From Limihaloglobus sulfuriphilus (lineage in GTDB: Bacteria; Planctomycetota; Phycisphaerae; Sedimentisphaerales; Sedimentisphaeraceae), in contig NZ_CP019646.1 in assembly GCF_001999965.1 (NCBI RefSeq), positions 3,038,001 through 3,102,000 of the forward strand: a stretch of DNA of 64,000 nt. The letters are read 5' to 3'. The notes under the pieces are model-generated. The model made no database searches, was not told where the DNA came from, and saw only the letters and a list, made by a program, of their open reading frames with translations. Below are positions 1 through 64,000 of this stretch, piece by piece. A program made the position numbers and the translations under genes. Position 1 is the first letter of the stretch, and each line of letters starts with the position of its first letter.

Positions 1-1023
1 AAGCTCAGCCAGCGTCGGCAGCAGGTCTATCGCGGCGGCGATATGGGGTATTTCAGTCCCCTGCCTTATCTCCGCAGGCCATCGAATAAAAAATGGCGAA
101 CGCACACCGCCCTCATCGGTAGTTCCCTTACGTCCTTTCATGCCGGCGTTCCACCGCCAACCGTTGGGTCCGTTGTCGCTGAAATAGATTACAATAGTAT
201 TGTCCGCGATGCCTAATTTGTCGAGTTTTTCCAGCAAACGCCCTACGTTCCAGTCGATATTTTCACACATTGCCAGAGCTGCCCGGGTATGCTCAATGTT
301 TTCTTTTTCCGGATCACGATGCCGCATTTCGAGCTCTTTGCCGTCAAATTTTTCCCAATAGCTCTCCGGCACCTGCATCGGCGAATGGGGTATATTGTAC
401 GGAACATAGCAGAAAAAAGGCGTGTTTTTGTTCTTTTCGATAAAATCAAGGGCATGATCGGTGAAGTCATCCGCGATATAGCCGTTGCCTTTTACTAACC
501 GGCCGTTATGCTCCAGCTGCGGGCTGAAATAGTAGCCCCAGTGCCCGGAACAGAAACCGTAGAACTCATCAAAACCCCGGGCGTTGGGGTGATAGGGCCA
601 TTGCGTTCCGCTGTGCCATTTCCCGAATGCCGCTGTGGCGTAACCGGCGGCTTTAAAGGTATCGCCGATAGTTGATTCATCGGCGTTAATACGCTCGCCG
701 CCCTCGCTGGTGCCGGTTACTCCAACACGGGTATAATATCTGCCTGTCAGCATCTCCGCGCGTGTTGGAGAACATACCGGGCAGACATAGAAATTCTCTA
801 CAACGACACCCTCGCCGGCAAGCGAATCAATGTTAGGCGTTTTGAGATTGACATTGCCGTTAACGCTCAAGTCGCCCCAGCCCTGGTCGTCGGTGAGAAT
901 CATCAGGATATTAGGACGTGATTTTTGTGCCGCGGGGCCTGTCAATCGGCCTGCGCAGCCGCTCAAAACCGCAGCAGCGGAAATACCGGCAGCCTTGAGA
1001 AAATTTCTTCGGCTGTAATTCAT
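1..1023 (-). CDS. Sulfatase, partial (C-terminus beyond window edge)
   Basis: A 341-codon open frame starts at the ATG at 1023 and runs off the left edge. The first residues give a twin-arginine motif (RRNFLK) followed by a hydrophobic stretch ending in the lipobox-like LSGC, so the protein is probably exported folded through Tat and possibly lipid-anchored. The sulfatase signature C-S-P-T-R (CxPxR) lies near residue 83; its Cys is the one converted to formylglycine in this family. The early TDDQGWGD segment matches the metal-binding start of the alkaline-phosphatase-like fold, and a later SDNGPNG segment is also typical. Family membership is firm. The substrate is unknown; a sulfated polysaccharide is likely by analogy with other marine Planctomycetes. 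No maturase is visible in this window. Confidence 0.93.
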
Positions 1024-1112
1024 CTGATACACCTTTCATTTTTGTTAAAATCTATACAATACGGCCGGTTCACAAATTAAGTTTCGTGTCGCGGCTGAAA
1101 AACACTTTTAAC

Positions 1113-2276
1113 TTAGAAACCAGTCCGGTTGAGATAGGTTTCGGATTGTGATGTTATCTTTTCTTTTATCACGAAATCTACGCATACCGGTGATGGTACA
1201 TTTATTTTGTGCGGCGTTTTTTCCAGCTTTCCGGTTTCAAAGTCAATCCTGAACGTTATCAGCGAGCCGGCGTGCTGGTTGGCGCATACAAGAAAATTAC
1301 CGTTTGGTTCTATATTGAAGTTTCGCGGCTCGTTTATACCGTCTGTTTCGATCTCAATCAAGCTCAATGTCCCGTTGCCGCTGTTTATCTGGTACGCGGC
1401 GATGCTGTCGTGCCCGCGGTTTGAGCCGTAGAGGTATTTGCCCGATGGGTGGACGCAAATCTGGGCGGTAAGGTTGGTGCCGGAGAAGGACCGCGGCAGT
1501 GTGGTTATCGTTTCTATCTCGCTTAACTGGGCGGTCTTGTAGTCGTAGCCAAACGCGGTTATTGTGGAGTTGAGCTCGTTTATAACGTAAAAGAATTTTC
1601 CGTTAGGGTGAAACGCCATGTGCCTGGGCCCGCTGCCGGGGCGCAATTTTGCGAACAGATCTCCTGCCGGAGTGAGTTTGCCGGCGTCTTTGTCGAGTTT
1701 ATAGACCATGATTTTATCAATCCCCAGGTCTGCGGCGAATACGTATCTGCCGTCTGGGCTTGTGATTATGGAATGGGCGTGGGGGGCTTCCTGCCGTTTT
1801 GCGTTCTCGCTTTTGCCTTCATGGGCAATGCTGCACGCCGGCGGCTCTACACGGGCGTCTTTGCCTATCGGCAAAACGGTAATGCTGCCGCTGGAGTAAT
1901 TGGCGATCAGCAGGTTACTGCCGGAAGGGTCTATCGATACATAACACGGGCTCACGCCCTTGGAGCTTTGCGAGTCGATAATTTCGAGCTCGCCCGTACT
2001 CTCGACGATGTTAAAGGCGTTTACCCTGCCTTCGCTGTCAGTTTTGGATACGGCGTAAAGTGCGCTGCCATTGTGGTTTACAGCGACAAAGGAGGGGTTG
2101 AGCGTCTCCGCCGCCAGTTGAGGCTCTGACATTTCGCCTGTTTGGAGGTCAAGCTCGCTGCGGTAGATGCCGCGGCTTTTGGTGTTGGAAGTGTATGTTC
2201 CGATATAGAAAGGAATTGTCTCTGCGTTTAACATGGTTATTACCGCCGTTAAAATAATAAGTGCCGTTTTAGTCAT
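1113..2276 (-). CDS. Secreted lactonase family beta-propeller protein (YbhE/Pgl type)
   Basis: 387 residues beginning with a Sec-type signal peptide (MTKTALIILTAVITMLNA). The body has the blade pattern of the PF10282 lactonase family: repeated motifs such as PSFVAVNHNG, SPCYVSIDPSG, PHAHSIITSPDGRYVF, GPRHMAFHPNGKFFYV and PRNFNIEPNGNFLVCAN. Cytoplasmic members are 6-phosphogluconolactonases, but a signal peptide argues for a periplasmic or outer-surface substrate, so the native reaction is open. The gene is 90 bp upstream of the sulfatase on the same strand and may be co-transcribed with it, suggesting a role in sugar catabolism. The family call is firm, the reaction is not. Confidence 0.88.
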   Translation of the reverse strand: MTKTALIILTAVITMLNAETIPFYIGTYTSNTKSRGIYRSELDLQTGEMSEPQLAAETLNPSFVAVNHNGSALYAVSKTDSEGRVNAFNIVESTGELEIIDSQSSKGVSPCYVSIDPSGSNLLIANYSSGSITVLPIGKDARVEPPACSIAHEGKSENAKRQEAPHAHSIITSPDGRYVFAADLGIDKIMVYKLDKDAGKLTPAGDLFAKLRPGSGPRHMAFHPNGKFFYVINELNSTITAFGYDYKTAQLSEIETITTLPRSFSGTNLTAQICVHPSGKYLYGSNRGHDSIAAYQINSGNGTLSLIEIETDGINEPRNFNIEPNGNFLVCANQHAGSLITFRIDFETGKLEKTPHKINVPSPVCVDFVIKEKITSQSETYLNRTGF

Positions 2277-2469
2277 GATATATCTCGTTACATAAAATGT
2301 CCGGCAAGACCGGCAAACAGCCGCCTTGAGATTTACGCCGATTGTTATCAGTGCTTATCAATCAGTATTTTACAACGCCGGCGGGTAAAAATCAAATGCC
2401 GTAAATAAAAAACTCTCACACAGGCAGACCCGCCTGTTAAAAGCTGTTATAGTGACAGCAAGTACAACA

Positions 2470-2612
2470 GTCAGAGCCGTTCTTTGTTTGTTTGGCATTC
2501 TGATAATATTGATAAACAAGTGAAGAATTATTGAGCGGTTAGCCTCCTGCCCTGTGCCGTTGCAGAAATCCAACCTAACCCCGCGCTTACGCTTGGGGCT
2601 CTGATGGGGTGG
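2470..2612. repeat. Degenerate hairpin-repeat remnants in the 2277-2958 spacer
   Basis: The 682-bp spacer between the lactonase gene and pyrK has no convincing gene; a 110-codon frame at 2370-2702 runs through repeat sequence. At about 2470-2545 it holds a decayed copy of the module seen at 4118-4197 (TTTGTTTGTTT, then about 20 bp, then AAACAAGTGAAG, then GAGCGGTTAG). At about 2578-2612 there is a separate palindromic stretch (CCCCGCGCTTACGCTTGGGG). Confidence 0.6.
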
Positions 2613-2958
2613 ATTGCGATGGCAGGCGTTTTCTGAAGCCGCCTTCGTTTTCGAAATTATCGCTGTGTCTGGGTATGATTTTTTCACCTGAGCACATCGC
2701 AACTCACCCGTGCAATACAGTCGATCATGTCTATTTCGTCCATTTTGCAGCTAATTGAATCGAAATAATCGCTCATTTATAAAAGCATAATAACAGACAT
2801 ACCACAATATCAACACTGTTTCAACACAAAACCACTATATATAGTATTTTTACGGTCTCAAAAAAAGATTGGCAATCTGCTCGTCTTGGTGTTATACTTG
2901 TTGATGTAGAATTTGGTAAATCTCTCTTTTTATTCATAACGCTTATAATCGGTTTAAA

Positions 2959-3885
2959 ATGTGCAATGACAGACAAAACAGCAAGGGACTCTTCGACGCG
3001 GCGGTAATACGCAGCGGGGCCGTTGGAATGCGCAACTGGCGGGTTGCTCTTGAGCTTGAGGGCGAGGCGGCAGCGGCGTTTGCAGGAGCCAGACCCGGGC
3101 AATTTCTTGAAATTGACGCATCCGGTCTTTCTCTGCCGCGGCGGGATTTGATACCGCCCGAGCTGCGGGATGCCGCACAGAGACATGTAATCCTGCGGCG
3201 GCCGCTGAGCTTCTGGGATGTTTACGAGATGGACAACGGCAATACGTGTGTGGAGCTGCTGTTCTGTCTGGTCGGGCCGAGCACGCTGCGGCTTGCGACG
3301 CTGCGTAAGGGCGATATTGTCAATATCTGCGGGCCGCTGGGCAACGGGTTTTCCATGCCCGAGGGCAAGACGCACGCGGTCGTTGTCGGCGGAGGCATCG
3401 GAATCCCGCCGATCTACCACTTTACCAGCTGGTTAGGCAAAAACCGCGATGACGTGCGGGTTACGGCGATCGTAGGGGCCAGACGGCTTAAGGATTTCCC
3501 CCTGGAGAGTATGCAGCATAAGAAAAAGACGGCGATCGAGTTCGCACTGGCCGGCGCGGAGACGCTGGTGGCAACGAACGACGGCAGCCGCGGGTTTAAG
3601 GGCTTTGTAACCGGCTGTCTGGAAGAATGGCTGAGCAAAACGGAGGTGAAAAAAGAGGATATCTGCGTATTCGGCTGCGGGCCTGAGCCGATGCTGGCGG
3701 CGCTGGCTAAGACCTGCCGGGTAAACGGCTTAGACTGCTATGTGAGTCTTGAGCGGCTGATGGGCTGCGGCGTGGGGCTGTGCCAGAGCTGCGCGGTCGA
3801 AAAACGCGACAAGAGCGACGGACATAAATACCTGCTGTGCTGCAAAGACGGGCCGGTGTTTAACAGTGAAGATATCGTTATATAA
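2959..3885 (+). CDS. pyrK: Dihydroorotate dehydrogenase B, electron-transfer subunit PyrK
   Basis: 308 residues of the ferredoxin-reductase-like PyrK family. It carries electrons from dihydroorotate oxidation in PyrD through FAD and a [2Fe-2S] cluster to NAD. Visible motifs are the FAD-binding R-R-P-L-S at 80-84, the nucleotide-binding GGGIGIPP near 145, and the C-terminal cluster ligands C270, C275, C278 and C294 or C295 in the CGVGLCQSC pattern. The protein is slightly longer than usual (about 260-290) because of an insertion around residues 55-75. The only good start is the ATG at 2959; its ribosome-binding site is weak. The partner pyrD lies downstream on the same strand but is separated by a 0.7 kb repeat block, although these genes are normally adjacent or overlapping. 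Confidence 0.94.
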   Translation: MCNDRQNSKGLFDAAVIRSGAVGMRNWRVALELEGEAAAAFAGARPGQFLEIDASGLSLPRRDLIPPELRDAAQRHVILRRPLSFWDVYEMDNGNTCVELLFCLVGPSTLRLATLRKGDIVNICGPLGNGFSMPEGKTHAVVVGGGIGIPPIYHFTSWLGKNRDDVRVTAIVGARRLKDFPLESMQHKKKTAIEFALAGAETLVATNDGSRGFKGFVTGCLEEWLSKTEVKKEDICVFGCGPEPMLAALAKTCRVNGLDCYVSLERLMGCGVGLCQSCAVEKRDKSDGHKYLLCCKDGPVFNSEDIVI

Positions 3886-3948
3886 TTAAGAATTAGGAAT
3901 TAGGAATTAAGAATTAGGAATTAAGAATTAAGAATTAAGAATTAAGAA
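3886..3948 (+). repeat. Nine tandem heptamers (TTARGAA) abutting the pyrK stop codon
   Basis: Exactly nine consecutive 7-bp units (TTAAGAA or TTAGGAA) begin on the base after the pyrK TAA at 3883-3885. Similar arrays follow other stop codons in this window (for example pilW-like and infA) in the same sense relative to the gene. Confidence 0.9.
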
Positions 3949-3949
3949 T

Positions 3950-4560
3950 GAATCCGCAGATTACGCAGATTGTCGCAGATTTTAAAAGTTAAGAGATATG
4001 TAGGGCAAGCGTCCCCGCTTGCCGTTTTAATGTCAACCGTCCTCGGTTGAGCTGCTGTGTCGGGCTGGAAGCCCGACCTACGAAGAATAAAAAAGTTAAG
4101 ATTCAGGCAACATCGCATGACGCAATCAGAGCCGTTCTTCACTTGTTTCACATTCTGATAATATTGATAAACAAGTGAAGAATTATGGAGCGGTTAGGTT
4201 AGATAAATCAGCTGTGTAGAGCAAATTCACGAATTTGCTCAGTTTAAAAAGTTAAGAGCTAAAAGTAATCAAATAGACATGATAAACAGGATTTGAATTT
4301 ACCATGAAGAGCATGAAGGACATGAAGAAAAGATATAATAAAAACTTCAATTTCTTCAATAACTTCATGGTTAATAAAAAATTAATCTTGTCCATCTTGT
4401 AAATCCTGTCTAATAGAATTTAAAAGTTAAGATTTACGTAGGGCAGGCGTCCCCGCTTGCCGTTTTAATGTCAACCGAGGACGGTTGAGCTACTGTGTCG
4501 GGCTGGAAGCCCGACCTACGAAATATAAATACTATGAGCGGAGCGAAGTTCTCAACTATT
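3950..4560. repeat. Hairpin-module repeat block A (between pyrK and pyrD)
   Basis: A chain of short inverted repeats. Members are GGCAAGCG/CGCTTGCC at 4004-4023; GTCAACCG/CGGTTGA at 4032-4050; GTCGGGCT/AGCCCGAC at 4059-4077; a CTTCACTTGTTT...AAACAAGTGAAG module at about 4130-4175; GAGCAAATTC/GAATTTGCTC at about 4218-4240; an ACCATGAAG...CTTCATGGT module from 4301; and second copies of the first three modules at 4442-4520. An A+T-rich linker close to TTTAAAAAGTTAAGA recurs between modules (about 3981, 4088, 4242 and 4421). I see no gene here. Confidence 0.92.
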
Positions 4561-4585
4561 AGTTAATAGTTATTAGTTTAATGAT

Positions 4586-5509
4586 ATGTCAGATATAAGT
4601 ATAGATTATTGCGGGCTTAAGCTGAAAAACCCGATATTTACCGCTTCGGGCACGTGCGGCTATTTCGACGAGCTTTCGGATTTTGTCGAGCTTGAGAGCC
4701 TCGGCGGGTTCATCACCAAGAGCATCTCTCTTGAGCCGCGAGAGGGTAACCCCCTGCCGCGGATTGTAGAGACCGATGCGGGGATGCTAAACGCCATCGG
4801 GCTGGCGAATATCGGGCTCAAAGAGTTCGTCGAAAAGAAGATACCGCTGATGAAAGACGCGGCGGTGCCGGTGTTTGTCAACCTGGCGGGCAAGACGATA
4901 GACGAATACGTCGAGGTTGCTTCCAGGCTCACCGGCTTCAATGAGATTACCGGCTTCGAGCTGAACATAAGCTGCCCCAACGTCAAGGCCGGCGGCATCA
5001 GCTTCGGCACGGACCCTGCGCAGATAGAAAAGATAACCGCCGCCGTCAAACACGTCTGCGGCGGCAAACCGCTGATCGTTAAGCTCACACCCTCGGTAAC
5101 GGATATCGCGGTAACCGCCCGGGCGGCGATAGAGGGCGGCGCCGACTCGCTGAGCCTGGTGAATACGTTTACCGCGATGGTGATCGACATCAGGACTAAA
5201 AAACCGGTGCTGGCGAACCGTACGGGCGGGCTGAGCGGGCCGGCGATAAAGCCGATAGCCGTTTATCTGGTCAACCGGGTGTATAACGAGGCGGCAAAAC
5301 CCGCCGGCATACCGGTGATGGGGCTTGGCGGAATCCGGACGGTCTCGGACGTGATCGAGTTCATGATCGCCGGCGCGTCGGTGGTCTCTGTGGGCACGGC
5401 GACCTTCACAAACCCGGCGGTTACACAACAGCTTGCCGAGGGGCTGGAGGAATACTGCCGGCGACACCGGATAAAAAAGTTGTCCGACATTACAGGCTCG
5501 CTCATGTGA
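4586..5509 (+). CDS. pyrD: Dihydroorotate dehydrogenase B, catalytic subunit PyrD (class 1B)
   Basis: 307-residue FMN TIM-barrel enzyme that oxidises dihydroorotate to orotate in pyrimidine synthesis. It has the class 1 motifs TASGTCGY near residue 20, NAIGLANIG near 70, and NISCPNVKAGG with the expected catalytic-base cysteine at residue 130. KLTPSVTD and the C-terminal GLGGIRT and GTATF phosphate-binding segments follow. The presence of pyrK upstream supports the NAD-linked heterotetramer. The gene is bracketed by near-identical repeat blocks in direct orientation (block A and block B, offset 1527 bp). The leader just upstream of the ATG at 4586 is A+T-rich repeat sequence with no strong ribosome-binding site. 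Confidence 0.95.
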   Translation: MSDISIDYCGLKLKNPIFTASGTCGYFDELSDFVELESLGGFITKSISLEPREGNPLPRIVETDAGMLNAIGLANIGLKEFVEKKIPLMKDAAVPVFVNLAGKTIDEYVEVASRLTGFNEITGFELNISCPNVKAGGISFGTDPAQIEKITAAVKHVCGGKPLIVKLTPSVTDIAVTARAAIEGGADSLSLVNTFTAMVIDIRTKKPVLANRTGGLSGPAIKPIAVYLVNRVYNEAAKPAGIPVMGLGGIRTVSDVIEFMIAGASVVSVGTATFTNPAVTQQLAEGLEEYCRRHRIKKLSDITGSLM

Positions 5510-6105
5510 AAAAGTTAAGAGATATGTAGGGCAGGCGTCCCCGCTTGCCATTTCAATGTCAACCGAGGACGGTTGACCTACTGTGTCGGGCTGGAAGCCC
5601 GACCTACGATGAGTTTAAAAGTTAAGATTCAGGCAATATCGCATGACGCAATCAGAGCCGTTCTTCACTTGTTTCACATTATGATAATATTGATAAACAA
5701 GTGAAGAATTATGGAGCGGTTAGTATAGACAAACGCAGCAGCGTAGAGCAAATTCACGAATTTGCTCAGTTTAAAAAGTTAAGAGCTAAAAGTAATCAAA
5801 TAGACATGATTAACAGGATTTGAATTTACCATGAAGAGCATGAAGGACATGAAGAAAAGATATAATAAAAACTTCAATTTCTTCAATAACTTCATGGTTA
5901 ATAAAAATTAATAGTTATGTAGCGTCCCCGCTTGCCGTTTCAATGTCAACCGAGGACGGTTGACCTACTTAATAAGAGTACACGCTTTAGCGTGCAAAAA
6001 CCCCGTCTTTCGGGCACCCCTCTAAAGAAGGGGAATTTAATTTGTGTCGGGCTGGAAGCCCGACCTACAAAAAAATCTGCGTAATCCGCGGATACAACTA
6101 AAATA
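5507..6105. repeat. Hairpin-module repeat block B (downstream of pyrD)
   Basis: The linker sequence begins at the pyrD stop codon itself. From there to about 5910 the block repeats block A in the same module order and orientation with few changes (the ACCATGAAG module starts at 5828 versus 4301). The remainder, 5910-6105, adds another partial GGCAAGCG module, a GTCAACCG hairpin, an ACACGCT...AGCGTG hairpin, a CCCGTCTTTCGGG hairpin and a GTCGGGCT hairpin, ending in the AATCTGCG-type module. I see no gene. Confidence 0.9.
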
Positions 6106-6116
6106 AAGAAACTAAA

Positions 6117-6422
6117 ATGCACGAAATACTTGAACAACTGTATGAATACTTTCCCACTTCAGTCAAGACGGGCGAGTATCTGCTTATAGTAAGCGATGTC
6201 TGGAAAATCAAGATAAGCGTTTACAAACGCAGCAACTACTCGATTTTTAATTCATCCGGGACACGTGTGAAGGTTCAGCTCTTTGAGATGAACGAAGACA
6301 ACGAGTTCATGCCCGGCGCATCACAGGATTTCACCATCGCCAATATCCCCGAGCTTGCTGAACAGATAGAGCGGTATATAACCTTTGTTGTTGCCGAAAA
6401 TATCAAAGAGCAGGGAAATTGA
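6117..6422 (+). CDS. Small hypothetical protein
   Basis: 101 residues that I do not recognise. The sequence is soluble-looking, with no signal peptide or membrane segment, alternating charged and hydrophobic residues and an acidic C-terminal helix (ELAEQIERYITFVVAENIKEQ). The stop codon overlaps the TTG start of the YggU-family gene by four bases (TTGA), which implies translational coupling and makes this a real gene. It begins only about 12 bp after repeat block B and lacks a clear ribosome-binding site, so its promoter may lie within the repeat. Confidence 0.72.
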   Translation: MHEILEQLYEYFPTSVKTGEYLLIVSDVWKIKISVYKRSNYSIFNSSGTRVKVQLFEMNEDNEFMPGASQDFTIANIPELAEQIERYITFVVAENIKEQGN

Positions 6423-6709
6423 ACGGGCTAAAACTACAGCTTCGCGGCGACAAGATACTCATAACCGTCAAGGTAGTCCCCGGCAGCAGCCGTACTGCGC
6501 TGGCAGGCGTTCTTGATGGAATGCTCAAGGTCAAGATCGCGGCGGCACCTGAAAAGGGCAACGCCAACAAAGAGCTGATAAAATTTATCGCGGGCGAACT
6601 TGGACTGAAGAAACGCGATATAAGTATTATATCGGGGCAGACAAACCCCGTAAAACTGCTTGAAATTGCCGGCTCCGATGCAGGGAAGGTAAAGGGGCTG
6701 GCATTTTAG
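6419..6709 (+). CDS. DUF167 / YggU family protein
   Basis: 96 residues with the core pattern of the DUF167 family (PF02594): TVKVVPGSSRT near the N-terminus, LKVKIAAAPEKGNANKELIKF in the middle, then a LGLKKRDISIISGQTNPVKLLEI tail. The family is small, cytoplasmic and widely conserved with no settled biochemical function. The start is a TTG at 6419 inside the stop of the preceding gene, and no in-frame ATG gives the full conserved N-terminus. A strong hairpin follows five bases after the stop. Confidence 0.88.
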   Translation: MNGLKLQLRGDKILITVKVVPGSSRTALAGVLDGMLKVKIAAAPEKGNANKELIKFIAGELGLKKRDISIISGQTNPVKLLEIAGSDAGKVKGLAF

Positions 6710-6713
6710 GAAA

Positions 6714-6745
6714 GCCTGGGGCGGGAGAGCTTTCTCGCCCCAGGC
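6714..6745. terminator. Bidirectional hairpin between convergent genes
   Basis: GCCTGGGGC pairs with GCCCCAGGC around an inner GAGA/TCTC stem. It lies between the plus-strand YggU gene (ends 6709) and the minus-strand oxidoreductase gene (ends 6800), the expected place for a shared terminator. The T-tracts on either side are poor. Confidence 0.6.
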
Positions 6746-6799
6746 AAATACAGTACATCACTGCAAACATCCAATAGAAAGGGTTATCTGGGAAGGATT

Positions 6800-7786
6800 T
6801 TAGTCCATTGGATATCGCAGCCCCCATTGGGCTCTGATGCTGTCAAGTGTCTCCATAATGGAGATAGACTCCGAGACGGGCATGACATCGCTTTGAAGCA
6901 TACCCTTTCTCAGGCACCGACAGACATGAGCGGCCTCATAATTGAAGCCGTTGCCCTCCAGAGGGAACTCATAAGAGTCAGAAGTACCGTCAGGTTTGAA
7001 TAGTGTCAATGCTGACGGGCAATATAGAGGTGAGTGGATCTTAATGCTGAGCTTTTTGCCTGCAATAAACGCCTCAGTCGGCGTCCTGGAAATGCTGCCG
7101 CTCGTGATTACGGCCAGGGGGCCGCTTTTATAGTCAAACAACATTGTGTTCAGCTCATCTACGCCTGTGGCGTGCATTCGGACCTGAGTCTGGATGGTGT
7201 CCGGCTGCCGTTTAAAGATGAGAGATGCAAGCGAAACTGGATATACCCCGAGATCCAGCAAAGCTCCGCCGCCAAGTTCTGAGTTAAAGATCCTGTGGCC
7301 GTCATCAACATTGAACTGGACGCCGAAATCCGCTGTAAAAAGATGGATCCCCCCCGGGATACCATCGCTGAGCCAGTCTTGGAGCTGCTCAACCGCAGGG
7401 ATAAACCGCGTCCACATCCCCTCCATCAAGAATACTCCGGCCTGCCTTGCGGCATCGGCCATCCTTGTGGCTTGTTTGGAATTTATCGATATCGGCTTCT
7501 CGCACAATACGTGCTTGCCGGCTTCTATCGCCATAAGGCTGTTTTCCATATGAAGATGGTGCGGGGTCGCTATATAGACTACATCTATTTCGCGATCATC
7601 CAGGAGATCTTCATAACTGCCGTAGCTGCGCAGAGCACCGTTTTCCTGAGAAAACCGGGCAGCCTTTTGGGCAGATCTTGATGCAGCCGCTATAAGCCGG
7701 GCACCATCTACGTCACGCAGCCCTTTGGCAAACGAAGCGGCAATATTGCCGCAGCCGATAATTCCCCAATGTAAGGTGTCGATCAT
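6800..7786 (-). CDS. Gfo/Idh/MocA family NAD(P)-dependent oxidoreductase
   Basis: 328 residues. The N-terminal Rossmann fold starts with WGIIGCGNIAASF (GxGxxA at about 9-16), followed by the family E-K-P motif at 96-98 in HVLCEKPIS. The C-terminal half has the MEGMWTRFIP and LGGGALLDLGVYPV segments that resemble dimeric dihydrodiol dehydrogenase and glucose-fructose oxidoreductase relatives. It probably oxidises or reduces a sugar or cyclic polyol in the cytoplasm. No neighbour identifies the substrate. It is transcribed in the same direction as the pilus cluster but separated from pilT by 95 bp. Confidence 0.92.
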   Translation of the reverse strand: MIDTLHWGIIGCGNIAASFAKGLRDVDGARLIAAASRSAQKAARFSQENGALRSYGSYEDLLDDREIDVVYIATPHHLHMENSLMAIEAGKHVLCEKPISINSKQATRMADAARQAGVFLMEGMWTRFIPAVEQLQDWLSDGIPGGIHLFTADFGVQFNVDDGHRIFNSELGGGALLDLGVYPVSLASLIFKRQPDTIQTQVRMHATGVDELNTMLFDYKSGPLAVITSGSISRTPTEAFIAGKKLSIKIHSPLYCPSALTLFKPDGTSDSYEFPLEGNGFNYEAAHVCRCLRKGMLQSDVMPVSESISIMETLDSIRAQWGLRYPMD

Positions 7787-7881
7787 TGTTGAATCAAAAT
7801 AACATTAACTTTTTTAAAAACCGAATATATTAAAAATCTTGCAAGCGTAATTTCCGCTCTGTATCTATTTCAAACAGCCGC

Positions 7882-8952
7882 TTAGAAAATATCTTCGACA
7901 TCTTCAAGCAGCGCTTTCATGCGGGCCTGATCAGAGGCCCTGCCGATGGCATCGGCCTTGCTGATAATACCTTCGAAAAACAGCTCTGTGATGTTATGAT
8001 CCAGAAGCTGCATACCGGCCTGTTTCTGGGTTTCTATAACGTTTGGTATCTCATGAAGCCTGTTATCACGAATGCAGTTTCTCACCGCCGGCGAGGATAA
8101 AAGTATCTCCATACACGGAGTCATGCCCGGGTAATCGCGGCGTTTGAAAAGAGTCTGCGAGACCGAAGCTGAAAGGGTGTTGGCAAGCATACTCCGCACC
8201 TGGCTCTGCTGGGCTGCCGGATAGATATCGATAATACGCTCGATTGTCTGGCTGGCACTGTTTGTATGCAGCGTGCTCATTACCAGGTGCCCCGTCTCGG
8301 CCGCGGTAAGGGCCGCAGAGGTCGTCTCGAGATCACGCATTTCTCCAACCAGGATCACGTCCGGATCCTGGCGGAGAGCGTGGCGGAGGCCGGAAGCAAA
8401 CGAGGAAACGTCACGGCCGACCTCTCGCTGTTCGATCTGCGATTTATCGTTTCTAAGCAGATACTCTATAGGGTCCTCGAGTGTGATAATTCTTTTTGAT
8501 TCTCTTGAGTTTATAAGGTTAATCATCGAAGCCAGAGTTGTACTTTTACCAGAACCGGTAGGTCCGGTAACCAGCACAAGGCCTCGCGGCAGCTCCGTGA
8601 GAGAACGAAGCGTCTCAGGAAGATGCAGGTCATCAAAGGCAGGCACCTTGTCAGAGATAACACGGAACGCAATGGCAAGGGTTTCCCGCTGATAGTGAGC
8701 GTTCACACGGAAACGGTGGCCGCTGGAAATAGCCGTCGCAAAGTCCAGGTCGAGATGCTCTTCAAGATGCGCATAACCCTTCTCGTCAACCATACCAAGG
8801 ATCATTGCCCTGATATCTTCGTTGGAGAGCTCTGGGAAATCCATCGCTGAGAGAACTGTATCACGCCGCATCAGCGGTTTCATATCGGCATTTATGTGTA
8901 CGTCACTGGCACCGAACTGAACAGCTGTATGCAGTATGGCCTCTAATGACAT
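7882..8952 (-). CDS. pilT: Type IV pilus retraction ATPase PilT
   Basis: 356 residues, the usual length. Motifs in order: N-terminal ASDVHI; Walker A GPTGSGKST at 130-138; Asp box ITLEDPIEYL near 156; Walker B DPDVILVGEMRD at 196-207; His box TGHLVMSTLHTN near 219. The C-terminal part has the PilT-type AVRNCIRDNRLHEIPNVI and GMQLLDHNI segments rather than the zinc tetracysteine of PilB. It acts at the cytoplasmic base of the pilus to depolymerise it. It is the last gene of the pilus cluster, 62 bp after pilQ. Confidence 0.95.
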   Translation of the reverse strand: MSLEAILHTAVQFGASDVHINADMKPLMRRDTVLSAMDFPELSNEDIRAMILGMVDEKGYAHLEEHLDLDFATAISSGHRFRVNAHYQRETLAIAFRVISDKVPAFDDLHLPETLRSLTELPRGLVLVTGPTGSGKSTTLASMINLINSRESKRIITLEDPIEYLLRNDKSQIEQREVGRDVSSFASGLRHALRQDPDVILVGEMRDLETTSAALTAAETGHLVMSTLHTNSASQTIERIIDIYPAAQQSQVRSMLANTLSASVSQTLFKRRDYPGMTPCMEILLSSPAVRNCIRDNRLHEIPNVIETQKQAGMQLLDHNITELFFEGIISKADAIGRASDQARMKALLEDVEDIF

Positions 8953-9014
8953 CTTATATCCTTATTGTTCAAAATTCTCACTTTAATTACTTTAAACTTA
9001 ATCCGGATCCGGAA

Positions 9015-10784
9015 TTACTCATCGTTGGGCTCTTGCTCAGCGTTCTGCGCATCAGGATCGATTGTGTAAACAACGCCGGCAGGCTGCTGATCCTGCTCCT
9101 GCGGGTCAGCCTCTATCTGGGGCGGCTGATTTACTGCCGCCTCGGCAGTGCCGGAATCATCCTGTGAAACATCATTGATCTGTACGGCGGATTCCTGGGG
9201 CTGCTCTGCCTCATCGGGCTCCTGCCATGATTGCTCAGAGCTGATGTATTCTTCTTCAACGGCCTCGCCGGTTTCAGCGGACTGCTGCTCAAGGTTTTCA
9301 TATTCATCGGCCTCTATGTCCCTGCCGAATCTGGTTTTGCCGTGGAGTACGGGAGCGGCTATCTGGGTATGCTCATACTTGTTCATGCCCTTGATAGTGT
9401 TGCTCATGTCCTCTTTGACGATTACCGGCGTGATGAAAATCAGCAGCTCGGTAACTGACATCGATTCAGTCTCACTGCGGAAAAGATGCTTTATCAGCGG
9501 AGTATCGCCGAGTACGGGGGTCTTATAGTAATCCTTGCCGGATTTGTACTGTTTCAGACCGCCCAGAATCACGGTAGAGCCGCTTTGGAGAAGCGCGATA
9601 GTATCGAGACGGCGCGTATGAACCGTCGGCACGATCGGCTCGTTGGTTATAGGGTTTCTTTCCTGTTCTTCGGCGATACCGAATTCAGGCATGATGTGGA
9701 GCCTGAGCATTTCGTCACGCGTAATATGGGGTGTAACCTCAAGCTGGACACCGACCTCTTTGAACTCGGTTGTTGTCATGCTGCCGCCGCCGGAGGATTC
9801 CTGAACATCCTTATATGGGATTTCTTCCACGATCTCAAAATGAGCCGTCTCGTTGTCAAGCACCATGATGCTTGGATTTGCCAGCAGCTTGGCATAGCCC
9901 TGTGAGTGGAGCATTGAAAAGAGCATGTCGATCGATATCGAATCGTTGAACACGCCAAGGCGGATCTGCCCGCCGTTTGTTCTGTCAAACGAGCCGGCGG
10001 TGTATGGGTCTGCACGTTTTGTAGAGCCCTGCGCGGGAGGTGCGCCGGGGGCTGCGCCGCCGGGAACAACCTCATCGACATACGATATTCCGCCGCCGGT
10101 ACTCTGGGCCACGGGCTCACCGGCACTGTTGAGCGTCATACGGCCGCCGTCCCATTTCATGTCAAGGTTGAAGTTCTCATTATCCGTCACATCATAGATC
10201 CGAACCTCGACTATAACCTGCTGGGTAACGCGGTCAACCTCGTCTATAAACAGGTCAACCGCCTCGATCCGGCTTTCAACGTCGGTAACAATGATATTGC
10301 TCGTACCCGGGTTAGCCGAGACACTGCCGTCTTTGGAGATAATCTTGGCGACTGCCTTTTCAACCTCTTTGACATCGGCATAGGTAATCCTGTAAACGCG
10401 GCTGATGATTTTTTCAATAGTATCAACCATCTCACTTTTGGGGACTACCCTGATCATGTTCTTGGTACGGATATAGCCGTAGTTGTGAACAGCCAGGATG
10501 TTGTCGAGAACCTCCCCGACGGGAACGTTGTTGAGTGTCGCGTTAACAAGGCCGGTAACAGAGGGGCTCTTGACAACATCGATGTTGGCCTCCATAGCCA
10601 CAATACGCAGGACATCCTCTATGGGTGTCTCACTGAAGTCAACCGTGATCTTCTGAGCCAGCTTTGCGTCAAGCTCGGAGACATATTTTTCCTGCTCCTG
10701 AACCTCTTCAGCAGACAGGATTCCTGAAAAACAGCATATAGCTGTCAATGTAACAAGAAACCATCTTAATTTTTTCTGTAACAT
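9015..10784 (-). CDS. pilQ: Type IV pilus secretin PilQ
   Basis: About 589 residues from the chosen ATG at 10784, which follows AAAGGTG at good spacing and starts a signal peptide (MLQKKLRWFLVTLTAICCFSGILSAEE). An upstream in-frame start would add 16 residues before the signal and is less likely. Order: STN-like domain (ISVDF-type segment, DFSETPIEDVLRIVAMEANI); an N1/KH-like domain; and the secretin core with LLANPSIMVLDNETA, VGVQLEVTPHI, LQSGSTVILGGL and TPVLGDTPLIKHLFR. A Gln/Glu/Pro-rich acidic tail of about 100 residues follows the core and is longer than in typical PilQ. It forms the outer-membrane pore for the pilus fibre. Confidence 0.93.
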   Translation of the reverse strand: MLQKKLRWFLVTLTAICCFSGILSAEEVQEQEKYVSELDAKLAQKITVDFSETPIEDVLRIVAMEANIDVVKSPSVTGLVNATLNNVPVGEVLDNILAVHNYGYIRTKNMIRVVPKSEMVDTIEKIISRVYRITYADVKEVEKAVAKIISKDGSVSANPGTSNIIVTDVESRIEAVDLFIDEVDRVTQQVIVEVRIYDVTDNENFNLDMKWDGGRMTLNSAGEPVAQSTGGGISYVDEVVPGGAAPGAPPAQGSTKRADPYTAGSFDRTNGGQIRLGVFNDSISIDMLFSMLHSQGYAKLLANPSIMVLDNETAHFEIVEEIPYKDVQESSGGGSMTTTEFKEVGVQLEVTPHITRDEMLRLHIMPEFGIAEEQERNPITNEPIVPTVHTRRLDTIALLQSGSTVILGGLKQYKSGKDYYKTPVLGDTPLIKHLFRSETESMSVTELLIFITPVIVKEDMSNTIKGMNKYEHTQIAAPVLHGKTRFGRDIEADEYENLEQQSAETGEAVEEEYISSEQSWQEPDEAEQPQESAVQINDVSQDDSGTAEAAVNQPPQIEADPQEQDQQPAGVVYTIDPDAQNAEQEPNDE

Positions 10785-10846
10785 TGTAACACCTTTATTA
10801 AAAATTTTTATTGAATCTGCCGATAAAACCACATACCGGCTTTTTT

Positions 10847-11923
10847 TTATATTTCCAGCTCTTCGCCTACCATAAGCTCAAAGCTGTTTCCTTCATTGTC
10901 CTGCAATGATACAACCCGTGAAGTTATTTTTGTAACCGTCAGCTCTTCTATTGTATCTCCCTGCCGCAGCATCTGTCTGTTGATGAGCGCGGTAGAGTTT
11001 CCGTTGGAATTCATAAGCACGCCAAGAAGCATAAGTTTTATCTTTTCCTTAACCTCTTCTTTTATTTCCTCGACCGCTTCAGCCGCCTGTGCCTCCATAG
11101 CAAGCTGCTCTGGATCAGGCTCAAGCTGTTTGGCAAGAATAGCATCGCTGTACATCATCGGATCGCGGAAAGACTCCGGCCACTGCTGCGGTTTTTCTGA
11201 TGGAAAATCCATCTGTACGGTTTTCATAGCGGCAACGTTGGGCACGATGATCTTGTTCTTGTCTATATTGACAGAAACCGGAACATAAAACGTCTTGAGC
11301 AGGATGTAACCGATAACAACCATCATCGCCGCGGCAAGCAGAGAAGTCTGAACATTCTTCGAGCTCAGATCAATATTATTCAGACGTGAAAAGACATAAG
11401 TAATATCGCTGAACCTGAACTTAAGCAGCGATTTCGTGCCGCCGACCTCTTCGAGGCTTTTTTCTTCCAGTGCCTGCTCAGTCTCTTTAACGGCGGGTTT
11501 GGCGGCAGAATTTCTGTTCTGCATCTGTTTGCTGTTTCTTGGACTGATCGAGGCAACCTGCGGCCGTGCCTGTTTCTGTTCTTTATGCGCATGGCCGGAT
11601 TTTGCCGCCTGGGGATCAGCAGCGAGCCGCGGCTTAGCCGCTGTGGACTGAGGCGCCTCTTTCTTCACTTCGCCGGTTGCGGCGGCTGTTTTTGGTGCTA
11701 TATGCTGCTCGACCGGTTTGGGCCGTTCAGGTGCGGGGGAGCTTTTAGCTGCCCGGGCTTTATCCGTCGGCGGCTGCGTTTTTCTTTTCTCAAGAGCGGC
11801 TATTCTGGGGTTCTTTTCCCTCTCGCTGCCGTCGGCGGGCGAAGTCGGAATGTCCTTTAGGTCGGGGATGTCTATCCCGTCGAAAATTGTCGATATCTTT
11901 TTGTGTAAGCCATTAGAGCTCAT
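10847..11923 (-). CDS. PilP/GspC-like pilus assembly protein
   Basis: About 358 residues from the ATG at 11923, chosen because GGAGGA stands eight bases upstream; an ATG six bases earlier is too close to it. The N-terminal 190 residues are Lys/Pro/Ala/Gln-rich and low complexity. A single membrane segment follows (SLLAAAMMVVIGYILLKTFYV). The C-terminal 75 residues (KLMLLGVLMNSNGNSTALINRQ..GDTIEELTVTKI) look like the beta domain of PilP/GspC that contacts the secretin. The start overlaps the end of parA by 11 bases. The position between pilO and pilQ matches pilP, but a cytoplasmic tail replaces the usual lipoprotein signal, making it closer to GspC in topology. Confidence 0.78.
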   Translation of the reverse strand: MSSNGLHKKISTIFDGIDIPDLKDIPTSPADGSEREKNPRIAALEKRKTQPPTDKARAAKSSPAPERPKPVEQHIAPKTAAATGEVKKEAPQSTAAKPRLAADPQAAKSGHAHKEQKQARPQVASISPRNSKQMQNRNSAAKPAVKETEQALEEKSLEEVGGTKSLLKFRFSDITYVFSRLNNIDLSSKNVQTSLLAAAMMVVIGYILLKTFYVPVSVNIDKNKIIVPNVAAMKTVQMDFPSEKPQQWPESFRDPMMYSDAILAKQLEPDPEQLAMEAQAAEAVEEIKEEVKEKIKLMLLGVLMNSNGNSTALINRQMLRQGDTIEELTVTKITSRVVSLQDNEGNSFELMVGEELEI

Positions 11924-12674
11924 TTTCATATTCCTCCGCAAAATCAATGTATTCCTTTGCACTTGCGCTGCTTGCGGCGTAACTGATAACAGACTTGCCC
12001 GCACTGGGTGCTTCGGCGAGCCGGACGCTTCGGTGTATCACGGTCTGAAAAACAAGTTTACCGAAAAAACCCCGCATCTGGGACTGCACCTGCTTACTCA
12101 GGTTCGTCTGCTTATCCACAAACGTCAGCAGTACGCCGCGGATTATCAGCCGCGAATTGAAACGCTGACGCACAATATTAACCGTATCTATAAGCTGCTT
12201 GAGCCCTTCGAGGGCATAGTAATGCGCCTGAACGGGAATGATCACCTCGTCGGCGCATGTCAGGGCGTTTATCGCCAGAAGACTCAGCGAGGGTGAGCAG
12301 TCGATCACCGCATAGTCGTAGTCATCTTCTATCTCGACCATCTTCTTGGCCAGCAGATATTCCCTGCCGGCGGTCTGGGATATTTCAAGCTCTGTGCCGG
12401 AGAGCAGTATGTTACTGGGCAGCAGGTCAACGCGGTTAGTCTCTGTTGTCAGAATATAATCTCTGATGCTGCCCGTCTCATCGTTGAGCAGCTCGTAAAC
12501 CGTCTTGTCGCATTCTTCCGGATCAAAACCAAAGCCGATTGTAGCGTGCCCCTGTGAATCGAGGTCCACTACAAGAACCCTTCGGCCTCTGTGGGCAAGC
12601 CCGGCAGCGAAGTTGACCGCTGTTGTGGTCTTACCGCATCCGCCTTTTTGATTTGCTATTGCTATGATTTTCAT
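11913..12674 (-). CDS. ParA/Soj-family ATPase within the pilus cluster
   Basis: 253 residues with the deviant Walker A KGGCGKTTT at 10-18, Walker A' VLVVDLDSQGHATIGFG and Walker B YAVIDCSPSL, all typical of ParA/MinD-type dimeric ATPases; it lacks an N-terminal DNA-binding extension. No ParB is encoded nearby. The gene lies between pilO (23 bp gap) and the pilP-like gene (11-bp overlap with a ribosome-binding site inside parA), so it is built into the pilus operon. A role in positioning pilus machinery, or in chromosome segregation, are both possible; the context favours the former. The family is certain, the role is inference. Confidence 0.9.
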   Translation of the reverse strand: MKIIAIANQKGGCGKTTTAVNFAAGLAHRGRRVLVVDLDSQGHATIGFGFDPEECDKTVYELLNDETGSIRDYILTTETNRVDLLPSNILLSGTELEISQTAGREYLLAKKMVEIEDDYDYAVIDCSPSLSLLAINALTCADEVIIPVQAHYYALEGLKQLIDTVNIVRQRFNSRLIIRGVLLTFVDKQTNLSKQVQSQMRGFFGKLVFQTVIHRSVRLAEAPSAGKSVISYAASSASAKEYIDFAEEYENEL

Positions 12675-12697
12675 CGTATATTAAAAAATTCCTGTGT

Positions 12698-13267
12698 TTA
12701 TGATTTATTAACTAAAAACGCTATGAGTATTGAAGCGTCATTAAGCTGTTTTTCATCCCTGGTATTACGCGGCAGAGATATCGAAAAATTATCCACGAAT
12801 ATCATCGGTTCAAACGATTCGAGCCTCTGAATAAAACGGGCGAACTGAGCGAAATCCGCCTTGAAATTAAGATTCATCCGCCCCTCGCTGAGATGACGGC
12901 AGCCGTGAATCTGTTCAAATTTTATCGAACTTCTGTTGGAAACATTAAACCCCGAGAGTCCCAGCTCTTTGGCCATCTCATTAAAGGCGAATGTCAGGTC
13001 GGTGACGTCTGAGGATTCATGCATGAACTTCTTCAGCAGCACCTTAGATTGTTCTATATCTTTTTCAATCAGCTCGCTGAGCTTTGACCTGTTGATTGAT
13101 GTTGCTATTACATTTTTTTCTACCGCACCGGAGATATTATCCTCTGCAATGATCGCCTTGTTTTGAAGCGGGTACAGGACAAACAGATAAAACGGCACCA
13201 TCGCAACAAAATAAACCGCCCATACAATCAATATGGCAAGGAGGATTTTTCTGTTTTTTCTGCTCAT
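12698..13267 (-). CDS. pilO: PilO-like pilus assembly protein
   Basis: 189 residues: a short cytoplasmic tail, one membrane helix (ILLAILIVWAVYFVAMVPFYLFVLY), a helical region and a ferredoxin-like periplasmic domain ending in FARFIQRLESFEPMIFVDNFSI, the pattern expected of PilO. Identity to textbook PilO is not obvious and the call leans on position: the ATG overlaps the end of the PilN-like gene (ATGA) and the gene is followed by parA and the pilP-like gene. PilO forms the inner-membrane alignment complex with PilM, PilN and PilP. Confidence 0.75.
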   Translation of the reverse strand: MSRKNRKILLAILIVWAVYFVAMVPFYLFVLYPLQNKAIIAEDNISGAVEKNVIATSINRSKLSELIEKDIEQSKVLLKKFMHESSDVTDLTFAFNEMAKELGLSGFNVSNRSSIKFEQIHGCRHLSEGRMNLNFKADFAQFARFIQRLESFEPMIFVDNFSISLPRNTRDEKQLNDASILIAFLVNKS

Positions 13268-13983
13268 TTACTTTCCTCCTTCTCCGCGGCAGCGGCTTTT
13301 GCAAGCCTTTCGGCCTCGGCCTTTACCTGCTGAGCATCCCAGCCGGAATGGTAGGTGCACTGAACGATGTAACAGGGCAGCTCAATGCCGCTGAACTCCT
13401 CTGTCGTAAAGGTAATAATACGCAGCGTGTCCTTGTCAGCACCGAATGTCTCTGAATTTCTCAGCACGTTGAGGTATTCATAGACCACCTTGTCCTGTTC
13501 GTCGCCGTCAGTGCTGAAAAGGCGCATTCTCAGGGTGCGGGTAACCTCTTCCCTCTCTACGTACTTTCCGGAAACGCCCTTGATAGGCTCGCGTATTTTC
13601 TTTGAAGAAGTGCTGATATCAAACTCGGATATGGCAAGAGTCGGCGGCAGTTTCTCAACGACCTCCCGAAGTTTCGGCGTCCACTGGACAAACCTGTCGG
13701 CGCCGGTTCCTATCTCCGATACAGCCTCGCGTTCGATACCAAGCTGCTCTTTGAAAGCCTCGTTGAATTCCTGTTCATACGATATTTTGCTGACCCTCTC
13801 AAGAATGGACTTACCCAGCTTGTTTACAAAATGCAGCTCGGAGCTTTTCGCGTCATAATGGATAAACAGTCCCGCGAAAACCAGCAAAGGCCCTATGATG
13901 CTAAAGCCCAGTATCACGGCAGCCAGCGGCTTGCTGCGTATCGGCCGGCGGCGGCCCTTAAGAAGGTCAATGTCATACATCAT
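13264..13983 (-). CDS. pilN: PilN-like pilus assembly protein
   Basis: About 239 residues starting at the ATG at 13983, five bases after GAGGAG; a GTG six bases earlier would add two residues. It opens with MMYDIDLLKGRR, close to the PilN NLLP-type tail that docks into PilM. One membrane helix (AAVILGFSIIGPLLVFAGLFI) and a periplasmic region with helical segments follow. The C-terminal KAEAERLAKAAAAEKEESK tail is charged. The gene overlaps pilM upstream and the PilO-like gene downstream, which supports the assignment despite low sequence conservation in this family. Confidence 0.77.
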   Translation of the reverse strand: MMYDIDLLKGRRRPIRSKPLAAVILGFSIIGPLLVFAGLFIHYDAKSSELHFVNKLGKSILERVSKISYEQEFNEAFKEQLGIEREAVSEIGTGADRFVQWTPKLREVVEKLPPTLAISEFDISTSSKKIREPIKGVSGKYVEREEVTRTLRMRLFSTDGDEQDKVVYEYLNVLRNSETFGADKDTLRIITFTTEEFSGIELPCYIVQCTYHSGWDAQQVKAEAERLAKAAAAEKEESK

Positions 13984-15028
13984 AAGCACTCCTCATCGCA
14001 TATCCGGCGGCCACAGCAAACGCCGAGCCGTTTTCCTCGAGAAGTTTTGCCCCGGTGCATTTCGATTTGACCTTGATTGTTTCAAACGGATTCCAGCATC
14101 GAACATCAGCATCAAATTCGTTGTCCAGAGCGTCTATAATCTCCGGCGAGCCGGAAAGGTCGCCCGTTACGAGCACCTCGTCGATACTGCTTATTGAATT
14201 TTCAACCATGAAATAACGGAGTGTCTGCGAGACATCCCGCACAAGTCGAAGGCTGGATTTTGATATGATAGATTTAAGCGTGCTGTCATATTCTCTGCTC
14301 AGCAGCAGCTCTTTTGCCTGCTGCCCTGATATATCTTTTTCCCTGGCGATAATCGTTACGATATTACTGCCCGAGCTGGTGAGGTTTCTGGCGAAGGGCA
14401 TCTTTTTTTCCTGCGGGACAACAACAACCGTACGGTTCATCCCAAGCTCCACGACCGCGCGCTGCGTCTGATCAGAATCAAAAACGCCGCGGTAGCAGTT
14501 GAGCAGACCCAGCCAGTCAACATCCATTATTATACAGTCAAGCCCGGAATTTTTCACAATAGCGTATCTTTCTTCGACTGCATCATTCAATGCAGCTATA
14601 TAAAAGCCGCGGAACCGCCTGGCAGCCCCGCTGCCGGTAGTGCCTGTTATCTGGTAATCGAGAACGGCGTCTTTTATAGCAAACGGGCAGGTATGTTCAG
14701 CTTCGCTAATCAGGCTCTCCTCGAGCAGAGCCTTGGGCATCTCGGGCATCTCAAAATCAGCCATGCTCACGTGCGGCCAGCCCAGCCCGCCGATACACCA
14801 GCTCTTGCGGCTGATATGAAAACCCAGCGAGGAGACACAACGCCGCAGAGAATCCACACAGCGCTCCTTGAGCGTGTTTGTTTCTTCGTCATCGCCTGCC
14901 GGCGGTATCGCAGCCTCCGCCGCGGCTGTTGCATCGTAGCCGTGGTGGTGCTGCTGCAGCTGAACAAGCCGTACAGCTTCAGCACCGACATCGATTCCTG
15001 TTATATTTTTTGGATTAGACCAAAGCAA
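13973..15028 (-). CDS. pilM: Type IV pilus assembly ATPase-like protein PilM
   Basis: 351 residues of the actin-like PilM family: LWSNPKNITGIDVGAEAVRLVQL at the N-terminus, a long helical linker, CPFAIKDAVLDYQI typical of PilM, a phosphate-binding RAVVELGMNRTVVVV segment and VLVTGDLSGSPEIIDAL near the end. It is a cytoplasmic, FtsA-like partner of PilN. The start is probably the TTG at 15028, eight bases after AGGTAA; there is no suitable ATG at the conserved N-terminus. It is the first gene of a tightly overlapping pilM-N-O-parA-P run. Confidence 0.9.
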   Translation of the reverse strand: MLWSNPKNITGIDVGAEAVRLVQLQQHHHGYDATAAAEAAIPPAGDDEETNTLKERCVDSLRRCVSSLGFHISRKSWCIGGLGWPHVSMADFEMPEMPKALLEESLISEAEHTCPFAIKDAVLDYQITGTTGSGAARRFRGFYIAALNDAVEERYAIVKNSGLDCIIMDVDWLGLLNCYRGVFDSDQTQRAVVELGMNRTVVVVPQEKKMPFARNLTSSGSNIVTIIAREKDISGQQAKELLLSREYDSTLKSIISKSSLRLVRDVSQTLRYFMVENSISSIDEVLVTGDLSGSPEIIDALDNEFDADVRCWNPFETIKVKSKCTGAKLLEENGSAFAVAAGYAMRSAYDV

Positions 15029-15061
15029 AGTTCTTACCTGACTATTCTATTTAGTTTTAAT

Positions 15062-15115
15062 AAGGAATAAGAAAATCCGCAGATTACGCAGATTTTCGCT
15101 GATTATTTTTCGTAA
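15062..15115. repeat. Single AATCCGCAGATT-type hairpin module
   Basis: One copy of the module that reads AAATCCGCAGATTACGCAG then ATTTTCGCTGATTATTTTTCGTA lies in the 93-bp spacer between the pilX-like gene and pilM. It matches copies at about 16598, 20815, 22255, 22720 and 23113. Confidence 0.85.
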
Positions 15116-15121
15116 TTAAAA

Positions 15122-16489
15122 TCACTTTTCCCGCCAGCTGCCGGGATTTAATTTCAAACTGGCAATATGAGTATCATCATGTTCGTAGAGGTCTTCTACA
15201 AAATAAAAGGTCCCCGAATTTCTGATATCCACATAAAGCCCGCCCAGAACCGCGCCGTAGAAATCAGCCTGGTTATGCAGCAGCAGAATCGCGTTAGGCG
15301 CGTAAATCGCCGCGGCAAGCTCGCTGTCGTTTTTCAGGTCAATACTGTCACATCCGCCGGTGCCGAATATCTTCAAGCACCTGGTCGCGTCCCGTATCGC
15401 CTCGGCTGTGGCGTATTTATCAAAATTTGCGTTCTGTATGACGGCACTGTTATCCACTGTCAGGGCTCTTTTGAGGTAGAGATCCAGAGATGAGCCGCTT
15501 GCCACCGTCAGCGACGCCGAGTTTTTCAGACGCAAATCTCCGGCTACCACCATAGTAACATTGCCCTCCACGACAATCTCTTCGCCGTTGCCGGTTGAAT
15601 AGCCCGGGTATGTTCCGCTCTCGGTGATGGTTATCTTTCCGGTAGCAGGATCCGGCGCCGGCCATGCCCTAGAGCTCAGCAGCGGAGCACTTACCGAAGG
15701 AAACTCGATTTTTTCATAGTTGGAGCTGATTGTTCCGGTTACCGTGGCGCCGCTGGCGAGCGAGACAACCTCATCGGGGTTTGCACCAGGGCCGATAACA
15801 ATATCGCCGGGTACAACCACGCCGTTTTTAAGAACAACGCTGTTTTTTACAATCGAGTTTGTCACCAGCTCCAGCTCCGCATCTGCCGGCACGGTCTGGA
15901 TGTTGGTTTCCACGTTCAGTATAAAACCGTTTTTCGTGCCGATACCGAAGTACGGCCCGCGGAGGATAAGCTCTGCATATATCTCTTTGCTCTGGTTCAT
16001 GCAGTTGCCGTAACTGACGATTTCAAATTTCCGGAACTCTTTATCCGTCTTGAATTTGTAACTGCACTGCGCCGGTTTGCTGCTGTTGTGAAGTGTCATT
16101 GTATCCGAGGTATAGACCCAGCCGGCAACGTTCTCGAGCGAGGCAAACGGGCTTGCCGGCCCCAATGAAAGCCCAAAAATACCGCCGCCCAGGATAGGGG
16201 TAATGCCGGCAGAGGAAACCTCTGTTGTCTGGGCATCGGGGTCGTATTCTTCGAGCATATCGGTGTTTTCGGTCGATCGTATGTAATAGGCGGTTTCCAT
16301 CGCCAGATCCAGCGCAGAGTCCGCCGCCATCGTCGCAACCGCACGGGCGGTGTAGATGTTTGAGATTTGTCTTGCGCTCAGCGCAGAGCGCAGCATCGCC
16401 GCACCGAGAAGTAGCGTTACCGACAAAACGAGCAGAACAAAGGGCAGAACTGCTCCCCGGCTGTTTTTCTTTTTTTCAGTCTTATTCAT
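15122..16489 (-). CDS. PilX-like exported protein, paralogue 1
   Basis: 455 residues from the ATG at 16489, preceded by GGGGAG at seven bases; a start 21 bases further up lacks a site. A basic N-terminus leads to a membrane helix (GAVLPFVLLVLSVTLLLGAAMLRSA) without the usual GFTLIE cleavage box, as in PilX-type minor pilins. The rest is a beta-rich extracellular domain with polymer-like repeats (VVPGDIVIGPGANPDEVV, LASGATVTGTISSNYEK). It is a close paralogue of the next gene upstream; residues in the middle third are nearly identical between the two. A role as a large minor pilin or tip protein is inferred from position in the cluster. Confidence 0.78.
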   Translation of the reverse strand: MNKTEKKKNSRGAVLPFVLLVLSVTLLLGAAMLRSALSARQISNIYTARAVATMAADSALDLAMETAYYIRSTENTDMLEEYDPDAQTTEVSSAGITPILGGGIFGLSLGPASPFASLENVAGWVYTSDTMTLHNSSKPAQCSYKFKTDKEFRKFEIVSYGNCMNQSKEIYAELILRGPYFGIGTKNGFILNVETNIQTVPADAELELVTNSIVKNSVVLKNGVVVPGDIVIGPGANPDEVVSLASGATVTGTISSNYEKIEFPSVSAPLLSSRAWPAPDPATGKITITESGTYPGYSTGNGEEIVVEGNVTMVVAGDLRLKNSASLTVASGSSLDLYLKRALTVDNSAVIQNANFDKYATAEAIRDATRCLKIFGTGGCDSIDLKNDSELAAAIYAPNAILLLHNQADFYGAVLGGLYVDIRNSGTFYFVEDLYEHDDTHIASLKLNPGSWREK

Positions 16490-16595
16490 GTTGTCGCTCC
16501 CCGGGACCATCCAGATTCCCGTTAAACCACATTTATATTATACTTTCAAACCTGTTAAAACACCCCCGTTTCAATCTTGTTTAAGTTAGTAATTA

Positions 16596-17282
16596 AATGA
16601 AATCCGCAGATTACGCAGATTTTCGCTGATTATTTTTCGTAGCTCTTAACTTTTTAAATCTTCGTAGGTCGATCCTTCCAGCCCGACACAAATTAAATCC
16701 CCCTCTCGTAGAGGGGTGCCCGAAAGACGGGGTTTTTGCACGCTAAAGCGTGTACTCTTACTAAGTAGGTCAACCGTCCTCGGTTGACATTGAAATGGCA
16801 AGCGGGGACGCTTGCCCTACATAACTATTAATTTTTTATTAACCATGAAGTTATTGAAGAAATTGAAGTTTTTATTATATCTTTTCTTCATGTCCTTCAT
16901 GCTCTTCATGGTAAATTCAAATCTTGTAAATCATGTCTATTTGGTTGCATTTATCTCTTAACTTTTTAAACTGAGCAAATTCGTGAATTTGCTCTACGCT
17001 GCTGCGTTTGTCTATACTAACCGCTCCATAATTCTTCACTTGTTTATCAATATTATCATAATGTGAAACAAGTGAAGAACGGCTCTGATTGCGTCATACG
17101 CTATTGCCTGAATCTTAACTTTTTAATTCATTAGACAGGATTACAGGATTAACAGGATTTTTATTTAGTTATTTTTAATCTTGTAAATCATGTTAATCAT
17201 GTCTAATTGGTTGTTCTTAACTTTTTTAATCTGCGATAATCTGCGTAATCTGCGGATTTCCTCAATTCGTAATTCGTAATTC
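16596..17282. repeat. Hairpin-module repeat block D (between the two pilX-like genes)
   Basis: Block in the opposite orientation to blocks A and B. In order: the AATCCGCAG module, a degenerate GTCGGGCT hairpin, CCCCTCT/AGAGGGG, CCCGAAAGACGGG, CACGCTAAAGCGTG, GTCAACCG/CGGTTGAC, GGCAAGCG/CGCTTGCC, the long ACCATGAAG...CTTCATGGT module, GAGCAAATTC/GAATTTGCTC, AAACAAGTGAAG-type, a GACAGGATT...AATCATGTC module and a final AATCTGCG module. The last bases are three degenerate AATTCGT heptamers running into the pilX-like paralogue 2 stop codon. TCTTAACTTTTTAAA-like linkers lie at about 16644, 16956, 17108 and 17216. Confidence 0.92.
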
Positions 17283-18695
17283 TCACCGTTCCCACCACGT
17301 TCCGGGTTTGAGCTTCAAGCCGGCGAATGATTCATCGTCCGGCTCATACAGACCGTCAACATAGTAGAAAGTGCCGGAGTTCCTGATATCCACCATCAGC
17401 CCGCCAAGCAGGGCACCGTAAAAATCAGCCTGGTTATGCAGAAGAAGCAGCGCATCAGGGGCATAAATCGAGCCGACCATATCGCCGCTGTTCTTCAGCT
17501 CTATATAATCGCAGCTTGGCCCGCCTAATATCTTTAAAGAACTGGCGGCCAAACGTATCGATTCAGCAGTTCCGTTTACATCAAAGTTTTCGTTTAATAT
17601 CGTCGCGCTGTTGTCAACTATCAGCGCTGACTTGAGATACAGTCGCAGCGCAGAATCCGTTCCAACGGCGAAGGTTGAGCTGTTTTTCAGCCTCAGAGTG
17701 TCCGCCATCACCATGGTAACATTACCCTCTACGACAATCTCTTCACTGTTGCCGGTTGAATAGCCCGGATAAGTTCCGCTCTCTGTTATGGTTATCTTGC
17801 CCGTGCTCGGATCCGGCGCCGGCCATGCACGCCAGGGAAGCAGCGGCACATCGACGTTGGGAAACTCTATCTTCTCATAGTTGGAGCTGATCGTGCCTGT
17901 TACGCCGGCGCCGCTGGCTAAAGATACAACCTCATCGGGGTTTGCTCCGGGGCCGACCACGATATCGCCGGGTACAACCACGCCGTTTTTCAATACTACG
18001 CTTTTTTTAACAATCGAATTCGTCGCCATTATCAGTCTCGCGGTAGAAGGCACTGTTCCCAGACTCGTATCAACGTGGAGTATGAACCCGTTTTTTGTAC
18101 CGATACCGAACCACGGCCCGCGAAGCACCAGCAGGGCGTGGATATCCTTTGTCTCGCTGCCGCAGCTGCCCGAGGCCGCCAGCTCAAACTGCCTGAAGTG
18201 CTTATCCGTCTTGAGCTGAAAGCTGTACGAGGCGGGCTTGCTGCTGTTTCGCAGCGTGAACGTGTTGGAGCTGTACGTCCAGCCCTGCACACCTTCCAGG
18301 CTCGGGAACGGGTTAGTGTCGCCCAGCCCCAGCCATGCCGCGTTCGCCGTGGGCCAAAAACCGGTTATGCCCGCGGCAGCGACAGACGGCTCGCCCCAGC
18401 TCGGGCGGTAGTTGTCAAAAAGACCCGCGGTCGTGCCCTCATCATCCTCGAGAAGGCTCGTATTTCCTGTATCTCTGATATGGTACGACATCTCCATCGC
18501 CAGATCCAGCGCAGAGTCCGCCGCCATCGTCGCCACGGCACGGGCGGTATAGATATTGGCTATCATGCGGCCGCTCAGTGCTGCGCGGAGCATAGCCGCG
18601 CCGAGCACCAGCATAATTACCATAACGAGCACCACAAAGGGCATTATTATGCCCTTAAGCCGTTTTTTATTAAATTTTTTCGGTTCATTTTTCAT
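17283..18695 (-). CDS. PilX-like exported protein, paralogue 2
   Basis: 470 residues from the ATG at 18695; a GTG nine bases earlier is also in frame but overlaps the likely ribosome-binding GGTGA. Organisation is the same as paralogue 1: a Lys-rich tail, a membrane helix (IIMPFVVLVMVIMLVLGAAMLRAA) and a beta-rich domain. The stretches TKNGFIL, KNGVVVPGDIVVGPGANP, GTISSNYEKIEFP and YSTGN.EEIVVEGNVTMV are almost the same in both, while the regions around residues 60-150 differ. The gene is flanked by repeat blocks D and E in direct orientation. It probably arose by duplication, with later gene conversion of the middle part. Confidence 0.78.
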   Translation of the reverse strand: MKNEPKKFNKKRLKGIIMPFVVLVMVIMLVLGAAMLRAALSGRMIANIYTARAVATMAADSALDLAMEMSYHIRDTGNTSLLEDDEGTTAGLFDNYRPSWGEPSVAAAGITGFWPTANAAWLGLGDTNPFPSLEGVQGWTYSSNTFTLRNSSKPASYSFQLKTDKHFRQFELAASGSCGSETKDIHALLVLRGPWFGIGTKNGFILHVDTSLGTVPSTARLIMATNSIVKKSVVLKNGVVVPGDIVVGPGANPDEVVSLASGAGVTGTISSNYEKIEFPNVDVPLLPWRAWPAPDPSTGKITITESGTYPGYSTGNSEEIVVEGNVTMVMADTLRLKNSSTFAVGTDSALRLYLKSALIVDNSATILNENFDVNGTAESIRLAASSLKILGGPSCDYIELKNSGDMVGSIYAPDALLLLHNQADFYGALLGGLMVDIRNSGTFYYVDGLYEPDDESFAGLKLKPGTWWER

Positions 18696-18712
18696 TATAT
18701 TCACCGTTATTT

Positions 18713-19224
18713 AATTAGGAATTAAGAATTAGGAATTAGGAATTGCGGAGTTCGCTTCGCTCACACTGTTATAATTCCGTATCTCTTAACTTTTTAAACC
18801 TTCGTAGGTCGATCCTTCCAGCCCGACACAAACGTAGCTCAACCGTCCTCGGTTGACATTGAAACGGCAAGCGGGGACGCTTGCCCTACATAGCTATTAA
18901 CTTTTTATTAACCATGAAGTTATTGAAGAAATTGAAGTTTTTATTATATGTCTTCTTCATGTCCTTCATGCTCTTCATGGTAAATTCAAATCATGTTAAT
19001 CATGTTAATCATGTCTATTTGATTACTTTTAGCTCTTAACTTTTTAAACTGAGCAAATTCGTGAATTTGTTCTACACCGCGGCATTTATCTATACTAACC
19101 GCTCCATAATTCTTCACTTGTTTATCAACATTATCAGAATGTGAAACAAGTGAAGAACGGCTCTGATTGCGTCATACGATATTTCTTAATTCTTAATTCT
19201 TAATTCCTAATTCCTAATTCTCAA
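18713..19224. repeat. Hairpin-module repeat block E (between pilX2-like and pilW-like genes)
   Basis: It starts with plus-strand TTARGAA heptamers (18714-18742), then a degenerate GTCGGGCT hairpin, GTCAACCG/CGGTTGAC, GGCAAGCG/CGCTTGCC, the ACCATGAAG module, the AATCATGTC module, GAGCAAATTC/GAATTTGTTC and the AAACAAGTGAAG module, in block D order and orientation but lacking the three hairpins after GTCGGGCT. It ends with six TTCTTAA/TTCCTAA-type heptamers (19183-19224) that stop exactly at the pilW-like stop codon at 19225. Confidence 0.9.
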
Positions 19225-19743
19225 CTAATTATGCCGTATCCCTGCCCAGACGACGCTCATTTCTCGCCCGTCCAGTGCCAGTGTCAGGTGCATCTGCACC
19301 GCCAGTCCGCGGCAGCCGAACTGCACACTTTTGACGTTTGATACGATCGTTTTTTCGTCCAGCATCTGGTCATGGCTGAACGTGCCGCTGGTCAGCGTAC
19401 CCGTTTCGGTTATCAGCTCGCCGTCGGAGAGGTAGAAGCTCTGGTACCTGTCCGGGAAGACGCCGGGGTTTTCCGGGTCGGAAAAATGATACACCTCGAT
19501 ATGGTCAAGGTCGCTGTTGAGGTACAGCCGCCGCCCGAACGCCTTGCGGCAGGCCGTCTCGAACGTCTCGCGTGCCGCGTAGAGGTCCTGCGGTATCGGC
19601 CCGAACACACGGTCGTAGATATCCTTCCAGTCGTGTGCGGAACGCGACATCACATTGCCCACGGCAAGAACCGCGATAAGCATGATCATCATGCTCATCC
19701 CCAGCTCTATCAGCGTCATTCCTTTGTATCGTTGATTTATCAT
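19225..19743 (-). CDS. PilW-like pseudopilin
   Basis: 172 residues with a type IV prepilin leader: a short basic head MINQRYKG, then MTLIELGMSMMIMLIAVLAVGNV, so cleavage after G8 and methylation of M9 are expected, with E13 at the conserved mature +5 position. The length and C-terminal pattern resemble PilW/GspJ minor pseudopilins, which help initiate fibre assembly. No prepilin peptidase gene is in the window. It is one of a series of minor pilin genes between pilC and pilM, separated from neighbours by repeat blocks. Confidence 0.83.
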   Translation of the reverse strand: MINQRYKGMTLIELGMSMMIMLIAVLAVGNVMSRSAHDWKDIYDRVFGPIPQDLYAARETFETACRKAFGRRLYLNSDLDHIEVYHFSDPENPGVFPDRYQSFYLSDGELITETGTLTSGTFSHDQMLDEKTIVSNVKSVQFGCRGLAVQMHLTLALDGREMSVVWAGIRHN

Positions 19744-19757
19744 TTTAATTTAAATTA

Positions 19758-19826
19758 AGTGGACAGGATTTACAAGATTTACAAGATTGAAATAACTAAA
19801 ATGAAAATCTTGTTGATTATGTCTAT
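19758..19826. repeat. GACAGGATT...TTATGTCTA module, left flank of the GxxExxY gene
   Basis: A palindromic module with iterated ACAAGATT units, a central AAATAACTAAA and a TTATGTCTA end. Its last bases (CTA at 19823-19825) are the stop codon of the GxxExxY gene on the minus strand. The same module bounds the other end of that gene and is also in block D. Confidence 0.8.
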
Positions 19827-20194
19827 TTTATATAATTTTTAAATTTTCGTTTAACCTGAACAGAATTTCCAAAATTAATCAACAGTCCGTCATTTATACA
19901 AGTAGCATTGAGGTAATTTACCAGTTGTACCTCATGCTCTTTAGCCAGTGCACGGATTGCTTTTATCTCGACAATAACCAAATCATTAACAATCAAATCG
20001 GCCAAATATTCACCAACAATCTGGTTCCCATAATAAACGCTTAACGGTGCCTGCTGCGTGACAGAACATCCTGATCTCTGCAATTCCACACGCATGGCAT
20101 TCTCATATACTTTCTCAAGAAAGCCCGAACCAAGAGTTTTATGCACTAAAAAGGCACAACCGATTATTTTCTCTGTTAGCTTGTCAATATTCAT
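19823..20194 (-). CDS. GxxExxY family protein (PD-(D/E)xK nuclease-like)
   Basis: 123 residues matching the GxxExxY family: G24-F-L-E27-K-V-Y30 is the naming motif, with TEKIIGCAFLVHKTLGSG before it and ALAKEHEVQLVNYLNAT after it. The family is classed with the PD-(D/E)xK nuclease-like fold (PDDEXK_3); D66 and E76-x-K78 in GEYLADLIVNDLVIVEIKA fit that active-site pattern. No activity is established for the family. The gene interrupts the minor-pilin series and shares nothing with pilus function. It is bounded by copies of the same hairpin module on both sides, and the left one supplies its stop codon, so I regard it as cargo or effector of the repeat system. Confidence 0.9.
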   Translation of the reverse strand: MNIDKLTEKIIGCAFLVHKTLGSGFLEKVYENAMRVELQRSGCSVTQQAPLSVYYGNQIVGEYLADLIVNDLVIVEIKAIRALAKEHEVQLVNYLNATCINDGLLINFGNSVQVKRKFKNYIK

Positions 20195-20208
20195 ATATTA
20201 TGTGGGCA

Positions 20209-20278
20209 TAATTTACAAGATGGACAAGATTAAAATAACTAAATAAAAATCTTGTTAATCATGTCAATCATGTCTAAT
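20209..20278. repeat. Matching module on the right flank of the GxxExxY gene
   Basis: Reads GGGCATAATTTACAAGATGG, then a central TAAAATAACTAAATAAA and an AATCATGTCTA end, in the same orientation as the copy at 19758-19826. It lies 15 bp from the GxxExxY start codon and may hold its promoter. Confidence 0.78.
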
Positions 20279-20300
20279 TGATTTTCTTGCCTATTAAGTT

Positions 20301-20798
20301 TTACTGCATCAGCAGCGAAGCGCTGTAGCTTCGGTTGCCTTCCCTGGTGACCGTATCGGTTCTGAAATAGTTCCAGACAATATCAATATTGAGATATTTA
20401 ATCCCGCTGTCCCACGCTACCGACATCGCGGTATAGTAGTACACGCCGTTGAGCACTACCACGTAGCCGGTGCCGTTGATCAGATACGCCGACTCGCCGA
20501 TCGAGGGATATTTGGCGCTTGTTGCGATCGAGAAGTTATCCGCGTTGATAATCGCCAGCGGAAGCTGGTTTATCGGGTCATAGTCATACGCCCCGCCGTA
20601 GCCCCGCCAGCTCTCAAGCAGGATATTGCCGACCATAGAAGCGCCCACATACCCTTCTGCGCGTCGGGCTTCAACCACCGAGTAGTACTTGTAGCCTGAA
20701 GCGCCGAGGATAATGATTATCAATATCGAAAGACCCATAAGAACCTCGATATAGGTAAAGCCCCGGCCGGTATTCAATTTTCCGCTTTTGTTGTTCAT
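20301..20798 (-). CDS. PilV-like minor pseudopilin
   Basis: 165 residues with a 13-residue leader head (MNNKSGKLNTGRG) followed by FTYIEVLMGLSILIIIILGASGY. This is a class III prepilin signal with the conserved Glu at +5 and Phe at +1. Unusual Tyr at mature +3 replaces the common Leu. The remainder is a compact extracellular domain with many Tyr residues. PilV/GspI type is suggested by leader and position; specific function within the pilus tip complex is inference. Confidence 0.82.
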   Translation of the reverse strand: MNNKSGKLNTGRGFTYIEVLMGLSILIIIILGASGYKYYSVVEARRAEGYVGASMVGNILLESWRGYGGAYDYDPINQLPLAIINADNFSIATSAKYPSIGESAYLINGTGYVVVLNGVYYYTAMSVAWDSGIKYLNIDIVWNYFRTDTVTREGNRSYSASLLMQ

Positions 20799-20811
20799 GT
20801 TTTATTTAAAT

Positions 20812-21165
20812 AAGAAAATCCGCAGATTACGCAGATTTTCGCTGATTATTTTTTGTATCTATTAACTTTTTAAATTATTGTTTTACCATGAAGTTATTGA
20901 AGAAATTGAAGTTTTTATTATATGTCTTCTTGATTCCCTTCATGGCAGCTACAAATACGAAAATTCAAATCTCTACTATTATTCTGTCTTCACTTTTAAA
21001 GGCACTGAGAAAATTCGTGAGTTTTCTCTACAATAATGCTTATCTATTAACTTTTTAAACTCTTCGCAGTCCGGCCGCCCCGGACGACACAAAAAAGCGA
21101 CAGGCAGGGATGCCTGTCCTACGTAATTAAATCTGCGACAATCTGCGTAATCTGCGGATTTACCG
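20812..21165. repeat. Divergent hairpin-module block H
   Basis: Starts with the AATCCGCAG module and a shortened ACCATGAAG module, then diverged versions of the other hairpins: GAGAAAATTC/GAGTTTTCTC at 21007-21028, GTCCGG/CCGGAC at 21069-21085 and GACAGGCA/TGCCTGTC with loop GGGA at 21099-21118. It ends with an inverted AATCTGCG module. Most stem changes are paired, keeping the hairpins intact. Confidence 0.88.
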
Positions 21166-21170
21166 GATTC

Positions 21171-21608
21171 TCAATTCTCTCCCTCAAGTATCAGCTCATA
21201 TTCGCCGCTTGAGTAGAGGTTGAACTGTCCGGGCGTGCCGGGTGCGTTTTCCTTGGTAGATACGCAGACAATCTTGTACTCAAGCTCCGTGGCCGTCCAT
21301 ACAAGATCGGTGATCTGATAATCGCTCAGCGTGAAATACTTACCCTCGAGGTCTCCCGGCCCGAATCCAAGCGCCTTGACATCCGCCGGCGGGCCGCCCT
21401 CGCCGCACGTCTGGGCATAGTAGCCGCGCAGAGAGGTTGCGATCGCTCCGCAGCCGGTCTTGCCCTCCGTCCATTTGGCGGAATCGACAAAACGGGTTTG
21501 AAACGACATTCCGATAGCTGATAATATGGTGATTATCAACACTACCACCATCAGCTCTACAAGTGTAAAGCCCGAATTACGCCTGAATGTTACGCCTTCG
21601 CAAAACAT
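21171..21608 (-). CDS. Type IV pilin-like protein (major pilin candidate 1)
   Basis: 145 residues. A 12-residue head ends in G before FTLVELMVVVLIITILSAIGM, a textbook prepilin cleavage site with E5. The mature domain is short and has one pair of cysteines (near residues 56 and 72) plus another Cys near the end. It is a paralogue of the next gene upstream: both share AKW.EGK.G.GAIAT and LGF.GDL.GKYF. One of the two is likely the main pilus subunit. Confidence 0.85.
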   Translation of the reverse strand: MFCEGVTFRRNSGFTLVELMVVVLIITILSAIGMSFQTRFVDSAKWTEGKTGCGAIATSLRGYYAQTCGEGGPPADVKALGFGPGDLEGKYFTLSDYQITDLVWTATELEYKIVCVSTKENAPGTPGQFNLYSSGEYELILEGEN

Positions 21609-21731
21609 TGTATTTAGTTTTCAAACACCCCCAACGCGGCTTGCCCGCGCGCATCCTATACTGTTATCATACCCGATACTAAAAAACCAAAGGGAGGGGA
21701 AAATCCCCTCCCGTTGGATCAAACCATTTTA

Positions 21732-22157
21732 TTAATCTTCATTAAGGCTGCCGTCAGAGCTGTCATAGGTAAACGGGCCACCGTCAGGTCCACCTTCTGG
21801 TGATGTACAGGTCACTGTAAAGACAAGATCGGATTCACTCCAAGTAACGATATTGAACGCATAGTCTCCACCCGTACCATCGTCGCCGGGGCCAGAAAAA
21901 TACGTACCATCAAGATCACCGCTTTCGAAACCAAGATCGCCCAAAGTAGCCGGTTCGGACCCATAAGTAGAATTTCCACCGGACTCTGCATACATTGCCC
22001 TTATAGCTGTGGCGATAGTACCGATACCGGCCTTGCCTTCAGCCCATTTAGCGGCATCGATACGGCCTCTGAGAAGCGGGATTGTTACAGCTGCAAGGAT
22101 CGCTACGATCAGTACAACTACCATTAATTCAACAAGTGTAAAACCTTTACGTTTCAT
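21732..22157 (-). CDS. Type IV pilin-like protein (major pilin candidate 2)
   Basis: 141 residues from the ATG at 22157, nine bases after AGGAG; a frame extension 27 bases upstream has no site. The leader MKRKG is very short, then FTLVELMVVVLIVAILAAVTIP. The mature domain is acidic and Gly-rich (GGDYAFNIVTWSESDLVFTVTC). The strong ribosome-binding site and minimal leader are what one expects of an abundant subunit, so this may be the major pilin. It is followed closely by candidate 1. Confidence 0.88.
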   Translation of the reverse strand: MKRKGFTLVELMVVVLIVAILAAVTIPLLRGRIDAAKWAEGKAGIGTIATAIRAMYAESGGNSTYGSEPATLGDLGFESGDLDGTYFSGPGDDGTGGDYAFNIVTWSESDLVFTVTCTSPEGGPDGGPFTYDSSDGSLNED

Positions 22158-22248
22158 AATAAGTCTCCTATAAATGAAACACACTAAAATAAAAACCCTC
22201 CCCGCCGAACAGCCGGCAGGAAAACTAAAGAGCTTTTTAATTACTTTA

Positions 22249-23580
22249 ATTAGGAAAATCCGCAGATTACGCAGATTTTCGCTGATTATTTTCGTAGCTA
22301 TTTATTTTTTAATTCTTCGTAGGTCGGGCTTCCAGCCCGACACAAATTAAATTCCCCTCTCGTAGAGGGGTGCCCGAAAGACGGGTTTTTTGCACGCTAA
22401 AGCGTGTACTCTTACTAAGTAGGTCAACCGTCCTCGGTTGACATCGAAACCGCAAGCGGGGACGCTTGCCCTACGTAACTATTAATTTTTTATTAACCAT
22501 GAAGTTATTGAAGAAATTGAAGTTTGTATTATATCTTTTCTTCATGTCCTTCATGCTCTTCATGGTAAATTCAAATCCTGTTAATCATGTCTAATTATTT
22601 TTTAAAAGAGCATCCCGATTTATCGGGATTCAAACAAATTCGTAATTCTTAATTGTTAATTCTCTAATTTTAAAATAACGATCTATATAAAAATCAGTCT
22701 TGTCTTGGTTTTAATTAGGAAAATCCGCAGATTACGCAGATTTTCGCTGATTATTTTTCGTAGCTATTTATTTTTTAATTCTTCGCAGGTCGATCCTTCC
22801 AGCCCGACACAGTAGGTCAACCGTCCTCGGTTGACATTGAAATGGCAAGCGGGGACGCTTGCCCTACGTAACTATTAATTTTTTATTAACCATGAAGTTA
22901 TTGAAGAAATTGAAGTTTGTATTATATCTTTTCTTCATGTCCTTCATGCTCTTCATGGTAAATTCAAATCCTGTTAATCATGTCTAATTATTTTTTAAAA
23001 GAGCATCCCGATTTATCGGGATTCAAACAAATTCGTAATTCTTAATTGTTAATTCTCTAATTTTAAAATAACGATCTATATAAAAATCAGTCTTGTCTTG
23101 GTTTTAATTAGGAAAATCCGCAGATTACGCAGATTTTCGCTGATTATTTTCGTAGCTATTTATTTTTTAATTCTTCGTAGGTCGGGCTTCCAGCCCGACA
23201 CAGTAGGTCAACCGTCCTCGGTTGACATTGAAATGGCAAGCGGGGACGCTTGCCCTACTTAGCTTCTAATTATTTGACAGGATTTACAAGATAGATAAGA
23301 TTAATTTTTTATTAACCATGAAGTTATTGAAGAAATTGAAGTTTTTGTTATATCTTTTCTTCATGTCCTTCATGCTCTTCATGGTAAATTCAAATCCTGT
23401 TAATCATGTTAATCATGTCTATTTGATTACTTTTAGCTATTAACTTTTAAAACTGAGCAAATTCGTGAATTTGCTCTACACGGCTCTGATTGCGTCCTAC
23501 GCTATTGCCTTATGCCTATATCTTAACTTTTTAATCTGCGATAATCTGCGTAATCTGCGGATTTTCTCATTTCGTAATTG
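22249..23580. repeat. Tandem triplication of a hairpin-module block
   Basis: Three direct copies begin at 22255, 22720 and 23113 (AATCCGCAG module). The first two run to the same end, with an ATCCCGAT/ATCGGGAT hairpin (about 22610-22635 and 23003-23027) and TCAGTCTTGTCTTGGTTTTA. Copy 1 is longer by 72 bp, the segment with CCCCTCT/AGAGGGG, CCCGAAAGACGGG and CACGCTAAAGCGTG. Copy 3 diverges after about 23262 and continues with the ACCATGAAG, GAGCAAATTC and GGCTCTGATTGCGTC modules up to pilC. No gene is seen in these 1.4 kb. Confidence 0.95.
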
Positions 23581-23581
23581 A

Positions 23582-24787
23582 TTAGAAATCCGACATCGTA
23601 AATATCGGCAGGTACAGCGCCAATACCACTACCAGCACTATCGCCCCGACCACCACGATCATGATCGGCTCAAGCATCGCCGTCATCGAGGATATCGCCT
23701 CGTTGAGTTTTTTCTGGAAATAATCGCTTGTCTTATCCATAATCGGGCTGATCGTGCCGGACTTTTCGCCGATATCCACCATCTTCAAGAGCAGATTCGG
23801 GTAAAACCCCGTCGAGCCCATCGCATCGCAAATGTTCTGGCCCTCTGTAATCCGCTTTGACGTATCGGTAACAGTCTTTTTTATAACATCGTTTCCGGTC
23901 ATCTGCTTCAAAATATTAAGCGTCTCAAGTATGGAAACGCCGGATGCCAGCATCGTCGCCATCGTCGTGCAGTAGGTGGAGACAAACGCGTTTTTTATGA
24001 TTCCCTTAATCAGCGGGAACCGCAGTGCCAGCCTGCTGTAGTTTTTGTGTCCGGTTTTTGTCCTGCCGTAATACACCAGCACCATTACAACCGCCGCGGT
24101 TATTCCCGAGAACAGCAGAAAATGATCCTTCATACCGTTATACACCGCCAGAAAGCCCACTGTAAACGCCGGCAGCGGCTTATCGCCGAACATGCTGAAC
24201 ATCTCTGTGAACTTTGGTATTACAAACGTCGCCATGATAGCGATAATAACGATAACAAAAACAACGACAAACGCCGGATAGGCAAGCGCCGAGCGCACGC
24301 GGCGGTTTATCTCGTCACGCTTTACATAGTAATTCGCCAGCTTTTCAAAGACCGCGGGCAGGTTTCCGCTCTGCTCACCGGCGATAATCATCGCGTTGAA
24401 CATCGTGTTAAATACATTTGGATATTTGCCGACTGCCTGCGAAAGTGTCTGGCCGGCCTTTATGTCGGAGCTCATCTCCGATATTATATACTCGAAATAG
24501 GGGTTTCCAACGTCCTGTGCGATTGTGTCGAATGCCTCTGTGATCGGCACTCCGCCGCCCATCATCGCGTTTAGCTGCCAGCAAAACGCCGAGAGATGAT
24601 CGAGTTTGACCCGCCTTTTGGCTACCTTTTTGCCGGCTTTACCCTTCTGCGCAACCTGCTGGATGTGAATCGGCTTCATACCCTTCTTGCGTGCCCATCT
24701 GATGATGTCCGCCTGGTTACCGGCATCACGCATTCCGCTTCTCTGGTTACCCTCAGGGTCTTTTAGTATGTATTTAAATCTTGGCAT
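23582..24787 (-). CDS. pilC: Type IV pilus inner-membrane platform protein PilC
   Basis: 401 residues from the ATG at 24787 (MPRFKYILKD), preceded by GGAAAAAGT; an upstream start would add nine unrelated residues. It has the two GspF/PilC domains, each a helical bundle (LSAFCWQLNAMMGGGVPITEAFDTIAQ and STYCTTMATMLASGVSILETLNIL), with membrane segments near residues 160-190, 215-235 and 370-400. It forms the membrane base that PilB and PilT act on. It lies downstream of pilB after a 422-bp spacer. Confidence 0.94.
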   Translation of the reverse strand: MPRFKYILKDPEGNQRSGMRDAGNQADIIRWARKKGMKPIHIQQVAQKGKAGKKVAKRRVKLDHLSAFCWQLNAMMGGGVPITEAFDTIAQDVGNPYFEYIISEMSSDIKAGQTLSQAVGKYPNVFNTMFNAMIIAGEQSGNLPAVFEKLANYYVKRDEINRRVRSALAYPAFVVVFVIVIIAIMATFVIPKFTEMFSMFGDKPLPAFTVGFLAVYNGMKDHFLLFSGITAAVVMVLVYYGRTKTGHKNYSRLALRFPLIKGIIKNAFVSTYCTTMATMLASGVSILETLNILKQMTGNDVIKKTVTDTSKRITEGQNICDAMGSTGFYPNLLLKMVDIGEKSGTISPIMDKTSDYFQKKLNEAISSMTAMLEPIMIVVVGAIVLVVVLALYLPIFTMSDF

Positions 24788-25209
24788 ACTTTTTCCGTGA
24801 GCGCAAGCGCCCATGCTAATCGCAATATGCCGGAATAATAGAGAAAGCCCGTTTTGATAAAATTATGGGCCTTAGTTATGCTCCGGCTTAAACCACATTC
24901 ATCAGCTACACTGCCGCAGCCGCCCAGGCCGTGGCCGCGAACTCAACCCAAACCGAAATGCCGCTGCGGAATAAAATGCCTCTCTAATTCCGCAAGGCTC
25001 ATCTCTATTGTGTCATATTCACGCTTATAGCTGATTTACTTTTTAAAACATCATGCCCGCCGCGACAAATAACCCCGAAAACCGCATCAGGCATGATTCG
25101 AATTTAATATATTGGAGCAGGCATTGCAAGTAAAATTTTAAGAAATTAAATTTCTGCCTTCAAAAACGCCTCAAAAACCGCCGCGTAAATTCCGCCGAAT
25201 CAGCCGCGG
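24788..25209. other. 422-bp spacer between pilB and pilC without a recognisable gene
   Basis: I see no coding frame with support and no repeat module of the main family. A short A+T-rich palindrome (AGAAATTAAATTTCT, about 25142) could be a weak terminator for pilB on the minus strand. Confidence 0.5.
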
Positions 25210-26919
25210 TTACACCTCGTCGGTATAGACAACACTCATCAGTTCCTGGACGGAGGTTTTGCCGTCGAGAAGGGCCTGAACACCGCAGTCCATCAGCCCG
25301 CCGTAACCCCTGCTTCTGGCGGCCTCTCGAACCTCGAGCTCGGAGGCCTTGGCGATGATCTGGCGGCGGATGGTATTATCGACGACGAGGAACTCAAAAA
25401 TCGGGAACCTGCCGGCATATCCGCGGTCATTGCACAGCGGGCAGCCGACACCCTCGTAAAAGGTGGTATTGCGTATGGTTTCCTCGGGCAGTTTGAGCCA
25501 GTTCCGGGCAGCCTCGTCCAGCTCGACGGGCCGTTTGCAATAGTCGCATATCCTGCGCACCAGCCTCTGGGCTAACACAAGATTTAGTGTAGATGCCAGC
25601 AGGTACGGCTCTAACCCCATGAACACAAAACGGCTTATGGCACTGGGGGCGTCGTTGGTATGAAAGGTACTAAGCACAAGGTGGCCGGTCATGGCGGCTT
25701 TCATGGCGATATCCATGGTCTCGCGGTCACGTATCTCACCCAGCAGAACTATGTCTGGATCCTGCCTCAAAATCGCCCTCAGACTCGAGGCAAATGTCAG
25801 CCCGATATCGCTGCGGACCTGCACCTGATTTATACCCCCCAGGCGGTACTCCACAGGGTCCTCTACGGTGGTGATATTCTTACGCGGATCCTTAAGATAA
25901 TTGAGGGCCGAATAGAGGGTTGTACTCTTGCCCGAACCGGTCGGGCCGGTGACCACAATTATGCCGTGAGGCTGCTGTAAAATTTTTTTGAAAATTTCTA
26001 AATATTTTGGTTCAAAACCGACTCCGTCAATGTTATTTGGAATGGATGAGCTGTCCAGAATACGCATAACTATCTTCTCTCCGTAGATCGTCGGCAGCGA
26101 ATTTACACGAACATCGACCGCTTTTGAGCCGGCACGCAGCTTGAATCTGCCGTCCTGGGGAAGTCGCCTCTCGGCGATGTCCATCTGGGAAAGAATCTTG
26201 AGCCTGGTGGTAACGGCGGCCTGCATTTTGCGGCTCGGAGGCACCATTTTCATCAATTGGCCGTCAACACGCATACGGATATCCATGCTCGTTTCCTGCG
26301 GCTCTACGTGGATATCGCTGGCACCGGTCTGCACGGCCTGGTTGAGCATCAGGTCAACAAACCGGATAACCGGAGCCCTGCTGGCCTCGGCCTCCTGGAC
26401 TTCTTCTTCCTCCTCCTCGTAATCACCCGTCTCAACCTCAAGCTCTACTATATCTCGTAGTTCACGCTCGGCCAAGTCCTTTCCATGGTATATAACGTCA
26501 ACCGCACGGGCGATCTCCTCCTCGGCGATTATCATCACCTCCAGGCTTGCGTTGAGCTTGGCGCTGATGGTGTCGATCGTCAGTACGTTGAGCGGGTCTG
26601 TCATGGCGACCTGGACAACGCCGCCGTCCTCGCTCTCGCTCACCGCGATAAGCGAGTACCGCTGAGCGACAAGCTCGTTGAGCTTCCAGGCAACGTCCAT
26701 ATCGATATCGTCGAAATGCTCCGGCCCGAAGTACGGCACGTCGAAAAACTCGCTCAAGAGCTGCGCACACTCGACAGAGCTGATAACATCCATGGATACG
26801 AGTATCTGGCCAAGACGCTTTTTTTCTGTCTTCTGGATCTCAAGGGCCTCCTCGAGAATCGCTTCATCTATCCAAGCCTTCTCAATAAGCCACTCGCCAA
26901 AACGCATTGTTCCTATCAT
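25210..26919 (-). CDS. pilB: Type IV pilus assembly ATPase PilB
   Basis: 569 residues. An N-terminal T2SSE_N/MshEN-type domain (GQILVSMDVISSVECAQLLSEFF) precedes an acidic linker (DYEEEEEEVQEAE near 166-178). The ATPase core has ASDIHVEPQ, Walker A GPTGSGKST at 325-333, Walker B DPDIVLLGEIRD at 387-398, and two zinc-ligand pairs C458/C461 and C493/C496. It drives pilus extension. The start could instead be the ATG four codons downstream, which has AGGA three bases before it. A promoter and a terminator-like hairpin lie directly upstream. Confidence 0.95.
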   Translation of the reverse strand: MIGTMRFGEWLIEKAWIDEAILEEALEIQKTEKKRLGQILVSMDVISSVECAQLLSEFFDVPYFGPEHFDDIDMDVAWKLNELVAQRYSLIAVSESEDGGVVQVAMTDPLNVLTIDTISAKLNASLEVMIIAEEEIARAVDVIYHGKDLAERELRDIVELEVETGDYEEEEEEVQEAEASRAPVIRFVDLMLNQAVQTGASDIHVEPQETSMDIRMRVDGQLMKMVPPSRKMQAAVTTRLKILSQMDIAERRLPQDGRFKLRAGSKAVDVRVNSLPTIYGEKIVMRILDSSSIPNNIDGVGFEPKYLEIFKKILQQPHGIIVVTGPTGSGKSTTLYSALNYLKDPRKNITTVEDPVEYRLGGINQVQVRSDIGLTFASSLRAILRQDPDIVLLGEIRDRETMDIAMKAAMTGHLVLSTFHTNDAPSAISRFVFMGLEPYLLASTLNLVLAQRLVRRICDYCKRPVELDEAARNWLKLPEETIRNTTFYEGVGCPLCNDRGYAGRFPIFEFLVVDNTIRRQIIAKASELEVREAARSRGYGGLMDCGVQALLDGKTSVQELMSVVYTDEV

Positions 26920-26942
26920 GCAACTGCCGCTTTCTTATAAAT

Positions 26943-26973
26943 AAAAACTCCGCCGCGAGCGAAATCCGCGGCG
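26943..26973 (-). terminator. Terminator-like hairpin in the pilB leader
   Basis: CGCCGCG (minus strand) pairs with CGCGGCG across nine bases (26951-26957 with 26967-26973), followed on the minus strand by GAG and five T residues. It lies between the predicted promoter and the pilB start, so it could act as an attenuator. Confidence 0.6.
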
Positions 26974-27003
26974 AAAAATGCACATAATTTAAACCAACCT
27001 CAC

Positions 27004-27032
27004 AATATAACACACCAAAATCGCGATTGCAA
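27004..27032 (-). promoter_or_regulatory. Sigma70-like promoter upstream of pilB
   Basis: On the minus strand TTGCAA (27032-27027), 17 bases, then TATATT (27009-27004). It is about 85 bp from the pilB start and 29 bp inside the IS insertion point, so the IS did not remove it. Confidence 0.5.
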
Positions 27033-27061
27033 GACATTATTGCACCGCCCCAACCTTACAA

Positions 27062-27080
27062 CAGGGCAATCGCATCTAAA
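27062..27080 (+). repeat. Left terminal inverted repeat of the IS
   Basis: CAGGGCAATCGCATCTAAA, the exact reverse complement of 28571-28589. Confidence 0.96.
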
Positions 27081-27090
27081 ATATCATTTT

Positions 27091-27369
27091 TTAGGCTTTT
27101 CGGTTATTTTTTCTTTCAAGGCGTGTTATCCGTATGATTTCGTCAGCATATTGTTGCACTAAGTCCATGAATTGGTTGTAACTATCTATGTCAGCCTGCA
27201 GTGCTTCAAGCTCATCCTTTGGGACATATCGCACAACATTGGCTCCATTTTTCCACGTTTGGTGGTTGAAATGCTGCCGGTTTTTCATCTGACATATTTT
27301 CCCTCGTTCCATTCGCTCTATTTTTGCGATTTTTTCTAATAATTTTATAGCTTTTTTTGTCTTTTTCAT
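27091..27369 (-). CDS. Small passenger protein within the IS, DUF6788-like
   Basis: 92 residues, basic and helical, with a central NHQTWKNGANVVRYVPKDELEAL segment followed by YNQFMDLVQQYADEIIRI. The pattern of an aromatic/basic core, a RYVP motif and a trailing helix resembles the DUF6788 family, which I recall as small proteins often near transposases; this comparison is from memory. The gene lies between the left IS end and the transposase, on the opposite strand, 54 bp from the transposase start, so both share one divergent promoter region. The role in transposition is unknown. Confidence 0.7.
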   Translation of the reverse strand: MKKTKKAIKLLEKIAKIERMERGKICQMKNRQHFNHQTWKNGANVVRYVPKDELEALQADIDSYNQFMDLVQQYADEIIRITRLERKNNRKA

Positions 27370-27423
27370 TATAGTATAATATATAGTATTCTATATCTTT
27401 GCAACGTTAAAACGAGGAAAATT

Positions 27424-28575
27424 ATGAAAAAAGAACAAAACCAACGCAGATTAATGGACTATTTTTCGACAATTGAAGACCCCAGAGTCGAGCGTACTCG
27501 CAAGCATGAGCTTAGCGATATTTTATCCATTGCAATTTGTGCAATAATTTGTGGCGCTGATGGATGGACACAGGTTGAAGAGTTCGCTCAGTGCAAAGAA
27601 GAGTGGTTTAAAAGTTTTCTTTCTTTGCCTAATGGCATTCCTTCTCACGACACATTTGGACGAGTATTTTCTTCTCTCAAACCCGACTCATTTGAACAAT
27701 GCTTCCTCGAATGGGTCAATGCCTTAGCCCAAAAGAGTGAAGGCAGGCTCATAGCCATTGACGGCAAGACTATGCGTAGAAGCGTTGATTATGCATCTGA
27801 AAAAGCGGCTGTTCACATGGTAAATGCCTGGTGCGACACCAACAAAATGGTCATTGGGCAGATTGCAACAGAAACCAAGAGCAATGAGATAACGGCTATA
27901 CCTAAGCTCTTGGAGTTAATTGATTTAGATGGTGCAGTTGTAACAACTGATGCTATGGGCTGCCAAAAGGAAATTGCTAATGCTGTAATTGAAAATGATG
28001 GGGACTATATCTTGCAGCTAAAGGCAAATCAGACCGGCCTGCATAAAAATGCAGTTACCCTTTTTGATGAATGTATAGACGATAATGTCTATAATATTCA
28101 ATATACTGTTGCAAGTGAAACTGATGGAGGCCACGGCAGGGTTGAAGAACGCACATTGCGGGCTGTTTCAAATGTAGGATTCCTTAACTCTGAAAAGAAG
28201 AACTGGGTCGGGCTCAAGAGCCTGATATGTGTGGAGGCAAAGAGGAGCATAGGAGATGAAACAAGCGTAGAGAAACGGTATTACATATCAAGCCTGACTT
28301 GCAAAAATCCGCCAAATTTACTCAAATATATCAGGGGCCACTGGGGGGTAGAGAACTCCTTGCACTGGTGTTTAGATATCAGCTTTGCCGACGATGAAAG
28401 GAGAATAAGAAAAGGTTATGGAGCAGAAAATTTTGCAAGGCTCTCACGAATAGCACTGAATCTGCTAAAACAGCAAACCAAGCACAAGGTCGGCATAAAG
28501 ACCAGAAGGCTGTGCTGCGGCTGGAACGAGCAATACCTATATCGCGTGCTGACACAACAAAATAAAGGACTTTAG
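27424..28575 (+). CDS. ISAs1 family transposase
   Basis: 383 residues, the usual length. The N-terminal DDE_Tnp_1-associated domain has FSTIEDPRVERTRKHELSDI. The catalytic triad is visible as D in IAIDGKTMRRS (about 114), D in VVTTDAMGCQ (about 175) and E in HWGVENSLHW (about 309), followed by a DDERRIRKGYGAENFARLSRIALN tail typical of the family. The ATG is preceded by an A+T-rich region and AACGAGGAAAATT. The stop codon TAG lies in the right inverted repeat. The gene appears intact. Confidence 0.96.
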   Translation: MKKEQNQRRLMDYFSTIEDPRVERTRKHELSDILSIAICAIICGADGWTQVEEFAQCKEEWFKSFLSLPNGIPSHDTFGRVFSSLKPDSFEQCFLEWVNALAQKSEGRLIAIDGKTMRRSVDYASEKAAVHMVNAWCDTNKMVIGQIATETKSNEITAIPKLLELIDLDGAVVTTDAMGCQKEIANAVIENDGDYILQLKANQTGLHKNAVTLFDECIDDNVYNIQYTVASETDGGHGRVEERTLRAVSNVGFLNSEKKNWVGLKSLICVEAKRSIGDETSVEKRYYISSLTCKNPPNLLKYIRGHWGVENSLHWCLDISFADDERRIRKGYGAENFARLSRIALNLLKQQTKHKVGIKTRRLCCGWNEQYLYRVLTQQNKGL

Positions 28576-28589
28576 ATGCGATTGCCCTG
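28571..28589 (+). repeat. Right terminal inverted repeat of the IS
   Basis: TTTAGATGCGATTGCCCTG; it contains the transposase stop codon and is followed directly by the second target duplication copy. Confidence 0.96.
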
Positions 28590-28717
28590 AACCTTACAAT
28601 TTATGTGCATCTGAAGAATAACTTTAAATAAAACATGTATCTCATGCGTATTATCTGCTAAAATGTGCGATCATACTAGATACAAAAATCCAGGTACGAT
28701 TTTGAAAGGTTACAAAA

Positions 28718-29743
28718 ATGGACGTAAGTAAAACTAAGACCTCACGCTGGAACAAGTTTTTCCTCGCCCTGCTGGCGGCAGTCCTGACACTGCTGATTTT
28801 CTGGGCATTTTCGTTTGTGCTGCGTGATATTGGAGATTTGCCCGGGCCGGACAGAGAAAAGATTGAAAAGAATTATATCACCCAGGAAAATATCGACACC
28901 CTCGATGCGCTCCGCAAAGAGCGTGAAGAGCTAAACTCCGCCCAGACACGCCAGAAAGACCTCCAGCAGCTTGCAAACCAGACTATCGAGATGCTGGTAA
29001 AAAAAGGACAGCTAAGCCCCGGCGAGCAGGAAACTCTCGCACGCCAGTCTGAAAAGTTCCAGTCCGCCGGCGTTGAGCTCGAAAAACTCACCAACCAGCT
29101 CTACGAAGTGAACCAGAAGATAAGCAGGCTCGAAGAACAGCACAAAAAGAATCTTGCAAATGCAGATGAAGAGTTCAGAGAGCTTTACAAGAAGCATAGG
29201 CTCAAAACCGCATTCGTAAAACTGGCGTTTATCGTGCCGGTTCTGCTGATAAGTGCCTGGCTGGCGCTGAAATACCGCAAAAGCCCCTACCGCTCATTGA
29301 TTTTCGCGGCGTTTATCGCGTCTTTCTGGAAGACGGTGGTTGTAATGCATAACTATTTCCCAAGCCAGTACTTCCGTTATATTCTCGTTGCCGCGGCGAT
29401 CGCCATTACAGCCGCGATAATGTACATAATCATCAGACAAGCCATAAAACCGAGGCTCGACTGGCTGCTGAAGCAGTACCGCAGCGCGTACAGCGGCGGC
29501 AGGTGCCCGGTATGCTCAGAGCCAATCCGCCGCGGCCCGCTAAAAGACATCACCGGCCAGGATGGAAAACCACGCCTCAGCGTAACCATCAGCGGCGATG
29601 TAAGAGAAAAACCGTATTCCTGCCCGTCATGCGGGACAAGACTGTTCGAAAAATGCAAAAACTGCGGCGAAATTCGAAAATCTCTGCTTCCGTTCTGCCA
29701 GAGCTGCGGCGATGAAATAGAGATTAACGAAAAGACCTCATGA
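28718..29743 (+). CDS. Membrane protein with coiled coil and C-terminal zinc ribbons
   Basis: 341 residues that I cannot assign to a named family. One membrane helix near the N-terminus (14-36), then a long charged coiled coil (about 45-160, KEREELNSAQTRQKDLQQL), then three more membrane helices between about 168 and 245. The C-terminus holds zinc-ribbon pairs: CPVC near 263, CPSC near 304, CKNC near 313 and CQSC near 327. The double zinc ribbon suggests a metal-stabilised cytoplasmic platform. AAAGG stands eight bases before the ATG. It is divergent from pilB, with the IS inserted between them. Confidence 0.8.
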   Translation: MDVSKTKTSRWNKFFLALLAAVLTLLIFWAFSFVLRDIGDLPGPDREKIEKNYITQENIDTLDALRKEREELNSAQTRQKDLQQLANQTIEMLVKKGQLSPGEQETLARQSEKFQSAGVELEKLTNQLYEVNQKISRLEEQHKKNLANADEEFRELYKKHRLKTAFVKLAFIVPVLLISAWLALKYRKSPYRSLIFAAFIASFWKTVVVMHNYFPSQYFRYILVAAAIAITAAIMYIIIRQAIKPRLDWLLKQYRSAYSGGRCPVCSEPIRRGPLKDITGQDGKPRLSVTISGDVREKPYSCPSCGTRLFEKCKNCGEIRKSLLPFCQSCGDEIEINEKTS

Positions 29744-29815
29744 CAAATTAAGGTTAAATACGTTTTAATTCCACAATGACAATGATTTATGTAAATACAT
29801 TAATGGAGACGATAA

Positions 29816-30154
29816 ATGATTAGATGCGGTTCTGTACTTGAGATTTTAGAGGAAAAAATCGATGAATATAAACAGCTTCACGCCGAGGTATGGCCTGAGG
29901 TGCTGGATATGGTGCGGCAATGCAATATAACCAATTATTCGATATTCCTCCGCAGGCTGCCTGACGGAAAATTCTACCTGTTCAGCTACTTCGAATATAC
30001 CGGCACGGACTTTGAGGCTGACATGGCAAAGATGGCCGCCGACCCGAACACCCAGCGATGGTGGCAGGTCTGCGGGAAGTGCCAGAGACCGCTGTCCGAC
30101 CGCGAAAAAGGCCAGTGGTGGGCACCGATGCAAGAGGTTTTTCACTGTGACTGA
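29816..30154 (+). CDS. rhaM: L-rhamnose mutarotase family protein
   Basis: 112 residues of the ferredoxin-like rhamnose mutarotase family (DUF718). H22 in EYKQLHAEVWPEV is the expected catalytic His, with YSIFLRRLPDGKFYLFSYFEYTG and the RWWQVCGKCQRPL tail also family-typical. It interconverts the alpha and beta anomers of L-rhamnose or a related sugar in the cytoplasm. No rhamnose catabolic gene is adjacent, so the specific sugar is open. The gene stands alone between the zinc-ribbon membrane protein and the restriction-modification pair. Confidence 0.9.
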   Translation: MIRCGSVLEILEEKIDEYKQLHAEVWPEVLDMVRQCNITNYSIFLRRLPDGKFYLFSYFEYTGTDFEADMAKMAADPNTQRWWQVCGKCQRPLSDREKGQWWAPMQEVFHCD

Positions 30155-30316
30155 CTGAAACACAATCTCATAAGCCTATTATTATTGATTTATGAGCTAA
30201 ACAGTCTTATAATCCGGTATGACTTTTTCGAAGCTATTTTATATTAAGCTAAAAACAATGTTGATTCTATCAATAAACCTGTTTTACCTTTTACTGAATA
30301 ATAACAAAAGTAATAT

Positions 30317-31969
30317 ATGAAAAACTTTCCTAAACAGCTGACACTTTTTGATGATATAGATACTGTCGGTTTAAAAATCGAGGATGCTGCCTGTCAAGCC
30401 GGTGTTTCAACAGCAACAATCAGAAACTGGATAAAAACAGGCTATCTAAAATTAGAAAGCAAAGGCTCTGTATGTTATAAATCATTCGATAATTTTTTAC
30501 AGAATGTGGCGGGCACTCATAAATTAAACTCCCGAGCCAATAAATCACGCAAGGACTGTCATGACCATATAAATGTGTCATCTGAATTTCTCAGGAAGAT
30601 AAATACCCAATCAAATCCAATTGACCAGATTAGTGATGAATATGAATCTTCGTTGTCTGATTCATACAGGAACAAAGAAGGAATATACTACACTCCATCT
30701 TCTGTTGTGGAAGATCTTTTTAAAAAGCCGTTTCCAGATGTTTCCACAAAAACTTTTTGCGACCCCTGCTGCGGTTCCGGCAACTTTATAATGCATGCTT
30801 TGAATTTAGGATTCAAACCAGAGAACATCTACGGCTATGATTGCGACCCGGTAGCTGTCGCGATTACTAAAGCCAGAATATTTGAGAAAACAGGTTACAA
30901 AACAAAGAACATAATTGTCGCAGACTTTTTAAGCAGTTCTTTAAAAAGAGAAGCTAGACTTTTTGATTGCATTTATACCAACCCGCCATGGGGGAAAAAA
31001 CTGCCAAAAGATGAAAGAGATTTTTACGGCAGAATTTTACAAGCCGGTAAAAGTGTTGACACTTGCTCTCTCTTTTTTTTCGCTTGCTTAAGAAGATTAG
31101 AAGTATCGGGGAAATTAGGTATATTGCTGCCTGAGGCATTTTTTAACATCTCAAGTTATGAGACAGTAAGACTTAAAGCCCTAAACCTCTCGATTGAACG
31201 TTTGATTGACTACGGAAAGTGTTTTAAAGGTTTGGTTACTAAAGCTCAGGCAATTGTTTTGAGCAACAAAAAAAACAAAAACTCCTCTGAAAACATAGTA
31301 TGCCAAACAAATAACACAAAATTTATGCGTACCAGCCTTTCATTTATAAATAATCCAAAATCTATATTTAACTTTCATCGCGGTAAAAATGATTCCGATG
31401 TAATAGAGCATATTTTTTCCTTGCCTCATGTAACACTGAAAAACAATGCAGACTGGGGGCTTGGTATAGTAACGGGAAATAACACTAAATTTTGCCGCAA
31501 CACTCCTTCTGCCGGATACATGCCGGTTTACAAAGGCTCTGATATAACCAAAACCGGACTAAAGGAATCGCACTGTTTTATCCCAAGAGATTTAACTCAA
31601 TATCAACAGGTAGCTCCCGTTGAAATGTTTGAAGCTGAGGAAAAATTGATTTATAAATTTATATCCTCTGATTTATATTTTTTCTGCGATACACAAAAAA
31701 GATATGTTTTGAACAGCATTAATATGCTCATCCCTAAAAAGAGTTTTCCCGTTAAAAACAAACAATTGTGTTTATTATTGAACTGCGATTTTATAAACTG
31801 GCTTTTCAAAAGTATTTTTAACACACATAAAATACTAAGAGGTGATTTAGAATCTCTTCCTATACATGCCGAATATTTCGAAAGACATGCTGTTTTTAAC
31901 GAAAATACATATTTATCATTTTTAAACCTTGAGAAAACAAACAATGGAACTTACAGAATTAAAAGATAA
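30317..31969 (+). CDS. Type II N6-adenine DNA methyltransferase (TaqI/Eco57I-like)
   Basis: 550 residues. A MerR-like helix-turn-helix at about 17-45 (IEDAACQAGVSTATIRNWI) precedes the methyltransferase core: motif I FCDPCCGSGNF near 148 and catalytic NPPW near 221. The C-terminal half looks like a TaqI-type specificity domain (GLGIVTGNNTKFCRN, VYKGSDIT, ILRGDLESLPI). It protects host DNA from the partner nuclease, whose start codon lies inside its 3' end. Codon use and base composition are visibly A+T-richer than flanking genes, indicating recent acquisition. The recognition sequence cannot be read from the protein. Confidence 0.92.
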   Translation: MKNFPKQLTLFDDIDTVGLKIEDAACQAGVSTATIRNWIKTGYLKLESKGSVCYKSFDNFLQNVAGTHKLNSRANKSRKDCHDHINVSSEFLRKINTQSNPIDQISDEYESSLSDSYRNKEGIYYTPSSVVEDLFKKPFPDVSTKTFCDPCCGSGNFIMHALNLGFKPENIYGYDCDPVAVAITKARIFEKTGYKTKNIIVADFLSSSLKREARLFDCIYTNPPWGKKLPKDERDFYGRILQAGKSVDTCSLFFFACLRRLEVSGKLGILLPEAFFNISSYETVRLKALNLSIERLIDYGKCFKGLVTKAQAIVLSNKKNKNSSENIVCQTNNTKFMRTSLSFINNPKSIFNFHRGKNDSDVIEHIFSLPHVTLKNNADWGLGIVTGNNTKFCRNTPSAGYMPVYKGSDITKTGLKESHCFIPRDLTQYQQVAPVEMFEAEEKLIYKFISSDLYFFCDTQKRYVLNSINMLIPKKSFPVKNKQLCLLLNCDFINWLFKSIFNTHKILRGDLESLPIHAEYFERHAVFNENTYLSFLNLEKTNNGTYRIKR

Positions 31970-32675
31970 AATAATTTCTTCTTTTACAGGGTCAGAAAAA
32001 GATTTACATCAAGTCCTTGATTTAGTTGAAGAAGATCAGGCTATATTTCCTTTTAATGAATTCAAACATCTTATATGTAACTTGCTTCATAAAGGCGGGC
32101 TCAGTTATGATAAATATGTAGAAATCAGAACCGAGTACATCAGTGAAAACCCAAACCTTTGGATATTTGAAATTTCTGCTCCCCGCGGATTTGGAGAGAA
32201 ATTCGCTCAAACATACGTCCAGGGAAAATGTTCAAAGCTGAAAAAACCTTCAAAGAAATTAGATAAAAATTACAGCGGTGAATACGATTTGTGGCTTGAC
32301 GGAATAACAATTGAAGTAAAGGCTTCACGCGCCGTAGATAGCGACAGCGAGGAGCCTCTGTATATGAAGGCTTTATCACGCAACACAGATAAAAGGTTTT
32401 TAATGAATTTCCAGCAGCTCAAACCACAATGTTGTGATGTGTTTATTTGGGTAGCTGTATTTCGTGACCAGATTGTCATATGGATAATGAATTCTGATGA
32501 AGTTACAAGTAACCCGTTATTCTCAAAAGGGCAGCACCGGGGAAATATAGGTAAAGAGGGACAGCTGCACATTAAACACGACAATATCCAGCAATTAGAT
32601 AAATATGAACTAAAAGATGATGACATAGAATCAGCCATCCGAAAGGCTGCCGCACGTAAAAAAGCAAGCCGGTAG
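31944..32675 (+). CDS. Putative type II restriction endonuclease
   Basis: 243 residues from the ATG at 31944, inside the last 26 bases of the methyltransferase gene; a TTG 15 bases earlier is less likely. The segment SGEYDLWLDGITIEVKASRA near 110-127 fits the PD-(D/E)xK nuclease core (D then E-x-K). A WVAVFRDQIVIWIM strand follows. I do not recognise the specific endonuclease family. Overlap with a methyltransferase and shared A+T-rich composition strongly support a restriction-modification pair. Confidence 0.82.
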   Translation: MELTELKDKIISSFTGSEKDLHQVLDLVEEDQAIFPFNEFKHLICNLLHKGGLSYDKYVEIRTEYISENPNLWIFEISAPRGFGEKFAQTYVQGKCSKLKKPSKKLDKNYSGEYDLWLDGITIEVKASRAVDSDSEEPLYMKALSRNTDKRFLMNFQQLKPQCCDVFIWVAVFRDQIVIWIMNSDEVTSNPLFSKGQHRGNIGKEGQLHIKHDNIQQLDKYELKDDDIESAIRKAAARKKASR

Positions 32676-32756
32676 ATTCTTTGAGTTGCAAAAGATTGAA
32701 ACAAAAGGTCTTATAACTTATTTGGATATCAAAAGTCTAATAATATTAAGGAAGCT

Positions 32757-33647
32757 ATGAAAAAGATTCTGATTACCGGCGGGGCGGGTTTTGTTGGAGC
32801 TAACTGCGCGATGCTTGCGCGCCGGCAGTGGGATGTATATGTTACCACACACAAAACCCGGATAAATCCGGCTCTGCCGGCCAGAGAGGTTGCCTTAGAT
32901 ATAGCCGACCTTGAAAACGTCCAAAGCGTAATATCCCGGATAAGGCCCGTCGCGATCATACATGCCGCGGCTCTAAGCGATACCCGTTCATCCGCGGAAA
33001 AGCCCGAATTAGCCATGAAAATGAACGCCGATGGAACAAAAAACATGGCAATCGCTGCCGGCCAGTACGGCGCTAAGCTGGTGTATATCTCCACCGACCT
33101 GGTCTATGACGGCGAAGGCTCGCTTTACAGCGAAACGGATACCGCCGCCGCGAGCTGTCATTACGGCAGAAGCAAACTTGCAGGCGAGGAGATGGCGATC
33201 CGGTTCTGCGACAATTTGTGTATCGCCAGAAGCGCAACCGTTTACGGATGCAACATTAACAATAAAAAGAACTTCGCCGAATCGCTGATAGAAAAACTCG
33301 GCTCGTCAGAACGGGTAAAACTCTTCACTGATGAATACCGCTCTTTTATCCACGTGCAGGATTTGTGCAGAATACTGCTGAAAATGGCGGCAGATACAAA
33401 ACTCACAGGCATATACAACGCCGGCGGGCCGCAGAGGCTGAGCCGCTATGAATTCGGACTCGAGCTGGCAGATGCTTTCGGTTTTGATAAATCGCTCATA
33501 GAGCCGTCAAAGATTGACCCGGCAATGTTTAACGACCACCGCCCGAAAGACTGCTCCATGAACATATCGAAGTTAACTGAAAAAATTGGTATCAGCTTAG
33601 CCGATGTATCGGAGGGGTTAAACGCAATGCGCCGGCAGAGGGCGTAA
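32757..33647 (+). CDS. RmlD-like NAD(P)-dependent sugar reductase (SDR superfamily)
   Basis: 296 residues of the extended short-chain dehydrogenase type. GGAGFVGAN near residue 8 is the nucleotide-binding motif; D48 in VALDIADL is the usual acidic residue; YISTDLVYDGEG and HYGRSKLAGEE supply the Ser/Thr-Tyr-x3-Lys catalytic set. The sequence is closest in style to dTDP-4-dehydrorhamnose reductase (RmlD). No other dTDP-rhamnose gene is nearby, so the substrate remains open. It returns to the base composition of the host after the A+T-rich restriction-modification pair. Confidence 0.88.
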   Translation: MKKILITGGAGFVGANCAMLARRQWDVYVTTHKTRINPALPAREVALDIADLENVQSVISRIRPVAIIHAAALSDTRSSAEKPELAMKMNADGTKNMAIAAGQYGAKLVYISTDLVYDGEGSLYSETDTAAASCHYGRSKLAGEEMAIRFCDNLCIARSATVYGCNINNKKNFAESLIEKLGSSERVKLFTDEYRSFIHVQDLCRILLKMAADTKLTGIYNAGGPQRLSRYEFGLELADAFGFDKSLIEPSKIDPAMFNDHRPKDCSMNISKLTEKIGISLADVSEGLNAMRRQRA

Positions 33648-33720
33648 ACTATCACCGGTAAACACCAGTTAAACTGCCGGATAAATTGTTTCTATTTTTA
33701 GAAACTTTTTAAAAAAAAGA

Positions 33721-33750
33721 TTGACAATCCATAAGTATAGATATTATAAT
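33721..33750 (+). promoter_or_regulatory. Consensus sigma70-type promoter for the giant dockerin protein
   Basis: Perfect TTGACA at 33721-33726 and perfect TATAAT at 33745-33750 with an 18-bp spacer. The start codon lies 225 bp downstream, implying a long untranslated leader. Confidence 0.72.
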
Positions 33751-33974
33751 ACTATTGTATAATATTGAAAATCAATTGTAGGATATCTGTATAGCAGATT
33801 AACCAAATCGGAAGTGTGTAAAAATGAAAAGTAATGTTTGGTATAAGAGATAGAGAGTTTGTGACTTCCTTTTGCCTCCAGGGCTGACCGCTGCGGATTG
33901 TCTATAGCGGAGCGCCTCTTCATTTCTTAAATCAACATTCAATAACTGATAAACCAGTATTTGGAGTTTGAGCA
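33751..33974 (+). other. Long 5' leader before the giant gene
   Basis: About 220 bases with no gene and none of the main repeat modules. Possible pairings are GGAAGT (about 33810) with ACTTCC (about 33863), and GACCGCT (about 33886) with AGCGGAGC (about 33906). I compared it by eye with the cyclic di-GMP and other riboswitch cores and found no match. Confidence 0.4.
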
Positions 33975-36900
33975 ATGAAAACGAAAAGTCTTTCCTCATT
34001 ATTTGCTATTGTTTGTATAGCTGTTTCCACGCCATTATTCGCCGCGACTGTGATTCCGCTCAGTGACGCGGTAACCACCGATATTCCGGTTGTTTCCGGC
34101 GACGGGTTCTTCTGCGAATTGTTTTTGATCGGCGGAAACGGAACCCCAACTCCCTCAAGACTGGACGGTTATACGCCAGACGCTGACCTGCAGAGTCCGG
34201 TTATAAACTTCCCAAACCCGGGAAATGACGTATCAATCTCGTCTTCATTCACGGCGTTTTTCAGTGACACTGTCTATGCGCCCGAATCGGTTCAAAACCT
34301 TAACCCGTCCGGCTTTATCATGCGAATGACGTCCAACCTCAAAATCACCAGCGACCTTGATATGAACCCCGCGACCCCCGAGATTGATATCTCAATCCGC
34401 CAGGGCAGCGACGACGGACACTACCTGGTCATAGGCCAGCAGTTCCTCGGCTCCTCCGGCGAACACCCTTTCACGTGGTACAGCTACGACCTCTCCTTCG
34501 AAGGCGAGGGGTTATACCCGTACTACCAGCTCTTTGCCGCTAACAGCGTCGGCATATCCGGCGTTGAGCTGCAATGGAGTACCGCCACATCCGGCGGCTG
34601 GGCTGTTATTCCCCAGGAATACGCATTCCTCAGTACTGACGGCCAGTGTGAGCAGAAGGTATATTTCGACGAGCTATCCGAGGGCACAGCGGTTACCAAC
34701 CAGTACGAGTCACTCGGCGCGGTATTCGAGACACTAAGCGGCGGCATTGTCGCCACTTCCAGCAAACCGCTGGAGTTTGTGCCGGTCAGTGCAAGCAACG
34801 TTCTTGCCGACCCCGCAACAGAGCCCGCCGAGGAGGGGATTCTAAGCATAAAATTTGTTGACCCGGTCAGCCTCACACCGGCAACAACCGATTATTTCTC
34901 GACTTACGTAATTGACGCCGAATCAATCGGTGCAACTGTTACCGCTTTCGATATAGCCGGTGAGACTTTATATACCGAAAGCGTAACGGATAAAGGATAC
35001 GCCTCACAATATTTTGTCGAAATAGCCCAAAACGGCATTTACGAAGTTGTGATAACCCTGGGCAGCGGCGCGGACACCTCTGCGCTGGACAACATCTGCT
35101 GGGCGACACCAGACGAGATACTTCTGCCGGATATAGCACTTTCAAACCTCAACACTGACGTTGAGGGCTGGGGCGGTATGCCGATAAATGTATCTCTCGA
35201 TATAACCAACGCCGGCAACAGCATCCTCCAGCCGGGCTGGGACATAGACTTCTATGTATCTGACGATGAGACTTTTGACGAATTAACTGACGAATTCTGC
35301 GAGACTTACAACGTAGCAATACAGGTGGAAACCTCACAGACAGTCGATTTGAACGCAATAATAATGCTTCCAGATGATATTACCGGCGACAAATACCTCA
35401 TAGCGGTTGCCGATAAGAACGATACTGTCCCTGAATTCCCCGACGAGTATAACAACACGGCAGTATCCGCGGCAGTTATATCTACCGCGACCGACCATGT
35501 TCCGCCAAAAGTCATTTCACAGGATCCCGACGGGCTCACGCCCCAGGGCACCAGCTCTGTGACGGTTGAATTCTCAGAGACCATAGATGCGGAGACTTTC
35601 ACTGCCGCTGAGATAAGTATCACAGACCCTGATTCGGCAGCAGTCGCCGTGAATGACGTGCAGAACACCGAGGGAAACAAATGGAAGATTACTTTCGCAA
35701 ACTTAATGGAAACAGGCACTTATACGCTCACCATAAACTCCGGCGTTTCAGACCCTGCTGGCAATTATCTTGACGGCAACGGTGACGGAACCCCCAGCTC
35801 ATACACAGGAACTTTCGAGGTAACCACAGAACCCATTCAGTCAGACCTCAAAGACTGGACAAAACACGGTAACCCGAGTAACGGAAACTGGAACGTCGCT
35901 GCTGACGGGCTCAGCGTATTACAGACCGTTAACGGCCAGCCTACATTCTTTATCAGCGATTTTGACCTGACCGATTCGAGTTTCCAGGGCACATTCGCCG
36001 TTGAAACCGGCAGCGATGATGACTATATCGGCTTCGTTTTCGGCTTTAACGACAACGACAGCAACCCCTCGACACTTGACAGCCCGTTCTATCTCTTAAG
36101 CTGGAAACAGACCAACCAGTCTCATACGGGCTACGGCGAGGCAGGATTTAAGGTTGTTAAGGTTACTGACCCCAATAATTATAACTATTGGGACGTGGAA
36201 ACAACTTCTTACGGCACCGTTCTGCACCGCCTGACCGCAAGCGACAAGGGCTGGAAAGACTATGAAGTATATGAATTCTTCCTTTCTTATCAGCCGCTAA
36301 ACGGACAGATAAGGGTAATTATAAACCGCGAAAGCGATGGCGTAGAGCTGTACAACACCGGCCTGTTGACAGACCCCGAACCGCTCGGCACAGGTCGGGT
36401 AGGTTTTTATAACTATTCTCAGGCCCAGGTACGCTATGCCGGTTTCTCCTCCGCGGCACTTCAGCCGCCGGTAGCGGTGCCCGGAGAAGACTACTCCTTC
36501 AACGCGTCCGGAACCGATATTACGCTTGACGCTACAGGAAGTTACGACCAGGACTACCAAAATCTGGGCTTCGCGGCGATAGCTTCTCTGCAATGGGATA
36601 TCGGCAATGACGGTATTGGCGATGATGCCGGCCGAACTAACGGCAGCGAAACCCTCACACTCCAGCAGGCCAAAGATAAAGGCCTCGCGATCGGCAGCGA
36701 TATAGAAGTCGCCCTTACCGTAACAGATGCCGATGCCCTGACAGACACGGCAGTTACAACCGTAACCTATCAAAACACACCGCCCGCGGTAGATGCCGGT
36801 TCTGACGATTACGGAACGATATCCAGCGGTCAGAGTGTTGAGCTGCTCGGCAGCGTAACAGATGCTGATATCGCAGTCGATGTCGGCGATTCATTGGCGT

Positions 36901-39900
36901 ACGAATGGGACATCGCTCCCGCGGCAACTGCCGGTGAAATTGGAGACGGATTCAGCCTCGAACTTACGCCGAACTTAGATTATAACACGCTCTTCTCCCT
37001 GCTCGGCGCAGGCAGCGGCACACTATACCTCAACGCCGTGGACAGCAGCGGAACCGTCGTTACCGATTCGGCGGCGATTGCGGTCGAGGTTGTCAGCCTT
37101 ACCGTAACAACCGCGCACGGCACAGCCAACCCGCCAGAGGGGATAAATGTATTTATCCCCGATTCAGAGATAAGCTGCACTGTCAACTCACCGGTTACAC
37201 AGGGAACTACCCGTTACCTTTGCAGCGGCTGGACAGGCACCGGCAGCGTTCCGGCGACAGGTGCCGGAAATGACACGGGAATCTTCGTTCTCTCGCTTGA
37301 TTCCTCGATAACCTGGAACTGGGAAACAGAATACTATCTCGATACAGCCGCCGCAGGCGGAGGCAGCGTTGACGTGCCGGACGGCTGGCACCCGCAGGGT
37401 GATGTAATATCTATAAACGCCCAGGCTGACGCCTTCCACCATTTCACAGGCTTCAGCGGCGACACCGCCGGTGCGGTCATAGACGGCGGGCAGATAACGG
37501 TAACGATGGATCAGCCGCGTGCGATAACAGCCAACTTCGAGATTGATACATATACGGTTACATTCCAGGCCGGTGACCACGGCCAGATAACCGCCGGCTC
37601 ACCCCAGCAGGCCGTAGCACACGGCAGCTCGGCGGTACCGCCGACAATCACCGCGGATTCCGGCTGGGCATTTGTCGGCTGGGACGTTGATTATACCAAC
37701 ATAACCGCAGCAGTTACAATCACCGCACAGTACCTGCCGGCATATACAGTAACATTCCAGGCCGGCGACCACGGCGAGATAACCGGCGGCAGCGCCGTTC
37801 AGACAGTCCCCGAGGGCGGCAGCGCAACCGCTCCGACGGTAACAGCGATGAGCGGCTGGGTATTCACCGGCTGGGACGCTTCGTTAACCAACATTACATC
37901 TGATTTGACGGTAACAGCGCAGTACAGCGGAGCCGAACTCGGCCTGACGGTTGACGCCGAAGAGGTCCGCGAAAACACAACCACACCAAATATCAGATGC
38001 GTAGTAAGCCGCAACGGCTCATTCAACCAGAACCTGAGCGTATCTGTCATCTCTTCCGACACCTCAGAGATTACGGTGCCGGCTAATGTGACGATACCGG
38101 CAGGACAGACCAGCGCCGCGTTCTTCGCGACGGTACTTAACGACGGTCTGCTCGACGGCGACCAGACGGCGGTAATTACCGTTTCCGCCGGAGGCTATCT
38201 GCCCGCGGACGCATCGATACTGGTTATTGACACGGAGAAACCAACACTTTCGATTCAAATGCCGCAGATGGAAGCCTACGAGGGCGATATCTTCACCGCG
38301 ACCTTAAACAGCAACTATCCGGCAGTGGGTGATACTGTGGTTTACCTGCAGAAAACACCGGTTAGCCAGCTTGACATACCCGCCGCGGTAACGATTCTAG
38401 ACGGCGAGCAGTCGGCATTCTTTGACGTTGTTGTCATAAACGACGATGTCGCCGAACAGGACGGCAATGCCGAGATACGCGCGAACAACCCCTCTTATAA
38501 TCCGGCGACCGCGACACTGTTTGTATATGACGACGATGTACCCGGAGCGGTTCTGACGATAGCCCCGCAGGAGGCATCCGAGGGGGCGGGCTTCAACGCG
38601 GCTGTTGCAACCGTTACCAGAACAGAGCCCGACACGAGCAAACCTGTAAATATTCAGCTCACTGCCGACGTTCCCAACGCCCTGATACTCCCGACCGGAG
38701 TTTCCATACCGGCCGGCCAGACCTCTGCCAACTTTATGGTAGGAACGCTGGACAACAGCATGGTTGACGGCGAAAGAATCGTGATGATCAGCGGCAAGGT
38801 ACTCGTGGCATCGTGCGGCTGTGCTCTCGATCCCTCATCGGGCACAGCGATCGAGTCGGCCCTTACCATACTCGACGACGACGGCCCGACACTCAAGGTT
38901 ACGCCCGTTCCGGCGACCATGCCCGAGAACAAGCTCAATGCAGGCGTGCTGAGAATAACCCATAATCTCGTTGAGCTTACCGAAGATTTAACAGTCAACA
39001 TCTCGCATGACAGCGGTGATGAGATATCTGTTGCAGCAACTGCCGTTATACCGGCCGGAGAGCCGGGCGTTGACGTTCCGGTTCAGACACTCGATGACGG
39101 CATTGAAGACGGCAGCCAGATGGTATCTATATATGTTGACGCCGCGGGCTACACCTCCGGCACGGCATGGCTGCTGGTCAGTGACCAGAATCTGGCCGAC
39201 CTGTCTATATCTAACATAGAGATACTCTCTGATGTGGTTACAGGCGAGGATTTCGATTTCAGCTTTGACCTGGACAATATCGGCCTTTGGGACAGCCCGG
39301 CAGGTATCGCCGTCAAGGTTTACTACTCAACAAATAACAACATTTCAACCGATAAACTGATCAAGAGCTATGTAACTCTCAAAACCGTGCCTCTGGACGG
39401 CTCGATCACAGTAACGCTGACCGCACCTGCACCCGAGGTTACCGGAGACTACAAGCTCATAATCGTTGCCGATTCCGAGAAGATACTCGCAGAGCTCAAT
39501 GAAGGCAACAACACCGGCTATTCGGACAACTTCCTGATTCAGCCGGCATACAGCGCCGTCACACAGACCGATGTTGCAACGGCGATCGCCCCGCAGCCGA
39601 TACCGATCTACGGAACGGCGACAATGGCAGACGGGGTAACTCCGGCGGCGAATGTCCCGCTTGATGTTTACACGGTTGTCGGCGGCATGAGAAGAACCAT
39701 CTCCGCGGTAACAGATGACTACGGCGATTTCTACGCGGAGTTTGTTCCCCTGCCCGGCGAAAAGGGACACTACAGTCTCGGCGCATGTTATCCGGGAATG
39801 AACAGCTACGAAGAACAGGACTCATTCGAGCTGCTGGGAATTAAACGCACAACCAGCGCACACATCGTCTGGGACATGACGGTCGGCGACGTAAAAGACG

Positions 39901-42900
39901 GCGTAATCGGCATCACTAACCCCAGTTACGACAATCTTACCGGCGTTTCTGTTCAGGCGGTCAATAAACCGGATAACTGCCAGATTCAGCTGAACGCTCC
40001 ATCGTCTCTGCCCGGCGGCAGCACTGCCTCGATAAACTACACTGTAACGGCAACCGGCGTAAGCGAGGGCAACGACTATCACGTTATCACAGTTCGTGTA
40101 ACCTCCGCAGAGGGTGTTACCTTCGATATTCCGTGCTACTACTTCTCTGAAAGCGTCAAGGGATACCTCAAGGCCGAACCGACTACACTGAGCACGACGA
40201 TGAACCGCATTGAGCCGCGGCTTGTAGAATTCAAGATACGCAACGACGGCAGCGGCGAAAGCGGCATGATTACAATCGATGTGCCGGCGGCAAGCTGGAT
40301 TAGGCTGATAAGCCCCAAATATGTAGAATCAATTCCCGGCGGCGGCTCTACAACGGCGGTAATTGAACTGTTCGCAGACGATTCGGTACCGTTCAACGCA
40401 CCGATAAACGGCTCTATCGCTATCAACGCGGATAACGCCAACAGCGTTATCCTGCCGTTCAGCTTCGAGGCTGTCTCATCAGAAACCGGCAGCATACTCA
40501 TAGACGTTGTCGATGAATACACCTACTACGTTGAAGGCGAGCCGCATCTCGAAGGAGCCCAGGTCAAGATAAAGAACCCATACACCGGCGAGCTGCTCCA
40601 CGAGGGCCTGACTGATGTAAACGGTATTTATCAGAGTCCCGAGCTGCCGATAGGCAAATACAGCGTCTCTGTTACAGCAGACAAGCACGCCGGCTGGCAG
40701 AACTTCATCGAAGTTGTCCCCGGAACCGTAACGGACGAGCTTGTATTCCTGCAGTACCAGTCGATAACCTATACATGGGATGTCAAACGCACCGAGATAG
40801 AGGATCAGTACGACGTTGAGCTGATTGTTGATTTTGAGACAAACGTTCCGGCACCGGTAATCACTATTCAGGCGCCTTCAGAAGTTCCGCAGCTCAACTA
40901 CGGCGAGGAATACATCTTTAACGTCGTTGTTACCAACCACGGCCTGATAAACGCCCTGAATGTTGAGCTTACACTGCCGACTGTCGAGACGTATCTCTTT
41001 GAGGCACTGGTAACTGACATTCCCGTACTGCCGGCCAAGAGCAATATCGTCGTTCCGGTACGCATGTCCAGAGTTGCAAGCGATATGAAGATGGCAACTC
41101 CGGAAGACTATATGCCCTGTACCATGGCGATACTGGCGGCGATGGAATATCTCTGCGGTCCCGAATACAGAAATGTGTATGAATCCTCCAACAATATACG
41201 CTTCCTCGGCCATCTCTGCGACCTGCTGAGCATGTTAGGCGGATCAATCGGCGGCGGCACAGGCGGCGGAACCAGCGGCGGAACCCCATCCCGCGGCGGC
41301 GGAACCGGCACGGCATCGGGCGGCTATTCAAATCCGACTGTCGGCAACACTATCGACGGCTGCGAGGCGATAAAGTGTATCGACTCACTGCTGGGCCTCA
41401 ATCCGTTTATAGGCGCCGGCGGCACAGGTGTCGGCATTGGCAGCAATCTTGCCAGCGGCAACTACGGCGGAGCCGCATGGGAGGGAACTAAACCGTTTAT
41501 ACCGCATTACGATAAACTCGAAGCCCTGAAAAACTGCCTTGCCATGAAGAGCTCTAAAGAAAGACTCGAAAAGGCACTCAAGGCGGCAGGAGCCTCGGAT
41601 ATTGAACAGAGCATTATCGACGCCGAAAAGATAGTTGACGCTATGATAGCGATGCGGGAGCTGCAATTCTACATCGTCGGCACGGATGCCTGGGAAGATG
41701 AGCTCTTTGACGGGTTCCTTGAACTGCTTTCCGGCTCTATGGATCCGGTGACATTTATCATCCCTCCGGAAAATGAAGGCGATCTTATTTCCTATGCCGA
41801 GCTTTCAACAACCGTTTCCGCCGCGGACGTGGCATATACCATCGAAAGGTGGAACAGAAGTGTTGAGTACTGGAATCTTGGCTACGAAAACGCCTTAGAC
41901 GTTCCGGCAGGCCTCAATGATGATTTCATCGAACCGGATGTAATGGAACAGATTATGCAGCCGGTTAATGCTGCCGACCAGTACGCCGTGAGCCGCGGTT
42001 TTGCAGGCCTGGCGGACATGGAAGAGACGCAGCTGATTTATATACGCGACTATGTTGAGCAGGGCACCGGCAACGTCTGCGCGGTGGTATCACTTAGGAT
42101 AAACCAGAGGATCACGATAACCCGCGAGGCATTCGAGGGAACACTGAGCCTTTACAACGGAAACCTGACAACCGATATGACCGATATTCAGCTCGACCTT
42201 GTGGTCAGAGATGAGGACGGCAATATCAGCACAGACCTGTTCGAGATATCGACACAATCGCTCGATGTCATGACCGGCATCGACGGCACAGGCACCCTGG
42301 CACCGGACGCCGAAGGCAGCGCGGTGGTACTGTTTATACCTGAATACGGCGCAGCACCGGAATTCGCCAAGACCTACTATTTCGGCGGTATCCTCTCCTA
42401 CACCGACCCGTTCAGCGGTGAGCATGTCGAGGTGGACCTGTTCCCGGTAGCTCTCGAGGTTCAGCCAAGCCCGCAGCTGTATCTGGACTACTTCCTCCAG
42501 CGCGATGTCTATGCTGATGATCCGTTTACGGATATCGTCGAGCCGATACTGCCGGCAGAGATGGCGGTTCTCGTGGTCAACAAGGGCTACGGCGTTGCCA
42601 AGAACTTCCGGATAGACTCGGCACAGCCGGAGATATTCGAGAACGAGAAGGGCCTGATGATTGATTTTGCCCTGCTCGATTACAATCTTGATGGTGCGGC
42701 CCTTAACGGCCTGCCCTCAGAGGACGGGCTCTCCCAGGTCAACCTCGGAGATATAGAGGCCCAAAGCAGCGCGGTCGCGCAGTGGTGGCTGACCTCGACG
42801 CTCCAGGGGCACTTTATCGGAATGCAGGCCAGCTTTGTCCATCTAAACAGCTCGGGCAACCCGGATATCAGCCTTATAAAAGAGGTTGATATACACGAGC

Positions 42901-44192
42901 TGATACGCAGTGTCGTTGCCGACGGCGATGAGCTGCCGGACTTCCTGGTGACAGAGCTCAACGTTAATGACCTGCCCGACACTATATACTTCTCCGACGG
43001 ACAGGTTGCAGATGTGGCACAGGTTCAAGGCACCGCCGACAACTTCGTCCCGGGCATCGTATCCACGGTTGATATTACCGTCACGGCAAACGCCGGCTGG
43101 CAGTATATCTGGCTGCCGGACCCGGGCAGCGGCGATTTTGAGATCGTCGGCGTTACAAGAAGCGACGGCAGTGAACTGCCGCTGCGGAACTGCTGGCTGA
43201 CCGACCGGACAATGCCCGACGGAGCAGATACAATCTATGAAGACAAACTCCACATATTCGACGGCTTCCCGGAAGCGGGAACCGAGGTTTACACCATCGA
43301 GTTGATCCAGAAAGACGCAAACCCGCCGGAGGTTTCAGAATTCGCAGGCGTAGAGGACAACGAAATCGTTAATGTAATGCCCTCGATAAATGTCGTATTC
43401 AGTGAGCCGATCGATCCGGCAACGTTCAGCTATCATGACCTGATGCTGCGTTTCCAGGGCCAGCTAAAACAGCTTAGCCCCGTTGTCATAACCCAGATCG
43501 ATGATGTTACTTTCAACCTCGACCTGAGCGGCGTTGATTTCGGCGACGGCTATTACCTGCTGACGGTACAGGCCGCCGGGATCAAAGACACATTCGGCAA
43601 CTCCGGTGTGGCAGGACGCGAGATCGGCTGGTCGCTGCTGGGCAATACAGAAGTCAACCCTGTTGGCATTGTCTCGTGGGTACTGGTTGATAAGGTTCGC
43701 TCCGGAAGGACAACCTACGACTACATCTTCGCCGCGAGACTTCGCAACCTGATGGGTGTTGACGTGAGCAATTTCACCGCGGATATGGTACTTACCACGT
43801 CCAACGCAGAACTTATCGACGGCAGTATCTCGATCGCCTCGATACCGGCGGATTCAATAGTAACCGCCGAGACAGATACGATAGCGCTGCGGGTGGATAT
43901 GACCACGAATCTGCCAACGACGGCACTTAACGGCCAGATGTTCTATGACACTGCAACCGAGCCCGGCCAATCGTTCGACTTCACCAGCTACCTGCTGCTT
44001 GAGAGCAACCGCGCAGCAGGCGATGTTAACGGTGATAAGCGGGTTGATATTGACGACCTGTTCATCTTCGGCAATGACTGGCTCAAGGCCGGCTCCGCGG
44101 CTGATATTATGCCCGCGCCCAACGGTGACGGGATTGTCAACCTCTGGGATTACGCCGTACTGGCGAAAAACTGGCAGATAATATTTGACTGA
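33975..44192 (+). CDS. Giant multidomain secreted protein with C-terminal dockerin
   Basis: 3405 residues. Signal peptide 1-24; CARDB-like domain about 385-500; Ig-like domain with PPKVISQDPDG at 506-617; a thrombospondin-C/lectin-like sandwich about 625-832; PKD-like region to about 1040; InlB-type repeats (FQAGDHGQITAGS at 1196, FQAGDHGEITGGS at 1260). Then Calx-beta-like repeats 1321-1735; CARDB 1741-1855; carboxypeptidase-regulatory-like domains near 1880 and 2170; a Gly/Thr-rich linker 2423-2451; a second PPEV-type Ig domain near 3117; and a type I dockerin-like tail (DVNGDKRVDIDDL and PNGDGIVNLWDYAVL, about 3347-3400) with two calcium-binding loops. No catalytic domain was recognised. 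It is likely an extracellular scaffold or adhesin. Domain limits are approximate. Confidence 0.88.
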   Translation: MKTKSLSSLFAIVCIAVSTPLFAATVIPLSDAVTTDIPVVSGDGFFCELFLIGGNGTPTPSRLDGYTPDADLQSPVINFPNPGNDVSISSSFTAFFSDTVYAPESVQNLNPSGFIMRMTSNLKITSDLDMNPATPEIDISIRQGSDDGHYLVIGQQFLGSSGEHPFTWYSYDLSFEGEGLYPYYQLFAANSVGISGVELQWSTATSGGWAVIPQEYAFLSTDGQCEQKVYFDELSEGTAVTNQYESLGAVFETLSGGIVATSSKPLEFVPVSASNVLADPATEPAEEGILSIKFVDPVSLTPATTDYFSTYVIDAESIGATVTAFDIAGETLYTESVTDKGYASQYFVEIAQNGIYEVVITLGSGADTSALDNICWATPDEILLPDIALSNLNTDVEGWGGMPINVSLDITNAGNSILQPGWDIDFYVSDDETFDELTDEFCETYNVAIQVETSQTVDLNAIIMLPDDITGDKYLIAVADKNDTVPEFPDEYNNTAVSAAVISTATDHVPPKVISQDPDGLTPQGTSSVTVEFSETIDAETFTAAEISITDPDSAAVAVNDVQNTEGNKWKITFANLMETGTYTLTINSGVSDPAGNYLDGNGDGTPSSYTGTFEVTTEPIQSDLKDWTKHGNPSNGNWNVAADGLSVLQTVNGQPTFFISDFDLTDSSFQGTFAVETGSDDDYIGFVFGFNDNDSNPSTLDSPFYLLSWKQTNQSHTGYGEAGFKVVKVTDPNNYNYWDVETTSYGTVLHRLTASDKGWKDYEVYEFFLSYQPLNGQIRVIINRESDGVELYNTGLLTDPEPLGTGRVGFYNYSQAQVRYAGFSSAALQPPVAVPGEDYSFNASGTDITLDATGSYDQDYQNLGFAAIASLQWDIGNDGIGDDAGRTNGSETLTLQQAKDKGLAIGSDIEVALTVTDADALTDTAVTTVTYQNTPPAVDAGSDDYGTISSGQSVELLGSVTDADIAVDVGDSLAYEWDIAPAATAGEIGDGFSLELTPNLDYNTLFSLLGAGSGTLYLNAVDSSGTVVTDSAAIAVEVVSLTVTTAHGTANPPEGINVFIPDSEISCTVNSPVTQGTTRYLCSGWTGTGSVPATGAGNDTGIFVLSLDSSITWNWETEYYLDTAAAGGGSVDVPDGWHPQGDVISINAQADAFHHFTGFSGDTAGAVIDGGQITVTMDQPRAITANFEIDTYTVTFQAGDHGQITAGSPQQAVAHGSSAVPPTITADSGWAFVGWDVDYTNITAAVTITAQYLPAYTVTFQAGDHGEITGGSAVQTVPEGGSATAPTVTAMSGWVFTGWDASLTNITSDLTVTAQYSGAELGLTVDAEEVRENTTTPNIRCVVSRNGSFNQNLSVSVISSDTSEITVPANVTIPAGQTSAAFFATVLNDGLLDGDQTAVITVSAGGYLPADASILVIDTEKPTLSIQMPQMEAYEGDIFTATLNSNYPAVGDTVVYLQKTPVSQLDIPAAVTILDGEQSAFFDVVVINDDVAEQDGNAEIRANNPSYNPATATLFVYDDDVPGAVLTIAPQEASEGAGFNAAVATVTRTEPDTSKPVNIQLTADVPNALILPTGVSIPAGQTSANFMVGTLDNSMVDGERIVMISGKVLVASCGCALDPSSGTAIESALTILDDDGPTLKVTPVPATMPENKLNAGVLRITHNLVELTEDLTVNISHDSGDEISVAATAVIPAGEPGVDVPVQTLDDGIEDGSQMVSIYVDAAGYTSGTAWLLVSDQNLADLSISNIEILSDVVTGEDFDFSFDLDNIGLWDSPAGIAVKVYYSTNNNISTDKLIKSYVTLKTVPLDGSITVTLTAPAPEVTGDYKLIIVADSEKILAELNEGNNTGYSDNFLIQPAYSAVTQTDVATAIAPQPIPIYGTATMADGVTPAANVPLDVYTVVGGMRRTISAVTDDYGDFYAEFVPLPGEKGHYSLGACYPGMNSYEEQDSFELLGIKRTTSAHIVWDMTVGDVKDGVIGITNPSYDNLTGVSVQAVNKPDNCQIQLNAPSSLPGGSTASINYTVTATGVSEGNDYHVITVRVTSAEGVTFDIPCYYFSESVKGYLKAEPTTLSTTMNRIEPRLVEFKIRNDGSGESGMITIDVPAASWIRLISPKYVESIPGGGSTTAVIELFADDSVPFNAPINGSIAINADNANSVILPFSFEAVSSETGSILIDVVDEYTYYVEGEPHLEGAQVKIKNPYTGELLHEGLTDVNGIYQSPELPIGKYSVSVTADKHAGWQNFIEVVPGTVTDELVFLQYQSITYTWDVKRTEIEDQYDVELIVDFETNVPAPVITIQAPSEVPQLNYGEEYIFNVVVTNHGLINALNVELTLPTVETYLFEALVTDIPVLPAKSNIVVPVRMSRVASDMKMATPEDYMPCTMAILAAMEYLCGPEYRNVYESSNNIRFLGHLCDLLSMLGGSIGGGTGGGTSGGTPSRGGGTGTASGGYSNPTVGNTIDGCEAIKCIDSLLGLNPFIGAGGTGVGIGSNLASGNYGGAAWEGTKPFIPHYDKLEALKNCLAMKSSKERLEKALKAAGASDIEQSIIDAEKIVDAMIAMRELQFYIVGTDAWEDELFDGFLELLSGSMDPVTFIIPPENEGDLISYAELSTTVSAADVAYTIERWNRSVEYWNLGYENALDVPAGLNDDFIEPDVMEQIMQPVNAADQYAVSRGFAGLADMEETQLIYIRDYVEQGTGNVCAVVSLRINQRITITREAFEGTLSLYNGNLTTDMTDIQLDLVVRDEDGNISTDLFEISTQSLDVMTGIDGTGTLAPDAEGSAVVLFIPEYGAAPEFAKTYYFGGILSYTDPFSGEHVEVDLFPVALEVQPSPQLYLDYFLQRDVYADDPFTDIVEPILPAEMAVLVVNKGYGVAKNFRIDSAQPEIFENEKGLMIDFALLDYNLDGAALNGLPSEDGLSQVNLGDIEAQSSAVAQWWLTSTLQGHFIGMQASFVHLNSSGNPDISLIKEVDIHELIRSVVADGDELPDFLVTELNVNDLPDTIYFSDGQVADVAQVQGTADNFVPGIVSTVDITVTANAGWQYIWLPDPGSGDFEIVGVTRSDGSELPLRNCWLTDRTMPDGADTIYEDKLHIFDGFPEAGTEVYTIELIQKDANPPEVSEFAGVEDNEIVNVMPSINVVFSEPIDPATFSYHDLMLRFQGQLKQLSPVVITQIDDVTFNLDLSGVDFGDGYYLLTVQAAGIKDTFGNSGVAGREIGWSLLGNTEVNPVGIVSWVLVDKVRSGRTTYDYIFAARLRNLMGVDVSNFTADMVLTTSNAELIDGSISIASIPADSIVTAETDTIALRVDMTTNLPTTALNGQMFYDTATEPGQSFDFTSYLLLESNRAAGDVNGDKRVDIDDLFIFGNDWLKAGSAADIMPAPNGDGIVNLWDYAVLAKNWQIIFD

Positions 44193-44230
44193 CCAGAATA
44201 ATAAACTGCTTATATAACTGAAAACCCGCT

Positions 44231-44249
44231 CCGCCCCCGTGCGGGGCGG
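44231..44249 (+). terminator. G+C-rich hairpin after the giant gene
   Basis: CCGCCCC pairs with GGGGCGG across CGTGC, 39 bp after the stop codon and 50 bp before the next start. No T-tract follows, so it may be an mRNA-processing or stabilising hairpin rather than a true terminator. Confidence 0.5.
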
Positions 44250-44298
44250 GTATGAAATATCAAAGAAGAATGAAGTCTTATAGAAAGGAAGTGAATGT

Positions 44299-44820
44299 AT
44301 GAAGAAGTTATGTACGTGCGTATTTTTTGCGCTTATCTGCGGAACAGGCCTTGCCGCGATGACCGATATTTCCGCCCTGCCGGCAAATGTTTCGGGCAAT
44401 ACCTGGACATTTACCTACACGGTGGTTAATAGCGGCCTGGACGCCGGCATAGAAGAGTTTACTATACTTTTCGACCCGGAGCTATATTCAGTTATAGAGG
44501 CCGCCGCCGCTCATCAGCCCGCTGGCTGGGATCCGGCTGTCTGGCAGCCAAAACCGGCTACAGCAACTTTCGGAGGTTTTGACCTCTGGGCACAGGGCAC
44601 ACCGCCAATCGCCAAGGGCAACAGCGTTTCAGGCTTCAAGGTTACATTTAACTGGCTTGGCGAAGGCGAACCCGGAAGCCAGCCGTATGAAATTGTCGAT
44701 GTAAATGATTTCGCAAACCCGCTTGAGCAGGGATATACAACAGTTGTCCCCGAGCCGATGACATTTACCCTTTTGGCCCTGCCGGCTGTTATAGCTGCGG
44801 CAAAAAAAAGAAAAGCATAA
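44299..44820 (+). CDS. PEP-CTERM sorting domain protein
   Basis: 173 residues: Sec signal peptide (MKKLCTCVFFALICGTGLAA), a beta-rich domain resembling a cohesin-like or CARDB-like fold (TFTYTVVNSGLDAGIEEFTILFDPELY), and a C-terminal sorting tag with VPEP, a hydrophobic stretch and KKRKA. The PEP-CTERM tag is normally recognised by an exosortase and links the protein to the cell surface or matrix. GAAAGGAAGTGAATGT precedes the ATG, a good ribosome-binding site. It follows the giant dockerin gene on the same strand and may anchor or partner with it. Confidence 0.9.
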   Translation: MKKLCTCVFFALICGTGLAAMTDISALPANVSGNTWTFTYTVVNSGLDAGIEEFTILFDPELYSVIEAAAAHQPAGWDPAVWQPKPATATFGGFDLWAQGTPPIAKGNSVSGFKVTFNWLGEGEPGSQPYEIVDVNDFANPLEQGYTTVVPEPMTFTLLALPAVIAAAKKRKA

Positions 44821-45056
44821 AAACGGCTTATTGTTCCGGCTAAAAACAGGCTGCTCAGCAGAAATAAAGGTTATTGTGCATTTTACTCAATGGCTTTAGC
44901 ATTTATTGTGCAGTCTAAGTACCCTTGCGCCCTCATGTATTACTATCTCAAAAAACCATAAAAAAAATATAATTATGTAATATTTTCATGTCCTTAGACG
45001 ACTATATATATATAAGCATTAAAAAAACTAATAATACAGCTGCTCAATGAGGTTGT

Positions 45057-45548
45057 TTGATCAACTACGAAAAAATAGTTAAAGAACACGGCGATTCGGT
45101 CTGGCGTTCAATACGCAGGTTTGTAGCTGACAAAGCGGATGCGGAAGACTGTTTCCAGGATACTTTTATGGATTTCCTGAGATACTCAAGAACCAGACAC
45201 GTTTCCAACCCGCGGGGCCTGCTGCTCAAGATCGCTTTTAGACGGGCAATCGACAATGTCCGCCGCAGATATGAAACCAGCACTGTAGAATATGACGAGA
45301 ACATACATTCAGCAGGCAATGACCAGGTTTTTAACAGCAGCGAGAGTGAGCTTTCAGATCAGCTGACAAAAGCTCTTGCCATGCTGAAACCGATTGAAGC
45401 CGAGGCGTTCTCTCTGCGATACCTTGACGAGCTAAGCTATAAGGAGATCGCGGAGACGCTCAAAATCAGCTCAAACCATGTCGGCGTGATTCTGGTGCGG
45501 GCAAAAGAGAAACTAAATGACATCCTGAATGCATATACTGGTGGCTAA
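45057..45548 (+). CDS. ECF-type RNA polymerase sigma factor
   Basis: 163 residues with sigma region 2 (ADAEDCFQDTFMDFLRYSRTRHVSNPRGLLLKIAFRRAIDNVRRR, with the core-binding FQDTF) and region 4 (LKPIEAEAFSLRYLDELSYKEIAETLKISSNHVGVILVRAKEKL). The start is the TTG at 45057 four bases after GAGG. The next gene, separated by a single base, encodes a membrane protein with an anti-sigma topology, and a pseudopilin gene follows. This group is probably an autoregulated surface-response unit. Confidence 0.92.
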   Translation: MINYEKIVKEHGDSVWRSIRRFVADKADAEDCFQDTFMDFLRYSRTRHVSNPRGLLLKIAFRRAIDNVRRRYETSTVEYDENIHSAGNDQVFNSSESELSDQLTKALAMLKPIEAEAFSLRYLDELSYKEIAETLKISSNHVGVILVRAKEKLNDILNAYTGG

Positions 45549-45549
45549 T

Positions 45550-46365
45550 ATGGATAACTATGACAAACTAAAACAGGCCTCAAAGGCCTTAAAAGACAAA
45601 ACCCCTACAGAGCCGCTCAGCCGCGACATCGTCGAGACGGCCCTGGGGAAGATGTACTCTTCCAGCCGCTGGTATCACAGGACAGTGGAACTGTTTTTCT
45701 CATGTAACCCATCCAAAATCGCGGCGGCGGCCTGTATAGCTGTTCTTATGCTGGCAGGTCTCTTTTTTGCTGCTTCACGGTTTGACCCTGCCTCTACCGC
45801 GTGGGCATCTGTCCAGCAGAACACAACAAAAGTGAATTTTGTAAGTTTTTATAAATTCGAGTTTGATAATTCAGTCTGCATTGATAACGAGCAGGGCTGG
45901 TACAAAGACGGAATCGTATATACCCGCTCGCCCGAAAAAGGCTTCTCAAGAGACGACGGCCAACTAAAAATGACATATAACGAGGACTTTTCACAGAAAA
46001 GCATCAGTGAGAGCGAGTTTCCGGAGATAGACAACCTAAATCAATACCGCGATTTCTTCGATTTACTCACAAAGGGTTTTCTGCGGTACAAAGCTGACGA
46101 TATCGATGCCGCAGTTCCGGTTAACTGCGGAGATGATTTCCTGATATATCAATTCCAGGCATCTAAGACATATCAGGATATGTTTGAGCAGATCAATATT
46201 ACAGTAGGCCGCAACTCACGCCTGCCGCTGATGCTCAAAATTACAGAAGACTCGGCCAGGGATAAATATCTGCTGTATATATTTGACTACACCCAGACAG
46301 CTATCCCCGGGGAGTCCGGATTTATGAGTTCTATGAACCGGCCTGCTGACAAGAAAATACAATGA
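45550..46365 (+). CDS. Putative membrane anti-sigma factor
   Basis: 271 residues from the ATG at 45550, right after the sigma factor stop, with GGTGG five bases upstream; a start 21 bases earlier is possible. About 55 cytoplasmic residues precede one membrane helix (KIAAAACIAVLMLAGLFFAA). The rest is an outer domain of about 190 residues with no recognised family and no CHCC zinc motif. The topology and position fit an anti-sigma factor; direct evidence is lacking. It continues into the pseudopilin gene 80 bp on. Confidence 0.72.
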   Translation: MDNYDKLKQASKALKDKTPTEPLSRDIVETALGKMYSSSRWYHRTVELFFSCNPSKIAAAACIAVLMLAGLFFAASRFDPASTAWASVQQNTTKVNFVSFYKFEFDNSVCIDNEQGWYKDGIVYTRSPEKGFSRDDGQLKMTYNEDFSQKSISESEFPEIDNLNQYRDFFDLLTKGFLRYKADDIDAAVPVNCGDDFLIYQFQASKTYQDMFEQINITVGRNSRLPLMLKITEDSARDKYLLYIFDYTQTAIPGESGFMSSMNRPADKKIQ

Positions 46366-46446
46366 CTGTTAGATGATATTAGTGCGGAGGTCAAAATCCG
46401 CCCGTCAGAAAAATTACTTACTTCACACACAGAGGAGACATAAGAG

Positions 46447-47223
46447 ATGCGCACATACAGAACACCGAAAAAGGCTTTTACACTGATTGAGCTGCTTGTA
46501 GTAATATCGATTATCGCCGTGCTGATGGGGGTTATGCTTCCCGCAATCTCGCGGGTTCGCGAAAGGGCCCGCCGCGTTGAGTGCATATCAAACATAAGGC
46601 AATGTCTGCTTATGGGGGGCATGTACGCAAGTGATAACAACCAAAAACTGCCTGTTGGTAACATCTGGGGAGATGAAACCAGGGAAGAAGGCTGGCTTGA
46701 CGTAAGTTTCAAGATGGCCCTCACCCTTGCCGTGCAGTACGGCGCGACAGAAGAGATGGCGATGTGCAAATCATGGCATTTTGAGAAAGATCAGTATTTT
46801 TATGAGCCCCCCGCGGTTAATGATGAAAACTTCCGTGTCGGCGGCACGCGGCTCGGCTATAACTACTACGGTGCGCGTTTTGATCAGCCCGGGAGTATAT
46901 ACAGCCCGAAAATGGCGGACGGGAAAATATACAAATCCCCCTCCAAAATCTCTGACCTGGGAACGGAAAGATGTACCAGCCCGACACTTATGACCTGCTT
47001 TCACTGGGACAGCATCACCGCGGGCGGATCCTGGGGAGCCAAGATTCCACATACACGCGGCGGCAAGGGTGTTTACATTGAGCCAGGTTCAGATAAAATA
47101 TCGCCCAAACCCGAAGGGCTGGTAATGGGCTTTCTGGACAACTCCGCTGCCTGGGTCAAATGGGAAAAGCTCGACTGGATAGAACAGGCCGGCACGAATC
47201 GGCTCTATTTCAGCCGGCACTAA
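46447..47223 (+). CDS. Planctomycete-type pseudopilin (DUF1559-like)
   Basis: 258 residues. The leader MRTYRTPKKA precedes FTLIELLVVISIIAVLMGVMLPA, with a predicted cleavage after Ala10. The body has ECISNIRQCLLMGGMYASDNNQKLP and ends in LVMGFLDNSAAWVKWEKLDW, a variant of the DGH-type ending in the abundant planctomycete DUF1559-type pseudopilins. A strong AGGAG stands eight bases before the ATG. It may be a secretion or surface component controlled by the upstream sigma/anti-sigma pair. It is not part of the main pilus cluster. Confidence 0.87.
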   Translation: MRTYRTPKKAFTLIELLVVISIIAVLMGVMLPAISRVRERARRVECISNIRQCLLMGGMYASDNNQKLPVGNIWGDETREEGWLDVSFKMALTLAVQYGATEEMAMCKSWHFEKDQYFYEPPAVNDENFRVGGTRLGYNYYGARFDQPGSIYSPKMADGKIYKSPSKISDLGTERCTSPTLMTCFHWDSITAGGSWGAKIPHTRGGKGVYIEPGSDKISPKPEGLVMGFLDNSAAWVKWEKLDWIEQAGTNRLYFSRH

Positions 47224-47246
47224 ACACTGCACACCTAAGACAGTGC

Positions 47247-47279
47247 CAGAGCCCCCATGCCTGCATCAAAACGGCTCTG
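47247..47279. terminator. Possible hairpin between convergent genes
   Basis: CAGAGCC pairs with GGCTCTG across 19 bases between the plus-strand pseudopilin (ends 47223) and the minus-strand pyrophosphorylase (ends 47318). The loop is long and the T-tract short. Confidence 0.35.
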
Positions 47280-47317
47280 ATTGTTAGACCGGATACTAAC
47301 TCGCAGTCTCAATGCGG

Positions 47318-48694
47318 TTATTCAAGCACGTATTCGCCGCCGGGTTTGAAATCGGGCAGTTTAGCTGTGTCGATCTCCTCGGGCATGGCGGCGAACAGCG
47401 GGCTCATATCTATTGTACACTCCGGCACTTCTACGCCGGCGGAGCTGATCCACCTGGCGGCGCGTTCACTGAGCATCTTTGCCGTTACCTCCGGGCTGTC
47501 CTTGCCTTGGGCGTTTTTTACAGGGGCGAACTCCTCTTCCCGCAGCGTTTCGAGGATAATTGACCTGCGTGCAAGCGGCAGGGCATCGAATACAAAAGTC
47601 TCGAGTTTAACGCCGTTTTCCTCTGCCGGCTCAGCCAACTCACCGTTTTCATTAAGACAGGGAATCTTCTTGACCGCCCTGTGCAGCGGCAGGCGGAAAC
47701 TGCCGCCCTGGCATAGACGCTCCACAAACGAGCGGTTGATGATGTGAATGGCTATCGAGCCGAGCTCAAAACGCAGCGAACCATCGGGGTTTACCGCCGC
47801 GGCTTCATCTTCGGGCAGGTCTGAATACTCGATAACCGTTACCCGCCCGTCAACCAGGCAAAAGTTTCCGACCTTTTCAAGCGGCTCGCGTTTTTTGAGG
47901 GCTTTTGAAGACATCTCGGCGTTGCTTAAAGCGTGCAGGCCGATAAAAAGCGGGTCTATAATCTTTATAAGCGGGTTGTCCACCTGGAAATAGCTGATGT
48001 ATTCAACACCGAATTTTGCCATGTGGGCACTCGCCCCGCTGCGGTGTAGAGCCTTGAGGCTGCCGCCGTGGCCGTCGGGCGATTTTGCCAGGCTTCCCTT
48101 GTCGGCCAGCAGGATTTTGCCGTCAAAATCAAAATTGGGCATGGTTCCCTGCATAAAGATAAACACCGTCTCCTCGCCCAGGCCGAACCAGCCGTTATCC
48201 TCGAAAAATTTGACTGTCGCGTCGTTGTTGAGCGGGCTGGTCATGATATACCACGGTATCACCGCGTTATACCTTCGCCGGGCGGCGAGGATGTTCTCTG
48301 CGAATATCTGGAACAGCGGCTTTTTCCTTATCGGGCTGACCGGATAACAGCCTTTGGGCCCGTCGTAGCCCAGGCGTGTGCCCTGGCCGCCGGCAACGAC
48401 GAATGCGCCGACCTTGCCCTCGCTGATAAGCCGCCGGCCCAGCGTCCGTGCCTGGTCGGCTTCACGCGGGTTTGCCGGATAGTACGGCGCGGGTTTTAAA
48501 TCGGAGGGGATTTGCCCCTGTTTGTTGTCAGTGACGTAATTCTGTATCCAGTCGGGGATGCTTTCAAAATCCAGCTCGGATAGCTCTGCAAGAAAAGACT
48601 GCTGCCCGGCCTGGGGCAGTTCGTCCCAGTATTTGAGCAGATGCTGCTGGTTTATTGATGATAATTTTTCCTGTATCTGTTCAAAGTTAAGCAT
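47318..48694 (-). CDS. UDPGP-type UDP-sugar (UDP-GlcNAc/UDP-Glc) pyrophosphorylase
   Basis: 458 residues with the nucleotide-binding core VVAGGQGTRLGYDGPKGCYPV near 100 and other UDPGP family 1 features (PWYIMTSPLNNDATVKFFEDNGWFGLG, YFQVDNPLIKIIDPLFIGLH, LEKVGNFCLVDGRVTVIEYSDL). It couples UTP and a sugar-1-phosphate to UDP-sugar for envelope synthesis. The sequence is closer to eukaryotic UAP1 than to bacterial GlmU, as is common in Planctomycetes. The start is the ATG at 48694; the gene is alone. Confidence 0.9.
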   Translation of the reverse strand: MLNFEQIQEKLSSINQQHLLKYWDELPQAGQQSFLAELSELDFESIPDWIQNYVTDNKQGQIPSDLKPAPYYPANPREADQARTLGRRLISEGKVGAFVVAGGQGTRLGYDGPKGCYPVSPIRKKPLFQIFAENILAARRRYNAVIPWYIMTSPLNNDATVKFFEDNGWFGLGEETVFIFMQGTMPNFDFDGKILLADKGSLAKSPDGHGGSLKALHRSGASAHMAKFGVEYISYFQVDNPLIKIIDPLFIGLHALSNAEMSSKALKKREPLEKVGNFCLVDGRVTVIEYSDLPEDEAAAVNPDGSLRFELGSIAIHIINRSFVERLCQGGSFRLPLHRAVKKIPCLNENGELAEPAEENGVKLETFVFDALPLARRSIILETLREEEFAPVKNAQGKDSPEVTAKMLSERAARWISSAGVEVPECTIDMSPLFAAMPEEIDTAKLPDFKPGGEYVLE

Positions 48695-48805
48695 GATAAA
48701 TCCTTGAATTTTTCAAATCTGTTATCAAAACAGGCTTATTTAACTAAATACCCGCCAAAGGGTCAAGTAAAATCCATTTGCCGCGGACTTATGCCTGTAA
48801 TTTAA

Positions 48806-48848
48806 CCCCGACAGAGACGCCTCGAGCTGCATCGGGGCTTGCGTCTCT
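48806..48848. other. Interlocking inverted repeats (possible pseudoknot) in the 48695-49011 spacer
   Basis: CCCCGA (48806-48811) pairs with TCGGGG (48832-48837), and AGAGACGC (48813-48820) pairs with GCGTCTCT (48841-48848), an a-b-a'-b' order. A simpler AGAGACGCAA/TTGCGCCTCT hairpin at 53851-53873 suggests these share a repeat origin. The rest of the 317-bp spacer shows no gene. Confidence 0.5.
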
Positions 48849-49011
48849 CTTCGCCTTAATAATCTGGAGAGGCGTGTGCTATACGTTTCCACTGGTGTTG
48901 CTGGTGCACCTCACGGCAAAGCCGGATACAAAACGTTTATTGACAAAAACACCGTGGTTATTATCCTTATATGATTATTGTAAATATAACACAAATAGAA
49001 ACGGACATAAA

Positions 49012-50850
49012 ATGACAGAAATAATAGTAGAACCTTCGGGCAAAATCATAAACTGTGAACCGGGACAGAAACTATCAGAGGCCCTCAGCCGGGCCGGTAT
49101 TGATATCCCCATGCCCTGCGGCGGCGCGGGTACGTGCGGCAAATGCCTTGTGCGGATAATTGAGGGGCACAGCCAACCCCAGCCGGCAGAGACAAAACTG
49201 CTCACCAAAGAGCAGATCGCAATGAATTTCCGCCTGGCCTGCCAGACCACGGTTACAGGCGATATGCGGATACGCCTGACCGAAAGCAGAGACAGCCTGC
49301 CCCACCAGATACTCACTGACAGCAGCACAAACGGCCGGCGGCATATATTCGCAGCAGTTAAGAAGACATACGTCGAACTGCCGGAGCCGAGCCTGGAAGA
49401 CGGCAGAAGCGATCTTCGCCGCCTGTGTGAGGCAGTATGTCAAAAAGACTGCAAACCGCCAAAGGTCGGGCTCAAAACCCTCCGCCGCCTGCCCGCTGTA
49501 CTGCGTGAAGCTCAATTTAAGGGCACCGCGACAGTCTGCCAGAACAAGCTGATAGATTTTGAGCCGGGCGATACCACCGACAATTGCTATGGTGTCGCGG
49601 TTGATATAGGAACAACCACCGTTGCCGCGGCGATACTTGACCTCACAAACGGTGACCGTCTCGCGGTTGATTCGGCATTGAATCCGCAGGTAAAATGCGG
49701 CGATGATGTCGTCAGCAGAATCAACTACTGCGGCAGCGAGCCTGAAGGGCTCAAAACAATCCAGACACTGATTGTCAACTGTATGCGAACACTGATACAG
49801 AACCTCTGCGAAAAAACCGGAGTACAACCCGATAATATATACGAAGTTACCATCGCCGGCAACACGACAATGGAACAGCTTTTCACCGGAGTTGACCCGA
49901 AATCCATTGGGGAGATGCCGTTTGTCTCCACTTTTTCACGCGGGCTGCTGCTCGAAGCCGAGGATTTTGCCCTGCCGGTCAATGAAGCGGCCAGGGTGTA
50001 CTTATTCCCCATTATCGGAGGCTTTGTCGGCGGCGATACCAGCGCGTGTATTCTCTCCAGTGAAATATACAACGAAAAAGAATGTGTGCTGATGGTTGAT
50101 ATCGGCACAAACGGCGAGATTATACTCTTAGCCGGCGGGAAACTCTACGCCGCCTCCACCGCGGCAGGGCCGGCACTCGAAGGTGCACGGATATCAAAAG
50201 GCATGCGGGCGGCTGCCGGCGCGATTGACAGGGTAAACATCGAAAATGACGACATCGCATTTACCGTTATCGGCGGCGCAGAGCCGGTCGGAATCTGCGG
50301 AAGCGCACTCATAGACGCCATCGCGATCCTGCTCGAGATCAACGTGATGAACCAGACCGGACAGATGATAAGCCCGGAAAACTCAGACGGGCTGCCTCCG
50401 AAAATCGCCGCACGCATAACAAAAGGCGATAACGGACAGTCTGAATTTCTGATAGCACAAACACCGCAGGGCGAGAAGATAACCCTGACACAAAAAGACG
50501 TTCGAGAGTTCCAGCTCGCGGTCGGGGCTATCCGCGCCGGCGTCAATATAATGCTCAAAAAAGCGGGCGTCGGGTTTGAAGATGTTTCAAAGATGCTCCT
50601 GGCAGGCGGCTTCGGCAGCTTTATCAGAAGAAGCCGCGCACAGAGAGCGGGACTGCTGCCGCTGGAGATTGACCGCGAAAAGATCGACTACATAGGCAAC
50701 GCCTCGCTGGCCGGGGCAGAGCTGGGGCTGCTCTCAATAAAAGCACGCGATCTGATTGATTCTATCTGCGGTAAGATCGAACATATCGAGCTCTCACTCG
50801 ACACCGATTTTCAGATGGAATTCGCCTCGGCTATGATTTTCCCGGGATAA
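49012..50850 (+). CDS. Corrinoid-protein reductive activator (ASKHA ATPase with [2Fe-2S] ferredoxin domain)
   Basis: 612 residues from the ATG at 49012; an upstream TTG would add 78 non-family residues. The N-terminal ferredoxin domain has C36, C42, C45 and C77 as likely [2Fe-2S] ligands. The DUF4445-type ASKHA core has VDIGTTTVAAAILDL, IAGNTTMEQL, VDIGTNGEIILLAGG and LLAGGFGSFI. Such proteins use ATP to reduce Co(II) corrinoid proteins back to Co(I), serving corrinoid-dependent methyltransferases. No corrinoid protein or methyltransferase is adjacent, so its partner must be elsewhere. Confidence 0.9.
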   Translation: MTEIIVEPSGKIINCEPGQKLSEALSRAGIDIPMPCGGAGTCGKCLVRIIEGHSQPQPAETKLLTKEQIAMNFRLACQTTVTGDMRIRLTESRDSLPHQILTDSSTNGRRHIFAAVKKTYVELPEPSLEDGRSDLRRLCEAVCQKDCKPPKVGLKTLRRLPAVLREAQFKGTATVCQNKLIDFEPGDTTDNCYGVAVDIGTTTVAAAILDLTNGDRLAVDSALNPQVKCGDDVVSRINYCGSEPEGLKTIQTLIVNCMRTLIQNLCEKTGVQPDNIYEVTIAGNTTMEQLFTGVDPKSIGEMPFVSTFSRGLLLEAEDFALPVNEAARVYLFPIIGGFVGGDTSACILSSEIYNEKECVLMVDIGTNGEIILLAGGKLYAASTAAGPALEGARISKGMRAAAGAIDRVNIENDDIAFTVIGGAEPVGICGSALIDAIAILLEINVMNQTGQMISPENSDGLPPKIAARITKGDNGQSEFLIAQTPQGEKITLTQKDVREFQLAVGAIRAGVNIMLKKAGVGFEDVSKMLLAGGFGSFIRRSRAQRAGLLPLEIDREKIDYIGNASLAGAELGLLSIKARDLIDSICGKIEHIELSLDTDFQMEFASAMIFPG

Positions 50851-50869
50851 GGGCAAAACTCACGCGGCA

Positions 50870-51705
50870 ACACAAGCACCAACGGTGCGAAATATCATAG
50901 CATGGGGCAACGCCCTATGTTCAAACACGGAGGATACCCCCCTCGTAGGTCGGGCTTCCAGCCCGACACAAAAACACCGCCGGCGGCGGTGCGGGGGAGG
51001 GGGAATTGAGGGGATTGATTGGCCGCACAGGTTCCCAGGGCGTTGCCCCGGGCTAAGCTATCCAAGCCCTTCAGGCTTGAGAATATGCCGCGGACGTAGC
51101 TTAACGTTAAGATTATGCAGTTTTTCAGGATTGCACAAGATGTTGCGCATCAGCACCAAAGGTGCGAAATATCATACGATCTTGCTAACACAAGCACCAA
51201 AGGTGCGAAAGATCTTAGCATGGGGCAACGCCCTATGTGTATAGGCGGATCGCCTTTTCCCCCTCGCTCTGCCCCGCACCGCCGCCGGCGGTGCGGGGCA
51301 GGGGAAAATTGAGGGGATTGATTGGCCGCACAGTTTCCCAGGGCGTTGCCCTAGGCTAAGCTATCCAAGCCCTTCAGGCTTGAGAATATGCCGCGGACGT
51401 AGCTTAACGTTAAGATTATGCAGTTTTTCAGGATTGCACAAGGTGTTGCGAATCAGCACCAAAGGTGCGAAATATCATACGATCTTGCTAACACAAGCAC
51501 CAAAGGTGCGAAATATCTTAGCATGGGGCAACGCCCTATGTGTATAGGCGGATCGCCTTTTCCCCCTCGCTCTGCCCCGCACCGCCGGCGGCGGTGCGGG
51601 GAGAGGGAAAATTGAGGGGATTGATTGGCGGCACAGGTTCCCAGGGCGTTGCCCCGGGCTAAGCTATCCAAGCCCTTCAGGCTTGAGGTATAATGAAATC
51701 CTTCC
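50870..51705. repeat. Second palindrome-rich repeat family with 303-bp tandem period
   Basis: A unit starting GAGGGGATTGATTGG occurs at 51008, 51311 and 51614, exactly 303 bp apart. The two complete units differ at only a few sites. Each unit contains GCACC/GGTGC hairpins, a GGGGCAACGCCC and its inverted partner GGGCGTTGCCCC, AAGCC/GGCTT, CTTAACGTTAAG, and GCACCGCC/GGCGGTGC. The upstream partial copy contains a GTCGGGCT/AGCCCGAC hairpin shared with the first family (about 50946). No gene seen between 50851 and 51743. Confidence 0.93.
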
Positions 51706-51743
51706 GGCGGTTTTCACGTTTGCACAGTTTCCTGCCGGCTTCT

Positions 51744-53798
51744 CTATTTTTTCCTGCGGTATTTTCGTTTTTTGCCGGTTTTTTTGGGGGTTGGGGAATT
51801 TGAGCCGGCGGAGGGGATGCTTTTTTCTATCTGGGGCATGTCTTTGAGCTCTTTGAGCCGGTCGCGGAGTTTGGCAGCGCGTTCGAAGTCCAGCTCTTGG
51901 GCGGCTTTTAGCATTTCCTTTTCGATCTCGGCGGCGGTGGCGGTGATGTCGTATTCGCTCTCGCTCATTGAAACGGCCTCGCGAGCGGTTTTCTGGGCGC
52001 GGAGTATCTCGGCGAGTCCCTTGCGTATCTCCTTGCGGATTGTCTCGGGGGTTATGCCGTGTTTTTCGTTATACTCGAGCTGTATCTCGCGGCGGCGGTT
52101 TGTCTCGTCAATCGCCCGTTGCATCGAGCCGGTCATGCGGTCGGCATAGAAGAGCACTCGAGAATCCACGTTTCTCGCAGCACGTCCTATTGTCTGTATC
52201 AGCGATGTTTCACTTCGCAGAAAGCCCTCCTTGTCGGCATCGAGTATCGCAACCATCATAACCTCGGGCAGGTCAAGCCCCTCCCGCAGCAGGTTGATGC
52301 CCACCAGCACATCAAAGCTGCCCATCCTCAATTCACGCAGTATATCAACCCGCTCCAGCGTATCAATCTCGCTATGCAGGTACTTGCAGTTGAAGCCCTG
52401 CTCTGCCAGGTACGCCGAGAGGTCCTCTGCCAGCCGCTTTGTCAGTACCGTAACCAGCACGCGGCCGCCCTTTGCCACGCATTCTCTGATTTCTTTTTCC
52501 AGGTGCTCAACCTGTCCTGTTGCCGGATAGACGAAAATCTGGGGATCAACAAGCCCCGTCGGGCGGATAATCTGCTCGACTACCTCGCCGCGTGAGGTCT
52601 CAAGCTCATAGTCGGCGGGCGTTGCCGAAACGAATATCACATTCTTGAGCTTTTCCTCGAACTCCCCGAACCGCAGCGGCCTGTTGTCCAGTGCGCTTGG
52701 CAGGCGGAAACCGTGATCGACGAGCACCTCTTTGCGGCTGCGGTCGCCGGCGTACATCGCCCGAATCTGGGAAACGGTAACATGCGATTCGTCGATTATC
52801 AGCAGGAAATCATCGGGGAAATAATCCATCAGCGTAAACGGTTTTGCCCCGGGCTTCTGGCCGGTCAGGTGGCGGGCGTAGTTCTCGATTCCGCTGCAGA
52901 ATCCGACTTCCTGTATCATCTCCATATCGTAGCGGGTTCGTGCTTCAAGGCGCTGCGCCTCAAGCAGTTTGCCCTCGCGGCGCAGCTCCATCAGCCGCTG
53001 CTCAAGCTCTGTGCCTATAGACTCGACAGCGGACTCTATCCTGTCCGGCGGCATAACATAGTGCACCGCCGGATAAATAAACGCCCTGCTCTCGGAGGCC
53101 AGTACCTTGCCGGAGGTTGGGTTGATGTAGTGTATCGCCTCTATCTCATCGCCGAAAAACTCAATACGGTACGCGAACGATTCGTAAGACGGCCAGATCT
53201 CGATTACATCGCCGCGGACACGGAATGTGCCGCGTGCAAAATCCATGTCGTTGCGGTCATACTGTATGTCCGCCAGCAGGCCCAAAACATCGTCACGCTC
53301 GACATTATCGCCCACGCAAACGGCAACCATGCTGTTTTTGTAGTCTTCCGGCGAGCCTAAGCCGTAGATACACGAGACGCTGGAGACCACGATTACATCA
53401 TCGCGGCTCATCAGGCTTGTCGTGGCGGATAGCCGCAGCCGGTCGAGGTCGTCATTGCGGCTGGCGTCCTTTTCGATGTATATATCTCTTTGCGGTATAT
53501 AGGCTTCGGGCTGGTAATAGTCATAATAGCTGACAAAATACTCTACCGCGTTATCGGGAAAGAGTTCCTTGAATTCCTCATAGAGCTGCGCGGCGAGAGT
53601 CTTGTTGTGTGAGATGACCAGTGCGGGCCTGCCCAGCCGCTTGATGACATGCGCCATGGTGTAGGTCTTGCCGCTGCCGGTAACTCCGAGCAGAACCTGA
53701 CCTTTTTTGCCCGCGATAACGCCGCGTACCAGCGAATCAATCGCGGCGGGCTGATCGCCGGCCGGTTCAAATTGTGAATGTATCCGAAAATCTGTCAT
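51744..53798 (-). CDS. uvrB: Excinuclease ABC subunit B
   Basis: 684 residues from the ATG at 53798 ([20 protein letters not shown]); an upstream start would add 22 residues not found in the family. Walker A GVTGSGKT at 38-45, the beta-hairpin region [21 protein letters not shown], helicase motifs [27 protein letters not shown] and QTIGRAARN, and a C-terminal UVR domain ([26 protein letters not shown]) that binds UvrC. It loads onto damaged DNA in nucleotide-excision repair. It ends with a Lys-rich tail and stands alone. Confidence 0.97.
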
Positions 53799-53892
53799 AA
53801 TGTGTTGATAAAAAACTCCAGCAACACAAGCATTATAATATACAGGTTCAAGAGACGCAAGCATTGCGCCTCTACGGCGGCAGAAATAAAAT

Positions 53893-53923
53893 AAAAGAGC
53901 CGATCAAACTGACCGGCTCTTTT
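53893..53923 (-). terminator. Rho-independent terminator at the end of the ribosomal operon
   Basis: AAAAGAGCCG (53893-53902) pairs perfectly with CGGCTCTTTT (53914-53923), with T residues downstream on the minus strand. It follows the HIT gene stop at 53972 and marks the end of the spc/alpha transcript. Confidence 0.88.
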
Positions 53924-53971
53924 ATAACATCTAATTATCTTGTAACCCCGTAGAACCTTTCATCATCGTTG

Positions 53972-54394
53972 TCAGGCCTTGAGCTGCGATTTAATCTTTT
54001 CGAGCAGCTCTTCACTTCGCCCCTTGGGGTATTGATACTTCGGCCAGCGGGTAAAGACACCGTCAGCCGGGTTTCGCGGTATTATATGAAAGTGAACATG
54101 GTCAACTTCCTGCCCTGCCGCGGCTCCGTTGTTGCATAGGATATTGTATCCGCTGCATCCAAGGCCCTTTATAACGGCGCTTGCCAGTAAGGGCAGCTTC
54201 GCGGCGAGCTTTGCAAGCACATCGGGGTTACTCTCATGCACCCGTGCACTGTGGGTCTTTGGTATAACAAGTATATGTCCGTCGCTTATAGGGTTTATGT
54301 CCATAAAAGCGAGAATGTCATCGTCCTCGTATATCTTGCCGCAGGGTATTTCGCCGGCGGCAATTTTACAGAAGATGCAGTCGGGTTCATACAT
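53972..54394 (-). CDS. HIT family nucleotide hydrolase/transferase (Hint-like)
   Basis: 140 residues of the histidine-triad superfamily: FCKIAAGEIPCGKIYEDDDILAFMDI at the start and the triad H99-x-H101-x-H103 in EVDHVHFHIIPR. Members hydrolyse or transfer nucleotide phosphoramidates. The start codon overlaps the rplQ stop (TAATG), so it is translated with the ribosomal operon, and the operon terminator follows it. This makes it a fixed part of the alpha operon here. Confidence 0.94.
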   Translation of the reverse strand: MYEPDCIFCKIAAGEIPCGKIYEDDDILAFMDINPISDGHILVIPKTHSARVHESNPDVLAKLAAKLPLLASAVIKGLGCSGYNILCNNGAAAGQEVDHVHFHIIPRNPADGVFTRWPKYQYPKGRSEELLEKIKSQLKA

Positions 54395-54960
54395 TACTGA
54401 GTCTTTTTCTCCTCAGCTGCCTCCGGCTCTGGTGCCTGTTCAGCTTCGGTCGCGGGCTCCTGGGATTGTGCCGGCGCTTCTTCTGCGGCAGCTTTTTCAG
54501 CCTTTGGCGCTGCGGCGGGTTTTGCCTTTTTCTTTGGAGTTTTCTCTTCTTTGCCGCTGCCGGCTTCTACGAGCTGGAGCAGACAAAGCGGGCTGGCATC
54601 ACCGATACGCCTTTTGGAGAGCTTTATAATACGGGTGTATCCGCCGGGCCTGTCGAGGTATTTGGGCCCGATTTCACTGAAGAGCTTTCCGATGACGGTG
54701 CCTTTTTTAACCATTTCTCCGTCAACATCCTCGAAAATTCCGCGGTCGTTGAGCAGAGCAATAGCACGCCGCCGCGCAGCCAGGTCGCCCTTCTTGGCAA
54801 GTGATATCAGCTTCTCGGCAAAGCGCCTGACCTCTTTGGCCTTGGGCACGGTTGTCGAAATGGTTTCGTGTTCGAAAAGCGAGCTAGCCATGTTACGTCG
54901 CATCGCAAGTCTGTGCTCGCTTGTCCTGCTTAAATGACGTCCTCTTACTTTATGACGCAT
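54394..54960 (-). CDS. rplQ: 50S ribosomal protein L17
   Basis: 188 residues. The first 120 or so are canonical L17 ([49 protein letters not shown]). The last 60 are an Ala/Glu/Lys/Pro-rich low-complexity tail not found in the typical 115-130-residue protein, possibly disordered on the ribosome surface. It follows rpoA by 27 bp and is coupled to the HIT gene downstream. Confidence 0.96.
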
Positions 54961-54987
54961 TATCGTTTCCTTGTATCTATATCAGGT

Positions 54988-55998
54988 TTAGTAATCTATA
55001 TCTGTCATACCCAGCGAAAGCCCGTAGTCTTCGAGTTTTCTCTGGATCTCACGAAGGCTGGTTTTGCCGAAGCTGCGAACCTTCAAAAGCTCCGCCTCGG
55101 TAAGTTTTACCAGCTCACCAACTGTATCGACCTTGATCGACTCAAGGCAGTTATTCGCACGAACGGAAAGATCGAGCTCATTTACAGACATCTCGAGTTT
55201 CTTGCGAAGCTCTTCGTCCATTTTTTCCTGCTCTTCTTTCTGATCGGTTATTACAACTTCCTCTTCGACAGTTTCTTCTCCAAGATCGGAGAACTGTACG
55301 AAGGGGTTAATATGCTTACGCAGAATCTTGGCCGATTCTACAAGCGCCATATCCGGCGAGGTAGAACCGTCGGTCCATATCTCGAGGATCAGTTTATCGT
55401 AGTTGGTACGCTGACCGACACGGGTATCCTCGGTGCGGTATCTTACACGAACAACGGGTGAGTAAATAGCATCTATCTCAATAAGTCCGTGTTCCTGTTC
55501 GTACCTGTCAGCCTCTGCGATACGTTCTCTTGCAGCCGAATAGCCGCGGCCCTTCTCGATGTTGAGTTCCATCTCGAACTCGACATCTTCTGTAAGGGTG
55601 GCGATCACCTGGTCCGGGTTGATTATCCGTACGGTGGAATCGCCCTCGATCATGCCGGCGGTAACTTCACCGGCCTTTTTGGCCTTAACGGTGAGAGTCT
55701 GGGGCACATCATTGTCCATGACAATGATAATTTTTTTGACGTTGAGGATGATATTGGTTACATCTTCAAGAACGCCGGTCAGGCTGCAAAACTCATGGTC
55801 GGCACCTTTTATCTTGACGCTGGTAACTGCTGCGCCCTCAAGGGACGATAGCAGAACACGCCTGAGGCTGTTTCCGATGGTTGTACCGAAACCGCGTTCA
55901 AACGGTTCGGCGATAAAGCGGCCGTAAGTCTCGTTTGAGACTTCCGGGTCCATTTCAAGTCTTGTCGGAAGTTCAAGACCTCTCCATATTATTCTCAT
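54988..55998 (-). CDS. rpoA: DNA-directed RNA polymerase subunit alpha
   Basis: 336 residues with the N-terminal dimerisation/assembly domain (FERGFGTTIGNSLRRVLLSSLEGAAV) and the C-terminal HhH domain (LDLSVRANNCLESIKVDTVGELVKLTE, SFGKTSLREIQRKLEDYGLSLG) that contacts UP elements and activators. It lies between rpsK and rplQ. The 124-bp spacer before it lacks rpsD, the gene normally found there. Confidence 0.97.
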   Translation of the reverse strand: MRIIWRGLELPTRLEMDPEVSNETYGRFIAEPFERGFGTTIGNSLRRVLLSSLEGAAVTSVKIKGADHEFCSLTGVLEDVTNIILNVKKIIIVMDNDVPQTLTVKAKKAGEVTAGMIEGDSTVRIINPDQVIATLTEDVEFEMELNIEKGRGYSAARERIAEADRYEQEHGLIEIDAIYSPVVRVRYRTEDTRVGQRTNYDKLILEIWTDGSTSPDMALVESAKILRKHINPFVQFSDLGEETVEEEVVITDQKEEQEKMDEELRKKLEMSVNELDLSVRANNCLESIKVDTVGELVKLTEAELLKVRSFGKTSLREIQRKLEDYGLSLGMTDIDY

Positions 55999-56122
55999 AG
56001 TGGCCTCCGGTTTAACAAGGGTCTCAGCAGAATTTCATGGCCTATGAAACCTGCTCATCTGTTTACTTGCTTACAAAATTATATTCTATATTCCTGCAAA
56101 CATCCGTTTTACGCTGCCCGGC

Positions 56123-56503
56123 TTATACGCGGCGGCGTTTACTCGGACGACATCCATTATGCGGCAGTGCCGTAACATCCTCAATCGAGGCGATCCTGAT
56201 GCCGGCGGACTGAATGGCAGTAATAGCCGATTCACGCCCGGAACCCGGACCGTTGAGGCGGACTTCCACTTCGTTTACGCCGTGGCGTTTGGCCTTGTAT
56301 GAGGCCTGTTCGGCGGCACGCTGTGCGGCGAAGGGGGTACTCTTACGAGAGCCCTTGAAGCCGACAGAACCGCCGGAGTCCTGGGAAATAGCCCCGCCTT
56401 CGGGGTCAGTGAACACGACAAGCGTATTATTAAAACTTGCCTTGATATGAACGATCGCCTTTGGGATGTTCTTTTTTACTCTGCGTCTTACACTTTTAGC
56501 CAT
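56123..56503 (-). CDS. rpsK: 30S ribosomal protein S11
   Basis: 126 residues, canonical ([59 protein letters not shown]). It binds 16S rRNA in the platform. It follows rpsM by 36 bp. Confidence 0.97.
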
Positions 56504-56539
56504 TATAGGTTTATTCCTGTAAAAAACTTACTTATCTCG

Positions 56540-56923
56540 TTAACGCAATGCCTTAACGCTCTTCTTGCCGGCAACGGTTTTCTTACGTCCCTTACGTGTA
56601 CGGGCATTACTCTGGGTATTCTGGCCCCTGACGGGCATTCCGCGGCGGTGGCGAAGACCCCTGTAGCATGAGATTTCCTTGAGACGGTTGATGCTCTGGG
56701 ATACCTGACGCCTGTACTGACCGTCAACAACATAATCGTTGGTGATGATCTGCGCAATGCGGCTTACCTGGTCCTCTGTGAGGTCACCGGCTTTGATTGT
56801 AGGTTCTACTTCTGCTTTTTCGAGTATCTGGGCCGAAAAATGCTTACCAATACCCTGAATATAGGTCAAAGCGAAATATACCTGCTTATTATTTGGTATG
56901 TCAATACCTATTATACGAGGCAT
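56540..56923 (-). CDS. rpsM: 30S ribosomal protein S13
   Basis: 127 residues with the full family pattern (PRIIGIDIPNNKQVYFALTYIQGIGKHFS, CYRGLRHRRGMPVRGQNTQSNARTRKG). It contacts the P-site tRNA at the head of the small subunit. It follows rpmJ by 27 bp. Confidence 0.97.
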   Translation of the reverse strand: MPRIIGIDIPNNKQVYFALTYIQGIGKHFSAQILEKAEVEPTIKAGDLTEDQVSRIAQIITNDYVVDGQYRRQVSQSINRLKEISCYRGLRHRRGMPVRGQNTQSNARTRKGRKKTVAGKKSVKALR

Positions 56924-56950
56924 AGCAACTCCTGCTTAAATGTTAAATTA

Positions 56951-57067
56951 TTATCCCTGCCTCTGCTTGTGGCGAGGGTCTGCTGAACAAATTACACGGA
57001 CCACACCCTTGCGGCGTATGACCTTGCAGTTTTCACATATTCGTTTTACTGAGCTTCTTACTTTCAT
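56951..57067 (-). CDS. rpmJ: 50S ribosomal protein L36 (zinc type)
   Basis: 38 residues, read directly from the minus strand: it starts [19 protein letters not shown] and ends in HKQRQG. C11, C14, C27 and H33 form the zinc site of the C+ version. The gene sits between infA and rpsM, its usual place. It is too short for routine ORF calling but certain by sequence. Confidence 0.96.
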
Positions 57068-57129
57068 GATTATATACCTTTTATATATAAGCCTTTATAT
57101 AAGTTAGAATCCTTAATCCAGAATCTGAA

Positions 57130-57153
57130 ATTCCTAATTCTTAATTCTTAATT
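57130..57153 (-). repeat. Heptamer repeats after the infA stop codon
   Basis: On the minus strand, TTAAGAA, TTAAGAA and TTAGGAA follow within eight bases of the infA stop. They are the same heptamers as after pyrK and the pilW-like gene, here inside a ribosomal operon. Confidence 0.75.
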
Positions 57154-57160
57154 AAAAACC

Positions 57161-57376
57161 CTAACTCCTGAGAACGATCCTGCCTTTTGTAAGGTCATAA
57201 GGACTCATCTCAACAGTAACAGTATCACCGGGCAGAATCCTGATAAAATGCATACGCATCTTACCCGAAACATGGGCAATTATCTTATGCCCGTTTTCAA
57301 GTTCCACGCGGAATACCGCATTTGGCAGTGCTTCAAGCACCTTGCCTTCAATTTTTATAGCTTCTGATTTTGCCAT
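57161..57376 (-). CDS. infA: Translation initiation factor IF-1
   Basis: 71-residue OB-fold protein ([45 protein letters not shown]). It blocks the A site in initiation. It starts three bases after the map stop codon. Confidence 0.97.
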
Positions 57377-57379
57377 GGT

Positions 57380-58159
57380 TTAATTCAAAGTTAAAACTTC
57401 GCATCCGTCTTTTACTACAGCGATAGTATGCTCATAATGAGCTGCCGGGCTGCCGTCTGCAGTAACGACAGTCCAACCGTCATTCAATGTTCGTATTTTA
57501 TAACCGCCCAGAGTTATCATCGGCTCGACAGCGATAATCATACCCTGTTTAAGGGTAAAATCGCTCATATTCGAGCCCCAGCCGGCATAGTTTGGCACCT
57601 GCGGGTCGGCGTGAAGCTCTGTTCCGATGCCGTGGCCGACAAGGTCTCGCACAACCGAGCAGCCTGCACTTTCTGCGGCCTGCTGCATCTTAGCGGCAAT
57701 CCTGCTCCATCTGATGCCCGGGCGTATCATTTCAACGGCAATATCGAGAACCTTTCTGGTAACATCCATCAGGTGCTGTTTATCACTGCTGACCCGGCCG
57801 ATACCGAAGGTCGTGGCAGCGTCTCCGCAATAGCCGCCTCTTTTAACGCCGAAATCTACGCTGACAATATCGCCTTCAGCTAAAAGCCGCTTAGGAGATG
57901 GTATCCCGTGGACAACCTGCTCATTTATTGAAATACAGGTAACCGCGGGAAACGGTCTTACACCCGGCCCGCCGTCAACGCCTTTGAACAGGCCTACAGA
58001 CCCGGTGTCTTTGAGTACCTGCTCGGCTATTTCATTTAGCTCTGCTGTACTCATGCCCAGGCGGGCAGTATTTTTCATTTTTGAAAGAACTTCGCCGACA
58101 ATCATGCCGCTTTCTTTGACTTTGGCAATTTCTCTGCTGCTGCGGATAACAATCGCCAT
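57380..58159 (-). CDS. map: Type I methionine aminopeptidase
   Basis: 259 residues. The dinuclear metal ligands are visible: the two Asp in VSVDFGVKRGGYCGDAATTF, His in LVGHGIGTELH, and the Glu residues in AVEPMI and YEHTIAV. It removes initiator methionine from new proteins. It lies one base after the adk stop, so it is coupled. Confidence 0.96.
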   Translation of the reverse strand: MAIVIRSSREIAKVKESGMIVGEVLSKMKNTARLGMSTAELNEIAEQVLKDTGSVGLFKGVDGGPGVRPFPAVTCISINEQVVHGIPSPKRLLAEGDIVSVDFGVKRGGYCGDAATTFGIGRVSSDKQHLMDVTRKVLDIAVEMIRPGIRWSRIAAKMQQAAESAGCSVVRDLVGHGIGTELHADPQVPNYAGWGSNMSDFTLKQGMIIAVEPMITLGGYKIRTLNDGWTVVTADGSPAAHYEHTIAVVKDGCEVLTLN

Positions 58160-58160
58160 T

Positions 58161-58808
58161 TCAAATACTCAAACTTTCTACAAAAGCAGACACTCCCGAT
58201 GCGACCTGGTCAACATTGAGACTGCCGTCTATCTTAGCCATTTTGACGCCTGTCTTTTCATAATACTCTATCACAGGAGCCGTACGCTCGTGATAGGTTT
58301 CGAGGCGTTTTTTTATAACATCCGGCTTATCATCGCTGCGCTGCACAAGCAGAGCTCCGTCACTGTCACAGTGACCGTCTCTTATGGGCCTCAGCGACAA
58401 GTCATCATAAACCCTGCTGCAAACCGGACATATTCGTCTTCTGCTTAGCCGGTCTATGACTCTTTCGTCGGCGACTTCCAGAACTATAACCGCCTCGACA
58501 CTCAAATCCCCCTCGAGGGACTTATCAAGCTGCAAGGCCTGGTTCGACGTTCTGGGAAAACCGTCAAGCAGATAATTATACCCGCTTTTTACAATCGCGC
58601 CAACCATCATTTTAATAACTATTTCATCCGGGACTAACTGTCCCTGGTCTATATACTTTTTAGCAAGCTCTCCAAGCTCTGTTCCGGCATTCATTTCCAC
58701 TCTCAGGATGTCTCCGCTGGAGAGGTGCGTAAGGCCGTATTTTTCAACAAGCCTCCTGCACTGGGTACCCTTTCCGGCACCGGGAGGACCTGTAAGAACT
58801 AAATTCAC
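58161..58808 (-). CDS. adk: Adenylate kinase
   Basis: 215 residues. P-loop GPPGAGKGT at 7-15, LDGFPRT near 81, and a zinc-type lid with C127, C130, C147 and D150. It interconverts AMP, ADP and ATP. It overlaps the secY stop codon by four bases (ATGA). Confidence 0.97.
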   Translation of the reverse strand: MNLVLTGPPGAGKGTQCRRLVEKYGLTHLSSGDILRVEMNAGTELGELAKKYIDQGQLVPDEIVIKMMVGAIVKSGYNYLLDGFPRTSNQALQLDKSLEGDLSVEAVIVLEVADERVIDRLSRRRICPVCSRVYDDLSLRPIRDGHCDSDGALLVQRSDDKPDVIKKRLETYHERTAPVIEYYEKTGVKMAKIDGSLNVDQVASGVSAFVESLSI

Positions 58809-60157
58809 CGGGAGCCCTTGATCCTTCCTTTTGCGCTGAAACCTTGATAATTTCTCATGATAAGCTGCGACTCGATCCTTTGAACAAGGTCAAGAGAAAC
58901 ACTTACCACAATCAGAAGTCCCGTACCGCCCAGGAATGAAGCCACATTGGGCTCGATTCCGATAAAGGCACTTATAGCCTGGGGAACAACCGCGATAACC
59001 GCCAAGAAGGCAGCGCCGTAGAAGGTAATCCTGACCATAACGTTTTCGAGATAGTCAGCCGTGCGGTTGCCCGGACGCATACCGGGGATAAAACTTCCCG
59101 CGTCACGAAGACGTTTCGCCATGTCCTTGGGCTGGAACTGTATCGCCGTCCAGAAGAACGCGAACAGGAAGATACACACGATAAATATAAAATTATATGT
59201 AAAACGGTTGGGCCGGAACGCGTCATTTAAAAAGGCCGCGAAACCTTCAATAGACTGTATTCTGCCCATCCAGCTGAAAATAAACGTCGGGAACAGCATG
59301 AAACTTGAGGCAAAGATAATCGGCATAACGCCGCCCTGGTTTACACGCAGAGGTACATAATGCCTCATTCCGCCGTACATTCTGCGGCCTCGCATCATCT
59401 TGGCCTGCTGGATCGGAATACGCCGCTGGCCCTGGGTAATCAGGATCGTGCCGGCGATTACGAAAATGAATCCAAACAAAAGGAAACCGATTTTCAGCGG
59501 GCCGTACTCATCGGACTGAGCGCCGAACTGAAAGGTCGCCCTGTTGATGACCTGGGTTACAGCCCACGGCATACGTGAAAGGATACCTGCCATAATCAAA
59601 AGACTGATACCGTTTCCGATACCATACTCATCGATCTGCTCGCCGAGCCACATCAAAAACAGTGTACCAACGGTCATACCGACAATACCGAAAACAAAGG
59701 CCTGCATCCGCATTTCGGGATATATCGCCTCGCTTTTGGCGGTAAAATTCATTATGACAAATGCCTGAAACAGACACAGAGGCACCGTAAGGTATCTGGT
59801 GAACTCCTGTATTTTCTTATGCCCGGCCATACCTTCCTGCTTGAGGTTCTTAAGATACGGCCAAACCTCTCCAAGCAGCATCAAAATAATCGAAGCCGAG
59901 ATGTAAGGCATAATACCAAGTCCAAACAGCGAGCTCTGGTTGAGAGTACCGCCTGTGAACATTGACATTGTGTCGGCCATTCTCTGGAACGGGCTCGAGG
60001 AGTCCGTATTCTGGCTCATTGCCTGGAGCTTGCCCTGATCGACACCGGCAACAGGAATATGAAAACCAATACGGTATATGCAAAGCAGAAACACCGTAAA
60101 GAGTATTTTGTTCCTGAGCTCCGGAACCTTAAAAGTATTTACTAACGCTTGAAACAT
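58805..60157 (-). CDS. secY: Preprotein translocase subunit SecY
   Basis: 450 residues with ten hydrophobic membrane segments and the SecY signatures (LRNKILFTVFLLCIYRIGFHIPVAGVD, LFGLGIMPYISASIILMLL, GIGNGISLLIMAGI, LRVNQGGVMPIIFASS). It is the channel for protein export. It overlaps adk and lies 25 bp after rplO. Confidence 0.97.
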   Translation of the reverse strand: MFQALVNTFKVPELRNKILFTVFLLCIYRIGFHIPVAGVDQGKLQAMSQNTDSSSPFQRMADTMSMFTGGTLNQSSLFGLGIMPYISASIILMLLGEVWPYLKNLKQEGMAGHKKIQEFTRYLTVPLCLFQAFVIMNFTAKSEAIYPEMRMQAFVFGIVGMTVGTLFLMWLGEQIDEYGIGNGISLLIMAGILSRMPWAVTQVINRATFQFGAQSDEYGPLKIGFLLFGFIFVIAGTILITQGQRRIPIQQAKMMRGRRMYGGMRHYVPLRVNQGGVMPIIFASSFMLFPTFIFSWMGRIQSIEGFAAFLNDAFRPNRFTYNFIFIVCIFLFAFFWTAIQFQPKDMAKRLRDAGSFIPGMRPGNRTADYLENVMVRITFYGAAFLAVIAVVPQAISAFIGIEPNVASFLGGTGLLIVVSVSLDLVQRIESQLIMRNYQGFSAKGRIKGSR

Positions 60158-60182
60158 AAGGAGTCCCTTTTTTTCTCAGTAA

Positions 60183-60632
60183 TCAGGCTATAAGTACAGC
60201 GGTACCGCCGCATTGAGAAATCTTCTGCTCTGCGGATTTGCTGAACTTGTGAGCGCTGACATTAAGTTTCTTTGTCAGCTCGCCGTTGCCGAGTACTTTT
60301 ACCTTGCTCTTGGTGCTGTCAATCAGACCAAGTTTAACCATCTGTTCTACGTTAATCTCCGCTCCGTCCTCAAAGAACTTTTCGAGCTGATTAACATTAA
60401 TGATCTCGTATTTATGGGCAAAATTAAAGTTGCTGAAACCGACCTTGGGCAGCTTCCTGAAGAGCGGCATCTGACCGCCTTCGTAAACGTGCTTGCGTGA
60501 GTAGCCGGCACGAGATTTTTGTCCTTTATGTCCGCGGCCGGCAGTCTTACCGTGTCCGCTGCCCTGTCCGCGGCCAATCCGCTTACGGGCTTTATATTTT
60601 CCTGCTATTGCTGTTATTTCGTGACTTAACAT
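60183..60632 (-). CDS. rplO: 50S ribosomal protein L15
   Basis: 149 residues with the Gly-rich N-terminal GRGQGSGHGKTAGRGHKGQKSRAG and a YEGGQMPLFRKLPKVGFSN core. It follows rpsE by only 15 bp, leaving no space for rpmD (L30), which is normally between them. Confidence 0.96.
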   Translation of the reverse strand: MLSHEITAIAGKYKARKRIGRGQGSGHGKTAGRGHKGQKSRAGYSRKHVYEGGQMPLFRKLPKVGFSNFNFAHKYEIINVNQLEKFFEDGAEINVEQMVKLGLIDSTKSKVKVLGNGELTKKLNVSAHKFSKSAEQKISQCGGTAVLIA

Positions 60633-60647
60633 AGTGAATCACCACCT

Positions 60648-61148
60648 TTAATTTAGGTCAACACCGCGAAGATTTTCTACTTGTTCTTTACTCTTAAGCT
60701 GTCTGAGTCCGTCCAGGGTAGCTTTTACCACGTTCTTGGGCGATGTGCTGCCATGAATTTTGGAAAGAACGTTGTGAACACCTGCCAGCTCAAGCACCGC
60801 ACGGGCGCTGAGGCCGGCAATAACTCCGGTACCCTGGCTGGCAGGGATCAGAATCACCCGCGTAGCCCGGCATCGGCCAATAACCTGATGCGGTATAGTA
60901 CCATCGTTCAAAGCCACTTGAATTACATTCTTACGAGCATCCTTGAGTCCCTTCTCTACCGCGTTAGGGACTTCGTTTGCCTTGCCGTAGCCGATTCCCA
61001 CATTGCCATTGCGGTCACCGACAACTACAAGAGCCGCGAAGCTGAAACGACGGCCGCCTTTGACAACCTTCGCACAACGGTAGATCTTGACTACTGAATC
61101 CTCAAAAGGCGAATCAGCCTGTGTATATTTGGTTGTGTCTTGAACCAA
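60648..61148 (-). CDS. rpsE: 30S ribosomal protein S5
   Basis: 166 residues with the [19 protein letters not shown] and [22 protein letters not shown] signatures. It takes part in decoding fidelity. It follows rplR by 25 bp. L30 is missing downstream. Confidence 0.97.
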
Positions 61149-61173
61149 TTGAATTCTCCAAAAAGAGGGTTCT

Positions 61174-61539
61174 TTAGAAAATCAGGCCCGCTTTACGTGC
61201 ACTGTCAGCCAGTGCCTTTACGCGGCCATGATATTTAAACCTGTTACGATCAAATTTTACTTTCTGTATGCCTACCTTAAGAGCCTGCTTGCCCAGCTCT
61301 TCGCCGACTCTGGCGGCAGCTTCGACATTGCTCAGACTTTTAAGACCGCCTGCAACAGACTTCTGATTAGTATTGACAGAGGCCAGGGTAACACCTGAGC
61401 TGTCATCAATAATCTGAGCATACATATGCCTGTTTGAGCGAAACACCGAGAGACGCGGAGTGTCGGCCGTGCCGACAGTCTTGTTGCGGACTCGCATTTT
61501 TCGCCTGAAACGTGTTTTTCTTAGATTGTGAACTTTCAT
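61174..61539 (-). CDS. rplR: 50S ribosomal protein L18
   Basis: 121 residues ([57 protein letters not shown]). It binds 5S rRNA. It follows rplF by 69 bp. Confidence 0.97.
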
Positions 61540-61608
61540 ATTTTTATCCGTTTAAACTTGCCGGGTTACTCCGGCGTTATCTAAGCTTGAAACTTAACTT
61601 AACGTCTA

Positions 61609-62181
61609 TCAACCACCGGCCCCGAATGCCTTGCCGACCTTGCGCCTTACAAATTCATCAGCATATCGGATGCCTTTGCCTTTATACGGCTCGGGCGGGC
61701 GTATCGCACGAACTTCCGAGCAGAACTGGCCCAGCTCGCGTTTGTCATAGCCGCTGACGGTAAACTCTGCCGGCACATCATTACCCCTTGTCGCGGGTGT
61801 CTTTATCTCAACACTTACACTCTTGGGGATAGCGATCTCAACGTTGTGGCAGTAACCCGCATTGAACACCAGCTTGCCGCCCTGTTCTTTGAGGTTGTAA
61901 CCTGTCCCGAACATCTGCATCTTGCGGGAAAAGCCGCTGCTGACGCCGACGATCATGTTGCTGACAAGTGCCCTAATCGTACCGTGCATAGCACAGCAAT
62001 GACGATCCTGGGGTTTTGGGTTGTCAACCGTTATCTGATTATCTTCCACAGCGAGATCAACCGAAGAATCTAACTTCATCTCAAGGCTGCCTTTGGGTCC
62101 AGAGACCTTGAGCTTGCCGCCGCTTGTTTCTACTTTTACCCCTGCGGGGATTTCTATTGGTTTTTTACCTATTCGACTCAT
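61609..62181 (-). CDS. rplF: 50S ribosomal protein L6
   Basis: 190 residues with both L6 domains (MSRIGKKPIEIPAGV and IRPPEPYKGKGIRYADEFVRRKVGK). It lies one base after the rpsH stop. It is near the factor-binding site of the ribosome. Confidence 0.97.
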   Translation of the reverse strand: MSRIGKKPIEIPAGVKVETSGGKLKVSGPKGSLEMKLDSSVDLAVEDNQITVDNPKPQDRHCCAMHGTIRALVSNMIVGVSSGFSRKMQMFGTGYNLKEQGGKLVFNAGYCHNVEIAIPKSVSVEIKTPATRGNDVPAEFTVSGYDKRELGQFCSEVRAIRPPEPYKGKGIRYADEFVRRKVGKAFGAGG

Positions 62182-62182
62182 A

Positions 62183-62581
62183 TCAGCTCACCGAACAAAG
62201 AATTTCGCCGCCTATGTTCTGTTCACGGCATTGTCTGTCGCTCATTACACCACGGTTAGTGGTAACTATGTTGATGCCAAGACCGCCTAAGACCTTTGGC
62301 ATATCCTCGACATTGCTGTAAACACGTTTTCCAGGTGTGCTGACGCGCGATATATCTGTAATTGCCTGCCCGCCGTCGGGGGTGTATTTCAGCATAACGC
62401 GTATCAGGCCCTGTTTGCCGTCATCGATTATATCGAAATCTACGATATAACCCTCTTCCTTAAGAACAGTGGCAACACCCTTGCATACTTTCGAGCTCTT
62501 AACCATTACCTGGCTTTTGCGCGTGCTCGAGGCGTTGCGTATTCTTGTCAGCATATCTGCGATTGGATCATTTAAACTCAT
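62183..62581 (-). CDS. rpsH: 30S ribosomal protein S8
   Basis: 132 residues (LNDPIADMLTRIRNASSTRKSQV, LGGLGINIVTTNRGVMSDRQCREQNIGGEILCSV). It binds 16S rRNA helix 21 and in other bacteria represses the spc operon. It follows rpsN by 51 bp. Confidence 0.97.
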   Translation of the reverse strand: MSLNDPIADMLTRIRNASSTRKSQVMVKSSKVCKGVATVLKEEGYIVDFDIIDDGKQGLIRVMLKYTPDGGQAITDISRVSTPGKRVYSNVEDMPKVLGGLGINIVTTNRGVMSDRQCREQNIGGEILCSVS

Positions 62582-62632
62582 TAAAAGCTCCGATAGTATC
62601 TTACTTTTGCTATTCTTTCAGCAAGGACAGGC

Positions 62633-62818
62633 TTACCAGCTTGCCTTCTTGACACCCGGTATTTTACCTTCGTTCGCCATTGTCCTGAAACAAATTCGGC
62701 AAACTCTGAACTTGCGGTACACCGCTCGGGACCGCCCGCAAAGCTCACATCTGGTATAGCCGCGTACTTTGAATTTGGGAGTTTTTCTCGCCTTATTTTC
62801 CAGTGCCGTTGTTGACAT
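62633..62818 (-). CDS. rpsN: 30S ribosomal protein S14, zinc type
   Basis: 61 residues with zinc ligands C24, C27, C40 and C43 (RCELCGR and VCRICFR). It is the short S14 form that needs zinc; a zinc-free paralogue is not seen here. It is 19 bp after rplE. Confidence 0.97.
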
Positions 62819-62837
62819 TAATCAGCTCCGTCCTGTC

Positions 62838-63377
62838 TTAGTTTTTAAATGGCATTCCGAACAAGCGAAGCATCTCAAGCGATTCCTCGTTCGTATTTGC
62901 CGTTGTAACAACACAAATATTCATACCCTGCGGTGCGGTTATCCTGGCAGAGTCAATCTCAGGGAATATAGACTGTTCACTGAAACCTATTGCATAGTTG
63001 CCGCGACCGTCAAAGCTCTTGGTAGAGAGCCCGCGAAAGTCTTTTACACGCGGTATCGCAAGGTTAATAAGACGGTCGAGAAACTCGTACATCCGCTCGC
63101 CGCGAAGTGTAACCTTGAGACCGATCGGCTCATCCTCACGCAGTTTGAAGTTAGAGACGCTGACTTTGGCCTTGCAGACCAGCGGCTTCTGGCCGGTTAT
63201 CAGCGTTATATCTTCTGTAGCTGTTTCGAGGAACTTTTTGTCCTGAATTGCCTTGCCTACACCCATAGATACTACGATCTTTTCGACACGCGGTATCGCC
63301 ATTGGGCTTTTGTAGTCAAACTTCTCCTGCAGGGCAGGAACTATATTACTTTTATATACATCTCTTAAACGAGCCAT
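62838..63377 (-). CDS. rplE: 50S ribosomal protein L5
   Basis: 179 residues (MPRVEKIVVSMGVGKAIQDKK-like core, VTLRGERMYEFLDRLINLAIPRVKDFRGL, FPEIDSARITAPQGMNICVVTTA). It contacts 5S rRNA and the P-site tRNA. It lies 17 bp after rplX. Confidence 0.97.
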   Translation of the reverse strand: MARLRDVYKSNIVPALQEKFDYKSPMAIPRVEKIVVSMGVGKAIQDKKFLETATEDITLITGQKPLVCKAKVSVSNFKLREDEPIGLKVTLRGERMYEFLDRLINLAIPRVKDFRGLSTKSFDGRGNYAIGFSEQSIFPEIDSARITAPQGMNICVVTTANTNEESLEMLRLFGMPFKN

Positions 63378-63394
63378 TAGAACACCTTAGAGCT

Positions 63395-63733
63395 TTATTT
63401 CTTAACAGCTTTCTTTAATGTACCGATCACAGTTCCGTCGCTTGCTACACGCTGCTTCTCACCGTTGTCGGTAAACTTTATTTTCACACGAGTGCCCTTG
63501 CCGGTCTTGGGATTAACCGGAAGAACGTTGCTTACATGCAGGGGCTGTTCAACATGAATCTGGCCGCCCTGCGGATAACGCTGCGAGGGGCGTACATGCT
63601 TGGTGACTATATTAACACCAGCTACTACGCACCTGCGGCCGTCATCAAGGACTTCGATAACCTTGCCGGTTTTACCCTTGTCGTCGCCGGTAATAACCTG
63701 CACAGTATCATTTTTTCTTATATGTCTTGCCAT
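63395..63733 (-). CDS. rplX: 50S ribosomal protein L24
   Basis: 112 residues (HIRKNDTVQVITGDDKGKTGKVIEVLDDGRRCVVAGVNIVTKHVRPSQ). It initiates large-subunit assembly. The 58-bp spacer before it contains heptamer repeats. Confidence 0.96.
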   Translation of the reverse strand: MARHIRKNDTVQVITGDDKGKTGKVIEVLDDGRRCVVAGVNIVTKHVRPSQRYPQGGQIHVEQPLHVSNVLPVNPKTGKGTRVKIKFTDNGEKQRVASDGTVIGTLKKAVKK

Positions 63734-63752
63734 GATTTTCTCGATTATATGG

Positions 63753-63784
63753 AGTTAGAATTCTTAATTCCTAATTCGCAATTC
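63753..63784 (-). repeat. Heptamer repeats after the rplN stop codon
   Basis: On the minus strand a run close to AGAATTGCGAATTAGGAATT, then AAGAATTC, follows within nine bases of the rplN stop. It is the third stop-proximal site with TTARGAA-type heptamers in a minus-strand gene. Confidence 0.65.
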
Positions 63785-63791
63785 TTTATTG

Positions 63792-64000
63792 TTATACAAC
63801 TTCACTTGCAAGAGAGATAATCTTCATAAAGTTCTTCTCACGAAGCTCTCTTGCCACAGCACCGAAAATACGGGTGCCGATAGGATTGTTCTCGGCGTCT
63901 ATCATCACTGCCGCATTGCTGTCGAAGCGTACATAACTGCCGTCAGGACGTTTGACGGGGGCTTTTGTCCGGACGATAACGCATTTATATACCTTCTTGG
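63792..64000 (-). CDS. rplN: 50S ribosomal protein L14, partial (N-terminus beyond window edge)
   Basis: The last 68 residues of L14 are visible ([40 protein letters not shown], then [21 protein letters not shown]). It is the first of the spc-type genes in this window; upstream genes are outside. The protein sits at the interface between the subunits. Confidence 0.96.

Follow-up and report, generated by a model that had tools for sequence, protein, structure and literature searches.

Paired stem changes between hairpins of Limihaloglobus sulfuriphilus very probably reflect families of GTAG-tagged REP elements

The window, i.e., the whole stretch of 64,000 nucleotides of the Limihaloglobus sulfuriphilus genome analyzed here, contains a composite element, block H, just downstream of a minus-strand pilin-like gene (21171-21608). 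Its edges are formed by two CGCAGATTACGCAGATT elements (20816-20847 and 21130-21161), which constitute an inverted repeat (32 nt, 94%), and this element is present in 16 exact 17-nt copies in a 707-kb sample of the genome. The sample represents about 18% of the 3.87-Mb single-contig genome and was read as stretches, about half of which had been selected because they surround hairpins or Y1 genes that were already known; the remaining genome was covered by pattern and similarity searches. Block H and its three hairpins are arranged as follows:

20815..21162, no strand assigned: composite block H holding the three hairpins, with the inverted pair of CGCAGATTACGCAGATT elements as edges
21008..21031, minus strand: REP of family F2, GTAG-AGAAAACT-CACG-AATTTTCT, one base from the consensus AGAAAATT (13 exact F2 copies in the 707-kb sample)
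21066..21089, plus strand: putative degenerate partner REP with a GCAG head, recognized by alignment with four blocks near 3.56 Mb
21099..21122, minus strand: block-H hairpin, REP of family D, GTAG-GACAGGCA-TCCC-TGCCTGTC, an exact family copy

The original prediction had listed base changes on both arms of these hairpins, and all of the changes as well as the three hairpins are indeed present. Positions 21099-21118 read GACAGGCA/GGGA/TGCCTGTC followed by CTAC, and a comparison with GGCAAGCG/GGGA/CGCTTGCC revealed differences at stem pairs 2, 5 and 8, all three of which are compensated. Folded as single-stranded DNA together with its GTAG head, this hairpin reaches -8.7 kcal/mol (z -5.5), and none of 200 shuffled sequences was as good. 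At positions 21007-21028, GAGAAAATTC GT GAGTTTTCTC differs from GAGCAAATTC by one compensated pair and one wobble, which is T-G on the plus strand and corresponds to a C-A mismatch on the minus strand, the strand with the GTAG. The third hairpin has a GTCCGG/CCGGAC stem (arms at 21069-21074 and 21080-21085) with a 5-nt loop, folds weakly (z -2.35) and is found as a single copy in the 707-kb sample. An Rfam scan returned no family matches at the hairpins.

Using block H as query against the whole genome, we identified four partial relatives near 3.56 Mb. The hairpins of these blocks follow in the same order as in block H, with GACAGGCA, then GTCGGCCA (GTCGGGCT in one block) and then AGAAAATT in three of the four. 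Block H belongs to this second block type, GACAGGCA plus GTCGGCCA plus AGAAAATT, which is repeated near 3.56 Mb. The REP at 21066..21089 occupies the slot of family E (GTCGGCCA) or A (GTCGGGCT) in the homologous blocks, and the alignment identifies the hairpin at 21069-21085 as the degenerate counterpart of GTCGGCCA/GTCGGGCT. Read literally, the original prediction implies that compensatory mutations in place turned the GGCAAGCG block of the window into block H. The head, the loop and the overall order of the hairpins are alike in both blocks, but block H aligns lengthwise with the blocks at 3.56 Mb in identical order, has the same 8-nt gap past the first hairpin apart from a small shift, and carries a stem that is one of five identical copies; the four additional ones match the family D hairpin letter for letter and are located at 3,562,592-3,571,610 of the genome. 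We consider an origin by in-place mutation extremely improbable, and on the basis of the alignment we rejected that block H derives from the neighboring block by mutation. Because block H aligns lengthwise with the 3.56-Mb blocks, the comparison of GGCAAGCG with block H is a comparison between two REP families.

The other hairpins of the window share the same plan, consisting of GTAG, an 8-bp stem and a loop of 3-4 nt. That these hairpins are no product of chance is confirmed by the head sequence: within the window, 26 perfect 8-bp hairpins are preceded by GTAG, compared with seven for the next best tetranucleotide. In the 707 kb it heads 104 perfect 8-bp hairpins, the next best tetranucleotide 18 and the other 255 on average 0.8; as hairpin-rich stretches are over-represented in the sample, the number of 104 gauges head preference and not genome-wide density. 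The unit has a length of 23-24 nt (GTAG, 8-bp stem and short loop), with the loops TCC, TCCC or TCCT, and CACG or TGC in two further families. These elements display the features of GTAG-class REPs, namely an unpaired GTAG head, a stem of about 6-9 bp with a short loop, dispersed high copy number and inverted dimers. In total, 149 non-overlapping copies were found in the 707 kb, and the search of the whole genome yielded 61 F copies and 42 copies of the GC-rich pattern. The families are discrete and most of them have several to many identical copies:

Family A: stem GTCGGGCT, loop TCC
Family B: stem GTCAACCG, loop TCCT
Family C: stem GGCAAGCG, loop TCCC
Family D: stem GACAGGCA, loop TCCC
Family E: stem GTCGGCCA, loop TCCC
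Families F1-F3 (AT-rich): stems AGCAAATT, AGAAAATT and AGAGAATT, loop CACG
Family G (AT-rich): stem AGACGYAT, loop TGC

Outside of block H, the following elements were located in the window:

4000..6068, no strand assigned: REP cluster with families C, B, A and F1
16765..16997, no strand assigned: B-C heterodimer and F1 REP
18834..19075, no strand assigned: B-C heterodimer and degenerate F1 REP
22319..22341, plus strand: family A REP, GTAG-GTCGGGCT-TCC-AGCCCGAC (17 exact A copies in the sample)
22419..22474, no strand assigned: head-to-head B-C heterodimer with B (GTCAACCG) on the plus strand, an 8-nt spacer and C (GGCAAGCG) on the minus strand; a 56-nt unit recurring through the genome
22812..22867, no strand assigned: B-C heterodimer of the second tandem block
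23177..23258, no strand assigned: family A REP (GTCGGGCT/TCC), then B-C heterodimer
23456..23479, minus strand: family F1 REP, GTAG-AGCAAATT-CACG-AATTTGCT (16 exact F1 copies in the sample)

A frequent arrangement is the head-to-head dimer with a spacer of exactly 8 nt, which was counted 25 times in the 707-kb sample (21 B-C, three D-E and one D-A). The B-C dimers occur within several different flanks. Shared flanks indicate that the copy number results in part from the duplication of larger blocks and not from movement of single REPs. The region 22245-23500 of the window is composed of mosaic blocks of about 390 bp in tandem, in which REPs are mixed with CGCAGATTACGCAGATT, AAGTTATTGAAGAAATTGAAG and CTTCATGTCCTTCATG elements, all of which recur elsewhere in the genome. 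Two further features of the window are a pair of matches to the Acido-Lenti-1 RNA above the Rfam gathering score on the minus strand (51193-51237 and 51496-51540) and a plus-strand open frame of 3405 aa (33975-44192).

In the head-to-head dimers with short spacer, stem position 2 is T in one partner and G or A in the other. This holds for the 25 dimers described here, for eight of eight in the related genome G052 and for several in G012 (counted by eye), although these dimers are non-independent copies and represent about eight distinct dimer types. Tentatively, such a rule might keep the two arms of a dimer folding separately and prevent them from forming a single long hairpin, so that paired divergence would be driven by the avoidance of arm-to-arm pairing (or by a marking of left and right end) during copying as single-stranded DNA, with several REP families coexisting without a resident cognate enzyme; we regard this as a rather speculative possibility.

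To describe the paired changes genome-wide, we used the 42 copies of the GC-rich pattern, in which five stem pairs were left free. Of these 210 cells, 203 are Watson-Crick pairs, four are G-T and three are unpaired, and the reversed-pattern control of this search had no matches. For 26 distinct copies drawn from the genome itself and from relatives of the same order, 97.1% of the pair cells are paired compared with 79.9% after shuffling and at most 46.6% in slid structures. The covariation score of these copies is 0.515 compared with 0.177 for shuffled copies and at most 0.18 for slid partners. Since the search pattern had fixed three of the eight pairs, these are uninformative; the remaining five all vary in paired fashion. 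For family F, the genome-wide search left two pairs free, and both are Watson-Crick in 59 of 61 copies, with three alternative types. A large excess of paired changes over the expectation for unlinked changes is in agreement with the original prediction, both genome-wide and among relatives, and the covariation is real, mainly between multi-copy families.

A different picture emerges within the families, keeping in mind that the family boundaries were set by us, so that the split into within- and between-family changes is approximate. Here, 91 of the 149 copies match their consensus exactly, and among the departures 42 one-sided breaks and 13 one-sided wobbles (together 55) stand against 11 paired changes. 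In families A-E, five paired changes were found where about 0.09 would be expected if changes were independent, but one-sided changes are more frequent (27). The original prediction took paired changes as the signature of a structure under selection. The covariation part of this argument holds, whereas the numbers of broken and wobble copies speak against a maintenance of each resident hairpin. Most simply, folding would be tested at copying and not during residence in the genome.

We identified five Y1_Tnp genes in the genome, one of which encodes an IS200-type transposase, and the remaining four give matches to the NCBIfam RAYT model that stay below the cut-off. None of these five genes has hairpins on both sides, the arrangement that defines a REPtron, and a search around the hairpins of this genome revealed no cognate RAYT. 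Two F hairpins lie next to the IS200-type gene, both on the same side, and the RAYT-like genes L002, L003 and L004 are accompanied by short inverted repeats of a non-REP type; the terminal inverted repeats of L004, AAATAGGGGACAGTTACC, contain GGGGACAG. Using L003 as query in one contig scan, two relatives were found, one in a Phycisphaerae bin and one in a Planctomycetota bin. Relatives of the same order do contain RAYT genes with hairpins of this kind (GTAG, an 8-bp stem and a TC-loop) on either side, and the stem is specific for the locus:

L084: flanking stem GACAAGCA
L086: flanking stem CTCAAGCA
L088: flanking stems GACAGGCA and GTCAGGCA
L099: flanking stem CTCAGGCA
L100: flanking stems GTCGTGCG and GACGAGCG

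The stem of block H, GACAGGCA, is among those that flank a RAYT gene (L088 of relative G035, with the loop TCT). The hairpin-flanked RAYTs of the relatives carry the motifs LPHW...NHVH...HSWK; this type is absent from the genome of the window, where the best match (E 7e-4) is to a different RAYT. We found no RAYT flanked by families F or G, family F is absent from 39 relatives, and both families are provisionally placed among the REPs by anatomy alone. Families A-E most likely represent REPs without a resident partner gene, whose enzyme would have been lost or be unlinked. At another locus of a relative, L081, the 3' end of a further RAYT-type frame overlaps with a GTAG hairpin, by which the frame seems to be truncated.

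RAYT domains are also present inside host proteins. In 17 genomes of the same order (families f7 and f6), a RAYT domain is located in frame within valyl-tRNA synthetase (L101-L105, L107, L109-L117, L119 and L120), always at the same place just ahead of VTVATTRPETMLGDT. NHVH is present in 17 of 17 and the tyrosine motif YxxxNP, searched by pattern, in 16 of 17, and the REP-like peptides HGQDARAT, GTGFQPV and AGVPPA are encoded around the domain. The C-terminal domain of the synthetase lies in the same open frame of 1200-1360 aa in 13 genomes, and a search of the 17 genomes found a single such domain in 16; the corresponding frames have 1006 aa in the genome of the window and 985 aa in G037. A literature search found no paper on a RAYT domain within valyl-tRNA synthetase. 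The same domain is present in frame within an NAD synthetase (L124) and within two Type ISP C-terminal specificity domain proteins (L108 and L118).

Taken together, the hairpins very probably represent GTAG-tagged REP elements that a RAYT, a relative of HUH/Y1 transposases, has spread in the form of folded single-stranded DNA, leaving behind families of stems. The RAYT would read GTAG and the loop and require a paired stem. As the stem would serve mainly as a shape, new variants that are able to fold could be copied and spread, whereas copies with a broken stem would be left uncopied and decay in place. Over time, this would result in multi-copy families with a common head and loop and with stems that are set apart by paired changes. 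Experiments with a REP of Stenotrophomonas maltophilia with a perfect 8-bp stem are in line with these assumptions: replacing bases of the stem by the complementary ones was without drastic effect; changes of the loop or GTAG, on the other hand, impaired or abolished cleavage, and mismatches in the stem reduced or nearly abolished it (PMC8266576). An enzyme that needs loop, GTAG and a paired stem but tolerates complementary change would account for the constant head and loop and the paired stem divergence seen here. We infer copying as single-stranded DNA in this lineage, and the hairpins of this genome are best regarded as a relic or orphan population of REPs, in which folding is relevant when the elements are copied as single-stranded DNA.

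It is also conceivable that the paired changes are mutational and not selected, as template switching during replication could copy one arm of a palindrome onto the other in a single event. Such events can yield perfect stems and multi-base compensatory changes (PMC8794818), the short perfect palindromes are suitable substrates, and family differences of two or three pairs with few intermediates fit single events. However, many copies carry an uncorrected one-sided change (e.g., CTCAACCG versus CGGTTGAC, six times), and the constant GTAG and loop as well as the link to RAYT are left unexplained, so that we consider this possible but rather doubtful. Both ideas are compatible, and within the REP scenario template switching may be what generates new stems.

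The original prediction had left open whether the structures act as RNA or as extruded single-stranded DNA. A role as RNA structure, i.e., as terminators or mRNA-stabilizing elements selected at each locus, could draw on the position of block H behind the pilin-like gene, where the GCTTTTTTG after the hairpin, with its T run on the strand of that gene, creates a terminator-like site, and on the number of such sites in the region (13 versus 3.8 expected). Nevertheless, the other four D copies are followed by CGCCTTTG or CGCTATTG and lack a T run, which among the D copies is present in block H only, and for the whole hairpin class the terminator reading was rejected on these sister copies. In addition, the conserved GTAG head serves no function in termination, the decay of resident copies is mostly one-sided, and G-T pairs account for just four of the 210 free cells in the whole-genome set. 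We therefore regard selection as RNA as unlikely, although block H may be a single case co-opted as a local terminator. Single-stranded DNA is favored over RNA by the anatomy of the hairpins and the RAYT linkage in relatives. The REP reading has a more general implication, because paired stem changes can be misread: covariation between copies may reflect a filter at the time of copying and not selection on resident structures, and counting one-sided decay within families separates the two. Furthermore, pairs of REPs and RAYTs within one bacterial order, probably of the Planctomycetota, with varied stems and constant head and loop, are useful for asking what a RAYT reads.

Three known systems are related to the elements described here. 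The GGGGACAG repeat of L004 fits the GGGGWSAS motif given for TIRtrons/TIRYTs in PMC3733652, but the L004 repeats are distinct from hairpins of the block-H type. With the TnpA-REP/RAYT REPtrons of group 3, e.g., of S. maltophilia (PMC8266576), the elements share the perfect 8-bp stem, a 3-nt loop and the GTAG head, a Y1/HUH gene flanked by its own REPs, and the combination of tolerated complementary stem changes with a critical loop and GTAG. The difference is that the RAYTs with LPHW...NHVH...HSWK and flanking hairpins belong to the relatives, and the genome of the window is without that type. An anatomical counterpart is found in the GTAG-tagged REP super-family, published with 24 families (Di Nocera, De Gregorio and Rocco, 2013, PMC3733652). 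As a difference, the short dimers with 8-nt spacer are all heterodimers here, and the likeness described is one of anatomy. In that publication, complementary alternatives of stem bases, heterodimers in head-to-head orientation and a link to RAYTs are described for these families, also in Planctomycetes. In common with the elements of L. sulfuriphilus are the GTAG head, the 6-9 bp stem with a short loop, sub-families with alternative complementary stems, head-to-head dimers and heterodimers and a mostly intergenic location, as known from Planctomycetes and Verrucomicrobia.
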